Assembly (NCBI GenBank): GCA_001599295.1
Contig: BCGN01000010.1
Location: 310,001-374,000, forward strand
Reading direction: 5' to 3'
From: Sporopachydermia quercuum
Lineage: Eukaryota > Ascomycota > Sporopachydermiomycetes > Sporopachydermiales > Sporopachydermiaceae
Length of the DNA: 64,000 nucleotides
Below are positions 1 through 64,000 of the stretch, in pieces. Position numbers and translations under genes: made by a program. The stretch's first letter is position 1. Every line of letters starts with the position of its first letter. A model generated the notes under the pieces. It was not told the DNA's origin, did not search any database, and worked only from the letters and a program-made list of their open reading frames with translations.

Positions 1-471
1 TATAAAAGTTATCAAATGCAATTAGAGAAGAATTATTTACTATCAATAACATGGCGACAGTATTACATATATCTTTTCCGTTCTTCGTTTTAAGTGTTTC
101 CAATTCGATCTCAAATACAATGTTTGACTCTTGTTTTGCCTTGATGCAAATTTAATTGATGAACAAAGTAATGCTGATCACAGTTGGTAGTAGAAGCTTG
201 AAGCTCAACTAGTACTAGTAGAAAAGTATCTTTAAAAGNATCCTGTGAATTCTTGATGTTAATTTTCACTTGAAGTGGTTTAGTTGGTAGTATTTCATTA
301 ATGTCTTGTTATTGAATTAAACTCTGATTATTGAAGTTTGTTGAGCAGGCTGTTCTATCCGATTGTTTTCTATTCTCTCAAACTTTCTGAACCACACTAG
401 CAGACACTTTCATACAAATATGGTTGTAATAGCAACAGTTTTCATAGCATTTCGACTCATCTTTGAAGAGT
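1..471. other. non-coding, 3' flank of MSH1
   Basis: This AT-rich stretch lies downstream of the MSH1 stop codon. I see no convincing ORF, tRNA or repeat in it. It contains one ambiguous base at 239. Confidence 0.6.
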
Positions 472-3400
472 TCATACGACCGAAAAGTTACTAGTAGGTT
501 TATTCCCATTGGGGTACTCTGTAGACTCAAATACCAGTTCCCTTTCTAGTCCTTCACTTTTATCAAATGTTCCTTCTTCGTAGTTTAATGTTTTATGTTG
601 CTGCAAGAGTTCTTCCTCTTTGGATGACTTCTGGTTAACATTGTTATGCAAGTTAATGCTCGATATCTCAGTTTTGGAGATCCTCTTCTTGGCTTTTCTT
701 TTGGTGACTTTCCTCTGTGAAATAGTGTTTTCTCTTTCGGAGGCCAACTTCTCAAAAGTTGATTGAGCCACTTTTAAAGCGTCTTTAGGGAAACCTGCCA
801 TTTGAGCTACATTCAGTGCATGTGATTTGCTGCAAACACCTTTCCGTAACTTTCTAGAAATGAAAACATCGTCAGCTTCAATCACGCTGGTACAGTAGTA
901 TTCTATATGGTCTTTCAGAGGAGATAAAGTAGTGGTTAAACAGTTATCAGTATAAGCATTGCGTGTTGAATCAGCATCATTATCTAGCAGTCGAACTAGC
1001 TCTGGACCGTAGTGAGTAGCAAATAACGATCTACATTTGTTGTTTCTGATCAAATGTGCTAAAGTAGCAAACGCAATACTGATACCTTCTTCAGTAGTAG
1101 TGCCTCTACCAATTTCATCAACAATAGCCAATGATTTCTCGGTAGAATGGTTTAAAATGTAGCTTGTTTCAAGCATCTCCACCATGAAAGTACTCAAATC
1201 ACGATAGAGATCATCAGCAGCACCAACTCTGCTGAAGATTTGATCAACTATACCCACTTTTGCATAGTCAGCAGGAACAAAAGAGCCAATTTGCGCTAGA
1301 ATAACAATAAGAGCATTCTGTCGTAAAAATGTGCTTTTACCGCCCATATTGGGACCTGTTATTAACCACATTTTGGATTTCACATTTGGTAAGGAATCAT
1401 AAGTTTGATAATCACTGCTGCAGTTGTTACCGCCATTTTCCTTCAACTCTCCAAGTATACAATCATTAGCTGTGAAAGAATCACCTTGTGAACTCAATGC
1501 TTCTTCTACAGTCGGATGTTTTCCATTAAGGATCACTAAATCAGAAGATTCATTAATAATAGGTTTGATCCAGCGTTTTTCACCTGCCAATTCAGCAAAA
1601 GAGCATGTAACGTCTATAAAATCAAGTGTATGTGCAACCCTCCGAATAACGTTAATATTCTCCAGCACTTGTTCTCTTAAATTATTGAAAATATTTTGTT
1701 CTTCCTTATGAATACGATCTTTAATACAGTATCGTTCTTTGCCAAGAGAATCCCATTCCTCATTACGAATCCATAGTGTTGTTTTACTTTTGTCTATTAT
1801 CTTCCCTCTAATGCCCAAATCCTCAACGCTTTCAATATTTCTTATTCTCTTGGCCGAGCCTGCCACATAAACGACATGCCCATGAGCAGGTGTATACCGC
1901 AATTCTGCTCTCAATGACTTTTGATCATTCGTTAACAATGAAACCAATTCTTCTTCTAACTTTGATAGCTTTTCATCAATTGTTGCTAATTGCTCGTGAA
2001 GTCGATATAATTCAGGCGATGCTGTCGGCCTCATAATCCACAGATTGTCTGTCTCTGAGAACTTTGATTTCCTTTGTGGTTCTTGTTTAACGGTGTTTGT
2101 GGCTGTTTCCTCATTTCCATTTAAAGTTATCGGGTTTGTGCTGGCGGCTATTTGCATTTGTATCTCTCTTTGTTGTGATATTTTTATTTCCTCTGTTTTG
2201 ATCAGATTCAATTCATTCACCTGGTTCACAATCTTAATAATAAGAGCGTCCGGTCCTTCAAGCTTAGAAGATATTTCTTTGAATAAAGATAAAGTGGCAA
2301 AAATAGTGGCACTCTCGGGAGTAGGTGGTGGAGAAAAAGAAGAAGCCGCAGTGGAGATTTTCTTTTCTTCCTCAAGAATCATTCCGTCAATAATGTTTTT
2401 CACCCTATGGGCAAGCTTGAGACTATGAGCAATAGAGACTAGATCGTAAGGATTGTTTCTGCCAATGGATAACCTTTGAACCAATCTTACGATATCATTA
2501 GTTTTCTTCAAAGCGTTATTGATGGAATGACGCTTATTAGCTTGGCTGAGAAACAAGGAGACAACGTTCTGTCTTGCCTTGATCTCTTGCAAATCACAGG
2601 ATGGGGCACCTAGCCAGCTGGACAGCAGTCTAGTACCAGAAGGCGTCTTCGTTCTCTGGATCACGTTGAGAAAAGATCCTTTTTGACTGTCCTCACGCAA
2701 GGTTCGAACCAACTCTAGGGCTTCAAATGATCTGGTATCAATAAGCATGGTTTTTTCGTTCGACTTTCGTGTAGGTGTTTCAAAATATGTTTTTGAGAAA
2801 GGGAAAAGGTTTGAGATATAATGCAAAAGATAGAATGCGGATTTTATTTCGTTCCGGGAAAATTGGTGAAACTGTTTTTCAATTACTTCATACTTCTCAT
2901 TAAAAGAGCAATAATACTTTTCTATTCTCACAGTATCTCGTCTTCTCTGATATTTGAGAAAATACCTTTTCAACTCAACCAAATCGGGGAACCAGTTGCC
3001 AGATTGTAAGGCAAATGGTTTTAATCTATCATCCAGAAGAATTTCTTTTGGTCTTATTCTTGACAAAATAGACGAGAACTTATCAAGAGTTGTTTCAAGA
3101 ACAAAAAACTCACCCACGGAAACATCAGCCCATGAAAGACCAATGGGAACATCAGCTTCAGCTACACGTTTCTCAACCGTGTTCACAGATAATGTGATTG
3201 CCATGATATAGCTATTCTCCTGGTAATTGACAAAAGCTTCATCAACCAGAGATCCTGGAGTAACAATTCTTGTTACCTCACGGTTGAATCTCATATTGGA
3301 GATCGCTGACAGGTCTTCTAATTCCAATGGACTTTTTTCAAACTGATCAACAATTGCTACGGTTAAACCCATATCTTGAACAAGTATTTTCAAGTATCTG

Positions 3401-4062
3401 TCTAACTGAGATAAAGGAAATCCTGCCATTGGAATTGCTTCATTAGATGATGATTTGTTTGCCACACGGAGGTTTAGTTGTGGTGCATATTTAGTGGCAT
3501 GGTCATAGTAGAGTTCATAGAAGGAGCCGACCTGGGTTAAAACAACATCAGAATCTCTGTTTGATTCCATCAAGTACTTGATTCTATCCATCAGTTTGAT
3601 AGATTGCCGTTTTCCAGCAGAGATTTTCTTTGAAGCCTTGGCATTCCTATCGATTGTTTCAGAATCTCTGCTATCTGCTTCTGAGTCAACCTGTGCTGTT
3701 TCCTGTTCAATTTCCTCAGTTTGATCCTGATCCCAATCATTTAGTTTGATATTTTTCTCTTTCTTCTTCTTCTTCTTGTCGTTCTTTCCTTGAGCAGTCT
3801 TGCCTCTGGTTTTCTCCGGGCTAGCGGCTATTTCATCCTTTTCTTTATTACCCTCTTTGCCCGTTGGATTTGCAATGTCTGATAAAGAGAATGTGAACTC
3901 GTCTACATAATAACGACGCTGTTGGTGAAACCCTGGTGACCGTTTGCTCGAATTACGATGCAACTGTGCACTTGAGGTTGAGATTGTAGGAGAAAATGAC
4001 ACAGGACTGAACCTCAGTTTTGTAGTGTTGAAAGTCAACTGCTTTCTGAAAATATGTTTCAT
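472..4062 (-). CDS. MSH1: mitochondrial DNA mismatch-repair ATPase Msh1
   Basis: This is a MutS-family ATPase of about 1196 aa that maintains mitochondrial DNA. The chosen start, ATG at 4062, gives a basic, Ser/Thr/Arg-rich N-terminus (MKHIFRKQLTFNTTKLRF) typical of a mitochondrial presequence; the reading frame stays open to 4173, but that extension has no targeting character. A lysine-rich linker is followed by the MutS mismatch-binding domain (DVVLTQVGSFYELYYDHA), the connector and lever domains, and the ATPase with Walker A TGPNMGGKST near 1336-1363, DEIGRGTTTEEG and FATHYGPEL. The yeast Msh1 family is usually about 960 aa, so this protein is long, with extra charged linkers at both ends. 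SET1 lies upstream on the same strand, as in S. cerevisiae. SCB- and MCB-like cores lie about 500 bp upstream. Confidence 0.96.
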   Translation of the reverse strand: MKHIFRKQLTFNTTKLRFSPVSFSPTISTSSAQLHRNSSKRSPGFHQQRRYYVDEFTFSLSDIANPTGKEGNKEKDEIAASPEKTRGKTAQGKNDKKKKKKEKNIKLNDWDQDQTEEIEQETAQVDSEADSRDSETIDRNAKASKKISAGKRQSIKLMDRIKYLMESNRDSDVVLTQVGSFYELYYDHATKYAPQLNLRVANKSSSNEAIPMAGFPLSQLDRYLKILVQDMGLTVAIVDQFEKSPLELEDLSAISNMRFNREVTRIVTPGSLVDEAFVNYQENSYIMAITLSVNTVEKRVAEADVPIGLSWADVSVGEFFVLETTLDKFSSILSRIRPKEILLDDRLKPFALQSGNWFPDLVELKRYFLKYQRRRDTVRIEKYYCSFNEKYEVIEKQFHQFSRNEIKSAFYLLHYISNLFPFSKTYFETPTRKSNEKTMLIDTRSFEALELVRTLREDSQKGSFLNVIQRTKTPSGTRLLSSWLGAPSCDLQEIKARQNVVSLFLSQANKRHSINNALKKTNDIVRLVQRLSIGRNNPYDLVSIAHSLKLAHRVKNIIDGMILEEEKKISTAASSFSPPPTPESATIFATLSLFKEISSKLEGPDALIIKIVNQVNELNLIKTEEIKISQQREIQMQIAASTNPITLNGNEETATNTVKQEPQRKSKFSETDNLWIMRPTASPELYRLHEQLATIDEKLSKLEEELVSLLTNDQKSLRAELRYTPAHGHVVYVAGSAKRIRNIESVEDLGIRGKIIDKSKTTLWIRNEEWDSLGKERYCIKDRIHKEEQNIFNNLREQVLENINVIRRVAHTLDFIDVTCSFAELAGEKRWIKPIINESSDLVILNGKHPTVEEALSSQGDSFTANDCILGELKENGGNNCSSDYQTYDSLPNVKSKMWLITGPNMGGKSTFLRQNALIVILAQIGSFVPADYAKVGIVDQIFSRVGAADDLYRDLSTFMVEMLETSYILNHSTEKSLAIVDEIGRGTTTEEGISIAFATLAHLIRNNKCRSLFATHYGPELVRLLDNDADSTRNAYTDNCLTTTLSPLKDHIEYYCTSVIEADDVFISRKLRKGVCSKSHALNVAQMAGFPKDALKVAQSTFEKLASERENTISQRKVTKRKAKKRISKTEISSINLHNNVNQKSSKEEELLQQHKTLNYEEGTFDKSEGLERELVFESTEYPNGNKPTSNFSVV

Positions 4063-4540
4063 GAGGATGAATTGTGTGGGTACTGTCGTATAGTATAGTA
4101 GTAGATGCGTATCAATGTATAAACGAGTATTCTGCTTCGACGGTAATATTGATTTTAATAATAAAACATTCAAGAATCTCTAAGGACTATTTGTATGATT
4201 TTTGGCGGTAATAGGTACTATACGAAGAATTGGGCGCAGCAGTTCATTCCTTCCTAGTTCTGTTCTAGTCACCATAATATTGATACCAATTCAACAACAG
4301 GAGTAACTCTTAGTAATGGCAAAAACAGAAATTCAAGTGCAATAGAACTGACTTTACTAGCTGTTTATTCTATAATACTTCTAATGAATGAATCAGTTCC
4401 ACTAACTCTTCAGTAATCTTCATGATCATAGCCAGATCAACAGATTCGACTTATTCTTAATAAACCACTGACGACTAAGTGCTATCAAACTCGGCATTTT
4501 CACCTCTTTCAAGACGTCCTCAGTACTATTCAGCTAAAAT

Positions 4541-4567
4541 TTTCGCGACAGAAAAATTATAACGCGA
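4541..4567. promoter_or_regulatory. candidate SBF/MBF (G1/S) sites upstream of MSH1
   Basis: TTTCGCG at 4541-4547 is the reverse complement of the SCB consensus CRCGAAA. ACGCGA at 4562-4567 matches the MCB core ACGCGN. The pair lies about 480-505 bp upstream of the MSH1 ATG. In budding yeasts such sites drive G1/S transcription of DNA replication and repair genes. Regulation of MSH1 by them is inference. Confidence 0.35.
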
Positions 4568-5390
4568 ATCTTCCGTTGACTACGCCCGGGACTGATTAGA
4601 AAATCTGACAACTACTTATGCTCAGATTTCTGATTTTGAACTTATTGGTTTCATCAAACGCGCTGTAATAATTCAATAGCTTCTTCCGATTCACTACCGA
4701 CAAATATCAGCAGAAGTTCAGTTACAATAAATACTTCGACTTCTCTTTTCAAATCTGCTCTGACAGCAGATACAATACAATTTGAATTACAGTGATAACA
4801 ATCCTGGGTTAACAGTATTCACTATTAGTTTATGATTTCCTATGCAAAATTATCCAACAATAGATATTTCGGAATAGCAATAGAGCTTTATTAACCCAAT
4901 GAACAACGCAACATATAATGAAACAATAGTTCTTTATTGAATTAAAGACCATTATCCTTTCATAACTGCAATAAATATAACATAACGATCCGCCTTTCTA
5001 CATGATTCATTTACGAACGAGATCAGAATTTCATATTTGTCTTGCCAGAATGTGACATAAGTCTTTGGTTTGTGTTTAGTATGTGACATGACTTTCAAGC
5101 TCCAACCGACACGAAACTATATACGGATGAGGTAATCAATATTTCCCAGAGTATCCACTTTCCTTTTGAAACTTCCATGTGAAAATGAATAAATGAATGG
5201 AGAATAGAACAAAACGAGCGCAGGCTCATATAAGGAGTATGTGAATTAAACATTACATTTATCGTTAGTACGTTGGCGGTCACTGGCACCATACAATTTT
5301 TCACAGTAAGCAAACTACGGTGGTTAATGGGAATGGCTAAAAAACAAACAAGCCAAATAGAATCTAATTAATGACAAATGATAATACTAT

Positions 5391-5431
5391 ACCAAAGATA
5401 TGAGCAATTGTTATTGCTCATATCTATTGGT
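5391..5431. repeat. near-perfect inverted repeat (18-bp stem, 4-nt loop)
   Basis: The left arm AGATATGAGCAAT (5396-5408) and right arm ATTGCTCATATCT (5413-5425) are perfect reverse complements around the loop TGTT. After a single bulged A (5426), five further pairs extend the stem (ACCAA 5391-5395 with TTGGT 5427-5431). No poly-T tract follows directly. It may be an RNA hairpin, a cruciform-forming site or a protein-binding dyad. Confidence 0.85.
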
Positions 5432-6298
5432 CAAGATCCTTCTTTATTGATAAAAATATCTACGGATCATTTATGCTGAGGAATATCAAAGAAAAAACAA
5501 GAAAATATATATAATTATTAACATCGTAAGCAAGAACTTATTATCATGCATACCAAGGGGTTTAGACACAGGGTGTCTTCTGTTTTTATGATATTAGCCG
5601 CTCGTCAGAAATTGCGCAAACTGCATTACAGGGCATTCTGCTTTGTTTTGGAAGCAATGTAGAAAGCGAAGATTCTCCAGTTAATTTCATCATTTTTCCC
5701 ATTGGAATTGAACGAGTGATGCAAGTTCTAACCAGTTGGATTACACGAGACAACTAGCCAACAAACTGGAAGAACAAGTCAAAGATTAAGTTAGACGTCT
5801 TATTGTATTGAATTAACTAGAGAGACTTATAATTCATATAGTTTGTTTGAATATTTTTTGTTTGATTACAGGATTGAAATGGTCTAAATGTTGGTAATAA
5901 AATGTTGGTAACAAGCAGGGTGTATGGAAGGAAGTTACTAATGAGCAGAAGTAACTCCAATTGATTGACTGTTGCGCTCCTACAATGTTATATGCTACTG
6001 ATTAGCAATCGAAAGTATCCACACAATTCATAATGTAACTATTGCTGTTCAGATTATCTCTTGTTTTCTTTCTTGCTAGTCACGACAGCCATTCAACAAT
6101 CAATCTACTGAGAAAAAAAAAAAAGTAAACTTAAATCTCTCTATTTGTTACATTTCTCACATATGTAATACTTCTTCAGCTCGACCCACATCCTTGCATT
6201 AGTTCTCTTTGATTAAAAGATCTTTCAATTAAATATCTATTAATTCAACATCATTTAGTTACATTATCGGTTAATCAAATATCTCCTAATAAAGTCTT

Positions 6299-9200
6299 TT
6301 AATTCAAATATCCTTTACAACCAACAGCTCCACACAAACAAGGAATCCTCTCTTCGCTATTCGCTTCTCTTTCAAACTTATAATCATACGTCAACTCTTC
6401 GTTAGGCTCAATATCTCTCAATGCATATATAACAATTCTACGTTTACCATCCACTTTGATAATCTTAGCTGTACAACTAGGAACACATGAATGATTGATG
6501 AATCTAGCAATGCCTCCCATCTTCGTAGCATCAATGACTGTAGTATCATCAATTCGAAACAAGTAACTAGAACCAATTCCTGACTTGAGATACTTTCGTT
6601 CTCTTACTTCCGCGACCTGGGACCGTATGCTTTCTCCTACATACTCAATGATCATTTCTTTCGCATAAATAGGCTCCATAGCATATAATCCCCAGTTATG
6701 AATAGCAGATCTAGCAAAAGACACCAGTTTCTTCCTTTTCTTAAGCTGGTTGATATGGAAAATGTCTGATTCTACTGTTTGCTGTTGTACATCCGCAGCA
6801 AAACGTCTATTGTTCATTCTATTAGATCTAGAAGTTGCGCTCTTAGATGAGGACGCAGAAACTGTTGTGCCAGGCCCGGATTTCGGTACATCGTCCGAGA
6901 AAACATGCTGGTTGGAATTATAATGGCCATTAATATTAGCATTGTTGGTGAAATCATCAGTGGAGTGTAAGTTGCCTTTAGAATGGTCTGTTAAAACGTC
7001 TATTGGTTTATGGCGGAACATTTTTCGTCTATGGGGTAGAAAGCTCGCCTTTTCGCTGTCGGGGATCTTTCTGTAACCAGAGCATCTAGAAGCACCTTTA
7101 GAGCTTTCAAAATCGAATGTAGAGCCCTCAAAGTTCTCATAGATGGGCTTTTCAATGTCACCGCGGAAAACAACAGAATTACTGCTGTTTATGGCACTAC
7201 CATTGCTATTGATTCTCTTCTTTTCTGTTTCTCTCCGTGCCCAGAATTCTATCTCTTTCGCTGACAGGTCAGCAAACACATCTTTACTCACGGAATACAA
7301 CACTTCATAGTCCTTCTCATAGAAAAGGGCTTCTTTCAGGCCATCAAGGTCCCATTCAACAGACTCGCAAGCTCTGGTTCTTCCGTTAGGAACCACAGAG
7401 CCCTTCAAATGCTTTATACGTAAAGGTTGTTCTTCGACTTGTTTGCTTTGTCGTTCTCTTCTTGAGCGGGCTTTCTTCTTTCTTATTTTCGAGAAGTCTA
7501 CCTGATAAGACTTTAGACAAGGCTGACGTAGTGAAGCAAGTTGGGGCTCTGTAAGGTTGTGGGTGGTTAGTGTAGTTGCGATTCTTGGGGCCGGCCAGTG
7601 TGGTGCAGCAGTTTCCGAGGTAGGAGTTTGTCCGTGTGTTTGTTTGTGAGTTTGTTTCGATATTGCTGAGGATGTTGCTTTTGAAATGGGTTGTGGCTCA
7701 GGTATAGTTTTACTCTTTATGACAGTAGCTTCCTTTTCCAGTTTGACAACTGAGTTGTGAATTTCCTTTTTCAGCTTCTCTTTACCCTTTTCGGATGTTT
7801 CAGCCACAACAGTTTTCCCAATTGGTTTCTCCTTCTCCTTTTCCTTTTCCTTCTCTTTCTCTCTCTCTTTCTCTTTCTCCTTTTCGTCTTCTGTTTCCGT
7901 GTCATAATCATATCGTATTTTCATTTTCTTCTTATTCCGGGGCGAGTTCACATTTGAAAACTTTCCTTCTCCATTAGGCATCTCGGCCACAACTGGACTC
8001 ATCATCTCTTTCCGTTTCAGGGTCTCCTTTCTCTTCTTCGGACTTTCAAGCTGCTTGGGTTTTCTCTTTACAGAAATAGATTCCTCGGGTTTCCCAGCAT
8101 TAATGATTGCATTGCCGATCGAATCAGACAATCTTCTGGCTGTTTTAATCGATTCAGTCATTTTTTCTTCCTCTTGGCTGTCAACGGTCTCCGGTGATGA
8201 TGATAAGCTGGATAGTTCAGATACAGGAGAAAGGCTACTATCTCCAATAAGACTACCCGTAGGAGTAGACACTGCAGCACGAGAGTTATCTTCAACTGTA
8301 TTTGGTGCTGTAGCAGGAAAAGTGCTCTTTTCTGCCTTTACCTTCTTCTTGATGCTCCTTGAAGCTAAGGCTCCATCGCCGGTATTACTGTTGACTCTTC
8401 TGACCTTATTTTCCGGTTCCCCACTATCAGTATGACGATCTGCGTGGAGCTGCTGCTGCTGGAGTTTAATTGCAGACTCGTTTTTCCTGAACTTCGGTAT
8501 CTCGTTTAAAACCTTTTTCTCCACGTTTGAATACGGAAGTCCCGGTCTAATTTCTACTCCTTTTCTCCCTTGGCTTGTTTTATCTTTATCATTATAGTGT
8601 TTATGATGGTTATGATCTTTACGATCTCTTTGATTGGTAAGGATATCTCTAACAGTGCATTCTTTGTCGCCATCTTCGCTTTTTTCCGTCTCCTTCTCCT
8701 TTTCCTTCTCTTTTTCTCTTTCCTTCTCCTTCCGTTCTTTTTCTAGCTTATCTTGCTTCCTCTTTCTATTGAAATCTTCTACACTTTTACTAACGCAAGG
8801 GCGCATTTCATCAAACATTCGCTTCCATACCATTTGCTTGTATTTCTCTACTTCAGACGAAATGCCGTCAATAACAATTGAAAATGCTGTAGCTTTTGCC
8901 AATTGGACTGATTGATCATAGGTTAAATCCTTTGCTGAGATTTCGTAGGCAGAAAGGGAGATGTTTTCCGTTCGAGTTTCCTTTTCATTGCTGGCGTTGG
9001 TATTAGAAGTAGAAGAGAAAGATGATAAGGATGAGGATGAGGATGAGGATTTCTGGAATTTGATGAAACGAGGATTCGATTTATCGATAGCGAATGATGG
9101 CCTGGCGGAATAGCTGTAAGTATGTTCTTCTGGCCCATTTATGGCGGTAGCAGAAGCTTTAGAGTTAGAAGTACTATTTTCATTTATGGTGATAGTAACA

Positions 9201-11395
9201 GGAGAACTGGGATTAGTAGATGAAGCAGCAGGTTTGGTGACAGGATTGATAGTTATAACGGCTTTACCAGCAGAAGTTACAGTAGTTTTCGCTGTTTTCG
9301 TTGTTTTGGTATTTGTTGATGTCACCAGGTCAATTTTAATTGCATTCTTCTTAATAGTATTAGCTATAGTGGTAGTAGTAACATTAGTAGTCGAAGTATG
9401 GGTTTCACTATGAGTGGAATCGTCAATAGTAATAGAAGGTACTTCTGCAACGCTTTCACTTTCATCTCCATTCTGTTGCTGTTGCAGGTTTTTCTGCTCA
9501 CCATTTGGTTTGTTAACAGAATCAAACCCAAACCCATTGAGTTTTCCATCTCTAGAAGTAGTAACTGTAGTAACTGTAGTACTATTGACAATACTGTGGA
9601 CGCCAGTATTAACATTGGTATTAGAATTGGTGTTGCCAGAATTGCCAGAAGCTTTAGTTGCATCAAGATCAACATCATTACTATTAGCATTACCATTACT
9701 ATTGTCAACAGCAACAGCAGCAGATGTATTGCTTTCTTGTTCAGGTGTTCCTACTTTCATTAGTTTCTTCTCTGTTGGTTTCCCTTCTGCTTCTGTTTCC
9801 GTTTCTACCTCTTGTTGGATTGCCTGTGATTCTGATTCTGATGGGAAGGATAAGGATAAGGATGTAGCCGTATCAAATGGTTCTTCTGATGGTTCATTGG
9901 CTCCGTCGGTACCAGAAACCTCATCTTTCTTAGAGGACTTTCCGACAGTTTCTGTTTCAGCTTCTGTCTTAGTATCATTAATTGTACGCGTTCTACTTAA
10001 AGAGTTTTCCGATAACCGTTTCAGATTAAATGCTGGTTCACCAGCTTCGCTTGCTTTCCTCTTCGCAGTTTTCTCTGATACCTTTTTTGTCTCTCCATTT
10101 ACTTTCGCATTTGCCAAGACATCTTGATTAGAGCCATTTTCAATCGGATCTTGCTCCTGTTTTTTTGCCTTTGTTGATTCATTTTCAACCGACGATGGGT
10201 CATTTTCTTCCTTATCCATTCCCTCTTCTTCTTTTTCCTCTTTTTCCTCATTTTTTTCTTCATCATGTGAAATATGTAGAGCCCTATGCACTTTCCTTCG
10301 TGTATATCTCATATCCGCCTCCAGCTTCTTTCTTTCGGTGAGTTTCAATTCTGGCTCTAATTCAAAATCTGTTTCAACATCAGCTTCATATTTTACCTTC
10401 AGTTCATCATCGCTTTCGATTTCAGTCTCCTGTTCTTCATCATCTATTCTTTCGCTATCAACAGCACGTTTGCCGTCTGATGCTTTCTTCAGCTTCCCTG
10501 TTTTGATATTACTTACACTCTCCTTATTATCAAGTTCTGTTGACGATATGTTGATATCATCCTCGCCAGTATAATCATCATTATACTCAGGGTTGCCCTG
10601 TGAGCATTCCAATTGATATTCTATCAAAGAATAGTAGTTATCAATCAAAGCTTGCACATCACGTGGAGAACTCTTTTTCCGTAATATAGCATAGATCTCG
10701 CCATTGCTATCACATAGAATATCTTCAAAATGAGCCAAGATCTTATCATGAAACATATTCATTTTGCCCTTTTTACGGAAAAACTTGGTTAGGTCTACAA
10801 ATCCATAAGAATGATCATTGATTGTACGCCTCACGTTGTCTTCTAAATCAGCTTTTGATGGTGGATAAGTAAAATCGGCAACATATTCAGGAATCATCAC
10901 ATCTTCCCATCCGCTTCCTCCAGTGTGCACTGCATCGTTATCACTGGCAGCACTAGGTCTCGATCTGCGTGTTTTTGGTCGAACAGCAGGTGGATTCTGC
11001 GTTGCTGAAGGTTCAGAAGACACTGAGTTTTGCCTTGAAGTACTACGCGTAGGACGTATTCTTTTAGCTGTTGTTGTGGATGTAGTCGTAGATGTATCAC
11101 CACTTTCTTTGCCAATAGAACCAGTAGTGCCGTTAGAATTGGAAGCAGCAATTGCATCTATAGGAGCATCTTTTTTATCATCTTTCACAGTACTCGTACG
11201 TCTCAATGTTCTATCAGTGTTTTCCGTTTGTTCTAATTTAACTGGCTTGCAAGCTTTCTTATCACTTTCATCCTTGCGAGTAGTTCTGGTCACCCGTATT
11301 TTAGGCTCGAGACTTCTTTTGGTAGCAGCAACTTTTCTCTGCATTGCAGATCTAAGTCCTGATACGCCCGACGTGTTTGAACCTCGTGATACCAT
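6299..11395 (-). CDS. SET1: histone H3 lysine-4 methyltransferase Set1 (COMPASS catalytic subunit)
   Basis: This 1698-aa protein ends in a textbook Set1 catalytic module. The N-SET region includes FLPHRRKM and INQLKKRKK. The SET domain (about residues 1557-1680) contains [23 protein letters not shown] and ELTYDYKFE, and the post-SET zinc motif is [13 protein letters not shown]. It methylates H3K4 within COMPASS in the nucleus. The N-terminal two-thirds is very low in complexity: KE-, S/T- and N-rich tracts with several long E/K runs. By eye I find no RRM, although S. cerevisiae Set1 (1080 aa) has one. An ordered-looking patch lies about residues 170-265 ([32 protein letters not shown]). The start is the first in-frame ATG; another Met lies at codon 18. 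It is adjacent to MSH1 and divergent from ORC6, matching S. cerevisiae gene order. Confidence 0.96.
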
Positions 11396-12580
11396 TCTCT
11401 AGAAAAAATGGGTACTTTACGCGATGTGTGTATGACATGAATTGTCTGTTGTAAAAGCTGGCTGATCAAATAGGATTAGTGACAAGCACAACAGTATTCC
11501 AAACATTATTCTAAGGTTTCTTTGCTTCAAATGCTGATTGAAAACCAAATAGCGCATACACGCAAAATGCAGACAAAATCAATCTAATATTGTAGTCGAC
11601 TTATGTCTTCTTCCTAATAAACAAACTATTGATATCACCGTTTTCTATGATTCACGACGTTCACTGGTACTAAAAGATGTACTTGTAAACAGAGCAGCAC
11701 AAACGAGTATAATGCACATCAACCGTAGAGAAGTTGAACCTGATAACTCTGCGTAGTTTTGATACGTTATTAACACGTTTGAAGCAGGTTTCCTTACCAA
11801 TACTAACTAGTTTCTATGATGAATAATGTGTAAGATAGATGTCAAGTGAGAGAGGAGAAGTCAACCTGGAAATTAAATCACAGAAGGCACGAAGCAGAAA
11901 AGTCCAAAGGTCATGTGACCTGTTTGTAATTTTGTCAATGATTATGTAATCTGAATATATGTACAGCTAGTTGTTGATTATGTAATATGGAAACCAGCAG
12001 TGATAGACTGTGGATTTAGCTGATAACTAAACTGGGGCAAAACAAGATGAATTAATGAGACATTATGAAGCCTTAAAAGCATTTTTCACTATGGGAAAGA
12101 ATTGCTATGCTTGTATTGAATTAAGCATTCGATTCTGTTGAGAGACACAGCACATGGATACGTCGGCAAGTTAATCATACTTTTTCTACCTCTACTTCAG
12201 ACTAATATCAATTTATAGTACCATTTCCAACATATAATAGAAACATAGTAGACAACCCTATGGACAACCAGAAATATAGATAAGTAATATCGGATAAAAT
12301 AAACAGGAAATAAATGAAATCACGAGGAGGGAATGCAAAATTGTGAGATTATAATGAATACCTATGATAATGACAATAATTATAACGATAACTCGATAGT
12401 GATGGTGACATCAAATAAATCAACCGATACCGAAATGAAAAAGGGGAGCTGATAGGCTCTGATTAAAGAGTGGAAGAGAAAAAACATGCAAATGCTTCGA
12501 ATAGGTCAATGATAAAACTCTAACACGGCAAATCTAATCTTTCTTTCCATTCAGTCAAGCAAAAATGTTATAAGTATTGT
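11396..12580. other. intergenic region, SET1 promoter and NDUFS4 3' flank
   Basis: About 1.2 kb without a supportable gene. It should contain the SET1 promoter (near 11400-11900) and the 3' end of the NDUFS4 transcript. No structured RNA or repeat was recognised. Confidence 0.55.
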
Positions 12581-13170
12581 CTATTTGGTTCTGATAAGCT
12601 TAAGAGGTCCACTAACGTGCTTGAAGTTATCGGCATACTGCTTAGGAATAAACTTACGGACCTTAGGCTCTTGAACATAATATGTCCAACCTTGGCCTTC
12701 GCAATACCTTATAGCATCTTCCTTAGTGTTGAATGAAACAGATGTACCTTGCATATAATCAGCACTACTAGCGTATCCAATCAAGTCATTTTCCCATCTG
12801 TTGCTCTTTCCAATAATATCCCAGTCAATCTTCCAAGATCTTGATCCTATAATCTTTGTTAATAAATATTCCAAAGTGACATTCTACAAAATTCTCTTGT
12901 TATATTCTTCCGTTCTTCATATATAGTGTACTTACCCCAGGTCCCACTTTGTGTAGCTGGTTTGGCTGGCTTATAGATTCTCACAGTTCTGTCGGTAACG
13001 AGTTCAGTTGGAGCTCCACTCACAGTTTCCTTTGGAACTGCCTCTGTAATACCACTTCCAGTACTTGGAACTTCTTTGCTCAGTCTCAATGTTGTTGTAG
13101 ACAGGAAAGCTCTTCGGCTGCTGAATCTGGCAGTTTGTACTGCTACTGGTCTGAAACTTCGGGTGAACAT
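12581..13170 (-). CDS. NDUFS4: NADH:ubiquinone oxidoreductase (complex I) 18/21-kDa subunit, NDUFS4 type, one intron
   Basis: This is an accessory subunit of mitochondrial complex I. The spliced CDS is 12936-13170 joined to 12581-12846, 166 aa. The 89-nt intron 12847-12935 begins GTAAGT, has branch-like TATTAAC and ends TATAG. Splicing joins TQSGTWG to [10 protein letters not shown], recreating the family's core (VRIYKPA, then [41 protein letters not shown]). The start at 13170 gives a basic, acid-free presequence ([20 protein letters not shown]); an upstream in-frame ATG at 13194 would add MDRRNLVI. The gene sits between SET1 and ORC6, which are neighbours in S. cerevisiae, a species that has lost complex I. 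Its presence implies proton-pumping NADH oxidation here. Confidence 0.92.
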
Positions 13171-14192
13171 TATGACTAAATTTCTCCGGTCCAACTAGGC
13201 CTTTACCTCTAAAATTTTGTTTCTAATCTACAATCAATTATCAAAAGCGTGAAATGCTGGCTCACTGTTGATAGTAGCTACAATGTTCATTTCAGTAGTG
13301 CACTATTTGGTTAGGACTTCTTTAGTGAAGCTTTCAATAATGCAAAATCACGTAAAGAAAGTAACTGATTGGTTCTTACAAAGAAATGTTTGGGTGCATG
13401 GTGCAATGATTAAGGTTTATAGTTTTATGTATTTCTATGTATAGCTAGTAAACTTTGCAGAAAGGTTGCATTGGGGAAATCACTGGAACATGGTTGGAGA
13501 ATGTTAGGAAAGTTGAAAAGGTGGCAAATGATTCGAGAACTATTTAGGGCAAACCGTTGTCAACAATAATAAATATTTTGTTATTTCATGGGTTTTAGGC
13601 AACTGTTTTGTCTCTTGGTTTTCAGTTGGAATGGAGAGCTATCAAGTGGAAATTGGCAAGTATAAAGCATCATTCGGTATTCCTGTAAGATGAAGTTTAA
13701 TTATTCATCATATTGCACAGACCCCTGATATTAGTGGGAAATTCTATATTATAACCCTTGACCTTACATTTTCCAAGGATTTCAAACTTTCCAATTCCCT
13801 TATTCATAGGGCTGAGTTGTTTGGTTCTCAAATCAGTTTTTGCGATTAAGCATTTCATTGTTCTTCTCAACCAATCTTCTCATCTTAGCAGGATATGTGA
13901 ACTGTATGCTTTGTTAATAGACCCTCGTAGGTTCTCTTGATTTGCCTATTGCAGGATTTAACTATATAACTCTAATTGCTTTCGCGTCAACCGCGTAAAC
14001 AACATATTCAACAGTAATCAACGGTTTATTCATTTTTTCAGCTGGATATGCTTCATAAAATTCGGGAGTAGTAACTAGAGCATTTGAAGAACCTTTTTAG
14101 TAACTCAGATCTCTTTGGAAGCACCATAGATTTAATATCTTGGGCCGACCATCTTCCTCATCGTATCTCATTGTAATCCATCATCTGTCACC
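13171..14192. other. divergent promoter region between NDUFS4 and ORC6
   Basis: About 1 kb of non-coding sequence between the divergent start codons of NDUFS4 and ORC6. Two MCB-like cores lie near the ORC6 side (annotated separately). Nothing else was recognised. Confidence 0.6.
13982..13996. promoter_or_regulatory. paired MCB-like cores upstream of ORC6
   Basis: TCGCGT (13982-13987, reverse complement ACGCGA) and CCGCGT (13991-13996, reverse complement ACGCGG) both match the MBF core ACGCGN. They lie about 200 bp before the ORC6 ATG, a plausible place for G1/S control of a replication gene. This rests on motifs only. Confidence 0.45.
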
Positions 14193-15263
14193 ATGTCAAA
14201 AGCAATCGAAGAAACACTGAAACACCTAATACCAACAATAACTGGTCATTATCCTAAAGAACTAGTAGAATCAGTAAACCTACTTTTTGTCAGATCATTA
14301 AAACATGTAAAACTGAAACCTGACGAAGAAATTGCTAGGATGCTATTGTGTTCCCATCTGGCTGTAGAAAGAATGAGATTGAGCAATAGATTAGTTGATT
14401 CACATGGCCAAAGGATCATTCTTCCAGAACCACATTGCACGAGATCACCAATTAGACCAAAAGACTATAATAAACTCTTGGATGTATTCAGAATCCACTT
14501 AAGTGATTCAGCAACTGCCACTCCTGATACTTCCCCAGTGAAGAAGCATCCTAGAACATCACCATTGAAAAATGGTGGTGGTGCTTCGCCATCGCCAAAA
14601 TCATCACCAAGGAGGAAAGGCAAACTAATAGTGAGCTCAAGTTTGGTAAAGGATATATGTGACGAACTAGATTTTAACGAATTACAATTCAGATCGACGT
14701 TGAAGCAGTTCCTTGCTCTTAGACAGCATTTAAAAGATCAACAGGAACTCCTGATAGGTTTGCTTACTATAGTTGCTAGTAAAACCCAACCAGATTTTGA
14801 CGAAAATACATTCTTTTTAACCCTGGATGTCACCCTGAAAAGATTTGGTATTCCGCCTGTTTCGAAAGAAACTTTCATTCACTGGTTTGTAATGGTAGAA
14901 GATATGTCTTATGGAACCACATGGTATTTGAACCTAGAGCAACAATATAGTAGAATAGAACAAGCNAAGAAATCAGAACAAGAAAAAGCTATTAATGATG
15001 TAAATACAGATTCACCAGAAATTTCACCACCGCCATCACCTACACCGAAGAAGAATTCCCGTGGTAGAAACTCTAGTGGAAGTATATTAAAACTACCGAG
15101 ATTGAGTTTTAGTTTACCAATTGCCAACCGCAAAGTAAAGAAAAGAAATATCAGCGGAATCGGAAATATGATTCCGAGAAGCAAATGGTATTCATCAGAG
15201 GAAAAGGTGCAAGCATACAATGAATGGGAAAAACATATACTAGTGTTACTTGATAACAACTAA
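14193..15263 (+). CDS. ORC6: origin recognition complex subunit 6
   Basis: This 356-aa protein is the smallest subunit of the ORC complex that marks replication origins. The N-terminal cyclin-like fold carries VKLKPDEEIARMLLCSHLAVERM, closely resembling the S. cerevisiae Orc6 N-terminus. A basic linker (about residues 110-145) has clustered S/T-P-x-K/R sites (TSPVKK, TSPLK, SPRRK), the kind of CDK sites through which Orc6 is inhibited after origin firing. The second fold contains LVKDICDELDFNELQFRSTLKQFL, and the C-terminus QAYNEWEKHIL corresponds to the conserved Cdt1/ORC-binding tail. Gene order with SET1 and MSH1 is conserved. One base is ambiguous (14966) in a GCN codon, which is Ala whatever the base. 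Confidence 0.9.
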   Translation: MSKAIEETLKHLIPTITGHYPKELVESVNLLFVRSLKHVKLKPDEEIARMLLCSHLAVERMRLSNRLVDSHGQRIILPEPHCTRSPIRPKDYNKLLDVFRIHLSDSATATPDTSPVKKHPRTSPLKNGGGASPSPKSSPRRKGKLIVSSSLVKDICDELDFNELQFRSTLKQFLALRQHLKDQQELLIGLLTIVASKTQPDFDENTFFLTLDVTLKRFGIPPVSKETFIHWFVMVEDMSYGTTWYLNLEQQYSRIEQXKKSEQEKAINDVNTDSPEISPPPSPTPKKNSRGRNSSGSILKLPRLSFSLPIANRKVKKRNISGIGNMIPRSKWYSSEEKVQAYNEWEKHILVLLDNN

Positions 15264-16229
15264 GAACCTCCCAGAATGTATATTGAATCATCAGTGGAAC
15301 AATCAAGTAGAAATTGGTAGAAAAGCACTTTGTTTCATTGGATGGTATATTACTGGAAATCAATTGTATGGTTACAAGAAAAATTTATGCATAATACGCA
15401 CAAATCTCCATCATAGAAATGTTCAAGCCAGATTTTAACAATCAGAGATCCTCTCGGTAGTTGGCAATCCATGGGGTGTGAGAATGGATTACTCATTATT
15501 GGAATATCGAGCTTGCTGATTGATTTGTGATTCCATGTTATCCCGGAGTTCAGCCACTATCTGCAACAATCACCGATCAACGACGTACAACACCATATCA
15601 ATTACTTACAAAATCAACTATAATACTTTCCTACCAGTTTCAAATCTAATTTTAATGAAACAGCTAAATCTCAACCTCATTTAACCACAGTCGACTCCTG
15701 TTTTAGCATCCGTATCCTAAATGAAACTAATTGTCTTAACTCAACGTATTGTTCGCTATTCATCAATACAATTACAGATTTTCCTTCAAAAATATTTTCA
15801 AAAAACAAAACTCAACCAGATCATCTAAAGACTTTTTATTCTATATGATAATAAATCCTTTTATATATTTTCCATACTTATTGATGTTATTTCACCACTA
15901 CAATTTTCGTTATCTTACAGACCTCCGTCAGACCCTTCATTCGGAAACAGACTACATACATTCCTCTATGCATAGAGTCTCCCTTCAAATTAGTAAACTT
16001 CATAATGAGACCCAATATTTTTATATTACCCTCCTCAGCATCCGAATCAGGAAAAAGTGAAAAGTTTAATGAAAAAAATTGTTATTATGTAGAACATCAT
16101 TTCTAACAATTATCTGATAGTTCATATAAAACAAAAACAACAAGCGGTGAGATATTTTTGTTCGTGGTTAAAGAGTCATCAACATTGAAAACAGGTTGAC
16201 GTTTTGACATCGATTGCATTCTAATTGAA
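15264..16229. other. intergenic region, ORC6 3' flank and MAK21 promoter
   Basis: Nearly 1 kb with only short, non-gene-like frames (for example a 103-codon frame at 15749-16060 rich in F/Y/I). The MAK21-proximal 160 bp holds PAC/RRPE-like motifs, annotated separately. Confidence 0.55.
16070..16153 (+). promoter_or_regulatory. RRPE-like and PAC-like motifs upstream of MAK21
   Basis: TGAAAAAAATTG (16070-16081) resembles the RRPE box (TGAAAAATTTT). GCGGTGAGAT (16144-16153) differs by one base from the PAC box GCGATGAGAT. RRPE plus PAC is the standard promoter pair of yeast ribosome-biogenesis genes, and here it lies 77-160 bp before MAK21. Both matches are imperfect. Confidence 0.4.
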
Positions 16230-19200
16230 ATGTCAGACGAAGCTGAGGTAGCACCGAAGCTGGATTTATCCAAGCTTTCGAGTAGAATCAGTTCTCAGTT
16301 GGAGAAATCAAAAGAGAAGAAAGCAAAGAAGGAAAAGAAAGAAAAGAAAGAGAAGGATGAAAAGAAGCCGGAAGAAAAAGCTGGCGAATTCAGTATCAAA
16401 ATTGAGAATAAGAATAAGTCCAAAAAACATCACAAGAGTGAATCAGCATCAAATGACAATAGTAAACGAATAGAGGAAAAGAAATCTAAAGGAGAAAATG
16501 ATGTTTTACTAAGAGAAATTCGATCTTTAGGCGGTGATGAGAATGATTTAGAGCTTATTGAAGGTGACTTAGAAAATAGTGAAGCCGAGCAGATCTTTGA
16601 TACACCTATTCCTAAGAAAGAGAAGAAAGCGGTCGTTGAAGACTTGGCTAAGTTCATGAAGCATATTGGATTGACTGGTGACAAGTTTGAAGGAAACACA
16701 ATTGTTGAAGATGAAGAAGACGGTGAAGAAATGGAAATGGTAAAGGAAAAAGAGAGGAAAGTGCAAGAGGGACCTAAGGACAAGAAACAGAAAGAACATG
16801 AACAAAAGAAAGAGCAAGTTCTAGAGAATGTATCTACAACTGAAGCTAACGAATCAGAGCATGAACTGGAAGTTGAAGCTGAATCTGAACCTGAAGAAGC
16901 TGAAGATAAAGAGGAAACAAATGTGACAACTCCATTTGATTCTAACACAATTGTTACTCCTAGGAAATGGTATGAACAAGGGTATATTAAGCATCCTAAG
17001 GAAGAAGAACTGGTCATCAAATTATCCAACAAAGATTTAGATGAATTATTCCAGAGGGCCAATGATTTATTGTATCAAGATAATAAGCGATTCACTGAGG
17101 AATTCAACAAATCATCTTCACAACGAAAATTTCTTACTCAAATTCTCAGCGATGGTACCGTTTCTGATAAAATAAACACATTAACCCTTTTAGTTCAAGA
17201 GTCTCCTGTTCATAACATGAAAGCATTAGATAGTTTGCTCAATCTAGTGAAGAAAAAGTCGCGTACAGTTGCTTTACAGGGAATGAATGCTCTTAAGGAT
17301 CTTTTCATTGCTGGTAATGTTCTTCCAGATAGAAAGCTCAGATATTTCAAGAATCAAGTTGGCCTTAATAATAACACTTCAGATGAAGAATTGATTTTAT
17401 ATGCTTTTGAAGATTACCTCAAAAAGAGCTTCTTCGAATTCATACAGGCATTGGAAACTCACACTCATGATACTATTGAGCATGTGAGAATTCAAGCAGT
17501 AAGCCATATTTTGGACTTGCTTAAAGCAAAACCAGAGCAAGAAGTGAACTTATTGAAATTGGGGGTGAATAAGCTTGGTGATATTGATAATAAAGTATGC
17601 TCCAAGACATCTTATTTATTGCTCAAGATCGAACAAGCTCATCCAGCTATGAAAAGCATTATTGTTAATGCAATTACTGATACTTTATTCCGACCTGGGG
17701 TTGATTATCATTTAGAATATTATAGTGTGATTACACTCAATCAAACAATTCTCACGAGGAAAGAAGTTGATCTCTCTAATAAGCTAGTGAAAGTTTACTT
17801 TAGCTTGTTTGAAAAGCTTTTAGCTCAATTTGAAGAAAAAGATAGGCAAGAAAAGAAGGATAATAGCGGTAACACTGGAGAGGAGAATGGCTATTCTAAA
17901 GATATTGTTAACGAGAAAACTGGTAAGAAATGGAGAAGGTCAAAAAAATCAAAACAAAATAACGACAAAAAGTCTTCTAATAATGGCATTTATGGAGGAT
18001 TAGAACAAGAAAGCAGTAATAAGTTATTCTCTGCTGTTCTAACCGGTCTCAATAGAGCTTATCCCTTTTCTGATTTGCCGGTTGATATTTTNAACACACA
18101 TATGAATTCCTTATACAAAATTGCCCATTCAACTAATTTCAATACAAGCATTCAAGCATTAGTGCTCATTTTCAATGTAACTAGTCAACAGAATGAGATT
18201 CTACGTGATGAAGGCAATTTGGACCGTTTCTACAGAACATTGTATGAATCTTTATTCGATCGCAGATTCTTAACATCTTCCAAGCAAGGAATTTACATCA
18301 ATCTTCTTTACAGAGCTTTAAAAAGAGATACTAATGTTGATAGGGTGTTAGCCTTTGCTAAGAGAATGATACAATTATCAACTGAATGGACTAATATTGG
18401 TGCTGTTGCTGGTATGATTTTTCTACTAAATGAACTTTCTAAACAGATTCCTGCTATTGCTCAATTCTTTACTTATAACGAAAACCAGAAAATTGAATCT
18501 GTTGATGCAAATGGCAATCNAATTGTTTATGATGGCAGAAAACGTGAGCCAGCTTTCGCAGGTGCTTCTACAACTAAATTATGGGAAATTATTCCTCTCA
18601 TACGACATTATCATCCAACAGTTTCACTGTATGCATCTAGTACTATCCAAGGGCCAGATTCTGAAGCCAGTAAAGAACTAGCGAGACCTGACCTTTCATT
18701 ATACACACTTACTCATTTCTTGGATAAATTTGTATATAAAGCGCCAAAGACCAAAGCAACTACCAAGGGAGAGAGTATCATGCAACCATTGTCAGGAGCT
18801 GCAACATCGGATCGCCTTACTGTTTATAATGAAAAGAGTTCAAAAGTTGCTGTTAATAAACACGATTGGAGCAGTTTATCTCTTAATAAGATCAAACCTG
18901 AAGAAATGTTCTTTTATAAGTATTTCACCAGTAAGGCAGAAAGCAAAGAACGAGACGAAAAGAGAAAAGAGAAAGTAAAACAACAAAAAAAGAAGAACGA
19001 TGATGAGGAAGGTGACGATGAAGAAATGGATAGTGATTTTGATGAGGAAGAGATTTGGCAAGCCTTGGTTAAAAGCAAGCCTGATTTGGAAGGTGAAAGT
19101 GATGATGACNTAAGCGACTTGGATGATGAAGATCTAAGTGGTTTAGATGACGACGATTTGAGTGGATTTGAAGATGACGAAGAAGATGATGATGATGAGG

Positions 19201-19589
19201 ACGAGGATGACGATGAGAATGACGATGAGAATGAACGTTTTGATGGTTTGTTAGATATAGAAGCAAGCGAAGCTGAAGAAGGAGAAAGTGATGAGGATAT
19301 TGTTTTTGGTACTTNAGGAGAAGGCGAAGAAGAGGAAGAGGAGGACGACGATGACAATGATGATGATGAAGCCTTGAAAGCAATGCTAGAAGATTCAGAT
19401 TCTGAAGTGGATTCCGAGGCAGATTCTGGATTTGAAGCTGAGTCAACGGTACCAGTCTCAAAGAAAAGAAGTAGAAGTACTGGAAAAACGTCTAACGATA
19501 ATTCAAAGAAACCTAGACTCAAGGATCTTCCCACATTTGCTTCTGTTGATGATTATGCCGAGTACCTTAATTCGGATGAAGACTATTAA
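16230..19589 (+). CDS. MAK21: 60S ribosome assembly factor Mak21/Noc1
   Basis: This 1119-aa nucleolar protein belongs to the CBF/Mak21 family. With Noc2 it escorts early 66S pre-ribosomes. The order is a lysine-rich N-terminus, an acidic linker, the conserved entry WYEQGYIKHPKEEELV, and alpha-helical HEAT-like repeats with KKSRTVALQGMNALKDLF and LPDRKLRYFKNQ. The CBF domain follows (NILYRALKRDTN-type region; IQALVLIFNVTSQ, LRHYHPTVSLYASSTI-like), with LDKFVYKAPK and MFFYKYF. The very acidic tail is made of D/E runs, and the protein ends KKPRLKDLPTFASVDDYAEYL. The S. cerevisiae protein is 1025 aa. Four ambiguous bases lie in the gene (18092, 18520, 19110, 19315). Confidence 0.95.
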   Translation: MSDEAEVAPKLDLSKLSSRISSQLEKSKEKKAKKEKKEKKEKDEKKPEEKAGEFSIKIENKNKSKKHHKSESASNDNSKRIEEKKSKGENDVLLREIRSLGGDENDLELIEGDLENSEAEQIFDTPIPKKEKKAVVEDLAKFMKHIGLTGDKFEGNTIVEDEEDGEEMEMVKEKERKVQEGPKDKKQKEHEQKKEQVLENVSTTEANESEHELEVEAESEPEEAEDKEETNVTTPFDSNTIVTPRKWYEQGYIKHPKEEELVIKLSNKDLDELFQRANDLLYQDNKRFTEEFNKSSSQRKFLTQILSDGTVSDKINTLTLLVQESPVHNMKALDSLLNLVKKKSRTVALQGMNALKDLFIAGNVLPDRKLRYFKNQVGLNNNTSDEELILYAFEDYLKKSFFEFIQALETHTHDTIEHVRIQAVSHILDLLKAKPEQEVNLLKLGVNKLGDIDNKVCSKTSYLLLKIEQAHPAMKSIIVNAITDTLFRPGVDYHLEYYSVITLNQTILTRKEVDLSNKLVKVYFSLFEKLLAQFEEKDRQEKKDNSGNTGEENGYSKDIVNEKTGKKWRRSKKSKQNNDKKSSNNGIYGGLEQESSNKLFSAVLTGLNRAYPFSDLPVDIXNTHMNSLYKIAHSTNFNTSIQALVLIFNVTSQQNEILRDEGNLDRFYRTLYESLFDRRFLTSSKQGIYINLLYRALKRDTNVDRVLAFAKRMIQLSTEWTNIGAVAGMIFLLNELSKQIPAIAQFFTYNENQKIESVDANGNXIVYDGRKREPAFAGASTTKLWEIIPLIRHYHPTVSLYASSTIQGPDSEASKELARPDLSLYTLTHFLDKFVYKAPKTKATTKGESIMQPLSGAATSDRLTVYNEKSSKVAVNKHDWSSLSLNKIKPEEMFFYKYFTSKAESKERDEKRKEKVKQQKKKNDDEEGDDEEMDSDFDEEEIWQALVKSKPDLEGESDDDXSDLDDEDLSGLDDDDLSGFEDDEEDDDDEDEDDDENDDENERFDGLLDIEASEAEEGESDEDIVFGTXGEGEEEEEEDDDDNDDDEALKAMLEDSDSEVDSEADSGFEAESTVPVSKKRSRSTGKTSNDNSKKPRLKDLPTFASVDDYAEYLNSDEDY

Positions 19590-20306
19590 ATGTCTACCAT
19601 TAACCCATAGCATATTCATTAGCTTTCTGGTTGCATAATATATATATATACTGGTAGATACATGGAATATGCAGTCAAGTATCATTTTATCATACAATAC
19701 AGCCAATTGATATAATTAACATGAACGTAGAAATTAGAGTAAATGATTCTGACTGAAAAGCTGATCCTGTAAGAGTAAGCTTGGGAGGTTTTTCCGGACG
19801 AAACCGAATGAATAATCTATAATCTACGGCCTTTCAAGGAAGGCTCGATGAATGGGGATTATCATCGATTGAGGACGGAGCAAAAAAGGAAATTGAGAAT
19901 ACGATTTCCTAAGAAAGAAGAACCCAATAATCGATGATTGAAAGGTTGTTTAGTAAAGGAGCTAATAGGAGCTGATAGTTTTATTAAGAGTGCGATGGGA
20001 TTAAGGTGTGTATATCTTTTGTCGTTCGTGTTCTGGAGAGCTTGGTTCACGTACGGTAGAGATAGTCTCAAAATGTACGTAACGCAGAAAGATTTGGGTT
20101 AAAGTTTGATTGTTATGACAAACAGATGTGTAAAAAAAGGAAACAGTCGGCGGGACAATAATGGGCAACGTTTGATGAAAAGAATTAAAGAAAAAAAGAA
20201 ACATTTGAATGGCTATAGACAGTGGTAAAGAGTATTACTCATGGATACGATACTTCGACCTACAAATGTTTAGATCCGATATCACGTAGATAATGAGCAA
20301 ATAGCC

Positions 20307-20357
20307 ACGCGTGTGTTATAGACGTCAAGTGTACGTAATGAGATACACCAAACGCGT
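20307..20357. promoter_or_regulatory. two palindromic MCB boxes (ACGCGT)
   Basis: Perfect ACGCGT hexamers lie at 20307-20312 and 20352-20357, 45 bp apart, about 2.35 kb upstream of TEC1 and 0.7 kb downstream of MAK21. The spacing suits MBF binding, but no cell-cycle gene is adjacent, so the target is unclear. Confidence 0.4.
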
Positions 20358-21906
20358 GGAACATTTAAATTCGATTTCTCGCTTATTGGTATATCTTTTG
20401 TAGTATATATTTTTAAAGTTGCGAGAAAAGAATTTTACCCCAAACTTAATCTTATATTGCTTGAAATCGGCAAACTTTATTTCTTATAAACCAATTCAAT
20501 ATACTTCATCATTTAAATCAATAGATTTATAATAGCATGAACACTTGCAATACTCGAAAAATAGTGTTAATAACGGCAATCAACAAAATTGAGGAAGGTG
20601 TCATAATAGTTAATAACTGATTGAATCAAATTGCNATTACCTTGTTGTATTTATTACGATTATTATCTTAAGCTAATACCCAATACTAAGAAGCCGAATC
20701 AGCATTATATAATGCGACCACTTTTTATTTCTCAGACAACATATTGAAACACATGGTCATAGATTTCTGTGGCTACCATTACCTTGTTTGAAAATTAAAC
20801 TATCTGGATCAATAGGGAACTTCTCGCCTATATATATGAGCAGCAGAAAGGAAGTCCGATATTGTTATGTGTAGCAATTTCTTGCAAAACAGATTTCAGT
20901 CGGGCATTGTTATTATCCATCTGGTNTACTAATGACGGATGCAATTAATAGTTATACAGTTTAAAAAGCTACTAGAACTTCTACTATGTCTAATATTGAA
21001 TTTAGCTCATTAGACAAAGAATAACTGTAAAAGGAAAAAACTTATTATGTTTCCTCTCCTAATCAACTACTCTTATTCTTACTGATTTTGAAGTTATCTT
21101 TTCGTACATAATTCACTTTTATGGCATACTAATAGGTTTATATGTGAACGAAGTTAAAACCCAATTGATACATTAACATAAATAACAAGGGAAGGAAGTG
21201 AGAGCAGTAACTCGGAGTCTCTACTCTCGCAATACTTAGTATATTCAACTGTAAAATCAGCATTCATCCGTCTGTCATGAGCATATATCCGTGGCGCTTA
21301 TTTGAAAAGGCTTATCATTATTATACAAGAAAGAATAACTATTGATATAAAGTAGATGGATATAGTAAACTGTCGATATAAAAGTTACATCACCCGATTG
21401 AACGCTATGAGAAAGAAGTAAGAATAACAAGAGCCTTTCGTAATCCTTGAGTTTGATTTAATAGTGTGCGTAATTATGAAAATTAAGGTTCCCTTTTGCT
21501 TTCCTTTTTGAGAGAGAGAAATCACGTACCGAATATGATAAAAGATCAATTCATAATTGTAAGGAGCTCTCTTTTAGTAGCATTGATTGTAAATTCAGAT
21601 TTTGAAGGACTATTCATTCAGATCACTCTTTGCAAATAAATAAATCAAAATCTGACTGACACTTCTATTTTAATCAGAGGAAAATTCCCCAAATTCCATT
21701 CACCGTTGGGAACTTCAAGATGTGCTTGCTTCAAAATTTAAACGAAGTTAGGCAAACCTTAATTTCAAACTGGCTAGCATTAATTGGAAAGGCTACAGTA
21801 TAACGTATCAGTTTAATGTTACTTTTATATATTGTTTCATTAAAGGCTTAATTCTTTATAAAATCTATATCATGTAAGTTGTTCGTAAGACAATAACTCC
21901 TTCGAA

Positions 21907-21933
21907 GAACGTTCTTTCAGAACAGTTCGTGAA
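21907..21933. promoter_or_regulatory. two-unit heat-shock-element-like dyads upstream of TEC1
   Basis: GAAcgTTC (21907-21914, inside the palindrome AGAACGTTCT) and TTCgtGAA (21926-21933) each form two correctly phased HSE units. They are not in continuous phase with each other, so this is at best a weak Hsf1 site. It lies about 780-805 bp before the TEC1 ATG. Confidence 0.3.
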
Positions 21934-21967
21934 TATGCATAGATTGTGCACCTCGGCTCATTGAACT

Positions 21968-22002
21968 GAATATACGCACACTGAAGGCTAGTGCGTATGT
22001 TC
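21968..22002. repeat. inverted repeat (12-bp stem, 11-nt loop)
   Basis: GAATATACGCAC (21968-21979) pairs with GTGCGTATGTTC (21991-22002) with one T-G wobble. It lies about 710 bp before the TEC1 ATG, in the presumed promoter or leader. Confidence 0.7.
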
Positions 22003-22711
22003 TCTCTTTCACCACATTTCAGTGAATACAATTAATATTCTTTACATTAAATACTTTCCTCAGCAATGAACCCGTAAGTGTGTGTGTGTAATCTCAAATA
22101 ATCTCAATTTTAGTTATTCCTTAACAATAAACCCTCTCCTTTCTTACAAATATTGAGATTCGTCTGTAAGTTCATGTAAGTATATGCACCTACTACATAT
22201 ACCAAACTTGTAAAAATATCTATAATTTAAACTAAACTCAAACCTAATTTACCAATCTGCTGGTCCAAATCATTTTCTCTGCCTTTTTCGCGTGCTGTAC
22301 CGTTCAATCACGTACCAAAGTTTACGTACGTCTTTTCACCCTATTTCCTCTCGTTGATCAATCTTTCAACATTCTATCTCAATAACAATTCATCTTTCTT
22401 TCTACTCTTTAATATCCATCTTCAAGCACTTTTCTCTCCTCGTGGTCAATTCTTCATTATATCATTAGAGATCAAAGCAACTCGCACTGAGAGAGAACAT
22501 TCAGTTCTATTTAATTAATTGATCATCCAATCATCCTTTCATCTCCTTCCTTTGGTTTGTCGCGTCAAGTCTGCCAGTATCCAAACAGGACAGCCAAGTA
22601 GATGATACTTGTTGTATTCACGTTTTAATTATCAATACTTGCATTCATCAAACCAAAACAACAGAAGAAGTATTGAACCAACGATTTACCACTAACCAGT
22701 CAATTATAATC

Positions 22712-25700
22712 ATGGATTTTGATTCCTCATTCGATGAAACGTCGATTCATCAATCGGCAGAGGCATACATGTTTCCTAGGCCAGGAGAGACAAATAAAAG
22801 TAGTCACCACAACGAAGCTCACTTTCCTTCTACAAGTGTTATAATCACACCTCCACCTTCTTCTCATAAATCAGCATCTGTTCCTCAGTATTCCACCATG
22901 AGTATAATAAATCCTTCAAATAATAACCATACTACTACTAATGACAGTCAAGCAATCACAAGTATGCACATAACACCTACGCACACAGGAAATCAACNGG
23001 GGCATGAGCATGTCATCTCTCAAGTGCTAGTTGGTTCTCGGCATCCTGTTCCTCATTCAGCCACTGGTCCAACATCGGCATCAACACCGGCACCTGATTT
23101 CAATAGGTATCAAAAATTCCGTACTAAAGCATTATCTGCTACAGCGGCTTCTTTTGTCACTGGACATAAAAATCATCAACAGCCTTTCACATCATCATTT
23201 GCATCTACATTATCATTACCATCTCAACCGGATTTCTCTTTATACAAGAAAAACGTATCTGGAGATGAGCCAATAATACAAAATGATATGCCACCTCATA
23301 GTGCACCAGCATCATTATCAGGACCTGTTCATCACGGCTCATCTTCAGGATCAAAACTACCAATGATTGTTGACGTGTCTGTTTCCCCAACTGGAGGTCA
23401 CCAAACTTATCAAGTATTCGATACACCTTTGAAATCAAAGAAGAATATTGATCCTTCACAGTTACCGCAGTACTTTCCTCAACTAGAATCTTTCCACGGT
23501 TTCAATGACGATCCAAGATTAATACCAATGGCTGCTCCTTCTCATCATTCAATGCAAGTATCTCATAGTNCTCCCGCTCCTACGCCTGTACCTATGTATC
23601 AGTATCTTCCCAATGGGAATGTTCCTGGCAGTAATCAACTTAATGCTAATGATCTTATTCATAATGGCTCTTTACCAATTATAAGGCCAGATATATCAGA
23701 TTTACAACAAGAGCAAAATAATCTGATGGGGTTCCCAGGTTTAAATGGTGCCTTATCCAGTGCTGAATTAGCAAATGAAGAAAAACTGTATCCTAAAAAC
23801 TCGAGAGATTCTCTTTGGTCAAAAGACGTAACTGATGCATTCATGGAAGCAATTAGNGTGATTCCCAAGAATGGATTGAAAAAGATAACCATAAATGGTA
23901 AAGCAAGAGGTAGAAATCAGTTAATTGCTGATTATATTTATCGGAAAACAGGTAAATTAAGAACTAGAAAGCAAGTATCTTCTCACATTCAAATACTGAA
24001 GAATAATCTCAAAGATGAAGAGACCCTAAGATTGATAGTTGAAGGTCCACCAAGAAACGAAGAGCAAGTGTCGGAAACAGATGGTAATATGAATATCAAT
24101 CTCAGTAGTGGATTAGGAACTGGAATAAAGCTTGAGCTTGAAAACCATGAACCTTTAGCTGAAACTTTCAAAAATTATCCATCAACAACGATAAATCGTG
24201 CTAATAACGGTAGCAACAGCAATAGCAATAGGAGCAACAATAATAATAGCAACACTAAAATCATTAGCACTTCTTTTGATAATGACGAGTTTATTGTTAG
24301 ACCTGGTAGATTTGTTATTATGTCAAAAGTCATTAGCAGTAATGCCCCTTGTCATATTTATTCAAAATCGAGAGGAAACCAAAGTGATCATATGAATATG
24401 AGCCTAGGTATGAATATGGGTGTTAACGGTAACATGAATATGAATTTGAATTTGAATATGAACATGCATAACTCATTATCTATGCCAGGGCATCTTCAGA
24501 ACTCAAATTCTACATCAGCTAGCACAGCAACAAAATCAGCAGAAAGAGCAGCAGCATCAGCAATGTCTACCTCTATTCCTATAATGAGAATCAACTATGT
24601 TGATGAACTAACAACTAAGTTCCCTCAAATCAATCGGATCTTCACTGAACCTGAGTTGGAAGCTTTGATCCGTACTAGAGGAAGACATCTGTTCCAACAG
24701 ACACACTGTTCTTTTAAACTGTTGTATGACTTTGGCATGACCATTGAGAATGATGTTTCCGTTCACCATGCAGCAGTCAAAATCAACTTGAACAATCCTT
24801 TATTGCAACCGAAATTAGAAATGAACCTTTCGACAGAAACAAACATTGAATGTCAATTCGAACTAACAACTGGAAATGGTACTGGAATTAATGGTTTGAA
24901 GCAAATGCCTAAAGATTGGGTCTCCTCATTATTCATTTCATCGTTTGGTAATGAAATCTTATCAACTAATGAAGAGATGGATTTCGCTGATGGTAAACTT
25001 GAATCCCCATTTGCAAATGAGTTCTGGAACGCATTTATGGAAGGCATTGAAAGCAAGTTGATGGCTACTAATGGAAACGGTAATGGCAATGGCAATAAGC
25101 AATCATTTGGAAGTGATGAAGAAAGTGTCGAGGTATTAAGAAGAGGAGTTGAAATGTCTCTTGAAGGTTTGAAGATGACACAATTATTGTCAATCCCTAG
25201 CTCGAAGGATACCTTACGTACGTTGAAAAGTATTATTCTTTGGGAGTTCATTGCTGTTTCTGAGGATGAAAATGATGGTAATATCAATAATAATAGTGAT
25301 GGTAATACTACCGAATTTCAATTATTGCAACTAGATTATCCTTCCGATTTACAACAATTGCCTGTGACAGGAGTATTCAATCATCAAGAATCCGTGTCAA
25401 CTATAACTGATGATAATTCAATAAGTCATAATTCACATACAAGTTTGAGTACTCCCAAATCTCAAGTTGAGAGACAGATAAGACAATTGGAAGAAATCGA
25501 TGGTGAAGATATTGATAATAATAGTCTTAGTATGCCACTATTTGATTTCAGAAAATCCGTTGATGAAAGAGGAAGATTGACATTGTCACCATTGAGAACC
25601 AATCCAATTACTCCTGGCAGAAACAGCAACAAACGTTTAAAGATGAGTTGGAATGGAATTGACGAGTCGTCCCCAATACTAAGAGAAAGACCTGTCACTA

Positions 25701-25825
25701 ATGATGATAATGGCAGAAGAAGAGTTATTTCAAGAGATTTATTCAAAATGAATCAAGATTATCATTTCCCTCCTTCGGCAGTCGGCACAGCATCAGGTAC
25801 ATCGAAAGTTGATGACAAAGTGTGA
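22712..25825 (+). CDS. TEC1: TEA/ATTS-domain transcription factor Tec1
   Basis: This regulator of filamentous growth and mating-type responses binds DNA through a TEA domain. The first ATG of the frame is at 22712 (MDFDSSFDETS), giving 1037 aa; upstream codons are open but lack an ATG. The TEA domain is encoded about 23812-24060: SLWSKDVTDAFMEA, a middle helix, then KTGKLRTRKQVSSHIQILKNNLKD, the recognition-helix signature. Long N-, S- and H-rich linkers flank it, and a conserved-looking C-terminal half follows (KFPQINRIFTEPELEALIRTRG). S. cerevisiae Tec1 is only 486 aa, so this homologue is long, more like C. albicans Tec1. RPL19 is convergent downstream, as TEC1 and RPL19A are near neighbours in S. 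cerevisiae. Ambiguous bases occur at 22998, 23570 and 23856. Confidence 0.92.
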   Translation: MDFDSSFDETSIHQSAEAYMFPRPGETNKSSHHNEAHFPSTSVIITPPPSSHKSASVPQYSTMSIINPSNNNHTTTNDSQAITSMHITPTHTGNQXGHEHVISQVLVGSRHPVPHSATGPTSASTPAPDFNRYQKFRTKALSATAASFVTGHKNHQQPFTSSFASTLSLPSQPDFSLYKKNVSGDEPIIQNDMPPHSAPASLSGPVHHGSSSGSKLPMIVDVSVSPTGGHQTYQVFDTPLKSKKNIDPSQLPQYFPQLESFHGFNDDPRLIPMAAPSHHSMQVSHSXPAPTPVPMYQYLPNGNVPGSNQLNANDLIHNGSLPIIRPDISDLQQEQNNLMGFPGLNGALSSAELANEEKLYPKNSRDSLWSKDVTDAFMEAIXVIPKNGLKKITINGKARGRNQLIADYIYRKTGKLRTRKQVSSHIQILKNNLKDEETLRLIVEGPPRNEEQVSETDGNMNINLSSGLGTGIKLELENHEPLAETFKNYPSTTINRANNGSNSNSNRSNNNNSNTKIISTSFDNDEFIVRPGRFVIMSKVISSNAPCHIYSKSRGNQSDHMNMSLGMNMGVNGNMNMNLNLNMNMHNSLSMPGHLQNSNSTSASTATKSAERAAASAMSTSIPIMRINYVDELTTKFPQINRIFTEPELEALIRTRGRHLFQQTHCSFKLLYDFGMTIENDVSVHHAAVKINLNNPLLQPKLEMNLSTETNIECQFELTTGNGTGINGLKQMPKDWVSSLFISSFGNEILSTNEEMDFADGKLESPFANEFWNAFMEGIESKLMATNGNGNGNGNKQSFGSDEESVEVLRRGVEMSLEGLKMTQLLSIPSSKDTLRTLKSIILWEFIAVSEDENDGNINNNSDGNTTEFQLLQLDYPSDLQQLPVTGVFNHQESVSTITDDNSISHNSHTSLSTPKSQVERQIRQLEEIDGEDIDNNSLSMPLFDFRKSVDERGRLTLSPLRTNPITPGRNSNKRLKMSWNGIDESSPILRERPVTNDDNGRRRVISRDLFKMNQDYHFPPSAVGTASGTSKVDDKV

Positions 25826-26936
25826 TAATCATTATGGGGACATTTTATTTTATTTTATTTCTCATTTTCATTACATTTTTTCAGTAGTTATTCCATGTAT
25901 TATAATATTCATTTCTCGGTGTTTCTGGTGTTTTGATTATCGTTTCAAATGATTGTGGTGTGAAAATTCATACATCAGCTACTGTAGGCATGAAACATTT
26001 ACACAATATGAGCATAACGAGAACCAGCCGTAGAAGTAACTTGATAGCTGTAATTCTTTTCAGCTTCAAAAGCAGATGATTGGAAGTGCTACAAAATAAA
26101 TTTCTAGAGCTCCTTTCATCTACAATGGTTAATACTGTGATAATCTTCGATTTGCAATATTATGTATAATTCATGTACTTAATGGTTTCGCACATGTACA
26201 TAGGGGGAAGATACTTGAGAAAAGCTAACTTTTCTCAACATATGCAATGAGACTCATCTCTTGCGAACACGAAATGAATTGATATGAATTTGGAAAACAA
26301 TGGAATCAGAGATTCAAATCTTTCGTAAAGTAATTCAAGCAGTCAGAATGGTTTTTTATGACTAAGGAAGTTATATGAATTCATTGTTGCTATCCACTGA
26401 AGTTTAGTTCTTCTTTTATGTTCATAAATAATGTTCAATTGGACGGATGCAGTAGAAAAGGGCAATAATACTTGCATATTCGATTTGTACATGTAATGTC
26501 TTCGTCCTGTAACTGCATCAACTCCGAATCCTCATTAGGAGTGAAAAATGTATGGCGTAAATGAAGTATCCCATTGCACAATGGATAAATAATGGAGAAG
26601 AATAAATGGATAAACGAATGAATATACAGCATATAAGAAGTTGTAAAATATAAGATGATTGATATTTTAAAAGGGAATCAAACACAATGAGGTAATGCCA
26701 AAGGCATGTATCGTCAATGGTTAGCTTTCTAACATCAGTATTTTCTTGGTTTTTTCTTTCTTTCTTTTATCTATAGGAGTCAATGTTCAATGCGACAGAG
26801 GGATACCCCTAACAAAATAAACTCAATAGTGAATCTTATATCTACAAATAACTAATCTACTAATTCCATTGATCGTATTGAAACAAAGAACTATAATATA
26901 GAAATTAAATGTGAGGCAAGAGGAGGTTGATCAAAT
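25826..26936. other. convergent 3' region between TEC1 and RPL19
   Basis: About 1.1 kb between two convergent stop codons. It has AT-rich sequence, a T-rich tract just after TEC1 (25845-25860) and no convincing gene. It probably holds both 3' UTRs. Confidence 0.55.
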
Positions 26937-27840
26937 TTATTCTTCATCCTTGAATAAAGCTTCTCTCTTTTCAGCAATTCTTTGTTGTCTTCTTTCTCTA
27001 GCAGCCTTGGTTCTGGCACGTCTAGCTTCAGCTTCTTCAGCGAGAGACTTCTCTCTGGCAGCTTCAGCCTTGGCTTGGATGACATGTTCAATGAGTTGTC
27101 TCTTGTGCTTGAAAGTGTTACCCTTGACGGACTTATATAATTCGTGGTAAAGGTGCTTGTCAATCTTTCCAGAAGCTCTGTACTTAGCCAACAATCTTCT
27201 CAATACACGGACACGTCTCATCCATAAAACTTGAGATGGCATACGGGCTTCCTTGGTACCCTTACGCTTACCGTAACCAGTGTGACGACCGTTTCTCTTA
27301 GCTTCGTGTAAAGCACGAGTACGAGAGTTAGAGTGCACAGTGGTAGGCTTAGCAATGATGAGACCCTTGGAGACTAATTTTCTAATGTGTTCTCTAGAGT
27401 TGGCTTCACCAATGGTAGAAGTCTCATTGGGATCGAGCCAAATCTTTCTTTGACCAACACCCAAAACGGTGGAGGCGAGTCTCTTTTGAGTGCTGAGATT
27501 AGGCCTATCGATAATGAGTTAGTAAATATTCTCTATAAACATGTCTTTCTGATCGCACCACTGCATATACATCCTAGATTTCCTATCACGAAAATATAGC
27601 CTTGATTTTAGATACTGAAGTAGTTTAATATTTAATAACTGATGCTAAAAACTGTGAGGTANTTCGTTGTAATTGAGTACAATGATAATTCATATTCAGA
27701 TCACGTAGAACTTGTTGTAGATCCCCTTCCTACCTCCCTGATTGTTGTTCATTCATAACTCCATAACTCATTCTGTATACTCCGTGAACAGTGGCGCTTT
27801 CACAACATAAACTATCTCTGTGTCTCCTATATACGTACAT
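26937..27840 (-). CDS. RPL19: 60S ribosomal protein L19, start codon split by an intron
   Basis: The protein is eL19. Exon 2 (26937-27504) encodes all but the first two bases: [27 protein letters not shown] through the C-terminal helix [10 protein letters not shown]. The 3' splice site is clear: TACTAAC branch (27519-27525) and GATAG ending at 27505. The phase requires that exon 1 supply exactly AT of the initiator ATG. The best donor is AT|GTACGT at 27840-27833, giving a 334-nt intron, in the range of ribosomal-protein introns. A closer AT|GTATAT near 27570 would leave an intron of only about 66 nt. To my knowledge the S. cerevisiae RPL19 genes split the start codon at the same point. Exon 1 position is moderately certain; the gene identity is very secure. 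Confidence 0.93.
27505..27838 (-). other. RPL19 intron (5' donor inferred)
   Basis: Donor GTACGT (27838-27833), branch TACTAAC (27525-27519), acceptor TAG (27507-27505). No snoRNA-like box pair was recognised inside. One ambiguous base lies at 27662. The donor choice is supported by the same GTACGT donor in the cyclophilin gene of this window. Confidence 0.7.
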
Positions 27841-28484
27841 TTTGTATTGATTTCTATTACTGATTCACAAAAGTTGAGCACACTGCAATAGATTTAATCT
27901 CAATATCAAATANATTCAATCTATGTGTAGGACTAGTATCAAGTGATGGAGTAGAAAACAGATATATTAGGCTCTCACAACAGTAAGAAAAGAATATCCG
28001 TCCTGGTTTGCGTGGGCAAGCATCAGAAACTACCATACAATGCCCCAATCCTCACAAGATACATTTTCCCATACTAAATAAAGTTCACTGGAGTCGAATG
28101 CATCCTGCGAGAAAAAAATCTAGTCAGAATAAAAAGTACTATGGACTTTATGGATTATGGGTAAACATCAGAATAAGTTAAAATGATAACCCTATAGTAT
28201 ACCACCTGACTCTCACATGGTACTTTATTATTTTTCTTTATTGCTAGTAGCGTAATCATTAATTGACTTTTCATATGAACAAATTAATGTTGAGTTCACA
28301 GAAAAATTTTTGTTATTAGGGAAGGATGTAAATTGTATTACTATCATTTGAGATGTGTATTGTATCGTTGTTTTATTGTTTCATAGATTACTTTCAATGA
28401 ATATTATCATATCAATTCATCAGGAAGTCTTTCACTTAGTCAGAAGTGTGATAGTAGCAGCATAAATTGCTAGAATATAATACG
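27841..28484. promoter_or_regulatory. divergent promoter of RPL19 and LLP1-like gene, with RRPE box
   Basis: This 644-bp region separates the RPL19 start from the LLP1-like start. AGAAAAATTTTT at 28300-28311 matches the RRPE box of ribosome-biogenesis promoters. TTAGGG (28316-28321) resembles a Tbf1 core, and CCCATAC (28068-28074) partly matches Rap1. Shared control of two ribosome-related genes is plausible. The factor assignments are inference. Confidence 0.45.
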
Positions 28485-28867
28485 ATGGGTAAATCTATAA
28501 GATCAAAGTCAAAATTGGCTTTCAAAAGGATCAAGAGGGAAATTATCTCTGTTCCAGTGTTAACTGATAGGGCAAAACGACTAGCTGAAAAACTAGAAGG
28601 TAAGTGAGAGTTTTTTGTTGATCCTTTTAACTAACCATTGTGAATTATTTATTGACGAGAGTATTAGCCAAGAACCTAAACAAGGGAGGGTCATCTGAAA
28701 AGATGGAAGTAGAACAGGAACAGGCTACAAGCGTAAACACATCGAATGTCAGTACAAGTGGGTGGAAAGGATCGCGTCATGAAGGTTATAAAAAGAAAGT
28801 AAAGAGAGCTAAGAAGAACTCATTGACATTTCAAACTAAAAATAAGAACAAGAAAGGAAGAAAATAG
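28485..28867 (+). CDS. nucleolar YBL028C/LLP-family protein (DUF2423), one intron
   Basis: This is a small basic protein of 104 aa after splicing 28485-28599 to 28668-28867. The 68-nt intron starts GTAAGT, has the branch-like TAACTAAC (28627-28634) and ends TTAG. The N-terminus (MGKSIRSKSKLAFKRIKRE) and the C-terminal motif STSGWKGSRHEGYKKK, followed by a KK-rich tail, match S. cerevisiae YBL028C, a nucleolar protein linked to pre-ribosomes. In S. cerevisiae YBL028C also sits next to an RPL19 copy (RPL19B), which supports orthology. An alternative acceptor two codons upstream does not keep the frame. Confidence 0.87.
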
Positions 28868-30242
28868 ACAATGTTACGAAGTGCATACTTGACGGAGACA
28901 GTTATGGGCGATTTAATTTATATGAGTGTAATTTGGGGTCATTTGCATATTTGATTCACTGGTTAGGATGTATTTATGAAATAAATGGCTTTTGGTTAGG
29001 TACTGGGTTTATCTTTACGATTACTTGACCTTATCGGAAATGAAATGTAGACAACAGCTTGATCAGTATAGTGTATGAACCAATTTGTTACTATACCGTT
29101 GCTTGAGATGAGCTCAACAAAGACATTACCTTAATAATCAAGGGTGTATTTTTAGATATGGGAATGAAAGCTTCAAACTGTCACTGCTCTATCTATGTCT
29201 TTCTCATGACAGGTCTTTACATACTTTACTTTCTATAGCAGGGCTGAATTGCTCAACTTCCACCTCCTTACCCAACAGAAAGACTCCATTTTTCACTTCC
29301 CGTATCAGCTTTTTGTCGCTTATTAACAATCAACCAATTAATACAACCAACCATTTTTACTTTATACCAATTCATTAGTTCCACTGCTTTTCGTTAACAT
29401 CTTTATGATCAATCCGCTACTCCCTACTTCAAACCTTTACATGTGACCATCATGTAGGATCATGTACTAGTATGTATAGAAGTGCTGATGAGCATAAATA
29501 CACATCATTCCTACATAGAACATCTAAATAAGAAGGTTATAAACATCCTAATATAGTAGTTTTTCTGTAAAATTGCTTCTTTAGAATTAAGATTTTATCA
29601 TTAAAATTAAGGTTTGTCTAAACTTGCTGAGCGCCAGCCTAAATTCCTTNTTTGAGACTATAGTTGCTCTAAACGTAAAAACTCTTGCATATTCGTGCCT
29701 AAATCTGAGCTTCCAACTAGACAACATTTATCGTCTCGATATAAGTCCAGTAACTAACTATATAGAAAAGGATTNTATATGTTGGAGTAGATAGTTTGAC
29801 TGTTTGACTAGTCAATCTGATAATGAATCAACCTCTAATTGAAAGACATAAATTGATCGGCAAGAAGAACCACTGTTGATGTATATGTATTGTATCTGAT
29901 TGTCGCAGAAAACAATAACAGACTGTCATTTATTAGTGGCTAATTCGTGATCGATCGATAGATAGTGGTGAAAGGAGGGAGAAACAGTCAGTGCAAGCTC
30001 AAAGGAGTAAACGACACCACCACCCATGAGAAAAGAAACGACTGCTAGGACATCGAGAACAATTTACTTTTGTCATATATTGAGAGAGCTTGATGATTTT
30101 GCATATTAGAACAATCTTTGTATGGTATCTTTTGGACTTGCAATAAATATAAATCAAGCGTAACTTTCAATCAGGTCATAAAAGCACGACGTATAGACCA
30201 AAAAGCTTATAGCATAATCTATTCAATACAACCAAAGGAACA
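28868..30242. other. intergenic region before RAX1
   Basis: About 1.4 kb without a supportable gene. It includes a short ATCGATCGAT-type palindrome near 29950 and two ambiguous bases (29650, 29775). Nothing else was recognised. Confidence 0.55.
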
Positions 30243-31445
30243 ATGGATAGACTACCAACACTTTTTGAAACCCTGAATAGAAAAACAGAAACTCCTGTTG
30301 ATCTGTGGTCATTTTACGTTTTTATGAGAGATGATCAAAATAACGTTGATTATCTTGATTTCTGGATTGATGTTGTTCAACATTTGTCACTATGCCGGAA
30401 CTACGTAAGAGGATTAAGAGAATCTCTAAGAAGTTCATACCACAATACATCATCAATGAACTCCTCAGTGTTAGAAGCACTTTTAGAAGGTAATATGCTT
30501 GATGACCGAGACTCAAGAAGACTATCTGCTTTACTTCGTGGTGACGAAGTGGATGGGAGCTCCAAACACTCATCAGATCGATTATCAAAGTTATTGGACT
30601 CTCTCGAGCATGAAGGTCCTTCTGCTGGTCCATCAGCTCCACCAATGCAACAACGTTCAAGTTCAAATTCAATAGGACAAGGCCAGAAACTTCCAGCATC
30701 TCCAAACCGCGTTTTTGATCGTACGACTCCCAATCCGAACCCACAGAACGACACCTCGACACCTCACACATCCGTTTCAGCAGAAAAACTAGAAATGCTT
30801 TTAGATCCTGCAGAACAAGAAATAAGAGCTCAGGGACGACCCACTTCGTTTGTCACCAGAAAACAAGTTCGTGACTCGTGTAGAAGACTGCTAGTGACAT
30901 ATTTTGTTCCTAATGCCGAGCGTGAACTAGTATTACCTCCATATATTGTTCAAAGTGTGAGGTCAGCCATTGAAGTTGATGGTAGAGATGACCCTGAAGT
31001 GTTTGATGAACCACGTGAGTATGTATACCAAGGCATGGAAAGAGACGCTTTCCCAATATTTTTAGCAAGGAATGCACTAGGAAATGTGAATACTCGAGGT
31101 GCATTCTTCAGACTACTACTTGGTCTTATAGCATTGTTTGGGGGATTCTGGACTGGTCTCATTCTAGTCTTTCTGGATTGGCAACCGAAAAAAGAGAGAA
31201 TGGTGGTGTTAGTTCCTTTTGCGGTGGGGGTTTATTTTTCGATTGCTGGCGTATATAAATTGGATCCAATCATGGCGCTTCTAGGGATATCAGAATGTGG
31301 TGCTGATAATGTATTTACGCGGATAAAACAACCATACGTGAGGACATTATTAGTCAAGCGAGCACTGTATGTTGGTGCTATAATTGTTGCAATGGCTGCC
31401 GTACTGACAGCTATATTTGCTGCTGTTCCAGGAAATAGGCTGTGA
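30243..31445 (+). CDS. RAX1: Rax1, RGS-domain membrane protein of bud-site selection
   Basis: This 400-aa protein has the S. cerevisiae Rax1 N-terminus signature TPVDLWSFYVFMRDDQNNVDY followed by LDFWIDVVQHLSLCR, the start of an RGS-like fold. The fold is interrupted by an S/P/N-rich insert (about residues 75-180) and continues with RKQVRDSCRRLLVTYFVP and VFDEPREYVYQGMERDAFPIF. Three hydrophobic segments follow near residues 285-310, 320-345 and 375-395. Rax1 forms a complex with Rax2 at cell poles that marks sites for bipolar budding. The CTG codon at 30303-30305 sits on the conserved Leu of VDLWSF, evidence for CUG=Leu. Confidence 0.92.
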   Translation: MDRLPTLFETLNRKTETPVDLWSFYVFMRDDQNNVDYLDFWIDVVQHLSLCRNYVRGLRESLRSSYHNTSSMNSSVLEALLEGNMLDDRDSRRLSALLRGDEVDGSSKHSSDRLSKLLDSLEHEGPSAGPSAPPMQQRSSSNSIGQGQKLPASPNRVFDRTTPNPNPQNDTSTPHTSVSAEKLEMLLDPAEQEIRAQGRPTSFVTRKQVRDSCRRLLVTYFVPNAERELVLPPYIVQSVRSAIEVDGRDDPEVFDEPREYVYQGMERDAFPIFLARNALGNVNTRGAFFRLLLGLIALFGGFWTGLILVFLDWQPKKERMVVLVPFAVGVYFSIAGVYKLDPIMALLGISECGADNVFTRIKQPYVRTLLVKRALYVGAIIVAMAAVLTAIFAAVPGNRL

Positions 31446-32736
31446 ATAGTTAATTCTATTGGTTGATAACGTGTAAGCTAGGAGACTAGAAGAGCGCATT
31501 CAGATGAGTAGAAACGAGATGTATGTTAATTCGTAATTTTTTTTTCTTAATGGAAGGACGGAATCAAAACTGTACACAGTTTCAAGAGTTGTAGATTTTG
31601 AATGATTTCCTATGAGTATCTATAAGTGCCTAGGTTACGCCACAATAGTATTTCTGTGGCAGACTCTCAGCATAGGAAACAGGCCATCTCTGTGAAAGAG
31701 AGAGCTGAATTTTGTGTTGATGTCTGTGGCTCTTGCCTTGCACTTCATATTGGAAGGAATCGATACAAAATATAAGGACACCGTAAAGAAAAAGGAAGCA
31801 TCTATATATAAATATGACATGACATGGNCATACTGTTCAGAAAAGGTTTCTAGATAAAAGAATTTGAGCTTACAACTATTTCAGTACGAGTCCTTCTACA
31901 GTAAAGTACATACATCCGTGCTCTTTGGTAAATCTATAGACCTAATAATGTTATAACTGTTACTCATTTTTGACTGGCATTAAAAATACATTGGTTCTCT
32001 ATCAATCAAAAATAGCAACTTGAATTATCCGCACATTTTTAAACATATTATATTCCGATCACCAATACATGCTATAATCACCATGGATCGAGTTTTGAAG
32101 ATCATGATGATGGACATGGTTTTAAAACTGGCGCAAATACTGTTCCTGTTGTTCTATTGACTTGCAGATACTTGATTGTATTAACCACTTCAGGAGCCAA
32201 AACATATCAAAGGTACACTATAAACAATTTATATATATCGTAAATTGATGAAGTACTTGATACGATAAACATCACAAAATGATTCCACTAGAAAATGACC
32301 TTTATTAAGTAGTGGAACGAGAACCACCAACGGCAAACATCAACAAAAACAAATATCAGGTCAAAACAAAGAAGAACCGAGTAACAGCATATTCCGTATT
32401 ATTTATCGCTCCATCCTTATTCAAGTTGCTTACTCCCCAAAATACCATTCCCAACAACTAATTATCCCTACTGTCATAAAAGCATTTCATGATTTAAAGA
32501 AACGAATTAATAGTGACATAACACCGAATATCGTCAAATATATTATTTAATAAACCTAACCACCAAAAAAATAGCCGTTAAAAAACCTATATAAAAAAAT
32601 AAAAAATAAAAACTGATAACTGAAAACTGAAAACTTAAACCTGAGAAGTTAAGAATAAAAAAGAAAAATAATAAAAACTGATAACCAACCGATGAATTTC
32701 ATGCATTTTGTTTCACTACTTCACTGTTTCATTGTT
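31446..32736. other. convergent 3' region between RAX1 and the ELL-like gene
   Basis: About 1.3 kb, AT-rich. The ELL-proximal part (32560-32690) is A-rich and carries two copies of the 14-mer TAAAAACTGATAAC (32607-32620 and 32672-32685), within the presumed 3' UTR of the minus-strand gene. No gene was recognised. Confidence 0.55.
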
Positions 32737-34224
32737 TCATTGTGAATGAACACTTTGCCAACGCCATAACCTTTCCTTCATTGATTTGATCTCTTCGTGC
32801 ATCAGCATTAATTTTTCATACTGCCTTTTATCCTTATTGCGAGCTTTTCTCACTGTCATATAAAGATTTCTATACGCAGGATAAAGCTTTCTAAACTTCT
32901 TGGCTAATTCAAACATCCGCTGTTTTGTATCATCCAGCCCAGTTTCTGGTGAAGAAACAGAAGAATTAGAAGTTGTACGCGACTTAGGTGACCTTCCATC
33001 ACTTGAAATGCTGCTGTTAGAGTCTGAATCGGAATCAACGAGAACATCAGACTTTCTTTTTCTTGTCTGTGAGTTAGTTTGTTGTGGAGATCTGAGAGGC
33101 TTCGGAAATAATGAAGAAGAAATATTAGGAGAAGAGTAATTGGAACTATTAGAACGTTTGATTCCACCTGTTTTCAATGGTGAAGTTTGTTTCTGTCTTT
33201 CTGGTGATTGACTTGATGATTGGGATCCTGCGCCTACCTCTGGCCCCACCTCAGGGCTATGGACGATTTCACGTTTTACTTTGATTCTTTGAATTGGTGG
33301 TTCAACTTTTGGATTGATAGGGATTGACGGCTCTTCGTCTCTTTCTTTTTCGAAATCACTTTCAATCACCTTTGCTTTCACTTTTTCCTTCTCTTCAATC
33401 AAATTTCTCCTTGCAGGATGGTTCTCAGGATAGCTCAGACGCTGATAGGCCGCTTTCGCTTGCTCAATGACAAACTCTCTCTGTTGATCTGTGTAATATT
33501 TCCAGTTCCATATCCTCAGCTCTGAATAGTATTTATCAGCCAAACAATACACGTTTGGTGATACTTGCTTCCCATATGTCTGAAGCACGGAGGTCACGTC
33601 ATGTATAGACGAGCGTGTTCTTTCAACAAGGGTCTGTATAGAAGACGGTCCTTTCATTGCTAGATACTGTGAGACTCGCACAGCGAGAGACTTCATTGGT
33701 TGAGAAGATAATGGCATTACTGGTAGTATTCGTGGAGATGAGGGTAAGGACTGAGCGTGGAATTGAGATAAAGAAGGAACCAAAGGACTTGTCATTCCAG
33801 AAGTACTCGAAGCTGAAGATAATGCAGATTTTGGTCTTGGTGGTATACCATTATATAAAATTGTAGTTTTATGTGCATTTTTCGATCGTTGTATTTCATC
33901 AGACTTGGATTTGAGAGCGGTCCACGAAGAGCTCTTATCATTGATTATAAGCTTATGAGAGATACACCCCAGTTTATTATATGAACCATCGAGTAGTAAT
34001 GGCGTTGGTGAACCATTGGCTTCAATTGATTTAGTAGCACCATGCTTCAATTGGTATAATTCCGTCGTAGATGGTTCAGGAAGCAGATCACCTCCATAGG
34101 CTTTACCATTGATAACCAGCCTTGGTAATGATTGCGATAGAGAGATCCTCACTGCATTTGGGTTTGATTTAATCTGTGCCAGCAGATCTGGTGTGAGTTT
34201 TATTTGAATGGCAGGCAATGCCAT
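32737..34224 (-). CDS. ELL-like RNA polymerase II elongation factor
   Basis: This 495-aa protein resembles the ELL family, which stimulates Pol II elongation. The N-terminal region is beta-rich (IQIKLTPDLLAQIKSNP, LSQSLPRLVINGKAYGG). A winged-helix-like block about residues 185-275 aligns in pattern with the human ELL segment following FRDRVLHLLALRPY: AVRVSQYLAMKGPSSIQTLV, then YCLADKYYSELRIWNWKYYT and DQQREFVIEQAKAAYQRL. A long S/P/K linker leads to a C-terminal helical module (MFELAKKFRKLYPAYRNLY, EEIKSMKERLWRW) like the occludin/ELL homology region. ELL is, to my knowledge, absent from S. cerevisiae but present in S. pombe. The assignment is from pattern matching by eye. Confidence 0.68.
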   Translation of the reverse strand: MALPAIQIKLTPDLLAQIKSNPNAVRISLSQSLPRLVINGKAYGGDLLPEPSTTELYQLKHGATKSIEANGSPTPLLLDGSYNKLGCISHKLIINDKSSSWTALKSKSDEIQRSKNAHKTTILYNGIPPRPKSALSSASSTSGMTSPLVPSLSQFHAQSLPSSPRILPVMPLSSQPMKSLAVRVSQYLAMKGPSSIQTLVERTRSSIHDVTSVLQTYGKQVSPNVYCLADKYYSELRIWNWKYYTDQQREFVIEQAKAAYQRLSYPENHPARRNLIEEKEKVKAKVIESDFEKERDEEPSIPINPKVEPPIQRIKVKREIVHSPEVGPEVGAGSQSSSQSPERQKQTSPLKTGGIKRSNSSNYSSPNISSSLFPKPLRSPQQTNSQTRKRKSDVLVDSDSDSNSSISSDGRSPKSRTTSNSSVSSPETGLDDTKQRMFELAKKFRKLYPAYRNLYMTVRKARNKDKRQYEKLMLMHEEIKSMKERLWRWQSVHSQ

Positions 34225-36876
34225 AGCTTAGTTCTTCTACTAGGCTGCCTGGGTAGATGAGATGCTGATAAATATGGCTAAACCGCCAAATGAAGGGTCA
34301 GGATTGACTCTATTGAAAAGTATCTTCTGATCAAAATGTCTATTGGTTCTCAAAATCAGGGAAATACCTTACGTTATTTCATCGCAAACGAGAAGCAATT
34401 GTCAATGACTACTACACTCTGTACCCACTATCAATGCGCTTTCTATATGTGTTCAGATGCATGGTACGGAGATAAATAGTAGATCCCTCTTAATGAATAG
34501 TATAGATCCTTTTCTATGAGAGAAAAAAGATAGGATAGAATAGTCAGCAGTCTTCGGATAGTTTGCCTAGGCAGAATGTGAAATTTTAGTCCTTAGATAG
34601 ATAGGCAATCTGCAAGGCATACATGTAACCCAAACCATGAGGGGTGTACGGAACAAAGATCCAACGACATAAATGATGATAATTGAGAAATACTTGTTAT
34701 AGTATACATTCATCAGTAACAACAGTAATGAATCAGAAACTATGGCAATATGTATGAGTGAAACGAAGCAATAAGAAGAAAATAGTAGGTATAATCCTTG
34801 CCTGAAATGCTGAATAAATGTGATAGTACTGTCTTACCAAAAGATGTTTAAAGGTAATTCACCTATAGGAGTGAGTGGAGAGTAGAAGCATCTCTCAGGT
34901 ATAAAATTATAAAATTATACTAAAGACTGATTGTAGCTATGAAATAGATATATATATTGACAGCATTTAGTTACTCTCTTCGTATGTATTATTTTATTTA
35001 GTTTAGGAAGGGGTACTTGATAATTTTCATGCCGTTTTTTTATAGGGAGCATCTTCTAGAATTAGCAAGTAGTAATAGCAGAATAGTCCCCAGGAAAAGA
35101 TGATCAATTGTAAAATAGAACTTGAAAGCTGCTTGATATGATAACAATCCTTCTACTATGCCTGGTAATGGGAACTACAAACACTTTCTTTTGGTCACGA
35201 ATTGACTTCTATCATATCATCTCTCATGAATCACCGAATTGACCATTCTTTCACCAAATGAAATACTGGACTAATCAGCAACTCTTACCTAATTTGTAAA
35301 GTAACGTGAATCCTTCTTATGTGGCTCTCCTGCTTACTCAACTCAGACAGCGCGACAAGAACATAATCTCCGTAGAATGGAGATGGTGTTCCAAACTCTA
35401 CAGTTGCTCCCCAGCTAAAAGGTTTTTTCATTCACCTATTAAAGTAATCACCCTGAGCATCGATTGTCCTGGTGATCCGATGCATCATTATTATATATAG
35501 AGACCAACCGCATGTAACCCCTTCCATAGTATAACCTATTTTAGGTCCTTTTCTCCAAATCCCTGTCCACTACCCCATCTAAATGATTCAAGTTTGATCC
35601 CAACAATACGTTGATAAATATCACACTCGGGTACCCGAAAACCATTGATCCGTTCTTTCCTATTCATTCTTTTCCTTCTAATTTTTCATTCTCTGCCCGG
35701 TAACGCTTTTTACCCTTCCTTTAACGTCGTTTGTTTTATCGCTTCCCTTAACGATTGGAAAAAATCATTCAAAAAAGGAAAGAAAATTAATTAATTTGTT
35801 AAATGGGGTAATTGTTAACCTAGAGATTTGAACTTTAAATATAGATTCACCTGTGATTTTAAGTAGAAATATCCGAGTAGTTGAACTGTGCATGTCAGTG
35901 CGTCATGAGGGGATTTAGCAAGACGATAACGTACATTTAGATGGATGATTTGCGGGAGAGTTAAGGAAGGATAGTTGACTAGGAGCTGATAGTTTCATCT
36001 TCAGTTCTCAGATGACTTTTTAATTTCAGATTTTGATGAACGATGGCCTCAGGAAACAGTATAAAGTGCACTAGGAGGGAAAAATAAATATAAAAAGAAA
36101 TTTTTACNGCTGACTGATCATCAATAGCAGCTACACATTTAATAAGTAAAGTCATACCATATACTATCGAAGCCCAATTTCTATATGTGCTCTCTGCGGA
36201 TCAATCATAATCCATTTATACCCATGCCTGGGCAAAAACTAAATTTAAAATTGCCCGAACTAGCATGATTTTCCTTTCACTTTCTTCTGCCTAGGAAAGT
36301 CAAATTACTTGGGTATATACGAAGAATATTAATTGGTAATTCTTTCTAGTCTATGAGGTAGTTTCAATTACTCTTGCATAATATTGCATACAGGCTACAT
36401 TGTCCATTGGACTTGGTCACTACTAATCAACTTGGTGATATAATCATTTTTAGTGACGAATTGAGTAAATGAAGGAAAAAATAGCATGACATAAGCGAGG
36501 TTTGCTGTTGTCTTGACAGTTCTGATGGGGATATTAATATTGTTATTACTCTGATGAAGAAAAGGAGCAAGAGGAAATGATTCGAGAGATGATCGAAGAC
36601 CTAATGTGTCGTGATGCAGGATTGTAACAATAGAAGTGCGCCGTCTATTGTAGCATAAAGGCATTGTGTATGGGTTAAACAGACTCACGGCTTTAGTACT
36701 GAAAACTATATAGTATAGAAGTGAAATGGTGAATTACTACGATTAATTATTTCTATACCGCATTTTGTTATTCTTATGAGAATCAAAAGCTTTCTGTAAA
36801 GTGGCTGATCAATCTAAGAGACTAAATTTTTTTATATTTATATGTAGAGTGTGCAAATTATATAACTGCATCGTGT
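34225..36876. other. 2.65 kb gene-poor region between ELL-like gene and YFH1
   Basis: No convincing ORF lies here. The longest frame (36395-36688 minus, 97 codons) has no domain or compositional support. It contains the ELL-like promoter, several A/T-rich tracts and one ambiguous base (36110). A non-coding RNA or an unrecognised multi-exon gene could be present. Confidence 0.55.
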
Positions 36877-37377
36877 CTACAGATTCAATGATCGACCTGT
36901 AATTTGCTTCATCTCATCTTGCAGAAGTTGGGTCAAATCACTGCCATCTCTCAGACTTATCCATTTACCACCAATATAGTCATACCTGTTTGGCCCAGAT
37001 ATAGGACTACTTAACCAGATCTGTTTATTGGGAGGTTGCTTATTCAAAACGTAATCTCCTTGTGGGGTTTCTAAGTTCATAACTCCCATAGTTAATTCAG
37101 CATCAATGCCTTCTACTTCTTCCATAAGTTCTTCCAATGCTTCCATATATTTATCCAGTTGTTCATCAGCTATATGATGGTACTCGCCGTCTTCTAGCTC
37201 GGTTATATTAGATTCTGTGTATGTACCATAGCTTCGGATTCCAATACTAATTATACCGTTGAACTTAGAAGCTCGCCTATTCAACGTAAGATATGATACA
37301 TTACTGATATTCTGTGAATTGATACTATTTCTACCAGCTATCACTGCTGATCTTAGTAAGAAAACTCTTCTCCACAT
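36877..37377 (-). CDS. YFH1: frataxin, mitochondrial iron-sulfur cluster assembly
   Basis: This 166-aa frataxin is an iron-binding matrix protein that stimulates Fe-S cluster synthesis on Isu1/Nfs1. The start at 37377 gives a mitochondrial presequence (MWRRVFLLRSAVIAGR); the frame is open to 37437 but the extra residues are acidic and unlike a presequence. The mature part has the acidic first helix (ADEQLDKYMEALEELMEEVE), then the conserved beta-sheet core QGDYVLNKQPPNKQIWLSSP and GPNRYDY, and a final helix. All hallmark residues of the family are present. It lies divergent from the cyclophilin gene. Confidence 0.96.
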   Translation of the reverse strand: MWRRVFLLRSAVIAGRNSINSQNISNVSYLTLNRRASKFNGIISIGIRSYGTYTESNITELEDGEYHHIADEQLDKYMEALEELMEEVEGIDAELTMGVMNLETPQGDYVLNKQPPNKQIWLSSPISGPNRYDYIGGKWISLRDGSDLTQLLQDEMKQITGRSLNL

Positions 37378-38339
37378 TATGAAAATCCAATTGCACCTAT
37401 CTATCTTTGCGAAATCTTGATAAATGTCTGTCAACAACTTTTGGCCAGTTTTCGTTAATTAAACAAGTGATCAAATGATCAATTGTTCTTCCCACTTTAC
37501 TTATTCGCATTTCATGGTAATATCAAATCCAACTTGTAGCAGATATTAGTGGTTAAGACCTCAAGTCTCATCTTGAAAGTTTCTAAGAATTTTCAAAATA
37601 TTCTCTCCCAAAAAGGAAATTCTGCTATCTAATCCAGCAAAAGCCACACAGAGCTAGTAAAATGTTATAGGAAGAAACTGACAAGGACGCGACTATATTT
37701 GAAGCAGTATATAAATTATTTCATGGGCTTTCAAAAAGATGGAGAGTAAAGTAAATCAGTGATGTGATGCGTTTCAAATTATGAATGCCATTATGTCAAA
37801 TACGCTAGCTGTTTCAAACCGAACCAATATAATGGAAACACGTGAGAAAATGCAAAGGAGTAAGGGTATACATTATGTACATGTTGGTATCCCAGTGTAG
37901 ATTAAACAACAATCATTTACTATGAAGAGAAGTTTATACATACAACTGTCTACTGTTTTACATCATCGATTCTCTTCCGACTTGTGCTGACAAGAATAAG
38001 CAAGAAAACCTTAAAATCAAAATAGTGCTCTCCGCGACATGCAAGTTATGCGCACATGAATGCATGCTTTTGAACCTAAAATTTTGCAAAGACGAAAAAC
38101 AATTGAATGAGAACAGTGGAATGCCATTTGAATAATTCTTATATCTTTTGGCATAATAACAGCACAATCAATATATTCTGGAATAATCGATGAAGAAGAC
38201 ATATAAGTCAAGAATGATAATTGTTGCCATCACAGTTTGGTTTGTTGAAAGTTTGACAGTCTTAGTTAGCATTCTTAATTGATGTTTATAAGCTAGTAGG
38301 TATAAAAACGCATCTCATATCAACAGTTGCATTATCAAT
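37378..38339. other. divergent promoter region YFH1 / cyclophilin H
   Basis: About 960 bp between divergent starts. No ORF of quality is present; frames of 64-69 codons on the minus strand near 37958-38211 look random. An ACGCGA core occurs near 37688. Nothing else was recognised. Confidence 0.5.
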
Positions 38340-39224
38340 ATGAACAACGGCAATCCCATAGTGTTTTTCGATGTAAGTGTTTTAATAATTTGCTCTGGGT
38401 AAAATGGCTGTTACTGAGATAAGAATTTGAGCTAACAAACCCAAGATCGATCTAGGAAGTACGTATTTTCAAAGCATGGCTTTATATTGTAATAATGCAA
38501 CTACGTTATCGAGCAAACCAGTTAACCAAAAACTTATCAGGAATTCCACTAGGAAGAGTTAAATTTGAACTCTTTGCTGAAGAAACTCCTCGAACAGCAG
38601 AAAATTTCCGACAGTTTTGTATTGGTTATAGAGAGAATGGTAAAATAATAGGCTACAAGTCAACCAAGTTTCACCGAGTGGTAAGTATTTAATCTTCCTA
38701 CACCAACCATCATTTATGGAATTCCCATAGGCAATGATATACTAACATGATACTGACAGATTCGAGATTTTATGGTACGCAACTTTCAGGAGGCAGACAC
38801 AACTTGGCCAATTCAACCAATTAATATTGAATAACTCTAACAATTAATGCAGATACAAGGAGGTGATTTTATTCATCATGATGGAAGAGGTTCAAAGTCA
38901 ATATATGGACAGAGTTTTCCTGATGAAAAGTTCTTACCACGTAAGTAGTTTGATAGTGATATTAAATTTCAATAGAGATAAACAACTAACCAATAAATCT
39001 ATTCAGACTCTAAATATGCTCTCAGTATGGCTAATTCAGGGAAAGATACCAACGGATGTCAATTTTTCATATGCACAGGCGACTGTTCACATTTAGATGG
39101 GAGACATGTCGTATTTGGACGTGTCATTGAGGGACAAGATATTATTGATAAGATAAACGTGATTCGCACAGTTGATGAAAAACCCGTGACTGATATAAAC
39201 GTTGTTCAATGTGGGGAGATGTAA
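38340..39224 (+). CDS. cyclophilin H (spliceosomal peptidyl-prolyl isomerase), six exons with two microexons
   Basis: The 168-aa cyclophilin matches PPIH/USA-CyP, a U4/U6 snRNP component. The exons are 38340-38372, 38446-38458 (13 nt), 38541-38680, 38760-38774 (15 nt), 38853-38940 and 39007-39224. The product reads [26 protein letters not shown], then [57 protein letters not shown] and a QCGEM end, collinear with human PPIH without gaps at the exon joins. Every intron (66-82 nt) has a GTAAGT or GTACGY donor and an AG acceptor, and each has an AAC-ending branch-like site, with TACTAAC at 38740-38746. The catalytic Arg (FHRV), Phe and Gln (QGGDF) of cyclophilins are present. S. cerevisiae has no clear PPIH orthologue. 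Confidence 0.9.
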
Positions 39225-40409
39225 ATATGTATGATAAGAGATAATCAAAGTAGTACCCGTAGTTATATGATGACTGTAAATAGATCTTGGCTACTTGTTA
39301 TGGAAAAACGATGGATCAGTCATCTAACTATAATCATGTAAACCAAACAACTAATTCAATGCTTTCCCATTTTTAAGCAATTTGCACGAGCTACTGATTT
39401 CTTAGACTCTCCTGGCTCGTTGCCCTCTTTTCTCCTCTTTTTTCACCTTTTCTCGCTTCACCTCAGCCCCTTCGCTTCATTGCCTTTATTCCCACAACCC
39501 CAATCCCCTAACATGTTCCATGTCTCATACAGCCACATATCCTTCGCCCCAACAAAATCTTCAGGCTGCCCCTATATCTCCCATCGTCTCTTTTCAGGGG
39601 CCAATACACGTCACAAATACCAACACTACCCGATTCATTCCTCCACAATAAAAATTAACTACTACCAAGCGCATCCTTATGTTACGCAACTTACATACAA
39701 TTGATGAACCAGAGAACAAAACATTCTTAATTGGTCTCATCCGAACATCAACAACATTTCTATCAAAGGACCATTTCCAAGTATCATAAATTGGACCCCT
39801 GACTGAAATTGAAGGTTTCAAATTTGTGGATTGATTGGTTCGGCATATTTTTCCAATAATTCGATCCTTTGCAGTCAATGAGCAAGTGAAAGGAATCAAA
39901 CGGGAGTCAGAAAGTAGACCTATTTAGATTCTCTTTCTCTTTCTTTTTTTCTTTCTTTCTTTCTTTTTTCTTCTTTCTTTATCTTTTCTTTTTGTTCTAA
40001 TTTTATTCATTTTAGCTTAATAATTCGATCAAATTTGCTCTCTCTTCGTTCGGGGCTCTTTTGTACTGTTCTTGTTCTATGTTTTTAGTCTATATTGGGA
40101 TTTCTCTAGGTAGTTTTCTTGATTAATATTCTTATTTCATTTCATTCAGTTTACTCTCAACAGAACAGGATTCTGCTAAATTTCAATTGATTTTACAGGC
40201 GCACGCTGAACTCTCAATCGGGCTGTGTTCAGGCCAATTACCATCTTGTTTCAAACTCAATTGAAGAATCGTTCACCGACGGAACTAATACTATCAAAAA
40301 GTGCACCTTGCTATAATAGCTATCTCAACAACTTTCACAAGATACTTTTACTTAGTTCTTGTTGATAATTCTATTTGAGCCTCTACTATTTATATCAAAT
40401 TTAGAAGCC
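39225..40409. other. cyclophilin 3' flank and PUB1 promoter with pyrimidine tract
   Basis: About 1.2 kb. A strongly strand-biased C/T tract at 39929-39995 and further T-rich sequence to 40160 precede PUB1, a common feature of highly expressed yeast promoters. Frames near 39420 and 39594 overlap in opposite directions and have no gene character. Confidence 0.55.
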
Positions 40410-41771
40410 ATGAGCGAAGGTGAACCTCATGCAGCACCGCTTGCTGCCCCTATTTTGGATGCTGCTGTACTTGAAGCAGCTAGCGGATCAAATCCTATAC
40501 CTACAAACGTGACCAACAAGCAACTCCAACAAAATCAACAACAGCAGACAGAGGCTCAAGCACAAGGAGTCCAATCTGACCTGGAAAACGAAACTGAGGG
40601 AACTGTCCCTTCCGGAGAACCAGAGGCGCCTACTCCTGCACCAGTCAATGCTACTGAAGGCGGAAGAGAAATTTCCTCCAAAGTGTTATATGTTGGAGGA
40701 ATTGACCCGTCAGTAACTGATTCAATGATAAATGAACTGTTCTCAGTCACAGGGAAAGTTCTCACTGTGAAAATTCTCCCCGATAAGAATAACCGTGGAT
40801 ACAACTATGCCTTTGTTGAATACGATGATCATCCAGCAGCCGATATGGCTCTTCACACACTTTCTGGACGCAGTTTGAATGGTTCAGAGATTAAAATTAA
40901 CTGGGCTTTCCAATCACAACAGGCAAAATCTTCAGACTATTTCAACCTGTTCATTGGTGATCTTTCACCGGAAGTAACTGATGAAATGCTTAGAAAAGCA
41001 TTTGAGAAATTCCCTTCTTTGATTGAAGCTCACGTAATGTGGGATATGCAAACTGGTCGCTCCAGAGGGTATGGCTTTGTTGTTTTCGAGAACAGGGCTG
41101 ATGCTGAAACTGCTTTAGGCGCCATGAACGGTCAATGGATTGGTAATAGACCTATTAGATGCAATTGGGCTACCCATAAAAGAGATAGCAATAACTATCA
41201 CCAGCCTCAGCATCATCATAATAACCAACAACACCATTATTCCAGCCCTGGTATCAGTCCTTATGACAATCTGAACATTGGTGCTAATAACGGAGTCAAT
41301 GGCTCTAATAACTCAAACAATCCATCTTTCAATGTGAATAGACAATATAATCCTGCCTTATCAATGTCTGGAGCTTCACCTTCTACTGGTTCTCCTTCTA
41401 CCGGCAATATATATGCTCAATCACGTTCAAGTATCCCACCTCCAATGATGGGAATGCCAGTGATGAATCCTTCTTATGATATGGTACTTCATCAGTCACC
41501 CAACTGGCAAACAACAGTGTATCTAGGCAATTTGGCCCATTTCACTACTCAGAATGACTTGTTGCCTTTACTGCAAAACTTTGGCTTCATTGTTGACTTC
41601 AAATATCAACCAGATCGCGGTTGTGCTTTTGTTAAATACGATTCCCATGAAAGGGCTGCTTTAGCTATTGTTCAGCTAAGTGGTTATTCTGTCAATGGCA
41701 GACCATTGAAATGTGGCTGGGGTAAAGAAAGACCCAGATATCAAAATTTCAGGGGTAAAGGAAGGCCTTGA
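40410..41771 (+). CDS. PUB1: poly(A)/poly(U)-binding protein Pub1 (TIA-1 family), three RRMs
   Basis: This 453-aa RNA-binding protein is involved in mRNA stability and stress granules. The start at 40410 (MSEGEPHAAP) follows the family pattern; an in-frame ATG at 40359 would add a hydrophobic leader not seen in relatives. The protein has a Q/A-rich N-terminus, then RRM1 about 40677-40905 (VLYVGGIDPSVT, YAFVEYDD), RRM2 about 40935-41170 (NLFIGDLSPEVTDE, RSRGYGFVVFE), and an N/Q/H-rich prion-like linker. RRM3 is at 41513-41730 (TVYLGNLAHFTTQNDLLPLL, GCAFVKYD) and the protein ends CGWGKERPR. The linker is the part associated with granule formation in S. cerevisiae Pub1. Confidence 0.95.
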   Translation: MSEGEPHAAPLAAPILDAAVLEAASGSNPIPTNVTNKQLQQNQQQQTEAQAQGVQSDLENETEGTVPSGEPEAPTPAPVNATEGGREISSKVLYVGGIDPSVTDSMINELFSVTGKVLTVKILPDKNNRGYNYAFVEYDDHPAADMALHTLSGRSLNGSEIKINWAFQSQQAKSSDYFNLFIGDLSPEVTDEMLRKAFEKFPSLIEAHVMWDMQTGRSRGYGFVVFENRADAETALGAMNGQWIGNRPIRCNWATHKRDSNNYHQPQHHHNNQQHHYSSPGISPYDNLNIGANNGVNGSNNSNNPSFNVNRQYNPALSMSGASPSTGSPSTGNIYAQSRSSIPPPMMGMPVMNPSYDMVLHQSPNWQTTVYLGNLAHFTTQNDLLPLLQNFGFIVDFKYQPDRGCAFVKYDSHERAALAIVQLSGYSVNGRPLKCGWGKERPRYQNFRGKGRP

Positions 41772-42722
41772 TGGTCTTGACCTCTTCTCTCTAATATACA
41801 AATACCCTTGTTTGGATGTATGCGGGGAAAGGTTTTTTTNTTTTTGCTATTTAAAAAACGGGAATAATAATGATCAAATAAGAGGAAAAGGGTCCATTGG
41901 AGTATTTGTATTCGTTTCTTTTATTGATATCTTTGGAAGGATAGTCTCATTATATCAACGGTTATTCATATGATGGCTTTTTTTATTGTTTCTTTTCTTT
42001 TCTTTTCTTTTCTTTCTTTCTTTCTTTTGTTTCTTTTCTTATTGTTTCTTATAATTTCTTATTATTTCTAGTTTTGTCTTCACCAAATCTTTGTATTCAC
42101 TAATGGTTTTTTCTTGGGCCATTTATTTCAATTCTTTACCTTACCTATGTTACCAGTTTTTTATATGAATTCTGTATGTACTATTTGTTAGGCGTTTCTT
42201 TCTGCTGTTGTGAGAATTTTTGTTTATTAGCTGGAATAATTCATAAATATGTATATCAGAAGTGTTTGTAGTGCCTTTTGCTTTAGAGATCCGAGGATAA
42301 TGATGAGTATAATTATTATGACATTGATGATTACTTTCGATTGAATAAATTCGTAGGAGCAGCAAAAGTGCTAGAAGTAATTTAGTTTTCCTACTAACTA
42401 CATGGCTTGGTTGAGCTACAGGATAATAACAGATAGCTCAACGAAAGATTTAATATTTTTTATAATATCAGAGTTTTACTATTACTCAATTCTTTTTTAT
42501 TAACACAATAAATAATGCTGATGGCAATGGTTTATTATTACAACTGCATATTACCGCAATATGCCAATTCTCATCTTGAAACATTCTGTTCAGCCTTGAG
42601 AATGCAATAGCTTACCACCTCCCATTACATACTAGCTATTATTTTTCAAGGTACTCATCAAATCAATTTCCTTCAAAGCTGCTCAATTAATTCCCACGGT
42701 ATTCTCCCTGTATTTCTCATCA
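41772..42722. other. PUB1 3' flank with TTTCT microsatellite
   Basis: About 950 bp between convergent genes. A pure-pyrimidine TTTCT/CTTT repeat lies at 41989-42040 and is followed by T-rich sequence, probably the PUB1 3' UTR and terminator region. No gene was recognised. Confidence 0.6.
41989..42040. repeat. TTTCT/CTTT microsatellite
   Basis: A run of TTTTC pentamers passes into CTTT tetramers. It lies about 220 bp downstream of the PUB1 stop codon and is likely to vary in length between strains. Confidence 0.85.
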
Positions 42723-43256
42723 TTATGCTAACTCTTCATAGTCTATTCTTTCACTGGTTCTCTTTCCAACAGTTTCTTTCAAAATAGTTGCCCTTTCTAG
42801 CTCTTCTTCTCTCTCGTCATTTTCTTCCTCCTCTTTAATCAGATCATCCAGATCATAGTCGAATTTGTCAACTTCTTGTCCTGTACCACCGGCTCTTCCC
42901 CTTTCACCCGTGCCAATATTACGGTTCCTTAGTCCAGAAGATACTGCCTGATTACTACTATTACTCACGAACTTCACAGGTAAGCTTTCTGGTCCAATGT
43001 GGTGGATTTTATCTTTCAAATTATCAAAGTTGAACTTCTGAGCTCCTGAAGTCATAGCTTTCTTGTCATCTTCTGAGAAGTCTACTGGTCTATAGACATC
43101 TGATTCATCGTCATCTTTATGTAGTTCCTTCGCTTCAGGTACAATCTTCTTTGGAGTATTTTGATATTTATACGTCCCTAGTCCTGAAACCAAAGGCAGG
43201 ATGATAACGAAAACACAGGCAATGATAATTATCGCCAGAATAGTAAATATATTCAT
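42723..43256 (-). CDS. uncharacterised single-pass membrane protein
   Basis: I do not recognise this 177-aa protein. The start at 43256 places a strong hydrophobic segment at the very N-terminus (MNIFTILAIIIIACVFVIIL, about residues 2-26), likely a signal anchor. The rest is hydrophilic, with an acidic stretch (HKDDDESDV), a short N/S and G/R-rich part (GERGRAGGTG), a very acidic Asp/Glu block (residues about 133-155) and the C-terminal end ERIDYEELA. There is no clear cleavage site. The frame continues upstream to 43313, but the extension lacks conserved character. Intact length, an ordered layout and ATG context favour a real gene. A C-terminal cytosolic tail on an ER or vesicle membrane is inference. 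Confidence 0.72.
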   Translation of the reverse strand: MNIFTILAIIIIACVFVIILPLVSGLGTYKYQNTPKKIVPEAKELHKDDDESDVYRPVDFSEDDKKAMTSGAQKFNFDNLKDKIHHIGPESLPVKFVSNSSNQAVSSGLRNRNIGTGERGRAGGTGQEVDKFDYDLDDLIKEEEENDEREEELERATILKETVGKRTSERIDYEELA

Positions 43257-44017
43257 CGTTTTTACGGAATCAGACGTTAGTAAGCTGTGACGATATTGCC
43301 AGTGCTTGCACACGCAAAAAAAGGACGAGGATATCTTCCAATAACACTACGTGATAAATAAAATTCTTGTGTTTAAACAAAGAGTCTCTTAATAGGTCCT
43401 TTTATTGAATGCAATAGATCAATTGGAATTATGCTATTTCTATTACTATCAATCAACGAGATAGATGATTTGAGCAGTATTTCCGTTGATGAAAAACGTT
43501 GAGATTACGGAAGTTATACTAGGTAAAAGCTTCAATATCAGATATGATATANTATATTGGTGGCATTATTTACAATCGAAGGTAAAATCGGAAAAGATGA
43601 GAACACCATTTCGGAAAACATGTGGTTAATTGTCAGTCTTATCATAAGATACTGATAATACTATATTGTATCAACAAGTTTGATGTTTAGAAAGGAATAC
43701 ACTAAAAAAAAATTACCATATAAAATGTCATTGTTGAAATGAGGATTGAATCTGCAATTACTACCTGATTATTGGCTAACAGATTTTAACATATCATGAT
43801 CGTATCTCCTCCTTCGCTGTATTAACATTGTATCAACCAATACTATTTCCATATCTTACTACCAAAATCACTCTTTTACCACTAAATACCTAATAGCTTT
43901 TATTGGTTTCATCAAAATATAAACATGCTTAGCATATAGAATACAAGCTTTAATCTATAAAACCTCACTATTGATTCAAAAACGACCTGAATCACACCCT
44001 GGAGACAACTAAATACA
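43257..44017. other. intergenic region before the membrane protein gene
   Basis: About 760 bp containing the promoter of the minus-strand membrane protein gene and the PCT1 3' flank. AT-rich, with one ambiguous base near 43552. Nothing else was recognised. Confidence 0.5.
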
Positions 44018-45550
44018 TCATTCGGTTCTCAATGTACTATCAGATGAATTTCGTTTAACGATACTGCTTAGCTTTGCCTTTTTATTGTTAGACTCACTAC
44101 TTGTCCCTTGATCTTCTTCCCCATCATTTCTATTCAACCTATTCAACCAAAACTCTTTCATGTTATCTAACAATGAATTCGTCCTCTGAAGTGTTCTCTC
44201 CTCGGCGCTCAGATGATTTCCATGACGTTTCTTATCTTTCTTGTCCTTATTCTTTTTACTGCGCGAAAAACTCAAAGCAAACTCGCTAACTGGTGATGGT
44301 GCTTCGCTACTAACATATCGGTTTTTCACATGTTGATCGCTTTCTGATTTGGTATCTCCACTTTCAAGCTCTGGCGATGTAATACNGCCGACGTCCTCTT
44401 GCGATGATGAGTCTGAATGTTTTCTCTTTCTTTGTCCAATGCCTTCTAGTCTATTTTTTGGTTTTATTTTCAGATTTTTACGTAGATATTCCCGAACTTC
44501 GGAATACAAATCTTTAGAAGCATTGTTGAAGTTATAGTTCTTGAAGTAGCTTCGGAAGTCACCGATATGCTTCTTGAATTCCAATTCGTTCTTTTTCAAC
44601 CAGGAAACATTCAATTCCTTTCGTGTAGCACCTCTAGCAAAATTTCTCATCAGATACTTATCATAGTCGCGGATGATTTTGGTGATAATATCGGAAGTGG
44701 AGATTCCTTCAGTGCGTTGAGTAGCCAAGAACCTACCAGCTTCTTTAATAGGTTTGTAGACATCATCAGTGCCATTAGAAGCATACGGAATATCATCATG
44801 AGCAACATAATCTATACGATGTTTATTAAGAAAGTCCAAAGTAACACACCATGGGGCATCAGGGATGACTTCATCGACCCATTTGCAATGCTTAATTGTT
44901 TCAACTCTTTGCTTATCACTTAACACAGTCAGACCTTTGTTCCTATGGGTAATTTGATCATTGCAAACACCACAAACCAACTCAACATTAGGCATTGCTT
45001 TCTTTGCTTGTTCTAATTGTCTCATATGTCCCAAATGGAATAAGTCAAAAACACCATCGGCATATATTCGGATCTTTCGATCTTTCGGCGGCGGTAGTAG
45101 TTTGTATCCGCGAGGGCGAAACTTCCGATACTGTTCTTCCACTTCGGCATCTAGCTCTGCCTCGTGTTCTCGGAACTGTTTTTCCTCTTCTGACATTTCC
45201 TTCTTCCGTCTTTTAGAGGGAATCTCATCTCCGTATGGAAGATGCAATGTATCATCATCGTCCTCATTATTTTCACTATCGCTACCGCTAACATCATCAT
45301 CACCATCATCATCATCATCNTCTTCTTCTTCTTCATCGTTGTCATCATTACNCTCGCTATCTTCTCGTTCATCTTCATCATCATCCAGAGATTCTCCATC
45401 TTCGAAATCAGATCCTTTCAGAACAGGAACAAATGCACCATCGTCTTCGTCAGCATTCCCCTGTAGAGCATTTTCATCCTTACCACTAATCTCAGCAGGT
45501 TGCTGCTCAACAGCTTCCCCTTCCTCATGTTTCCTTTTAGTGTTTCCCAT
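44018..45550 (-). CDS. PCT1: choline-phosphate cytidylyltransferase
   Basis: This is the rate-limiting enzyme of the CDP-choline (Kennedy) pathway to phosphatidylcholine; it makes CDP-choline from CTP and phosphocholine. The 510-aa protein has an acidic N-terminus (D/E runs encoded by GAT/GAA repeats that include two ambiguous bases, 45320 and 45352). The nucleotidyltransferase domain contains [21 protein letters not shown] with the HxGH signature, [33 protein letters not shown] and the RTEGISTSD motif. Helices follow ([15 protein letters not shown]), then a phospho-rich, basic C-terminal tail likely to mediate membrane binding. All catalytic motifs look intact. Confidence 0.96.
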
Positions 45551-46718
45551 GTTTGATTCAGTCCTACACTAAACAATTGATGATTCTATGAATAAAACTA
45601 TGAATAAGATACCAACAACTAATAACGCACTAAAACACCATGAGATAGTAGAAATTCACTTTCAAGCTGGTTTATGCTGTATAAGTATTAAAGCACAACA
45701 AATGTATTAAATGTACCATAAAAGTGAATGTAGATTGTCACTCATAGACATACTACTAATAATGATGCAATCACTGATGCACTAATAGGAACACCCACAG
45801 CGAACCCAACATTAACGGTCAATTGACGTATCAATTAGCAACAGCTTCAACGCAATTGAGACACCAATGAAAGTACCAATTGAGTTGCGGTTCTGGTAAA
45901 GTACTCCTTAGAATGTTTATAACGACAATATAAGTCCTTTCTACTATCTCATCATATCCTGATTAGCCTATGACAAGGACGAAGTGCAGGTGATGAAATG
46001 GAAGTTCAGAAGGGAAAGTGTATGATATCATAGCGGAAACAATGTCATCTGATTTTTGTTTCCGATATTTTAGAACGTGGGTAACAATTGAGAAAGTCAG
46101 GAGGAGACGGATATCGGTTATGGGATATAGGACGGGTGGTTTTTGGGGAAGTTTGATTTAGAAGAAGAGGTGAATTCTCACTTAGAGAAGGTGAAGCTAG
46201 AGGGCATGAAAAAGTGATTTCTTGCAGATTTGGTTGCAATTTGCTTGTTAGAGTGTATTGATGACTTTACATAACTGCTATTGTTTGCATTGGCTGCTAT
46301 CGAGTTTTCGGTACTGGTATACATAATGATTATATAATCAGAAATCATATGCCAATTAAACAATCACGTGATATTAAATGGGAAATCAAGTAGTAAGAAG
46401 AGAAATGGTCGTAAAACAGCTTAAAACATTGAGATACAATGACTTAACAGTTATTCGGAAATTGCTTACATAAAAGGTCTCTGTTTGTGGTGCCTCATTG
46501 TTTGCCACAGTCATGATGATCATCAGACAACCAAGAGATTTCCAATTGCACTGGACATTTTCCATCCTTTGTCATTAAAATCTTTGAAAATGAATCATAA
46601 AAACCAAGAAATAAGCACAAGTATTACCAAAAGTGATATTTTTCCTGTCCCACACGATAAAATTAGCCTTCTGAGTGACATACTCCCTATAGTACATAGT
46701 ACAATACCAATTCCATGA
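45551..46718. other. intergenic region, PCT1 promoter and RAD30 3' flank
   Basis: About 1.2 kb. Small minus-strand frames at 46045-46363 and a plus-strand frame at 46485-46718 have no recognisable features. I see no inositol/choline response element (CATGTGAAAT) in the PCT1 promoter. Confidence 0.5.
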
Positions 46719-48545
46719 TTAAAAAAGAGTCATCTGACCTTTTAACTGCTTTGACTTTTTCCTTTTAGAATTTCTTCCATTAACACCATAAGTACCAGCT
46801 CTCTTCTCAGAATTCCGGCTTATACTGCTACCAACTCTTTTGGCATCTTCACTATCAGTATCTTTATTGTTAAGCTCTCTTGATAGATCCCTAGCTATGT
46901 GCCAATCATTATGTTGCTCGATTATCTCATCTTTAATCAACTTCTTNCATCTTCCACAGTAATTAACATTACTGTCTATACTGCTATCTCCATCACCAAT
47001 CTCTGAATCATTAGGAACATTTAGAAACTTGTCAATTGAATTAAGCCCTTGGATAACTTGAAACCCAGATAATGTCAGTGAACAATGTCTTATTGGATAT
47101 AGACTAACGTGTTCGCTCCACGAAGATTCCATCTCTTCCATAAGTTTGCTAGCAGTATTCACTATCACATCCTGCAATTGCTCTATTGGAGCATAAGGCA
47201 GTGCACCTTGCTTAGATTTGGTTACCATTTGCGTTTGCCTAATGAGCAGCGATAAGGATTTAGGTCTTCGTACACAATTGGACTCCTCTTCTACTTCTTT
47301 CACCCTGTTAACTAAATCAGCAGCAAACGTGCGAAACCATTTACCTGCATCCTCGGCTGAGTTGACTAAAGTTCGGAAGTTCTTTGCAGACATCATGGAT
47401 TTCACATCTACCTGTGTTTTCACTTGTGAATAATCAGTGCCTCTGACTAGATTGTAGAGGTTAATAGCTACGTCATCGTTATTCAGTTTACGCCGTAGAT
47501 CATCAATACTAAATTTGAGGATCTGACCCACCCAAGAAACTGGCAGTTCATTGCTGTTCTCGCTAGTGCTATCTGGCTTCCCGATTTGACTACCAAAACT
47601 ACAACTTTCGCTGAGATGTAGAGTCTGAACAGCATATTCACCTATTTTACCGCCAAATCCCCAGATATCAGTTAGTTTATGCGTGGATAAGAAACACACG
47701 ATACTCTTATTAGGTATTATCGTCTGGTTATCAGGTTTATGAACTCCCGATGCTAATTTCGATATTGTCTTGGTCCTACCCACTCCCCCCGAGGTTGTAT
47801 ACCCTAATGTGTCTTTGATCTTATCACGTATCTCCTGTACTATCGTAGACCCTATCATCATGCAAACATCATCCCAGTCTTCTACACGTTTTGCTTCAGC
47901 TTCCTCAGGGCCAAAAACAACTCCTTTCCATTCAAAGGGTATGTCTTCTGGCGGCAATGGTAGATAGAGCTGTTCATCCTTGTTTTCATCAACTTCCTCA
48001 TTTTCATTTTTCTTTTCAGTCTCGTCATGCTGCAAAAGTCCTGGCCATTTTTGCATGATTCTATCATAAACCATACTTCCTAAGTCCATAAAGGTTTCAT
48101 CCACACTTGCTTTCTGTACAGTTGATACGATTGTCTTGATTACTCTCATAATCTTCCGGCTCTCTCTTCTGTATGGATCTAAACTGACCTTATTGGTACT
48201 AACACTAGGACTATTAGAATGGTAGCCCCAGAAACCCTCGCCCATTCTGAAGGTAGCCGTATGAGCAGGAATCAAATTCGGGCATTTCAGTCGAGCTTCT
48301 GGCAGCCTATCCATACGAGAAATACCGAATTTGCGTGCTGCGTATGATACAGCAATAAGAGAGTTCCATTGAACACAGACTACAGGGTCATCCTTAGAAA
48401 GACCCAACCTGATTTGCTCACATTGAGCGAAAAATGCGTTCAAATCCACATGAGCAATCACTGAAAGTGGTGAACTAAAAGATCTACTACTATTCAGTTG
48501 TTCCAAGTCAGAGAACTTGAACTTGGACCTCGTTCTGCTGGTCAT
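46719..48545 (-). CDS. RAD30: DNA polymerase eta (translesion synthesis)
   Basis: This 608-aa Y-family polymerase replicates past UV-induced dimers. Conserved blocks are IAHVDLNAFFAQCEQ (first catalytic Asp), DDPVVCVQWNSLIAVSYAARKFG, SRMDRLPEA, and VSLDPYRRESRKIM. The second acidic pair is in KASVDETFMDLGS, followed by LGYTTSGGVGRTKTISKLAS. The little-finger domain includes VDVKSMMSAKNF. The C-terminus has a UBZ zinc-finger pattern, CGR(x)KK and HNDWHIARDL; the residue at the ambiguous codon TGN (46947) is probably Cys. It ends KGQMTLF, resembling a PCNA-binding motif cut short by the stop codon. RAD30, ERD1 and RRP17 also lie near each other on S. cerevisiae chromosome IV. Confidence 0.95.
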   Translation of the reverse strand: MTSRTRSKFKFSDLEQLNSSRSFSSPLSVIAHVDLNAFFAQCEQIRLGLSKDDPVVCVQWNSLIAVSYAARKFGISRMDRLPEARLKCPNLIPAHTATFRMGEGFWGYHSNSPSVSTNKVSLDPYRRESRKIMRVIKTIVSTVQKASVDETFMDLGSMVYDRIMQKWPGLLQHDETEKKNENEEVDENKDEQLYLPLPPEDIPFEWKGVVFGPEEAEAKRVEDWDDVCMMIGSTIVQEIRDKIKDTLGYTTSGGVGRTKTISKLASGVHKPDNQTIIPNKSIVCFLSTHKLTDIWGFGGKIGEYAVQTLHLSESCSFGSQIGKPDSTSENSNELPVSWVGQILKFSIDDLRRKLNNDDVAINLYNLVRGTDYSQVKTQVDVKSMMSAKNFRTLVNSAEDAGKWFRTFAADLVNRVKEVEEESNCVRRPKSLSLLIRQTQMVTKSKQGALPYAPIEQLQDVIVNTASKLMEEMESSWSEHVSLYPIRHCSLTLSGFQVIQGLNSIDKFLNVPNDSEIGDGDSSIDSNVNYCGRXKKLIKDEIIEQHNDWHIARDLSRELNNKDTDSEDAKRVGSSISRNSEKRAGTYGVNGRNSKRKKSKQLKGQMTLF

Positions 48546-50671
48546 TCGGGAGTAGGACTATTTCATACTTGGGTTTTTTACGAAATTCTGGAGTCACAAT
48601 TGAATGCTCCCAAAATTTGCTAATCCCTTCAGTGGTTTCAACAGTAATAACAAATTAAATTCTCATCAATCAGTTTCAATTATCCTATAATAAGAATAGG
48701 AAAACAACTAATATCGTTCCATAACAACCGGAAGATCATCATCAACAGCGGAAGAATAAAAGATCAAGTAATCAATTCATTCTCAACGGCAATTTCATGT
48801 TTCAGAAAATGTTAATATGGACTTTATATAATCTCCGAAATTTGGGAACGAAGANCAGACTGGAAATTCTACTGCTCACTGGAGAACTTCCGAAATATTT
48901 CTCATTTTCTAAGCGAATAAATTTTCGCTTCTTTCTGCTTCCTCTTCTTTTCTTCTTACTGCCCACTAGTCGGAATGGAAGGATGAATATGTTGAATTGG
49001 CTGAATTGTAGTAATTATTTTTACTGAAGCGAAAGGCGGTTGATAGTAGTTTAACTGCTGGCATTGTTAATGGATTGATGTATTTCTATTTGNAAAAGTA
49101 GGTCCAATTGGTGCTTTGAGAGAAAGCTGGATTGAGGTAAGTTTTGTATTAGGTGGTACAGCATTAGACTGCAATTAGGGAACACCATCGCAACAGGTAC
49201 TCAATTGCTGTTGGAAAAGTACTTCTGATGACTGTAACTATCGTGATGAAACGTTGTCGCCCCAATCGGAACCATAGTGACGATTCGACTTCCAAGCCAA
49301 ACTCAAGGANTTTCTGATGTTACAGTTATAGTTGACTGGAGTACTTTTATGTATAGTGTGGTATTTCTACAGAGATTACAGTGTGGACCCATTTACTAAC
49401 TATTGGAATAGCGTCTTTTGACCATAGTGCTATAGTTTAGCTGTATTGATTATTAGACAGAGACAAGTGTAGGCCAGATAGTAATGAAAAATTCACAAGG
49501 AATATTGGATATGAAGGTATGCAACTGTAGTTCAAGGTCGAAAGACGNCAACTAATACTGTAGAATATCGTTATAGCTTGAGAAAAAATCATACATATGT
49601 TACTGCTCCTTTGAGCCGGGCTGCCAATACTTGAGAAATTATTTCAACAGTAAGATAAATAATCGTGTATACATTTGAAGGAAAAGTTTTGTTGATGTAT
49701 TGCTCTTCCTTGCATCTCCATAGTATGAATGAAGTCTNTACTGTACTCTACCCCAAGAACAAGTAATAACTCTCTGGTGTCGACCATAGCAAATTCTAGT
49801 TACATTTCTGAACTCATACAAATCTAACAGAATATGTTTCCTATATTTTCCCAATCCTTTACTCAATCTCACCATCTTACCATCAAATCCATTTCCTTAG
49901 ATCACATGATACGCCAGAAAAATAACATCAAATCCAACAGGTTTTTAACATAATTTCACTCAAATATCAGATTCCTCCACCAATATTTTCCCATACATAG
50001 ATTACTATATTCAACCATCACATTCAACAGTTCAATCGTTTCCTCTTCCTCAATCTATCATTAGTCCTATCATTAGCAGTCCCATTTAATACTAATTACG
50101 GTTCATCAGATACCCATTTTGGGACAGATTGTCTAGACTCGTCTCTTTTTCACTTCACACTTTTGTCATGCCAGACATGAAGCTTGATATGCCAATTGTC
50201 ATTTCGTCCTACACAAACACGCTCATCAATAAGATACAGCATCAATCATATCTTCTTAGTATTGTTTCCTTCCTACTTTTGTATAGTTCTCTTTTTCTCC
50301 TGATTACTATGCTATAGTATTGGTACTTTGAAAGCATATATAATGACTCAGAACGTCATCTCGTCAGAATGAATGTTTAGTAGTTGAATTCCATCAACCA
50401 GGACCTGAATCAATGAATCGTTCTCTATGGTATCAATGCACCATCTCATCAAATAATGGTGAAACTATATGGCACGGAAACACTGAACCGATAAACATTC
50501 GTTTATGATATTTTCACTCAACAGTCTAGTTTGTCAGACACGCTCTGAATATTAATATCCGCTCTCCGGTGCTAGATCCTCTCACAAGCCAGTATTCGAT
50601 ATCATACTTTCGTCAGATTACACTATCACAGCATCACAGACCAAACCAGACATTAGACATTAATTTCCATC
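48546..50671. other. 2.1 kb divergent region between RAD30 and ERD1
   Basis: No supportable gene. Short frames at 48797, 49639 and 50129 are hydrophobic or random. Five ambiguous bases fall within 884 bp (48855-49738), the densest run of them in the window. The region may contain an unrecognised RNA gene; I cannot identify one. Confidence 0.5.
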
Positions 50672-51880
50672 ATGTTTGAAGTACTACTTCCGTTCCCCTA
50701 TAGAATACTTTTTCTTATAATATCCGGGGTTTGGTTGTGGACGGCCAATCTGTACACATTTCACGCGATAAATATAGACTATCCTTCACTATTAAGGCTG
50801 CCAGCAGTTTCATATAAAGATGGTTTAGATGCAGCTTACATGACAAGCATTATAGGCCTAGGAGCTCTCTTTCTCCATCACCTGACATGGGGCTACTCCT
50901 TCAAAACTCTAGACAACAGTGAAGCATTATCAACGTCTATTGGTCTTATATTCAGCGATATGATATTCCTTTCAGCTTTCTCGCTGGTGACATACACCAT
51001 ATTCAATCAGAAACAATCAGCAAACGCTCATCTTTTGCGAACAACTACCAAACGTATCCTAAAGGGAGACATCAATGCTGAGCATAGACTTACAGATATT
51101 TTAGTAGCAGACTCCCTAACGTCATATGCTAAGATTTTTGCTGATTTGTCCTTATATGCATGCCATTTCTTTACATCATCAACCTGTTTCCCCGTTTACA
51201 TTGTATCTGATGGAAAGTTCACATCAGCACTTAACAGATCCTGTGGCTATTCTTCTTTTTTGATTCCTTTGGTCATAGCTTATCCTTCAATAATAAGATT
51301 CTCACAGTGTCTCAAAGAATATAAACAATCCGGCGGAAGAAATAGATGGCATTTTCTTAATGCTATTAAATATTCAACGGCATTTCCAGCTATCTTCCTA
51401 GCTGCTGTTCTATCGCGGATTGACTCTCAGAGTCCAAACGCTCCTTTAGTCATGTTTCTATGGATAATAGCTACTTTTGTTAATTCTACCTACTCCTTTT
51501 TGTGGGATCTATCTTGCGATTGGGAATTAGTTCTTGTTAAAGGTTTATTCTCTTCTTTGAATCCTTTTGCTATTCCTAACAAAGGTTTACGTCAAACACT
51601 ACATTTTGATCCAAGGATGTATTTTCTAGCGATTATTGAGAATTTCACATTACGATATATTTGGTTAATACGATTTTTTCCAATTGGCGACCAATCCAGC
51701 AGAATATATGTATTTTTGGTTACTGCTTTCCAGACAAATGAAGGACTATTCTTCTTGGAGTTCTTAGAAATTTTGAGACGATGGGTATGGATTTTCTTCA
51801 GGGTGGAAGCAGAATGGATTAGAGTGTCTAATGATAAGGATTTGGAGGCTTATGCGTTAGAAGATTATCAGAAGGATTAA
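50672..51880 (+). CDS. ERD1: Erd1, EXS-domain Golgi membrane protein
   Basis: This 402-aa multi-pass membrane protein is needed for retention of ER luminal proteins; in S. cerevisiae Erd1 supports Golgi phosphate recycling and glycosyltransferase recycling. Hydrophobic segments run from the N-terminus (LFLIISGVWLWTANLYTFHAINIDY). The EXS signature region is clear: GRNRWHFLNAIKYSTAFPAIFLA-type motif, TYSFLWDLSCDWELV, LRYIWLIRFFP, then EILRRWVWIFFRVEAEWIRV at the C-terminus. EXS domains are shared with Xpr1/Syg1 phosphate exporters. It is convergent with RRP17, the same arrangement as ERD1 and RRP17 in S. cerevisiae. Confidence 0.93.
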   Translation: MFEVLLPFPYRILFLIISGVWLWTANLYTFHAINIDYPSLLRLPAVSYKDGLDAAYMTSIIGLGALFLHHLTWGYSFKTLDNSEALSTSIGLIFSDMIFLSAFSLVTYTIFNQKQSANAHLLRTTTKRILKGDINAEHRLTDILVADSLTSYAKIFADLSLYACHFFTSSTCFPVYIVSDGKFTSALNRSCGYSSFLIPLVIAYPSIIRFSQCLKEYKQSGGRNRWHFLNAIKYSTAFPAIFLAAVLSRIDSQSPNAPLVMFLWIIATFVNSTYSFLWDLSCDWELVLVKGLFSSLNPFAIPNKGLRQTLHFDPRMYFLAIIENFTLRYIWLIRFFPIGDQSSRIYVFLVTAFQTNEGLFFLEFLEILRRWVWIFFRVEAEWIRVSNDKDLEAYALEDYQKD

Positions 51881-52495
51881 TAATTAGATGCATTTGAAGT
51901 AGTAGTTCTATAGAATGTTCTACAGAATTTATAACCTATTAGAATATACAACTGTGTCATAGCATTTACCCATTTACTGTTGTATAGGCAGTATTCATTG
52001 GCAGCATATAAATATCTATGTTATTACTGAGGATTTATAGTCTCGTTTATGTTTATGGTTAATTATGGTTATTTACAAATCAAACAATCAGCACATTTAT
52101 AGCCTTCTAGATGTACACTGAAAGTATCTTTTGATGATGCCTTTATTACCTACCTATGGTTTCTTGTGCAGTCAAGTCACATTACGATGATATCAATAAT
52201 ACTTCTTTTTACGGTGAACATACAACTCTGATTTAATATACATGTATTCTCCATTAGCATGTAAAGTAGTCGCAGGGTTACACAGGGTTACACAGGGTTT
52301 CAGAACAATCTGCAGAGCTATCACCAAAATCAACTCATTCTGCTCATTTTATTCGTTTGCTTTTCTATTGCTTTCCATCAAAGCCTCTATAGATATTCTA
52401 AATTTTAATTCTCATTCTTTGTCCTATACACGCATGTGATTCGTATCTCCAGCTTCAGATACCTATACTGTCCTATTCTATAAAATCATCTTGCA
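51881..52495. other. convergent 3' region between ERD1 and RRP17
   Basis: About 600 bp, AT-rich, containing the CAGGGTTACA tandem repeat annotated separately. No gene. Confidence 0.6.
52273..52299. repeat. interstitial tandem repeat CAGGGTTACA x2.7
   Basis: Two perfect copies of the 10-mer CAGGGTTACA and a partial third (CAGGGTT) lie head to tail. The G-triplet content recalls yeast telomeric or Tbf1-type sequence, but the unit does not match a telomere repeat I know. Confidence 0.75.
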
Positions 52496-53580
52496 TCATC
52501 GGTTGTTCTTAGCTCTTCCACGGCTCTTCTTTTCACCACTTCTACTTCTTTCTTTGCTTAAATGCATCTTACGCTCGGTCTTAGTAAGGTATCGGAACTT
52601 TTTTGCCTTGGGTTTTTTCGGTTCAGGACCATTGACCAAAATAGCGTACTTTTTTGCTCTATCAATACTTTTCTCTAATACTTCCTTTGATTTAGACAAA
52701 TCCACAAATGTTGGCAGAACTGTACTGTCATTGCCAACTTCCAAAGATTCAATTGTCACGTTAACTTCTTCCTCTTCTTCTTCATCATTTACGACACTAT
52801 AAACCTCCTTACGTTTTAGAATGCCTTTCTTTGGCTCTGATATTGAAGCAGAAGAGTCACCGAAACCTTCCCATTCAGAATCTGAAGAAGAGCTAGCAGA
52901 ATAATTAGCTACAGTGCCATTGTCTTCTTTATCGTTATCGCCATTACTATTATCATTCTCTGAACTAGTGCTATCACTATTATCAGAATCTTCATTTTTA
53001 TTGGTATCTTCTTTGCTTTTCTTTGCTTTCACTGTTTTCCCAAGAGTCCAATCTACGTCCTTATCGTCTTCTTCTTTCTCATACAGTTCTAAGACTATGT
53101 TAGAAAATTAGTAGAATAGTAAAAGTAGAAAGCAATAGACGAGCAGATGATAGTCGAAGAACAAAGAGTAGCATTCTTTTCTCTTCTCCGCAATAAATAC
53201 ATACCTTTTATTGAAGCATTTACCTTCTCAAGCTGCTCTTGAACATATTGTCGTCGTTCTTCTCTAATTCTTTTTCTTTCTTCTAGTCTCTGTTGATGAT
53301 CAAGCTCTTTGGCTTTTTCCTGAGCTTTCTTCTGTCGCTCTAACTTCCGTTTATGAAATCCAGTCAAATATTCCCTTAAGTACGTTAGTGTTTGGCCCAA
53401 CAAATCATACTACCTTCTCAGAAATGTCGTTCTGAATTCCAGACTGATAAACGAATACATTATTACTTACAGTCGATCATTCTTATCAAAGGTGATCTCC
53501 TCCACACGGTTTTTACGGCTCTTCTTCTGTGCATATCGTTTATCACCTTCAGTAAGAATTTCTCTATTCCTTTTAGCCAT
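52496..53580 (-). CDS. RRP17: Rrp17, NOL12-family pre-rRNA 5' exonuclease, two introns
   Basis: This nucleolar protein acts in 5' end processing of 60S rRNA. Exons: 53471-53580, 53205-53374 and 52496-53088 (290 aa). Exon 1 reads MAKRNREILTEGDKRYAQKK and ends in EITFDKNDR. Splicing a 96-nt GTAAGT intron restores R-L-EYLTGFHKRKLERQKKAQ, identical in layout to S. cerevisiae Rrp17 (EYLTGFHKRKL). Intron 2 starts GTATGT (53204-53199). Its acceptor is ambiguous: cuts before 53088 and before 53094 both keep frame and differ by two codons. The coiled, acidic and serine-rich middle leads to SKEVLEKSIDRAKKYA and KKFRYLTKTERK, another family hallmark. The S. cerevisiae gene has no intron. Confidence 0.92.
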
Positions 53581-54431
53581 TTGAAGTTATTAGTCAAGAA
53601 TTGGTAGGCAGAGTTGTAGTAGATCGAGGTATTCAGTATACAGCAGTTGCTTTATTCTCAGTAGATAATGTATTGCCTTCTGACTGAAAACTAATAAAGG
53701 AAAGGAAGAAACAGAACACTCAACACTGCAAGCAAAAGTTCCATAAGTTCTCTAGCAGATTCAAGCAGTCCAGCTTTATAACAACTATTATACAGTTAAC
53801 CACAACAATTATCGTAAGTTTTATACAGAAATAAATATAAACCCTTAAGGCGGAAAACCAGAATAAAAATGAATTAGTAGACGATGAGAAGAAAGAAATA
53901 AACAGATGAGAAATATTTGCAGGAGGAAATATAGGAAATAATGTGAAATTTCGGAGATTTTATGAAAAGATTCTTTTTGGTATCTTTTCTAGAGCAAGGG
54001 CAATACTCGAGATTGAGAAAGATACTGAAAACCCACCAGAAGTTATAGTGGAATGATATTATACTTGCTATCTTATGATTGTTTACCGGTTTCTAAGCCA
54101 TTTTTATAGTGAAAAGCCCTGGCTGCAAATATGTTTACTGTCAATTCTATCGTTGTTGTGATTGAGCCTGAAATATAACAGTTATATAGGATCACGTAGT
54201 ATAATATTTACATATCATAGTTTGCGCTATATTCGGAAATAATAAGAAAACTCATGCCTATTTTCTCCGTTTCTTATGACCCTACATTACCAACACCTCA
54301 TAATAATCAACCTTTTCTAGTCATTCCTGTATGTTGAACATAAAATTAATTAAAAACTACATACTTAATACCACCTAATTGTCCTTGCCATTGTAAAAAA
54401 AAAGCCTCTTACCGTTCTTTCGTCAAACTCT
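53581..54431. other. RRP17 promoter and IRE1 3' flank
   Basis: About 850 bp. CGATGAG at 53882-53888 matches the core of a PAC box and lies about 300 bp upstream of RRP17; no RRPE box is evident. Otherwise AT-rich and featureless. Confidence 0.5.
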
Positions 54432-57400
54432 CTAATACTCATTCCCGTTACCATTATGATCAAAAAAAGGTTTGAATGTATGCTCATGAGCCAAGTTTTC
54501 CTTTACAACATAATAAATCATCATAAGCAGATTTGGAAATCTGCATGAATAATAATTATAATATCCTTGAGGCAATGGACTCATTACCTTCTGTAATCCT
54601 TCTGGTAAATCATTATAATGATGATACTTATTCCTGAATGCTCTCAATAAATCCATTACCCTATCACCATGATACTTCCGATATTTGCCTAAATTATCTA
54701 TCAACTGCTTATCGATACGTTTATACCAATCTCCATATACAACTAATGCAGCATTTTCCTCTAAATTATTTAACAGCTCTGAAGGAGGATCTCGAGGCTC
54801 TACTTCAAAGCGATCGGAAACTTTCAATAAAAAGTCCAACCGTTTAGCTGGTGACCAGAAGAACGGATGACTTAATACCTGTGATGTATCTGGTCTATGT
54901 TTTGGGTTTCGTGATATCATTTTAGCTATTAGATCCTTTGCTTCAACGTTTTCTGGTCCTAGATCATCAAGCTTGTCTAAACAGTATTCTCCTTTGATAA
55001 TGTTGCCTTCTCTGAGATACCTATCACCAAACGGATGTTTCCCGTTCGACAAAATATAGTAGTACACACAACCCAATGAGAATATGTCAATAGCTCTGGT
55101 CAACTTACGCCTCGAAAGTGAATCATATACTAAAGGCTCAGACAATGAGATATCACTAGGATCTCTATGATGATGATTCTGGTTACTGCCATTGGTTTGA
55201 TTTGATGGTATTCGCTGTATGCTACTGCTTTCACTGAGATCTGTAAATCCTGACTTGGAAGATGGCGCCGTGTTGTATAATGTGTCGTTTTCATCAATCA
55301 AAAGCTCAGGTGCTCGCCAGCCTGCAGTTCCTGCTGCATGAGCTGTTGTGGCCCTGAAACTAGATTGATCAGCATCCAGCTTCTTGCATAGACCAAAGTC
55401 CGAGATAAGCATTCGAATAGAGCGTCCATTGCCGTCTTGGAATGCTCCTTTTTTCGCAGGAGCAAACAGAATGTTATGTGGTTTCAAGTCACGATGAACA
55501 ATCTTTAGCGAGTGCAAATGATGTAACCCACGAGCTATTTGATGTAGCACATCACGGGGATCCATAGAGTTGATTATGGTCTCAAACTTCTCAGGCTTTT
55601 CTATTAGATCATCAACAGATCCTAAACAAAGCTCTAATGCTATGTATAAAAACTTTTCGCTTTCCTTATTGCAGAAGTATCGGATAACATTAGGATGATC
55701 ATCACTTTCTTGTAGTAGTTCAACTTCTTTCGATGCTAATTCATAGAAATCAAATAACATTCTTTTAACAGCAACGCTTCTGCTTTCAAACATACCTTTA
55801 TACACTATAGTACCATGAGAGCCATATCCAATGACTTCTTGGGTTATAATAAGAGAATCTATCTGTATAGATCCGTCATCTAGAAGAGTCATATGGGATG
55901 ATTTACCATTTGTATTTGAAGGAGTAGTGTACTTGGATACTTGGTTATTCGGAGTCGAACTTAAGACAGGGTCGAGACTGGCAATATCATCAGCATTCGG
56001 TTCATTGAGATTAATTCCGTCATCATCAGCATCCTTTTCCTTTTCCTTTTCCTGTTCCTGATCATTTTCAGTTTCCGGGTCGTTCCCATCAACGATTTCA
56101 GTCTCCTGTTGATCTTTCTTCTTTGCTTTATTCTTCTTGCCTCCTCTACTACCACGTTTCCTTTTCTTTAATGTTTCTGGTTTGTTATTACCATTCACAT
56201 TGTTATTAGTACTGCCGGAGGTATTGGTGTTGCTATTGATATTATCAATAGGAGCAAATTTGACAGATTTTTCTTCTGGGGCCTTTTTCGTCGGCGAGTC
56301 GTCAATAGCTGTTAGGACGTGTGATATGTCTAGATGTTGTCCTGATGACTCTCTCTTTAGAGATGATTCTTTGTCTGTATTATTCGCTCCGGCTGCAGTA
56401 TCTCCAGCAGTATTATCATTCCTTTCGCCAAATTCATCAACAGGACCTGTTTCATCTATGATCGCCTCATCATTTTCATTATCAGACGATACACTATTGT
56501 TTGCGCTATTTGTCATCTCCGCTTTTTCCCTCTCATTTTTTCCGAAATGATCAAAGTCTCTATCTTTGTCCTTTTCCTGTGCTTTCTTTTCATTCTTCAG
56601 CTCTTTATATTTACCTTTTGCTCCTAGAAAACTCTCATCATCATCTACAACGGTAGTAATCTTCAAACCAAATGCCCGCAGTAGTAACTTAGAAAACAGT
56701 GTTGAAATCTTCATCCACGACAGCACCATCAACAGAACAAACACTATCAATAACGAAGCAACATTCTCAATCACTTTCAATGATAAAGAATTCAGCCATT
56801 TAGGACTGGAGACCTTTTCTGTCAATGGGCGTTCAGGTCCAGATCCAGGAAGTTGTGGATAGTTATACTGCTGTTTTCCTGGTAATGTTATGTGATCATT
56901 ATATCCTGCTAAACCTTCGGAAGCATCAGCTCCTCTGCATATTTGATGAACACCTACCAGAGAAGCCTCAAATTTAGCATCCTGTTTAAACAGATTCTTG
57001 TTCTTGTAGCCTTCTAGAACACACCATTTAGCTCTAGGAGCTATTTTCACCAACGAAGGGTATTTAGTTCCTGGCAATAAGAACCATGAGTTGGTGGATT
57101 GTAGATATGTGCTTGAATTGCTGCTGTTAGCACCTGCACTAGGATTAGGCATATTGTGAAGCTCTTCTTCATTGACCGCTAATCTATCAACATAGGCTTT
57201 GCTATAAATACTCTGGAGACTCAGCTTCAACCCTGTGATAGGATCTAGTACATCCAATGCAGATTTAGCCTTGGCATCTGAGAAATCTAAACCAGGATGT
57301 TCTAAAACAACATATGAATCAAACAAAATATCTGGATCTTTCACTGATTTTCCATCGTGAAGCACATCAAAAATAGTAACAGCAACAGAGGGCAATTGGT

Positions 57401-58421
57401 TCACCCATGCAACAGACCCTGAGGTTCTATCAGCTGCCAGTAAAGATCTATCATGGAATGAAGTAACATACAAGTTATCTGTGGGCCAAACATGCTGTTG
57501 TTTCAAATCGGTATCAATGCTGTTAGGAGTCCACAACGTAAACTGGATATTCCATGTTTTCTCATTACTGTANATGACTAAATTATAAACTGTTTTTCCT
57601 ATGAAAACAGTGTCGTGTTCGTCCATTTCGTCAAATTCACATGCTTGTCTTGAGTCTTTTTCATAGCACACAGGCCCACCTTGTCTTGAAAATACATCAA
57701 AGGAATCACTTCCATAAGCAGATCGTACTCTTCCTGTTCTCAAATTGAGAGAAAACAAAGTAGATGATTTGCTGCCTGTGAACACCCTATCTTGAAATGC
57801 AAATGGGGATTGCATTACTAATTCTTTGATACTGATTGGAAGCTTTTCTAGGCAGCTGAAAGATTTCGTAAACATGTACAGTGAGCCATCACCTACTGGT
57901 TCTACAATCCACTTCACATTGTCGTTGTCATCGTAAGAGGCCGAGGATTCAGTAGACCCAGTGGTAGTGTCATCAGTTGATTCGCCATTGCTTTCCGCTG
58001 TTGATTTCGTTACTCGCACTAAAGGTGAACCACCATAAATTGTCCATAGGACGGTTCCCTTATGTCGGCTGATAGCATGTAGATTACCATCGATAGTGGA
58101 TACTAGTAAGATATCTGATAATTGCCAATCGTCTATGCTTCTATAGGGAAACAAGGCTGGATCAGTGTTTGTGCCTCCAATGCTTCCAGTGAATAGACCG
58201 GTATCTCTTAGAGTCTTTACTTGATTAGCAGTTTTGATAGTTGCTTCATCTGAAAGAACAACATTGGGCTCTGATACCGCTGTAGTAACATATAAAGCTT
58301 CAGGAGCTGCTTGACAAATACATAATAAGGTGGTGAAACAAATACAGGCTAGGAGAATGAACCTCTTTCGCCAAAGGTTCAAACTGGGGTTAGATTTTGC
58401 CAGCTTAGAGTCCAAATTCAT
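54432..58421 (-). CDS. IRE1: Ire1, ER stress sensor kinase/endoribonuclease
   Basis: This 1329-aa transmembrane protein starts the unfolded protein response by splicing HAC1/XBP1-type mRNA. An N-terminal signal anchor (FILLACICFTTLLCICQA, residues 21-38) is followed by the luminal sensor with beta-propeller-like strands (LLVSTIDGNLHAI, GTVLWTIYGG). The transmembrane helix is about residues 553-571 and leads into a long acidic and basic linker. The kinase begins near 858: GYGSHGTIVYKG, K886 in VAVK, HRDLKPHN (975-982), DFG (1008-1010), and APEL. The C-terminal KEN ribonuclease domain has DLLRAFRNKYHHYNDLPE and ends YYNYYSCRFPNLLM. All catalytic motifs are visible. One ambiguous base (57572) lies in the luminal part. 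Confidence 0.97.
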   Translation of the reverse strand: MNLDSKLAKSNPSLNLWRKRFILLACICFTTLLCICQAAPEALYVTTAVSEPNVVLSDEATIKTANQVKTLRDTGLFTGSIGGTNTDPALFPYRSIDDWQLSDILLVSTIDGNLHAISRHKGTVLWTIYGGSPLVRVTKSTAESNGESTDDTTTGSTESSASYDDNDNVKWIVEPVGDGSLYMFTKSFSCLEKLPISIKELVMQSPFAFQDRVFTGSKSSTLFSLNLRTGRVRSAYGSDSFDVFSRQGGPVCYEKDSRQACEFDEMDEHDTVFIGKTVYNLVXYSNEKTWNIQFTLWTPNSIDTDLKQQHVWPTDNLYVTSFHDRSLLAADRTSGSVAWVNQLPSVAVTIFDVLHDGKSVKDPDILFDSYVVLEHPGLDFSDAKAKSALDVLDPITGLKLSLQSIYSKAYVDRLAVNEEELHNMPNPSAGANSSNSSTYLQSTNSWFLLPGTKYPSLVKIAPRAKWCVLEGYKNKNLFKQDAKFEASLVGVHQICRGADASEGLAGYNDHITLPGKQQYNYPQLPGSGPERPLTEKVSSPKWLNSLSLKVIENVASLLIVFVLLMVLSWMKISTLFSKLLLRAFGLKITTVVDDDESFLGAKGKYKELKNEKKAQEKDKDRDFDHFGKNEREKAEMTNSANNSVSSDNENDEAIIDETGPVDEFGERNDNTAGDTAAGANNTDKESSLKRESSGQHLDISHVLTAIDDSPTKKAPEEKSVKFAPIDNINSNTNTSGSTNNNVNGNNKPETLKKRKRGSRGGKKNKAKKKDQQETEIVDGNDPETENDQEQEKEKEKDADDDGINLNEPNADDIASLDPVLSSTPNNQVSKYTTPSNTNGKSSHMTLLDDGSIQIDSLIITQEVIGYGSHGTIVYKGMFESRSVAVKRMLFDFYELASKEVELLQESDDHPNVIRYFCNKESEKFLYIALELCLGSVDDLIEKPEKFETIINSMDPRDVLHQIARGLHHLHSLKIVHRDLKPHNILFAPAKKGAFQDGNGRSIRMLISDFGLCKKLDADQSSFRATTAHAAGTAGWRAPELLIDENDTLYNTAPSSKSGFTDLSESSSIQRIPSNQTNGSNQNHHHRDPSDISLSEPLVYDSLSRRKLTRAIDIFSLGCVYYYILSNGKHPFGDRYLREGNIIKGEYCLDKLDDLGPENVEAKDLIAKMISRNPKHRPDTSQVLSHPFFWSPAKRLDFLLKVSDRFEVEPRDPPSELLNNLEENAALVVYGDWYKRIDKQLIDNLGKYRKYHGDRVMDLLRAFRNKYHHYNDLPEGLQKVMSPLPQGYYNYYSCRFPNLLMMIYYVVKENLAHEHTFKPFFDHNGNGNEY

Positions 58422-60033
58422 GGTAACTAGAGTTCACCTTTCATAATCATTTCTAGGTACTATTTGTTGTTGGTTTTAATGTTAAATTACCATAGGCCGG
58501 TGGTGAGATCAAATCACAGAGGTCAAATGTATGACAATATGNCAAGAAGGTGTTGAACAGTAAGATAATCAAAACAGCAGATACTCAATCAATATAAATG
58601 TATATCAGCTTGAGCCTAGTCAAAATAGTTCAACTGGCTTCTTAAGTTTTGCTTCTGCTTCTGATCACCAATGCCACACTCTCCTTTCTGCAATAACGAA
58701 CCCTATTCAACAGAACAACAAGGGACAGTTTTTCTGTTTTTCTGTTTATGAATAGATATCAAAATGAATATATACTGACAATTCAAATATTCCACATATA
58801 TACTAATAAATTAATCAATGAATCTGTAAATATTTCTTTGATTTGAGCTATCTGATAGTACTAGGATACTACTAATCATAGAGTATTCCTATGCCACTTA
58901 TTCAATCAATGAATGCATCAATTCTAGTCCTTTTTCTATTATATTTTCTCTCTACTGTTCCTATCAAAAACGCCGTTCTATCCGTGTATCATCTCAATAG
59001 TATATTTACTTGCTTAGACTCTTGTCGTATAGCATACAAATTCAGTAGGATCAATCGATCAACAATACACAGAGCAAGAACCTTTTGCTTTCGTGTATAG
59101 CAAATTTTCCTTTTCTTTCACTGAAAATTGTTTGGAGTTTGGGAACCCCAAAAGGGCGGTTCTGTAGATGGGAGGAAACGTATTATTTCCGTTTTGGAAA
59201 GTATTCTTTTCTAAATAAAGGAGGGGTATATTGGAGATGCTTGTGAGGAACGGAGCAATTGAGTACGTAATCTGATAGAGAATGATAAGGAACTAAAAGG
59301 ATAGGTTTGGAATAATTGGAATAAGTGGGTAATTTTAAGGATATTTGACTGTTAGCTGAGGACTACGCGGTTCCCCAGTTGGAAGCTCTGCGTAGGACGA
59401 ATGCAAAATCAGAGAGCAGATGGTATTTGAGTGAAAAGTAACGAATACCTATCTCAAACTTATGACAGTCAGATACGTGAAAGGGCAATGGGCTGAAGCT
59501 ATGAAAAGAAAGAAAACTTTCGTCACTTGTGATATGTTGTAGTAAAATATTCTTTATACTTACATCTGATTTATATTTGGTCACCTATCTTTCTATCTTA
59601 TTAGATGTAATTTCCAACGCTGCTTCTCTGTGGACAACCAACCCTACACAGGCATTGCCATGGGACTCTCTTTGTGCAAATCCTACTACCATGAAACCGG
59701 ACAATCATTTTCCAGTCACCATGTAAATGTGCTTTTTTAACGAAACGCATAACTGTTTTATCATACAAAATCCAGCCAGATATATGCGTTTAAAAAGGAG
59801 CATTGCTCTTCACCATTTCATTACCCTATACAATACTCTATTTACTTGCACACGTATTACCGGACAAGGGCTCATGTTTACCATCTCATTGTCTCTGTAT
59901 TATCAATTGTTGATATACAACTATTCAATTGTTCAACTATACCATTAGATTATTATAACTAGTATAACCATTCTGTTCAAATGGTTAACGNGATATACGT
60001 TCACTTTGAAGGCGTGATAAATGTGGCAATAAA
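58422..60033. other. divergent promoter region IRE1 / PDC2
   Basis: About 1.6 kb. Short frames (58891, 59529, 59727) lack any gene character. Two ambiguous bases (58542, 59992). No regulatory element was recognised with confidence. Confidence 0.5.
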
Positions 60034-61797
60034 ATGGGACTGACTATCGAACAGAAGATAGAAGTTTGTCTTCTGGCAGAGTCAAATCCAAAGCTCACAC
60101 AGTCCGACTTATCAACTATCATTTCTAATCAGTATGGAATAGAAGCTCCGTCTCAAACGACAGTTTCACGTATTTTGAAGAATAAGCAATCTATTGTTGC
60201 ATCACGGGCTCATGAACTCAATCATAAAAGGAAAAGAAGGACGAAAGACTCTGTAGTATGTGCTACCTTACTAGAATGGATGGCTCAAGCTGTGTGGAAC
60301 GATATCCCTGTGTCAGCAGTATTGATCATGGGAACTGCTCAATTGATATGGAACCTGCTACCTTTAGATGTTAAACAGAGACAAGAGGATAATCCTCATA
60401 GTGGAAATAATGCAACGGGGAGACTGAAGAACGACGATAATGATTCCAATGACAACCATATGTTTGGTAGCAGATGGTGTTATAAGTTCCTAGCAAGAAA
60501 TAACCTAAGCATCAAAATGTTGGATCAGCAACTAAGGAAACCTTCAAAAATATGGACAATCAGTGAACGAGAAGAACTACGGAAGCATTTATCGCAATAT
60601 GCTGCAAAAGATATTTTCACATTGGATGATACAAATTTACTCTATTCTTTACCATTAGAAGCCCATGATGCTTCTGAACATCTAAGGAACTTTACCGAGA
60701 GGAGATCAAGGGCTTTGCTTTCAGTTCTATTAGCAGTGAATGGTGATGCCAGTGAACGAATATCGCCTCTGGTCGTAGGCACTTATGAGAATATGTCCTG
60801 CTTCAGGCGCAAAGGAAGAAACCATAAAGAAAAGCTTTTGTCTATGTATGGAATAGACTATAGGTCAAACAGAAGAGTATGGATTACTACAGCAATTATA
60901 CAGGATTGGCTTTTGATTCTTGATAAAAGGCTCCAAAACAGAAAGATAGCTTTCCTCATTGATGATTCAGCATCTCATCGCTGTATCAATTTGAAATTAG
61001 AGAACATTGAGTTAGTTTATGTCTCGGCAATGAATACTTTCTTACCATTTGATTGGGGTATCACCGATGAACTGAAAATCAACTATAGATACTTCCAATA
61101 TTCATATGTGCGGAAAATTTGTTCTACGCCCGAAGCAGTGCTTCTAGGGAACAATTTATTTCCTCTTCAGGAACAGATTGACATGATCAAGAGAGAAATG
61201 GAAGTAGACTTTGAACAAGCCTTACAATGGTTAAGTGAATCATGGAGCAAAATATCAAAGAATAGAATCTTGCAATGCTGGAAATACTCTGGCGTTTTAC
61301 CTTATCCTATAAAAGTTCCATTATATGATATGGTAGAAAAAACATCCGAGGAGCAGCTTCAGGAACTTATTGATGAGATAGGACTAATGGATTTTTGGCG
61401 GAATCCAATTATATATCCTGTGTTGGAATTGTATGATGCTAATCAGTTACTGATTGTTCCTATGGAACAGAAAACAAAGTTTTATTTAACGACAGAAGAA
61501 TTGATTGACTCATGTATTATAGACGAGGTTGAACCTGAGCCTGAGAAGAAGAAAAGAAGCCTATTTGATGTGAACTCAACAGCAGAAGAAATAGAACCAC
61601 TCTCTTCAAAGAAATCAAAGGTTGAGACAAAAAAAGCTGGAAATGATGTTAATGATATTGTAAACAAGCTATCTAGTTTGATAAAAATGTATGATGATGA
61701 CTTTTTGGACATAAAGTCGTTGTTGTCTGAAGCTTCAGTTCAAGAACTCACTAATGCACTTTCATACTACAAGCAAGTATCATCGACTTCGCTATAA
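60034..61797 (+). CDS. PDC2: Pdc2-type transcription factor derived from a pogo/CENP-B-like transposase
   Basis: Pdc2 activates pyruvate decarboxylase and thiamine genes in S. cerevisiae. This 587-aa protein has the same domain order: an N-terminal helix-turn-helix (EQKIEVCLLAESNPKLTQ, TTVSRILKNK; residues 5-51), a CENP-B/Tc5-type second HTH (LLEWMAQAVWNDIPV through RWCYKFLARNNLSI; 60-160), and a DDE_1-type domain (about 190-360). Blocks parallel Pdc2 closely, including AKDIFTLDDTNLLYSLPL, HSNRKAW-like RSNRRVWIT, and FLIDDSASHRCINLKLENIELVY. The acidic positions D198, D310/311 and D340 are all present. PET100 is convergent next door, as PET100 and PDC2 are near neighbours in S. cerevisiae. 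I see no terminal inverted repeats, so this looks like a resident host gene. Confidence 0.9.
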   Translation: MGLTIEQKIEVCLLAESNPKLTQSDLSTIISNQYGIEAPSQTTVSRILKNKQSIVASRAHELNHKRKRRTKDSVVCATLLEWMAQAVWNDIPVSAVLIMGTAQLIWNLLPLDVKQRQEDNPHSGNNATGRLKNDDNDSNDNHMFGSRWCYKFLARNNLSIKMLDQQLRKPSKIWTISEREELRKHLSQYAAKDIFTLDDTNLLYSLPLEAHDASEHLRNFTERRSRALLSVLLAVNGDASERISPLVVGTYENMSCFRRKGRNHKEKLLSMYGIDYRSNRRVWITTAIIQDWLLILDKRLQNRKIAFLIDDSASHRCINLKLENIELVYVSAMNTFLPFDWGITDELKINYRYFQYSYVRKICSTPEAVLLGNNLFPLQEQIDMIKREMEVDFEQALQWLSESWSKISKNRILQCWKYSGVLPYPIKVPLYDMVEKTSEEQLQELIDEIGLMDFWRNPIIYPVLELYDANQLLIVPMEQKTKFYLTTEELIDSCIIDEVEPEPEKKKRSLFDVNSTAEEIEPLSSKKSKVETKKAGNDVNDIVNKLSSLIKMYDDDFLDIKSLLSEASVQELTNALSYYKQVSSTSL

Positions 61798-62040
61798 ACA
61801 NACCTTTTGACCATACTATTTAATAGATAATTATAGAAAGATTATTATGTACATATATATATTCTAATGATAAAAATCAGTGATGAACGGTGAAAAAAGA
61901 ACATACTAAGTAAGAAAATGGAATATGATGAGATCAAAGCCAAATATATTGAAATTCGAGTTTTGATTATCTTTCATTGCATTCTTTTGCTGAATCCTAT
62001 GACAACAACATCTATACTGCATCTTAGTGAGCTAGTTCAT

Positions 62041-62541
62041 CTATTTCTGCCTAATATTTTCACCTTCACCTTCTTTTGAGGCTGCCTCCTCTGTTTGCCC
62101 TTCCTCCTCATCTAAATTTAATCCTAGTTCTTCAGCTCTCTTCTCCAGACGTAGTCTTCTAGCGATTCTTTCTTGTCTCATTCTTTCTAATTCAGCTTGA
62201 ATCAGATGCTTTTCTTTGGGAATCTTGTTTAGCGTTTCGGGATCAGGCCAAAAACCTGCAACGTTGAATTTCTTGTCAGTGTCGATTCCCACATAGTACA
62301 TCACAGCAATAGGTGTTGTTAGATAGAATGCGAACTACAATGATTAGTTATTATCGCTAATTTCATTAAAATACCAACAAAACAAACAGCAGGACTAATG
62401 TATAGCTTATTATCTACTAGGAAAGCTCGCTTCCACTAATATCAATCTATTGCCCTATTTCCTTTTGTCCACCCTCTCACTACTTACTCTGAACACTTCC
62501 AACTGCTGTCTGGTGATTTTACTGAAAAATCGAGAAAACAT
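62041..62541 (-). CDS. PET100: Pet100, cytochrome c oxidase assembly factor, one intron
   Basis: This 115-aa inner mitochondrial membrane protein helps assemble complex IV. Exon 1 (62488-62541) encodes MFSRFFSKITRQQLEVFR. A 153-nt intron (62335-62487) begins GTAAGT, has branch-like TAACTAAT and ends TAG. Exon 2 (62041-62334) starts FAFYLTTPIAVMYYVG. The join recreates the Pet100 signature LEVFRF...PVAVMYYIG seen in S. cerevisiae, followed by TDKKFNVAGFWPDPETLNKIPKE and a charged helix (MRQERIARRLRLEKRAEELG). One transmembrane segment is at the N-terminus. Length and motif order match the family (111 aa in S. cerevisiae). The neighbour, PDC2, is also conserved. Confidence 0.94.
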
Positions 62542-63627
62542 TTTCAACTCAAGTCGTCAATGTATCAATATCAAGTCCCACAAGTAAAATTTCTACCCAA
62601 CCAGCTTCTATATACTTCCTATCCTTCAGATTATCATATCTCATGATCTCATGAGAACCTGCTCATCGTTTTCCTAACACCAGTAAGCAAGTTTCCTATC
62701 CTTTTTACAGGCCACAAAAGGAAGCTTGTGATATTAGATGACCCTTTAAGGGAAATCCCGGGGGCCAGGTTGGAGATATGAATCTTATGTAGGGTGAGAT
62801 GCGAAGGTATGACAAAAAAACACTTAAACATCTCCAGAATGCCCTCCGAGATTGGCTTCTTTTCCAGAATGTTCAGGAAGGTTCTTTTGTTTGAGGAATA
62901 AATGATGAAGTTATCAGAAATACAGTACGGTGGTCACTAAGTGTGACATGAGTCAGGCGATTGCCACGGGATTTGTCAGGAGAACATATAGGGGAAGCGA
63001 TGAGGGAAANATAGAGAGAAAGAATGTAATAGAATTTCGGAAATTAAGGAGGAAAGAACGTAAAGAATTCTCTGCTTTGTTGCTAATTAATAATCAATTT
63101 CCACTCCGTTTGAATATCATTCAGATAATATCTAATATGTATCCTTGAAAATTCATTCACGGCTAATGACATCATAGGTAATGCGGAATTGGCGGGTTGT
63201 ATGACTATGACAAAGTTTGTCCCAACTAACCCCAGCTTTCACAAGCTCAACTTCACACACTTTCACAAGGACAAAGATTAATGTTTAAATACTCGACCTT
63301 CCGCTCTTTCTCTTATCAAAACAGTTTTTTTCTTACATTTGAGAAATTAAATTTGATTCATTGTTATATAATCTGTGGATCAATCAACAGGAACTTATCT
63401 GTCAAACACGACTTGTGACTCTACTGTTACTGTTCTATTACGATCGAAAATTCGATTACCTTGTGCTTATCTCCAATCTCTGACTATCTATCGATTGACG
63501 AATTAACGATAAGGTGTGAAAGACTAACCAAACTTATATGACGTATCATAACCAGTTAGACAATAGCAAAGTATATGAACCCAATCAATCTTATTATAAA
63601 GATTATTTTCAGTCAACTCAAGTTAAG
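62542..63627. other. divergent promoter region PET100 / HSP42-like gene
   Basis: About 1.1 kb between divergent starts. It contains a perfect five-unit heat-shock element (62862-62884), two further two-unit HSE-like dyads GAAaaTTC at 63147-63154 and 63446-63453, a STRE-like AGGGG near 62989 and a TATATAA at 63365-63371. These fit a stress-induced promoter for the plus-strand gene. Confidence 0.7.
62862..62884. promoter_or_regulatory. perfect five-unit heat-shock element
   Basis: Alternating TTC and GAA triplets, each separated by exactly two bases, run TTC (62862), GAA (62867), TTC (62872), GAA (62877), TTC (62882). This matches the canonical Hsf1 binding site without a mismatch over five units. 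It lies about 745 bp before the HSP42-like start and about 320 bp before the PET100 start on the other strand. Confidence 0.9.
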
Positions 63628-64000
63628 ATGTCTTACTACTATACAGGCAACCCAATACAGGAGATCTTAGAAGCTCTTACTGGTGGTGCCTCCGGTTCGG
63701 CTGATCAGAATCCTACAAACAGAAGATCTGGTCAAAGAGGTGGAAGACAATATCAAAGAGGGGCGTACGATAGTCCTTTTTACTATCAGTATGCTGATCC
63801 ATCTACTAGTAGAGGCAATCAAAGATACTCAAGAAGACCAGAGAGACCATTTGAAAGAGAATATTATACACCTGACGATAGTGATTATAGATATGCTAGG
63901 AGACCAACTGGCGGAAGGGGTTCTTATGGTAATCAACAAAGAGGACACGCTAGAAGACCTAACAGACCAGCAACAGAAACTTATGGACAAAGTGAAATTT
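63628..64000 (+). CDS. Hsp42-like small heat-shock protein, N-terminal part only
   Basis: The gene runs off the window, and the 124 visible codons are all open. The start MSYYYTGNPIQEILEALTGG resembles S. cerevisiae Hsp42 (MSFYQPSLSLYDVLNALSNQ). It is followed by an R/G/Q/Y-rich prion-like segment (GQRGGRQYQRG, YYQYADPS, RRPERPFE, GGRGSYGNQQRG), as in Hsp42's N-terminal domain, which promotes stress-induced aggregate sorting. The alpha-crystallin domain that would settle the call lies beyond the edge. The promoter carries a perfect five-unit heat-shock element. An in-frame ATG at 63538 would add 30 residues (MTYHNQLDNSKVYEPN...); I prefer 63628 on similarity. Another RG-rich protein is the main alternative. 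Confidence 0.65.
   Translation, partial: MSYYYTGNPIQEILEALTGGASGSADQNPTNRRSGQRGGRQYQRGAYDSPFYYQYADPSTSRGNQRYSRRPERPFEREYYTPDDSDYRYARRPTGGRGSYGNQQRGHARRPNRPATETYGQSEI

Follow-up and report, generated by a model that had tools for sequence, protein, structure and literature searches.

A predicted cyclophilin H gene with two microexons in the budding yeast Sporopachydermia quercuum

Can a budding yeast gene contain coding exons of only 13 and 15 nt, each placed between short introns? A locus of Sporopachydermia quercuum raises this question, as joining two such exons to four longer ones gives a translation that reads as a cyclophilin, probably of the PPIH (CypH) type. We analyzed this locus together with the window in which it lies, which is the whole 64,000-nt stretch of DNA under study, and asked how well each of the short exons is supported, to which subfamily the product belongs, and how uncommon such a gene would be for a yeast.

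Gene structure and a proposed mode of splicing

The joined exons comprise 507 nt, encoding 168 codons and a stop without any internal stop (Table 1). This agrees with the initial annotation, which described a 168-codon gene with five introns of 66 to 82 nt. All five introns have GT...AG ends and one YTAAC motif apiece, the distances from the branch A to the intron end being 10, 15, 14, 12, and 17 nt for introns 1 to 5 and the intron phases 0, 1, 0, 0, and 1. Retention of any single intron, in all five cases, introduces a premature stop. Taking a microexon as an exon of 3 to 30 nt that is included in mRNA, exons 2 and 4 both match this class in length and flanking signals, as they are bounded by AG and GT and preceded by YTAAC motifs ahead of their acceptors; their inclusion is supported by protein homology and would make them microexons in full. 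A TATAAAA sequence occurs at 38301, 5' of exon 1. The window contains 33 isolated single N positions, which may be ambiguous or heterozygous bases; none falls within the PPIH gene.

Table 1 Features of the PPIH locus and other intron-bearing genes of the window
Feature	Coordinates	Strand	Length (nt)	Details
PPIH exon 1	38340..38372	+	33	11 residues; intron 1 follows in phase 0; from spliced translation
PPIH intron 1	38373..38445	+	73	GTAAGT...GCTAAC...AAG
PPIH exon 2 (microexon)	38446..38458	+	13	ATCGATCTAGGAA; codes IDLG and base 1 of R
PPIH intron 2	38459..38540	+	82	GTACGT donor; TTAAC; CAG
PPIH exon 3	38541..38680	+	140	Runs to FHRV
PPIH intron 3	38681..38759	+	79	GTAAGT...TACTAAC...CAG
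PPIH exon 4 (microexon)	38760..38774	+	15	ATTCGAGATTTTATG; codes IRDFM
PPIH intron 4	38775..38852	+	78	GTACGC donor; CTCTAAC; CAG
PPIH exon 5	38853..38940	+	88	IQGGDF... to P
PPIH intron 5	38941..39006	+	66	GTAAGT...AACTAAC...CAG
PPIH exon 6	39007..39224	+	218	Ends QCGEM-stop; aligned to human PPIH
NDUFS4				One predicted intron
eL19	27505..27838 (intron, 334 nt)	-		One predicted intron
NOP25/RRP17-like				Two predicted introns
YBL028C-like				One predicted intron
PET100-like	62335..62487	-		One predicted intron

The explanation that we favor, with a probability of roughly 0.87, is that this is an ordinary PPIH/CypH-type gene of an intron-containing budding yeast, in which five short U2-type introns would be removed by intron definition, the 13-nt and 15-nt exons would be included constitutively, and the introns themselves would be old ones that were retained. 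Under intron definition, splice sites would pair across each intron. Because no cross-exon complex would have to assemble in this proposal, exons as short as these could stay as constitutive coding exons. Skipping of exon 2 brings in a stop at the fourth codon past the junction; the exon would be essential to the frame, and transcripts that omit it would probably decay. Skipping of exon 4 leaves the frame intact and complete but removes five residues, IRDFM, which would adjoin the active site if that site is placed as in cyclophilin A. As for the number of introns, the likeliest account is that they are ancient ones, kept in a gene that would have been spared the intron loss of its lineage. 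If spliced as predicted, the gene offers a compact natural test case of how a yeast-type spliceosome handles such exons amid short introns, and it cautions that automated prediction could get genes of this structure wrong.

Support for the two microexons

To evaluate the microexons, we enumerated one-intron and two-intron GT-AG structures between fixed ends, with introns of at least 40 nt and a middle exon of 3 to 60 nt, and scored each structure by how well its product aligned with human PPIH and with a second cyclophilin, 1z81. Between exons 3 and 5, the structure containing the exon 4 microexon ranked first of 255 open in-frame structures (score of 249; runner-up, 234), and the top structure without a microexon scored 215. 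Between exons 1 and 3, the structure containing the exon 2 microexon ranked first of 494 (score of 190; runner-up, 185). The same scoring was applied to 1,000 shuffles of the inter-exon DNA, with dinucleotides kept and the outer donor and acceptor fixed. No shuffle (0 of 1,000) was as good as the real sequence for exon 4, with splice-signal demands on or off, and the top shuffle by protein match alone scored 239. For exon 2, 133 of the 1,000 shuffles equaled or exceeded the real score when judged by protein match alone with any GT-AG ends (top shuffle, 204). When the donor and branch pattern was demanded, none did (top shuffle, 187), a result to which we give less weight because the pattern was drawn up with these very introns in view and because no admissible structure arose in half or more of the shuffles.

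The signal pattern by itself (YTAAC..AG, 3-30 nt, GTA[ACT]G[TC]) is not rare, because it occurs 3 times in the window, compared with a mean of 4.29 and a maximum of 10 in 100 whole-window shuffles. Two of these occurrences are exons 2 and 4 of PPIH. The remaining one, at 28571-28599, was rejected as a third microexon candidate since it falls within the first exon of the YBL028C-like gene, which is open and apparently ordinary, and a microexon suspected in NDUFS4 was rejected since a single intron restores the alignment. The weight of the evidence comes from both microexons sharing one gene, in frame, with residues that fit. Exon 4 is well supported beyond chance, and exon 2 is less secure; of the two microexons claimed by the initial annotation, the 15-nt exon thus appears firmly supported and the 13-nt exon well supported but short of proof.

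We considered whether exon 4 could be a regulated cassette exon, the skipping of which would give an altered isoform lacking IRDFM. Its length preserves the frame, its downstream donor is the farthest of the five from GTAAGT, and exon skipping is reported in four genes of Yarrowia lipolytica (PMC2911113). However, the IRDFM stretch is ungapped in the five PDB alignments printed, and for this reason its loss should harm the fold. Regulated skipping of exon 4 seems unlikely to us, and constitutive inclusion is the reading that we carry forward.

A second possibility concerns exon 2, which would be no exon at all if a single intron (38373-38521) were removed and exon 3 began 19 nt earlier. This arrangement is in frame and open, and it scores 179 with the GTAAGT donor, or 183 if the donor is instead GTTTTA at 38379, versus 190 for the microexon model. 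However, the closest YTAAC 5' of 38521 begins at 38432, about 85 nt away, and none lies within 80 nt, whereas the introns of the microexon model end 10 to 17 nt past the branch A. The peptide would also gain extra residues and lose the I-x-[IL]-G pattern that the exon 2 region has in common with 1z81 and 8b58. We therefore consider it improbable that exon 2 is absent. There would also be little need for a stwintron, a nested pair in which an inner intron interrupts a splice signal of an outer one, since two introns and a coding microexon already account for the frame.

Subfamily of the encoded cyclophilin

Pro_isomerase (PF00160) was the sole Pfam family reported for the product, covering residues 12 to 166 of 168 with an E value of 1.9e-47. 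A phmmer search of the PDB gave 161 distinct sequences at an E value of 0.001 or better. Among the 60 shown, the leading matches were 1z81 (7.4e-56), which is tabulated merely as "cyclophilin" and which we take to be a Plasmodium yoelii protein, and human PPIH (also known as CypH, USA-Cyp, and U4/U6-20K; 1mzw; 5e-55), followed by 8b58 and 8r7s (1.2e-52), PPIG (1e-49), and PPIF and PPIA chains (about 1e-48 and weaker). In a blastp comparison of eight sequences, the window protein matched 1z81 with 182 bits, human PPIH with 181, 8b58 with 175, PPIG with 164, and the remaining three with 152 to 153; here 8b58 and 1z81 were classed as PPIH type by alignment, without a label. A tree of eight sequences separated the window protein and the three PPIH-type sequences from PPIG, Cpr1, 2cfe, and PPIF with support of 88/90. 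Because this support is below the program's mark of 95/80, we regard membership in the PPIH subfamily as likely, short of proof.

Like human PPIH, the window protein is predicted to be a lone cyclophilin domain that ends in QCGEM, and the two are 57% identical. They have in common the motifs ENFRQFC and NGCQFFI and an extended alpha1-beta3 loop before GYK, which in human PPIH binds PRPF4 (PMC6315705). Set against CTGEFRKDGVPIGYK, the window loop is one residue shorter. The initial annotation had called the cyclophilin H "gap-free" once both microexons were included. This holds at both microexon junctions, but not overall, as the blastp alignment to human PPIH contains 4 gap positions in 168 columns.

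Could the product instead be a PPIG-like or general cyclophilin, with no PPIH orthologue at this locus? PPIG is 51% identical to the window protein, an 11-residue stretch is also PPIG-like, and the modest tree support noted above leaves room for such a placement. In addition, the exon 6 segment SHLDG has a His at the position of Trp133 of human PPIH, and PPIG likewise has His. On the other hand, all three PPIH-type sequences give higher bit scores than PPIG, and the two motifs and the longer loop are found in both the window protein and human PPIH. A PPIG-like or general cyclophilin is, in our view, a doubtful identification, and we continue to treat the product as a probable PPIH.

From its family, we infer a spliceosomal role and U4/U6 association for the window protein. 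Schizosaccharomyces pombe Cyp3 is reportedly "cyclosporin A insensitive," in the words of the title of a cited reference, and by analogy this insensitivity may be common to Cyp3 and the window protein with its His at the Trp133 position. The initial annotation presumed that cyclophilin H is absent from Saccharomyces cerevisiae. In the relevant portion of one published table (PMC4825928), Cyp3 is placed next to PPIH, and Saccharomyces cerevisiae Cpr1 occupies the PPIH slot. In our eight-sequence tree, by contrast, Cpr1 branches apart from the PPIH-type sequences, a split that has modest support. A budding yeast with PPIH in an intron-dense gene could be useful for research on this spliceosomal cyclophilin, possibly absent from the standard laboratory yeast.

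Introns in the window and in other yeasts

We counted 21 genes in the window, including two long open reading frames without a Pfam match and leaving out a coding-like stretch at 63643-63996. Introns were found in 6 of these 21 genes, and the five genes besides PPIH have one or two predicted introns each. Of the 11 introns, 5 belong to PPIH, which supplies 0.5 kb of the roughly 34.8 kb of coding sequence. This corresponds to 9.9 introns per kb in PPIH versus 0.18 per kb elsewhere in the window, a count in which introns adjoining long open reading frames or in unrecognized small genes may be missed. The donors GTAAGT, GTATGT, and GTACGT recur in introns predicted in other genes of the window. 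In the eL19 gene, an apparent 334-nt intron with donor GTACGT splits the start codon after AT, and joining to the G gives MPNLSTQKR. The predicted intron of the PET100-like gene, whose Pfam match (E value of 0.013) is under the cut-off, has donor GTAAGT and a branch-like AACTAAT.

The donors 3' of both microexons, GTACGT and GTACGC, deviate from the GTAAGT consensus of the other three PPIH introns and carry a C at position +4. A link of +4C donors to microexons is made less convincing because the predicted eL19 intron also begins with GTACGT and because, by hand arithmetic, two off-consensus donors among five introns would land on precisely this pair with a chance of 1 in 10. GUACGU is listed as a Lipomyces donor in part of one report (PMC7138796), and nearly all +4 changes of the 5' splice site described in passages on Saccharomycotina are A/U switches (PMC10581693); we infer that +4C is a minority donor form in this group. 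We think it very improbable that the microexons of this splicing-factor gene work as a sensor, their inclusion depending on splicing capacity so that PPIH output would mirror the condition of the spliceosome for which PPIH works.

Published accounts of yeast introns, as far as their consulted sections extend, place the gene in context. Y. lipolytica has 951 intron-containing genes, of which 109 have more than one intron and 2 have five, and the internal exons of its multi-intron genes are mainly short, with a minimum of 4 nt confirmed by two cDNAs (PMC2911113). These genes resemble the window PPIH in having up to five introns and short internal exons; they differ in that their exons are cDNA validated, whereas those of the window gene are predicted. 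Introns occur in 35% of Geotrichum candidum genes, with a median of 71 nt (PMC4479816), and 1,706 genes of T. vanleenenianus hold 2,362 introns (PMC13130702). Multi-intron genes make up 21.5% in B. adeninivorans versus 11.5% in Y. lipolytica (PMC4022394), and L. starkeyi has 1.1 introns per kb, against an apparent mean of 0.04 over 36 Saccharomycotina (PMC8476143). Fungal microexons are described as little studied and tested experimentally in S. pombe alone (PMC11121469). The same source reports a microexon in Xlr2 of Trichoderma virens, which is likewise an ascomycete microexon but differs from those of PPIH in being a regulated switch in a transcription factor.

The initial annotation considered this intron density and exon size "very unusual for a budding yeast." That statement was too strong given the short exons of Y. 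lipolytica and the short introns of G. candidum, although five introns in one gene are still rare (2 of 951 intron-containing genes in Y. lipolytica) (PMC2911113, PMC4479816). The contrast in introns with the rest of the window goes some way to justify the surprise, but the mere fact that budding yeasts have short exons does not, and the two-microexon PPIH is a neat example of something that yeasts are already known to have. The word "cyclophilin" is absent from the main text of PMC2911113, and no tie of the short exons of Y. lipolytica to PPIH was found there; the text of PMC13309789, on Y. lipolytica introns, contains neither "microexon" nor "internal exon." Among the papers listed by searches of open-licence literature, most of them judged at listing level, none was seen that describes a yeast PPIH gene with microexons.

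Other genes of the window bear on the background of the locus. The four CTG codons in the aligned domains of IRE1 (985, 1015, 1216, and 1298) fall on Leu positions that are also Leu in the best-matching IRE1 chain, and for this reason CTG reads as Leu in the window. IRE1 and DNA polymerase eta have their best matches in chains that we take to be from S. cerevisiae, with human chains far behind. The eL19 protein scores 291.6 bits with the K. lactis (KLLA) chain, 289.4 with 7pzy, 277 with S. cerevisiae chains, and at most 271 with filamentous fungi and others, where 7pzy is presumably from C. albicans and the S. cerevisiae, filamentous, and other chains are likewise presumed to be from those species. 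An NDUFS4 gene is present; Saccharomycetaceae are not known to have complex I. Together, these features suit a member of the Saccharomycotina that lies beyond both the CTG-recoded clades and the Saccharomycetaceae, a rough placement because few fungal species are represented in the PDB. An open frame of 587 residues at 60034-61797 (plus strand) has DDE_1 and Tc5-type DNA-binding matches, and its product is possibly a transposase, perhaps domesticated. Over the whole window, ARAGORN found no tRNA and no Rfam family reached its gathering score.

Relatives of the cyclophilin were also sought in two collections of contigs. A search of viral contigs gave four cyclophilin loci with 34 to 39% identity. 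Among genome contigs, at least 595 stretches matched, at least 594 of which encode a relative, and the best 80 of the 594 relatives all stand under bacterial or archaeal record titles.
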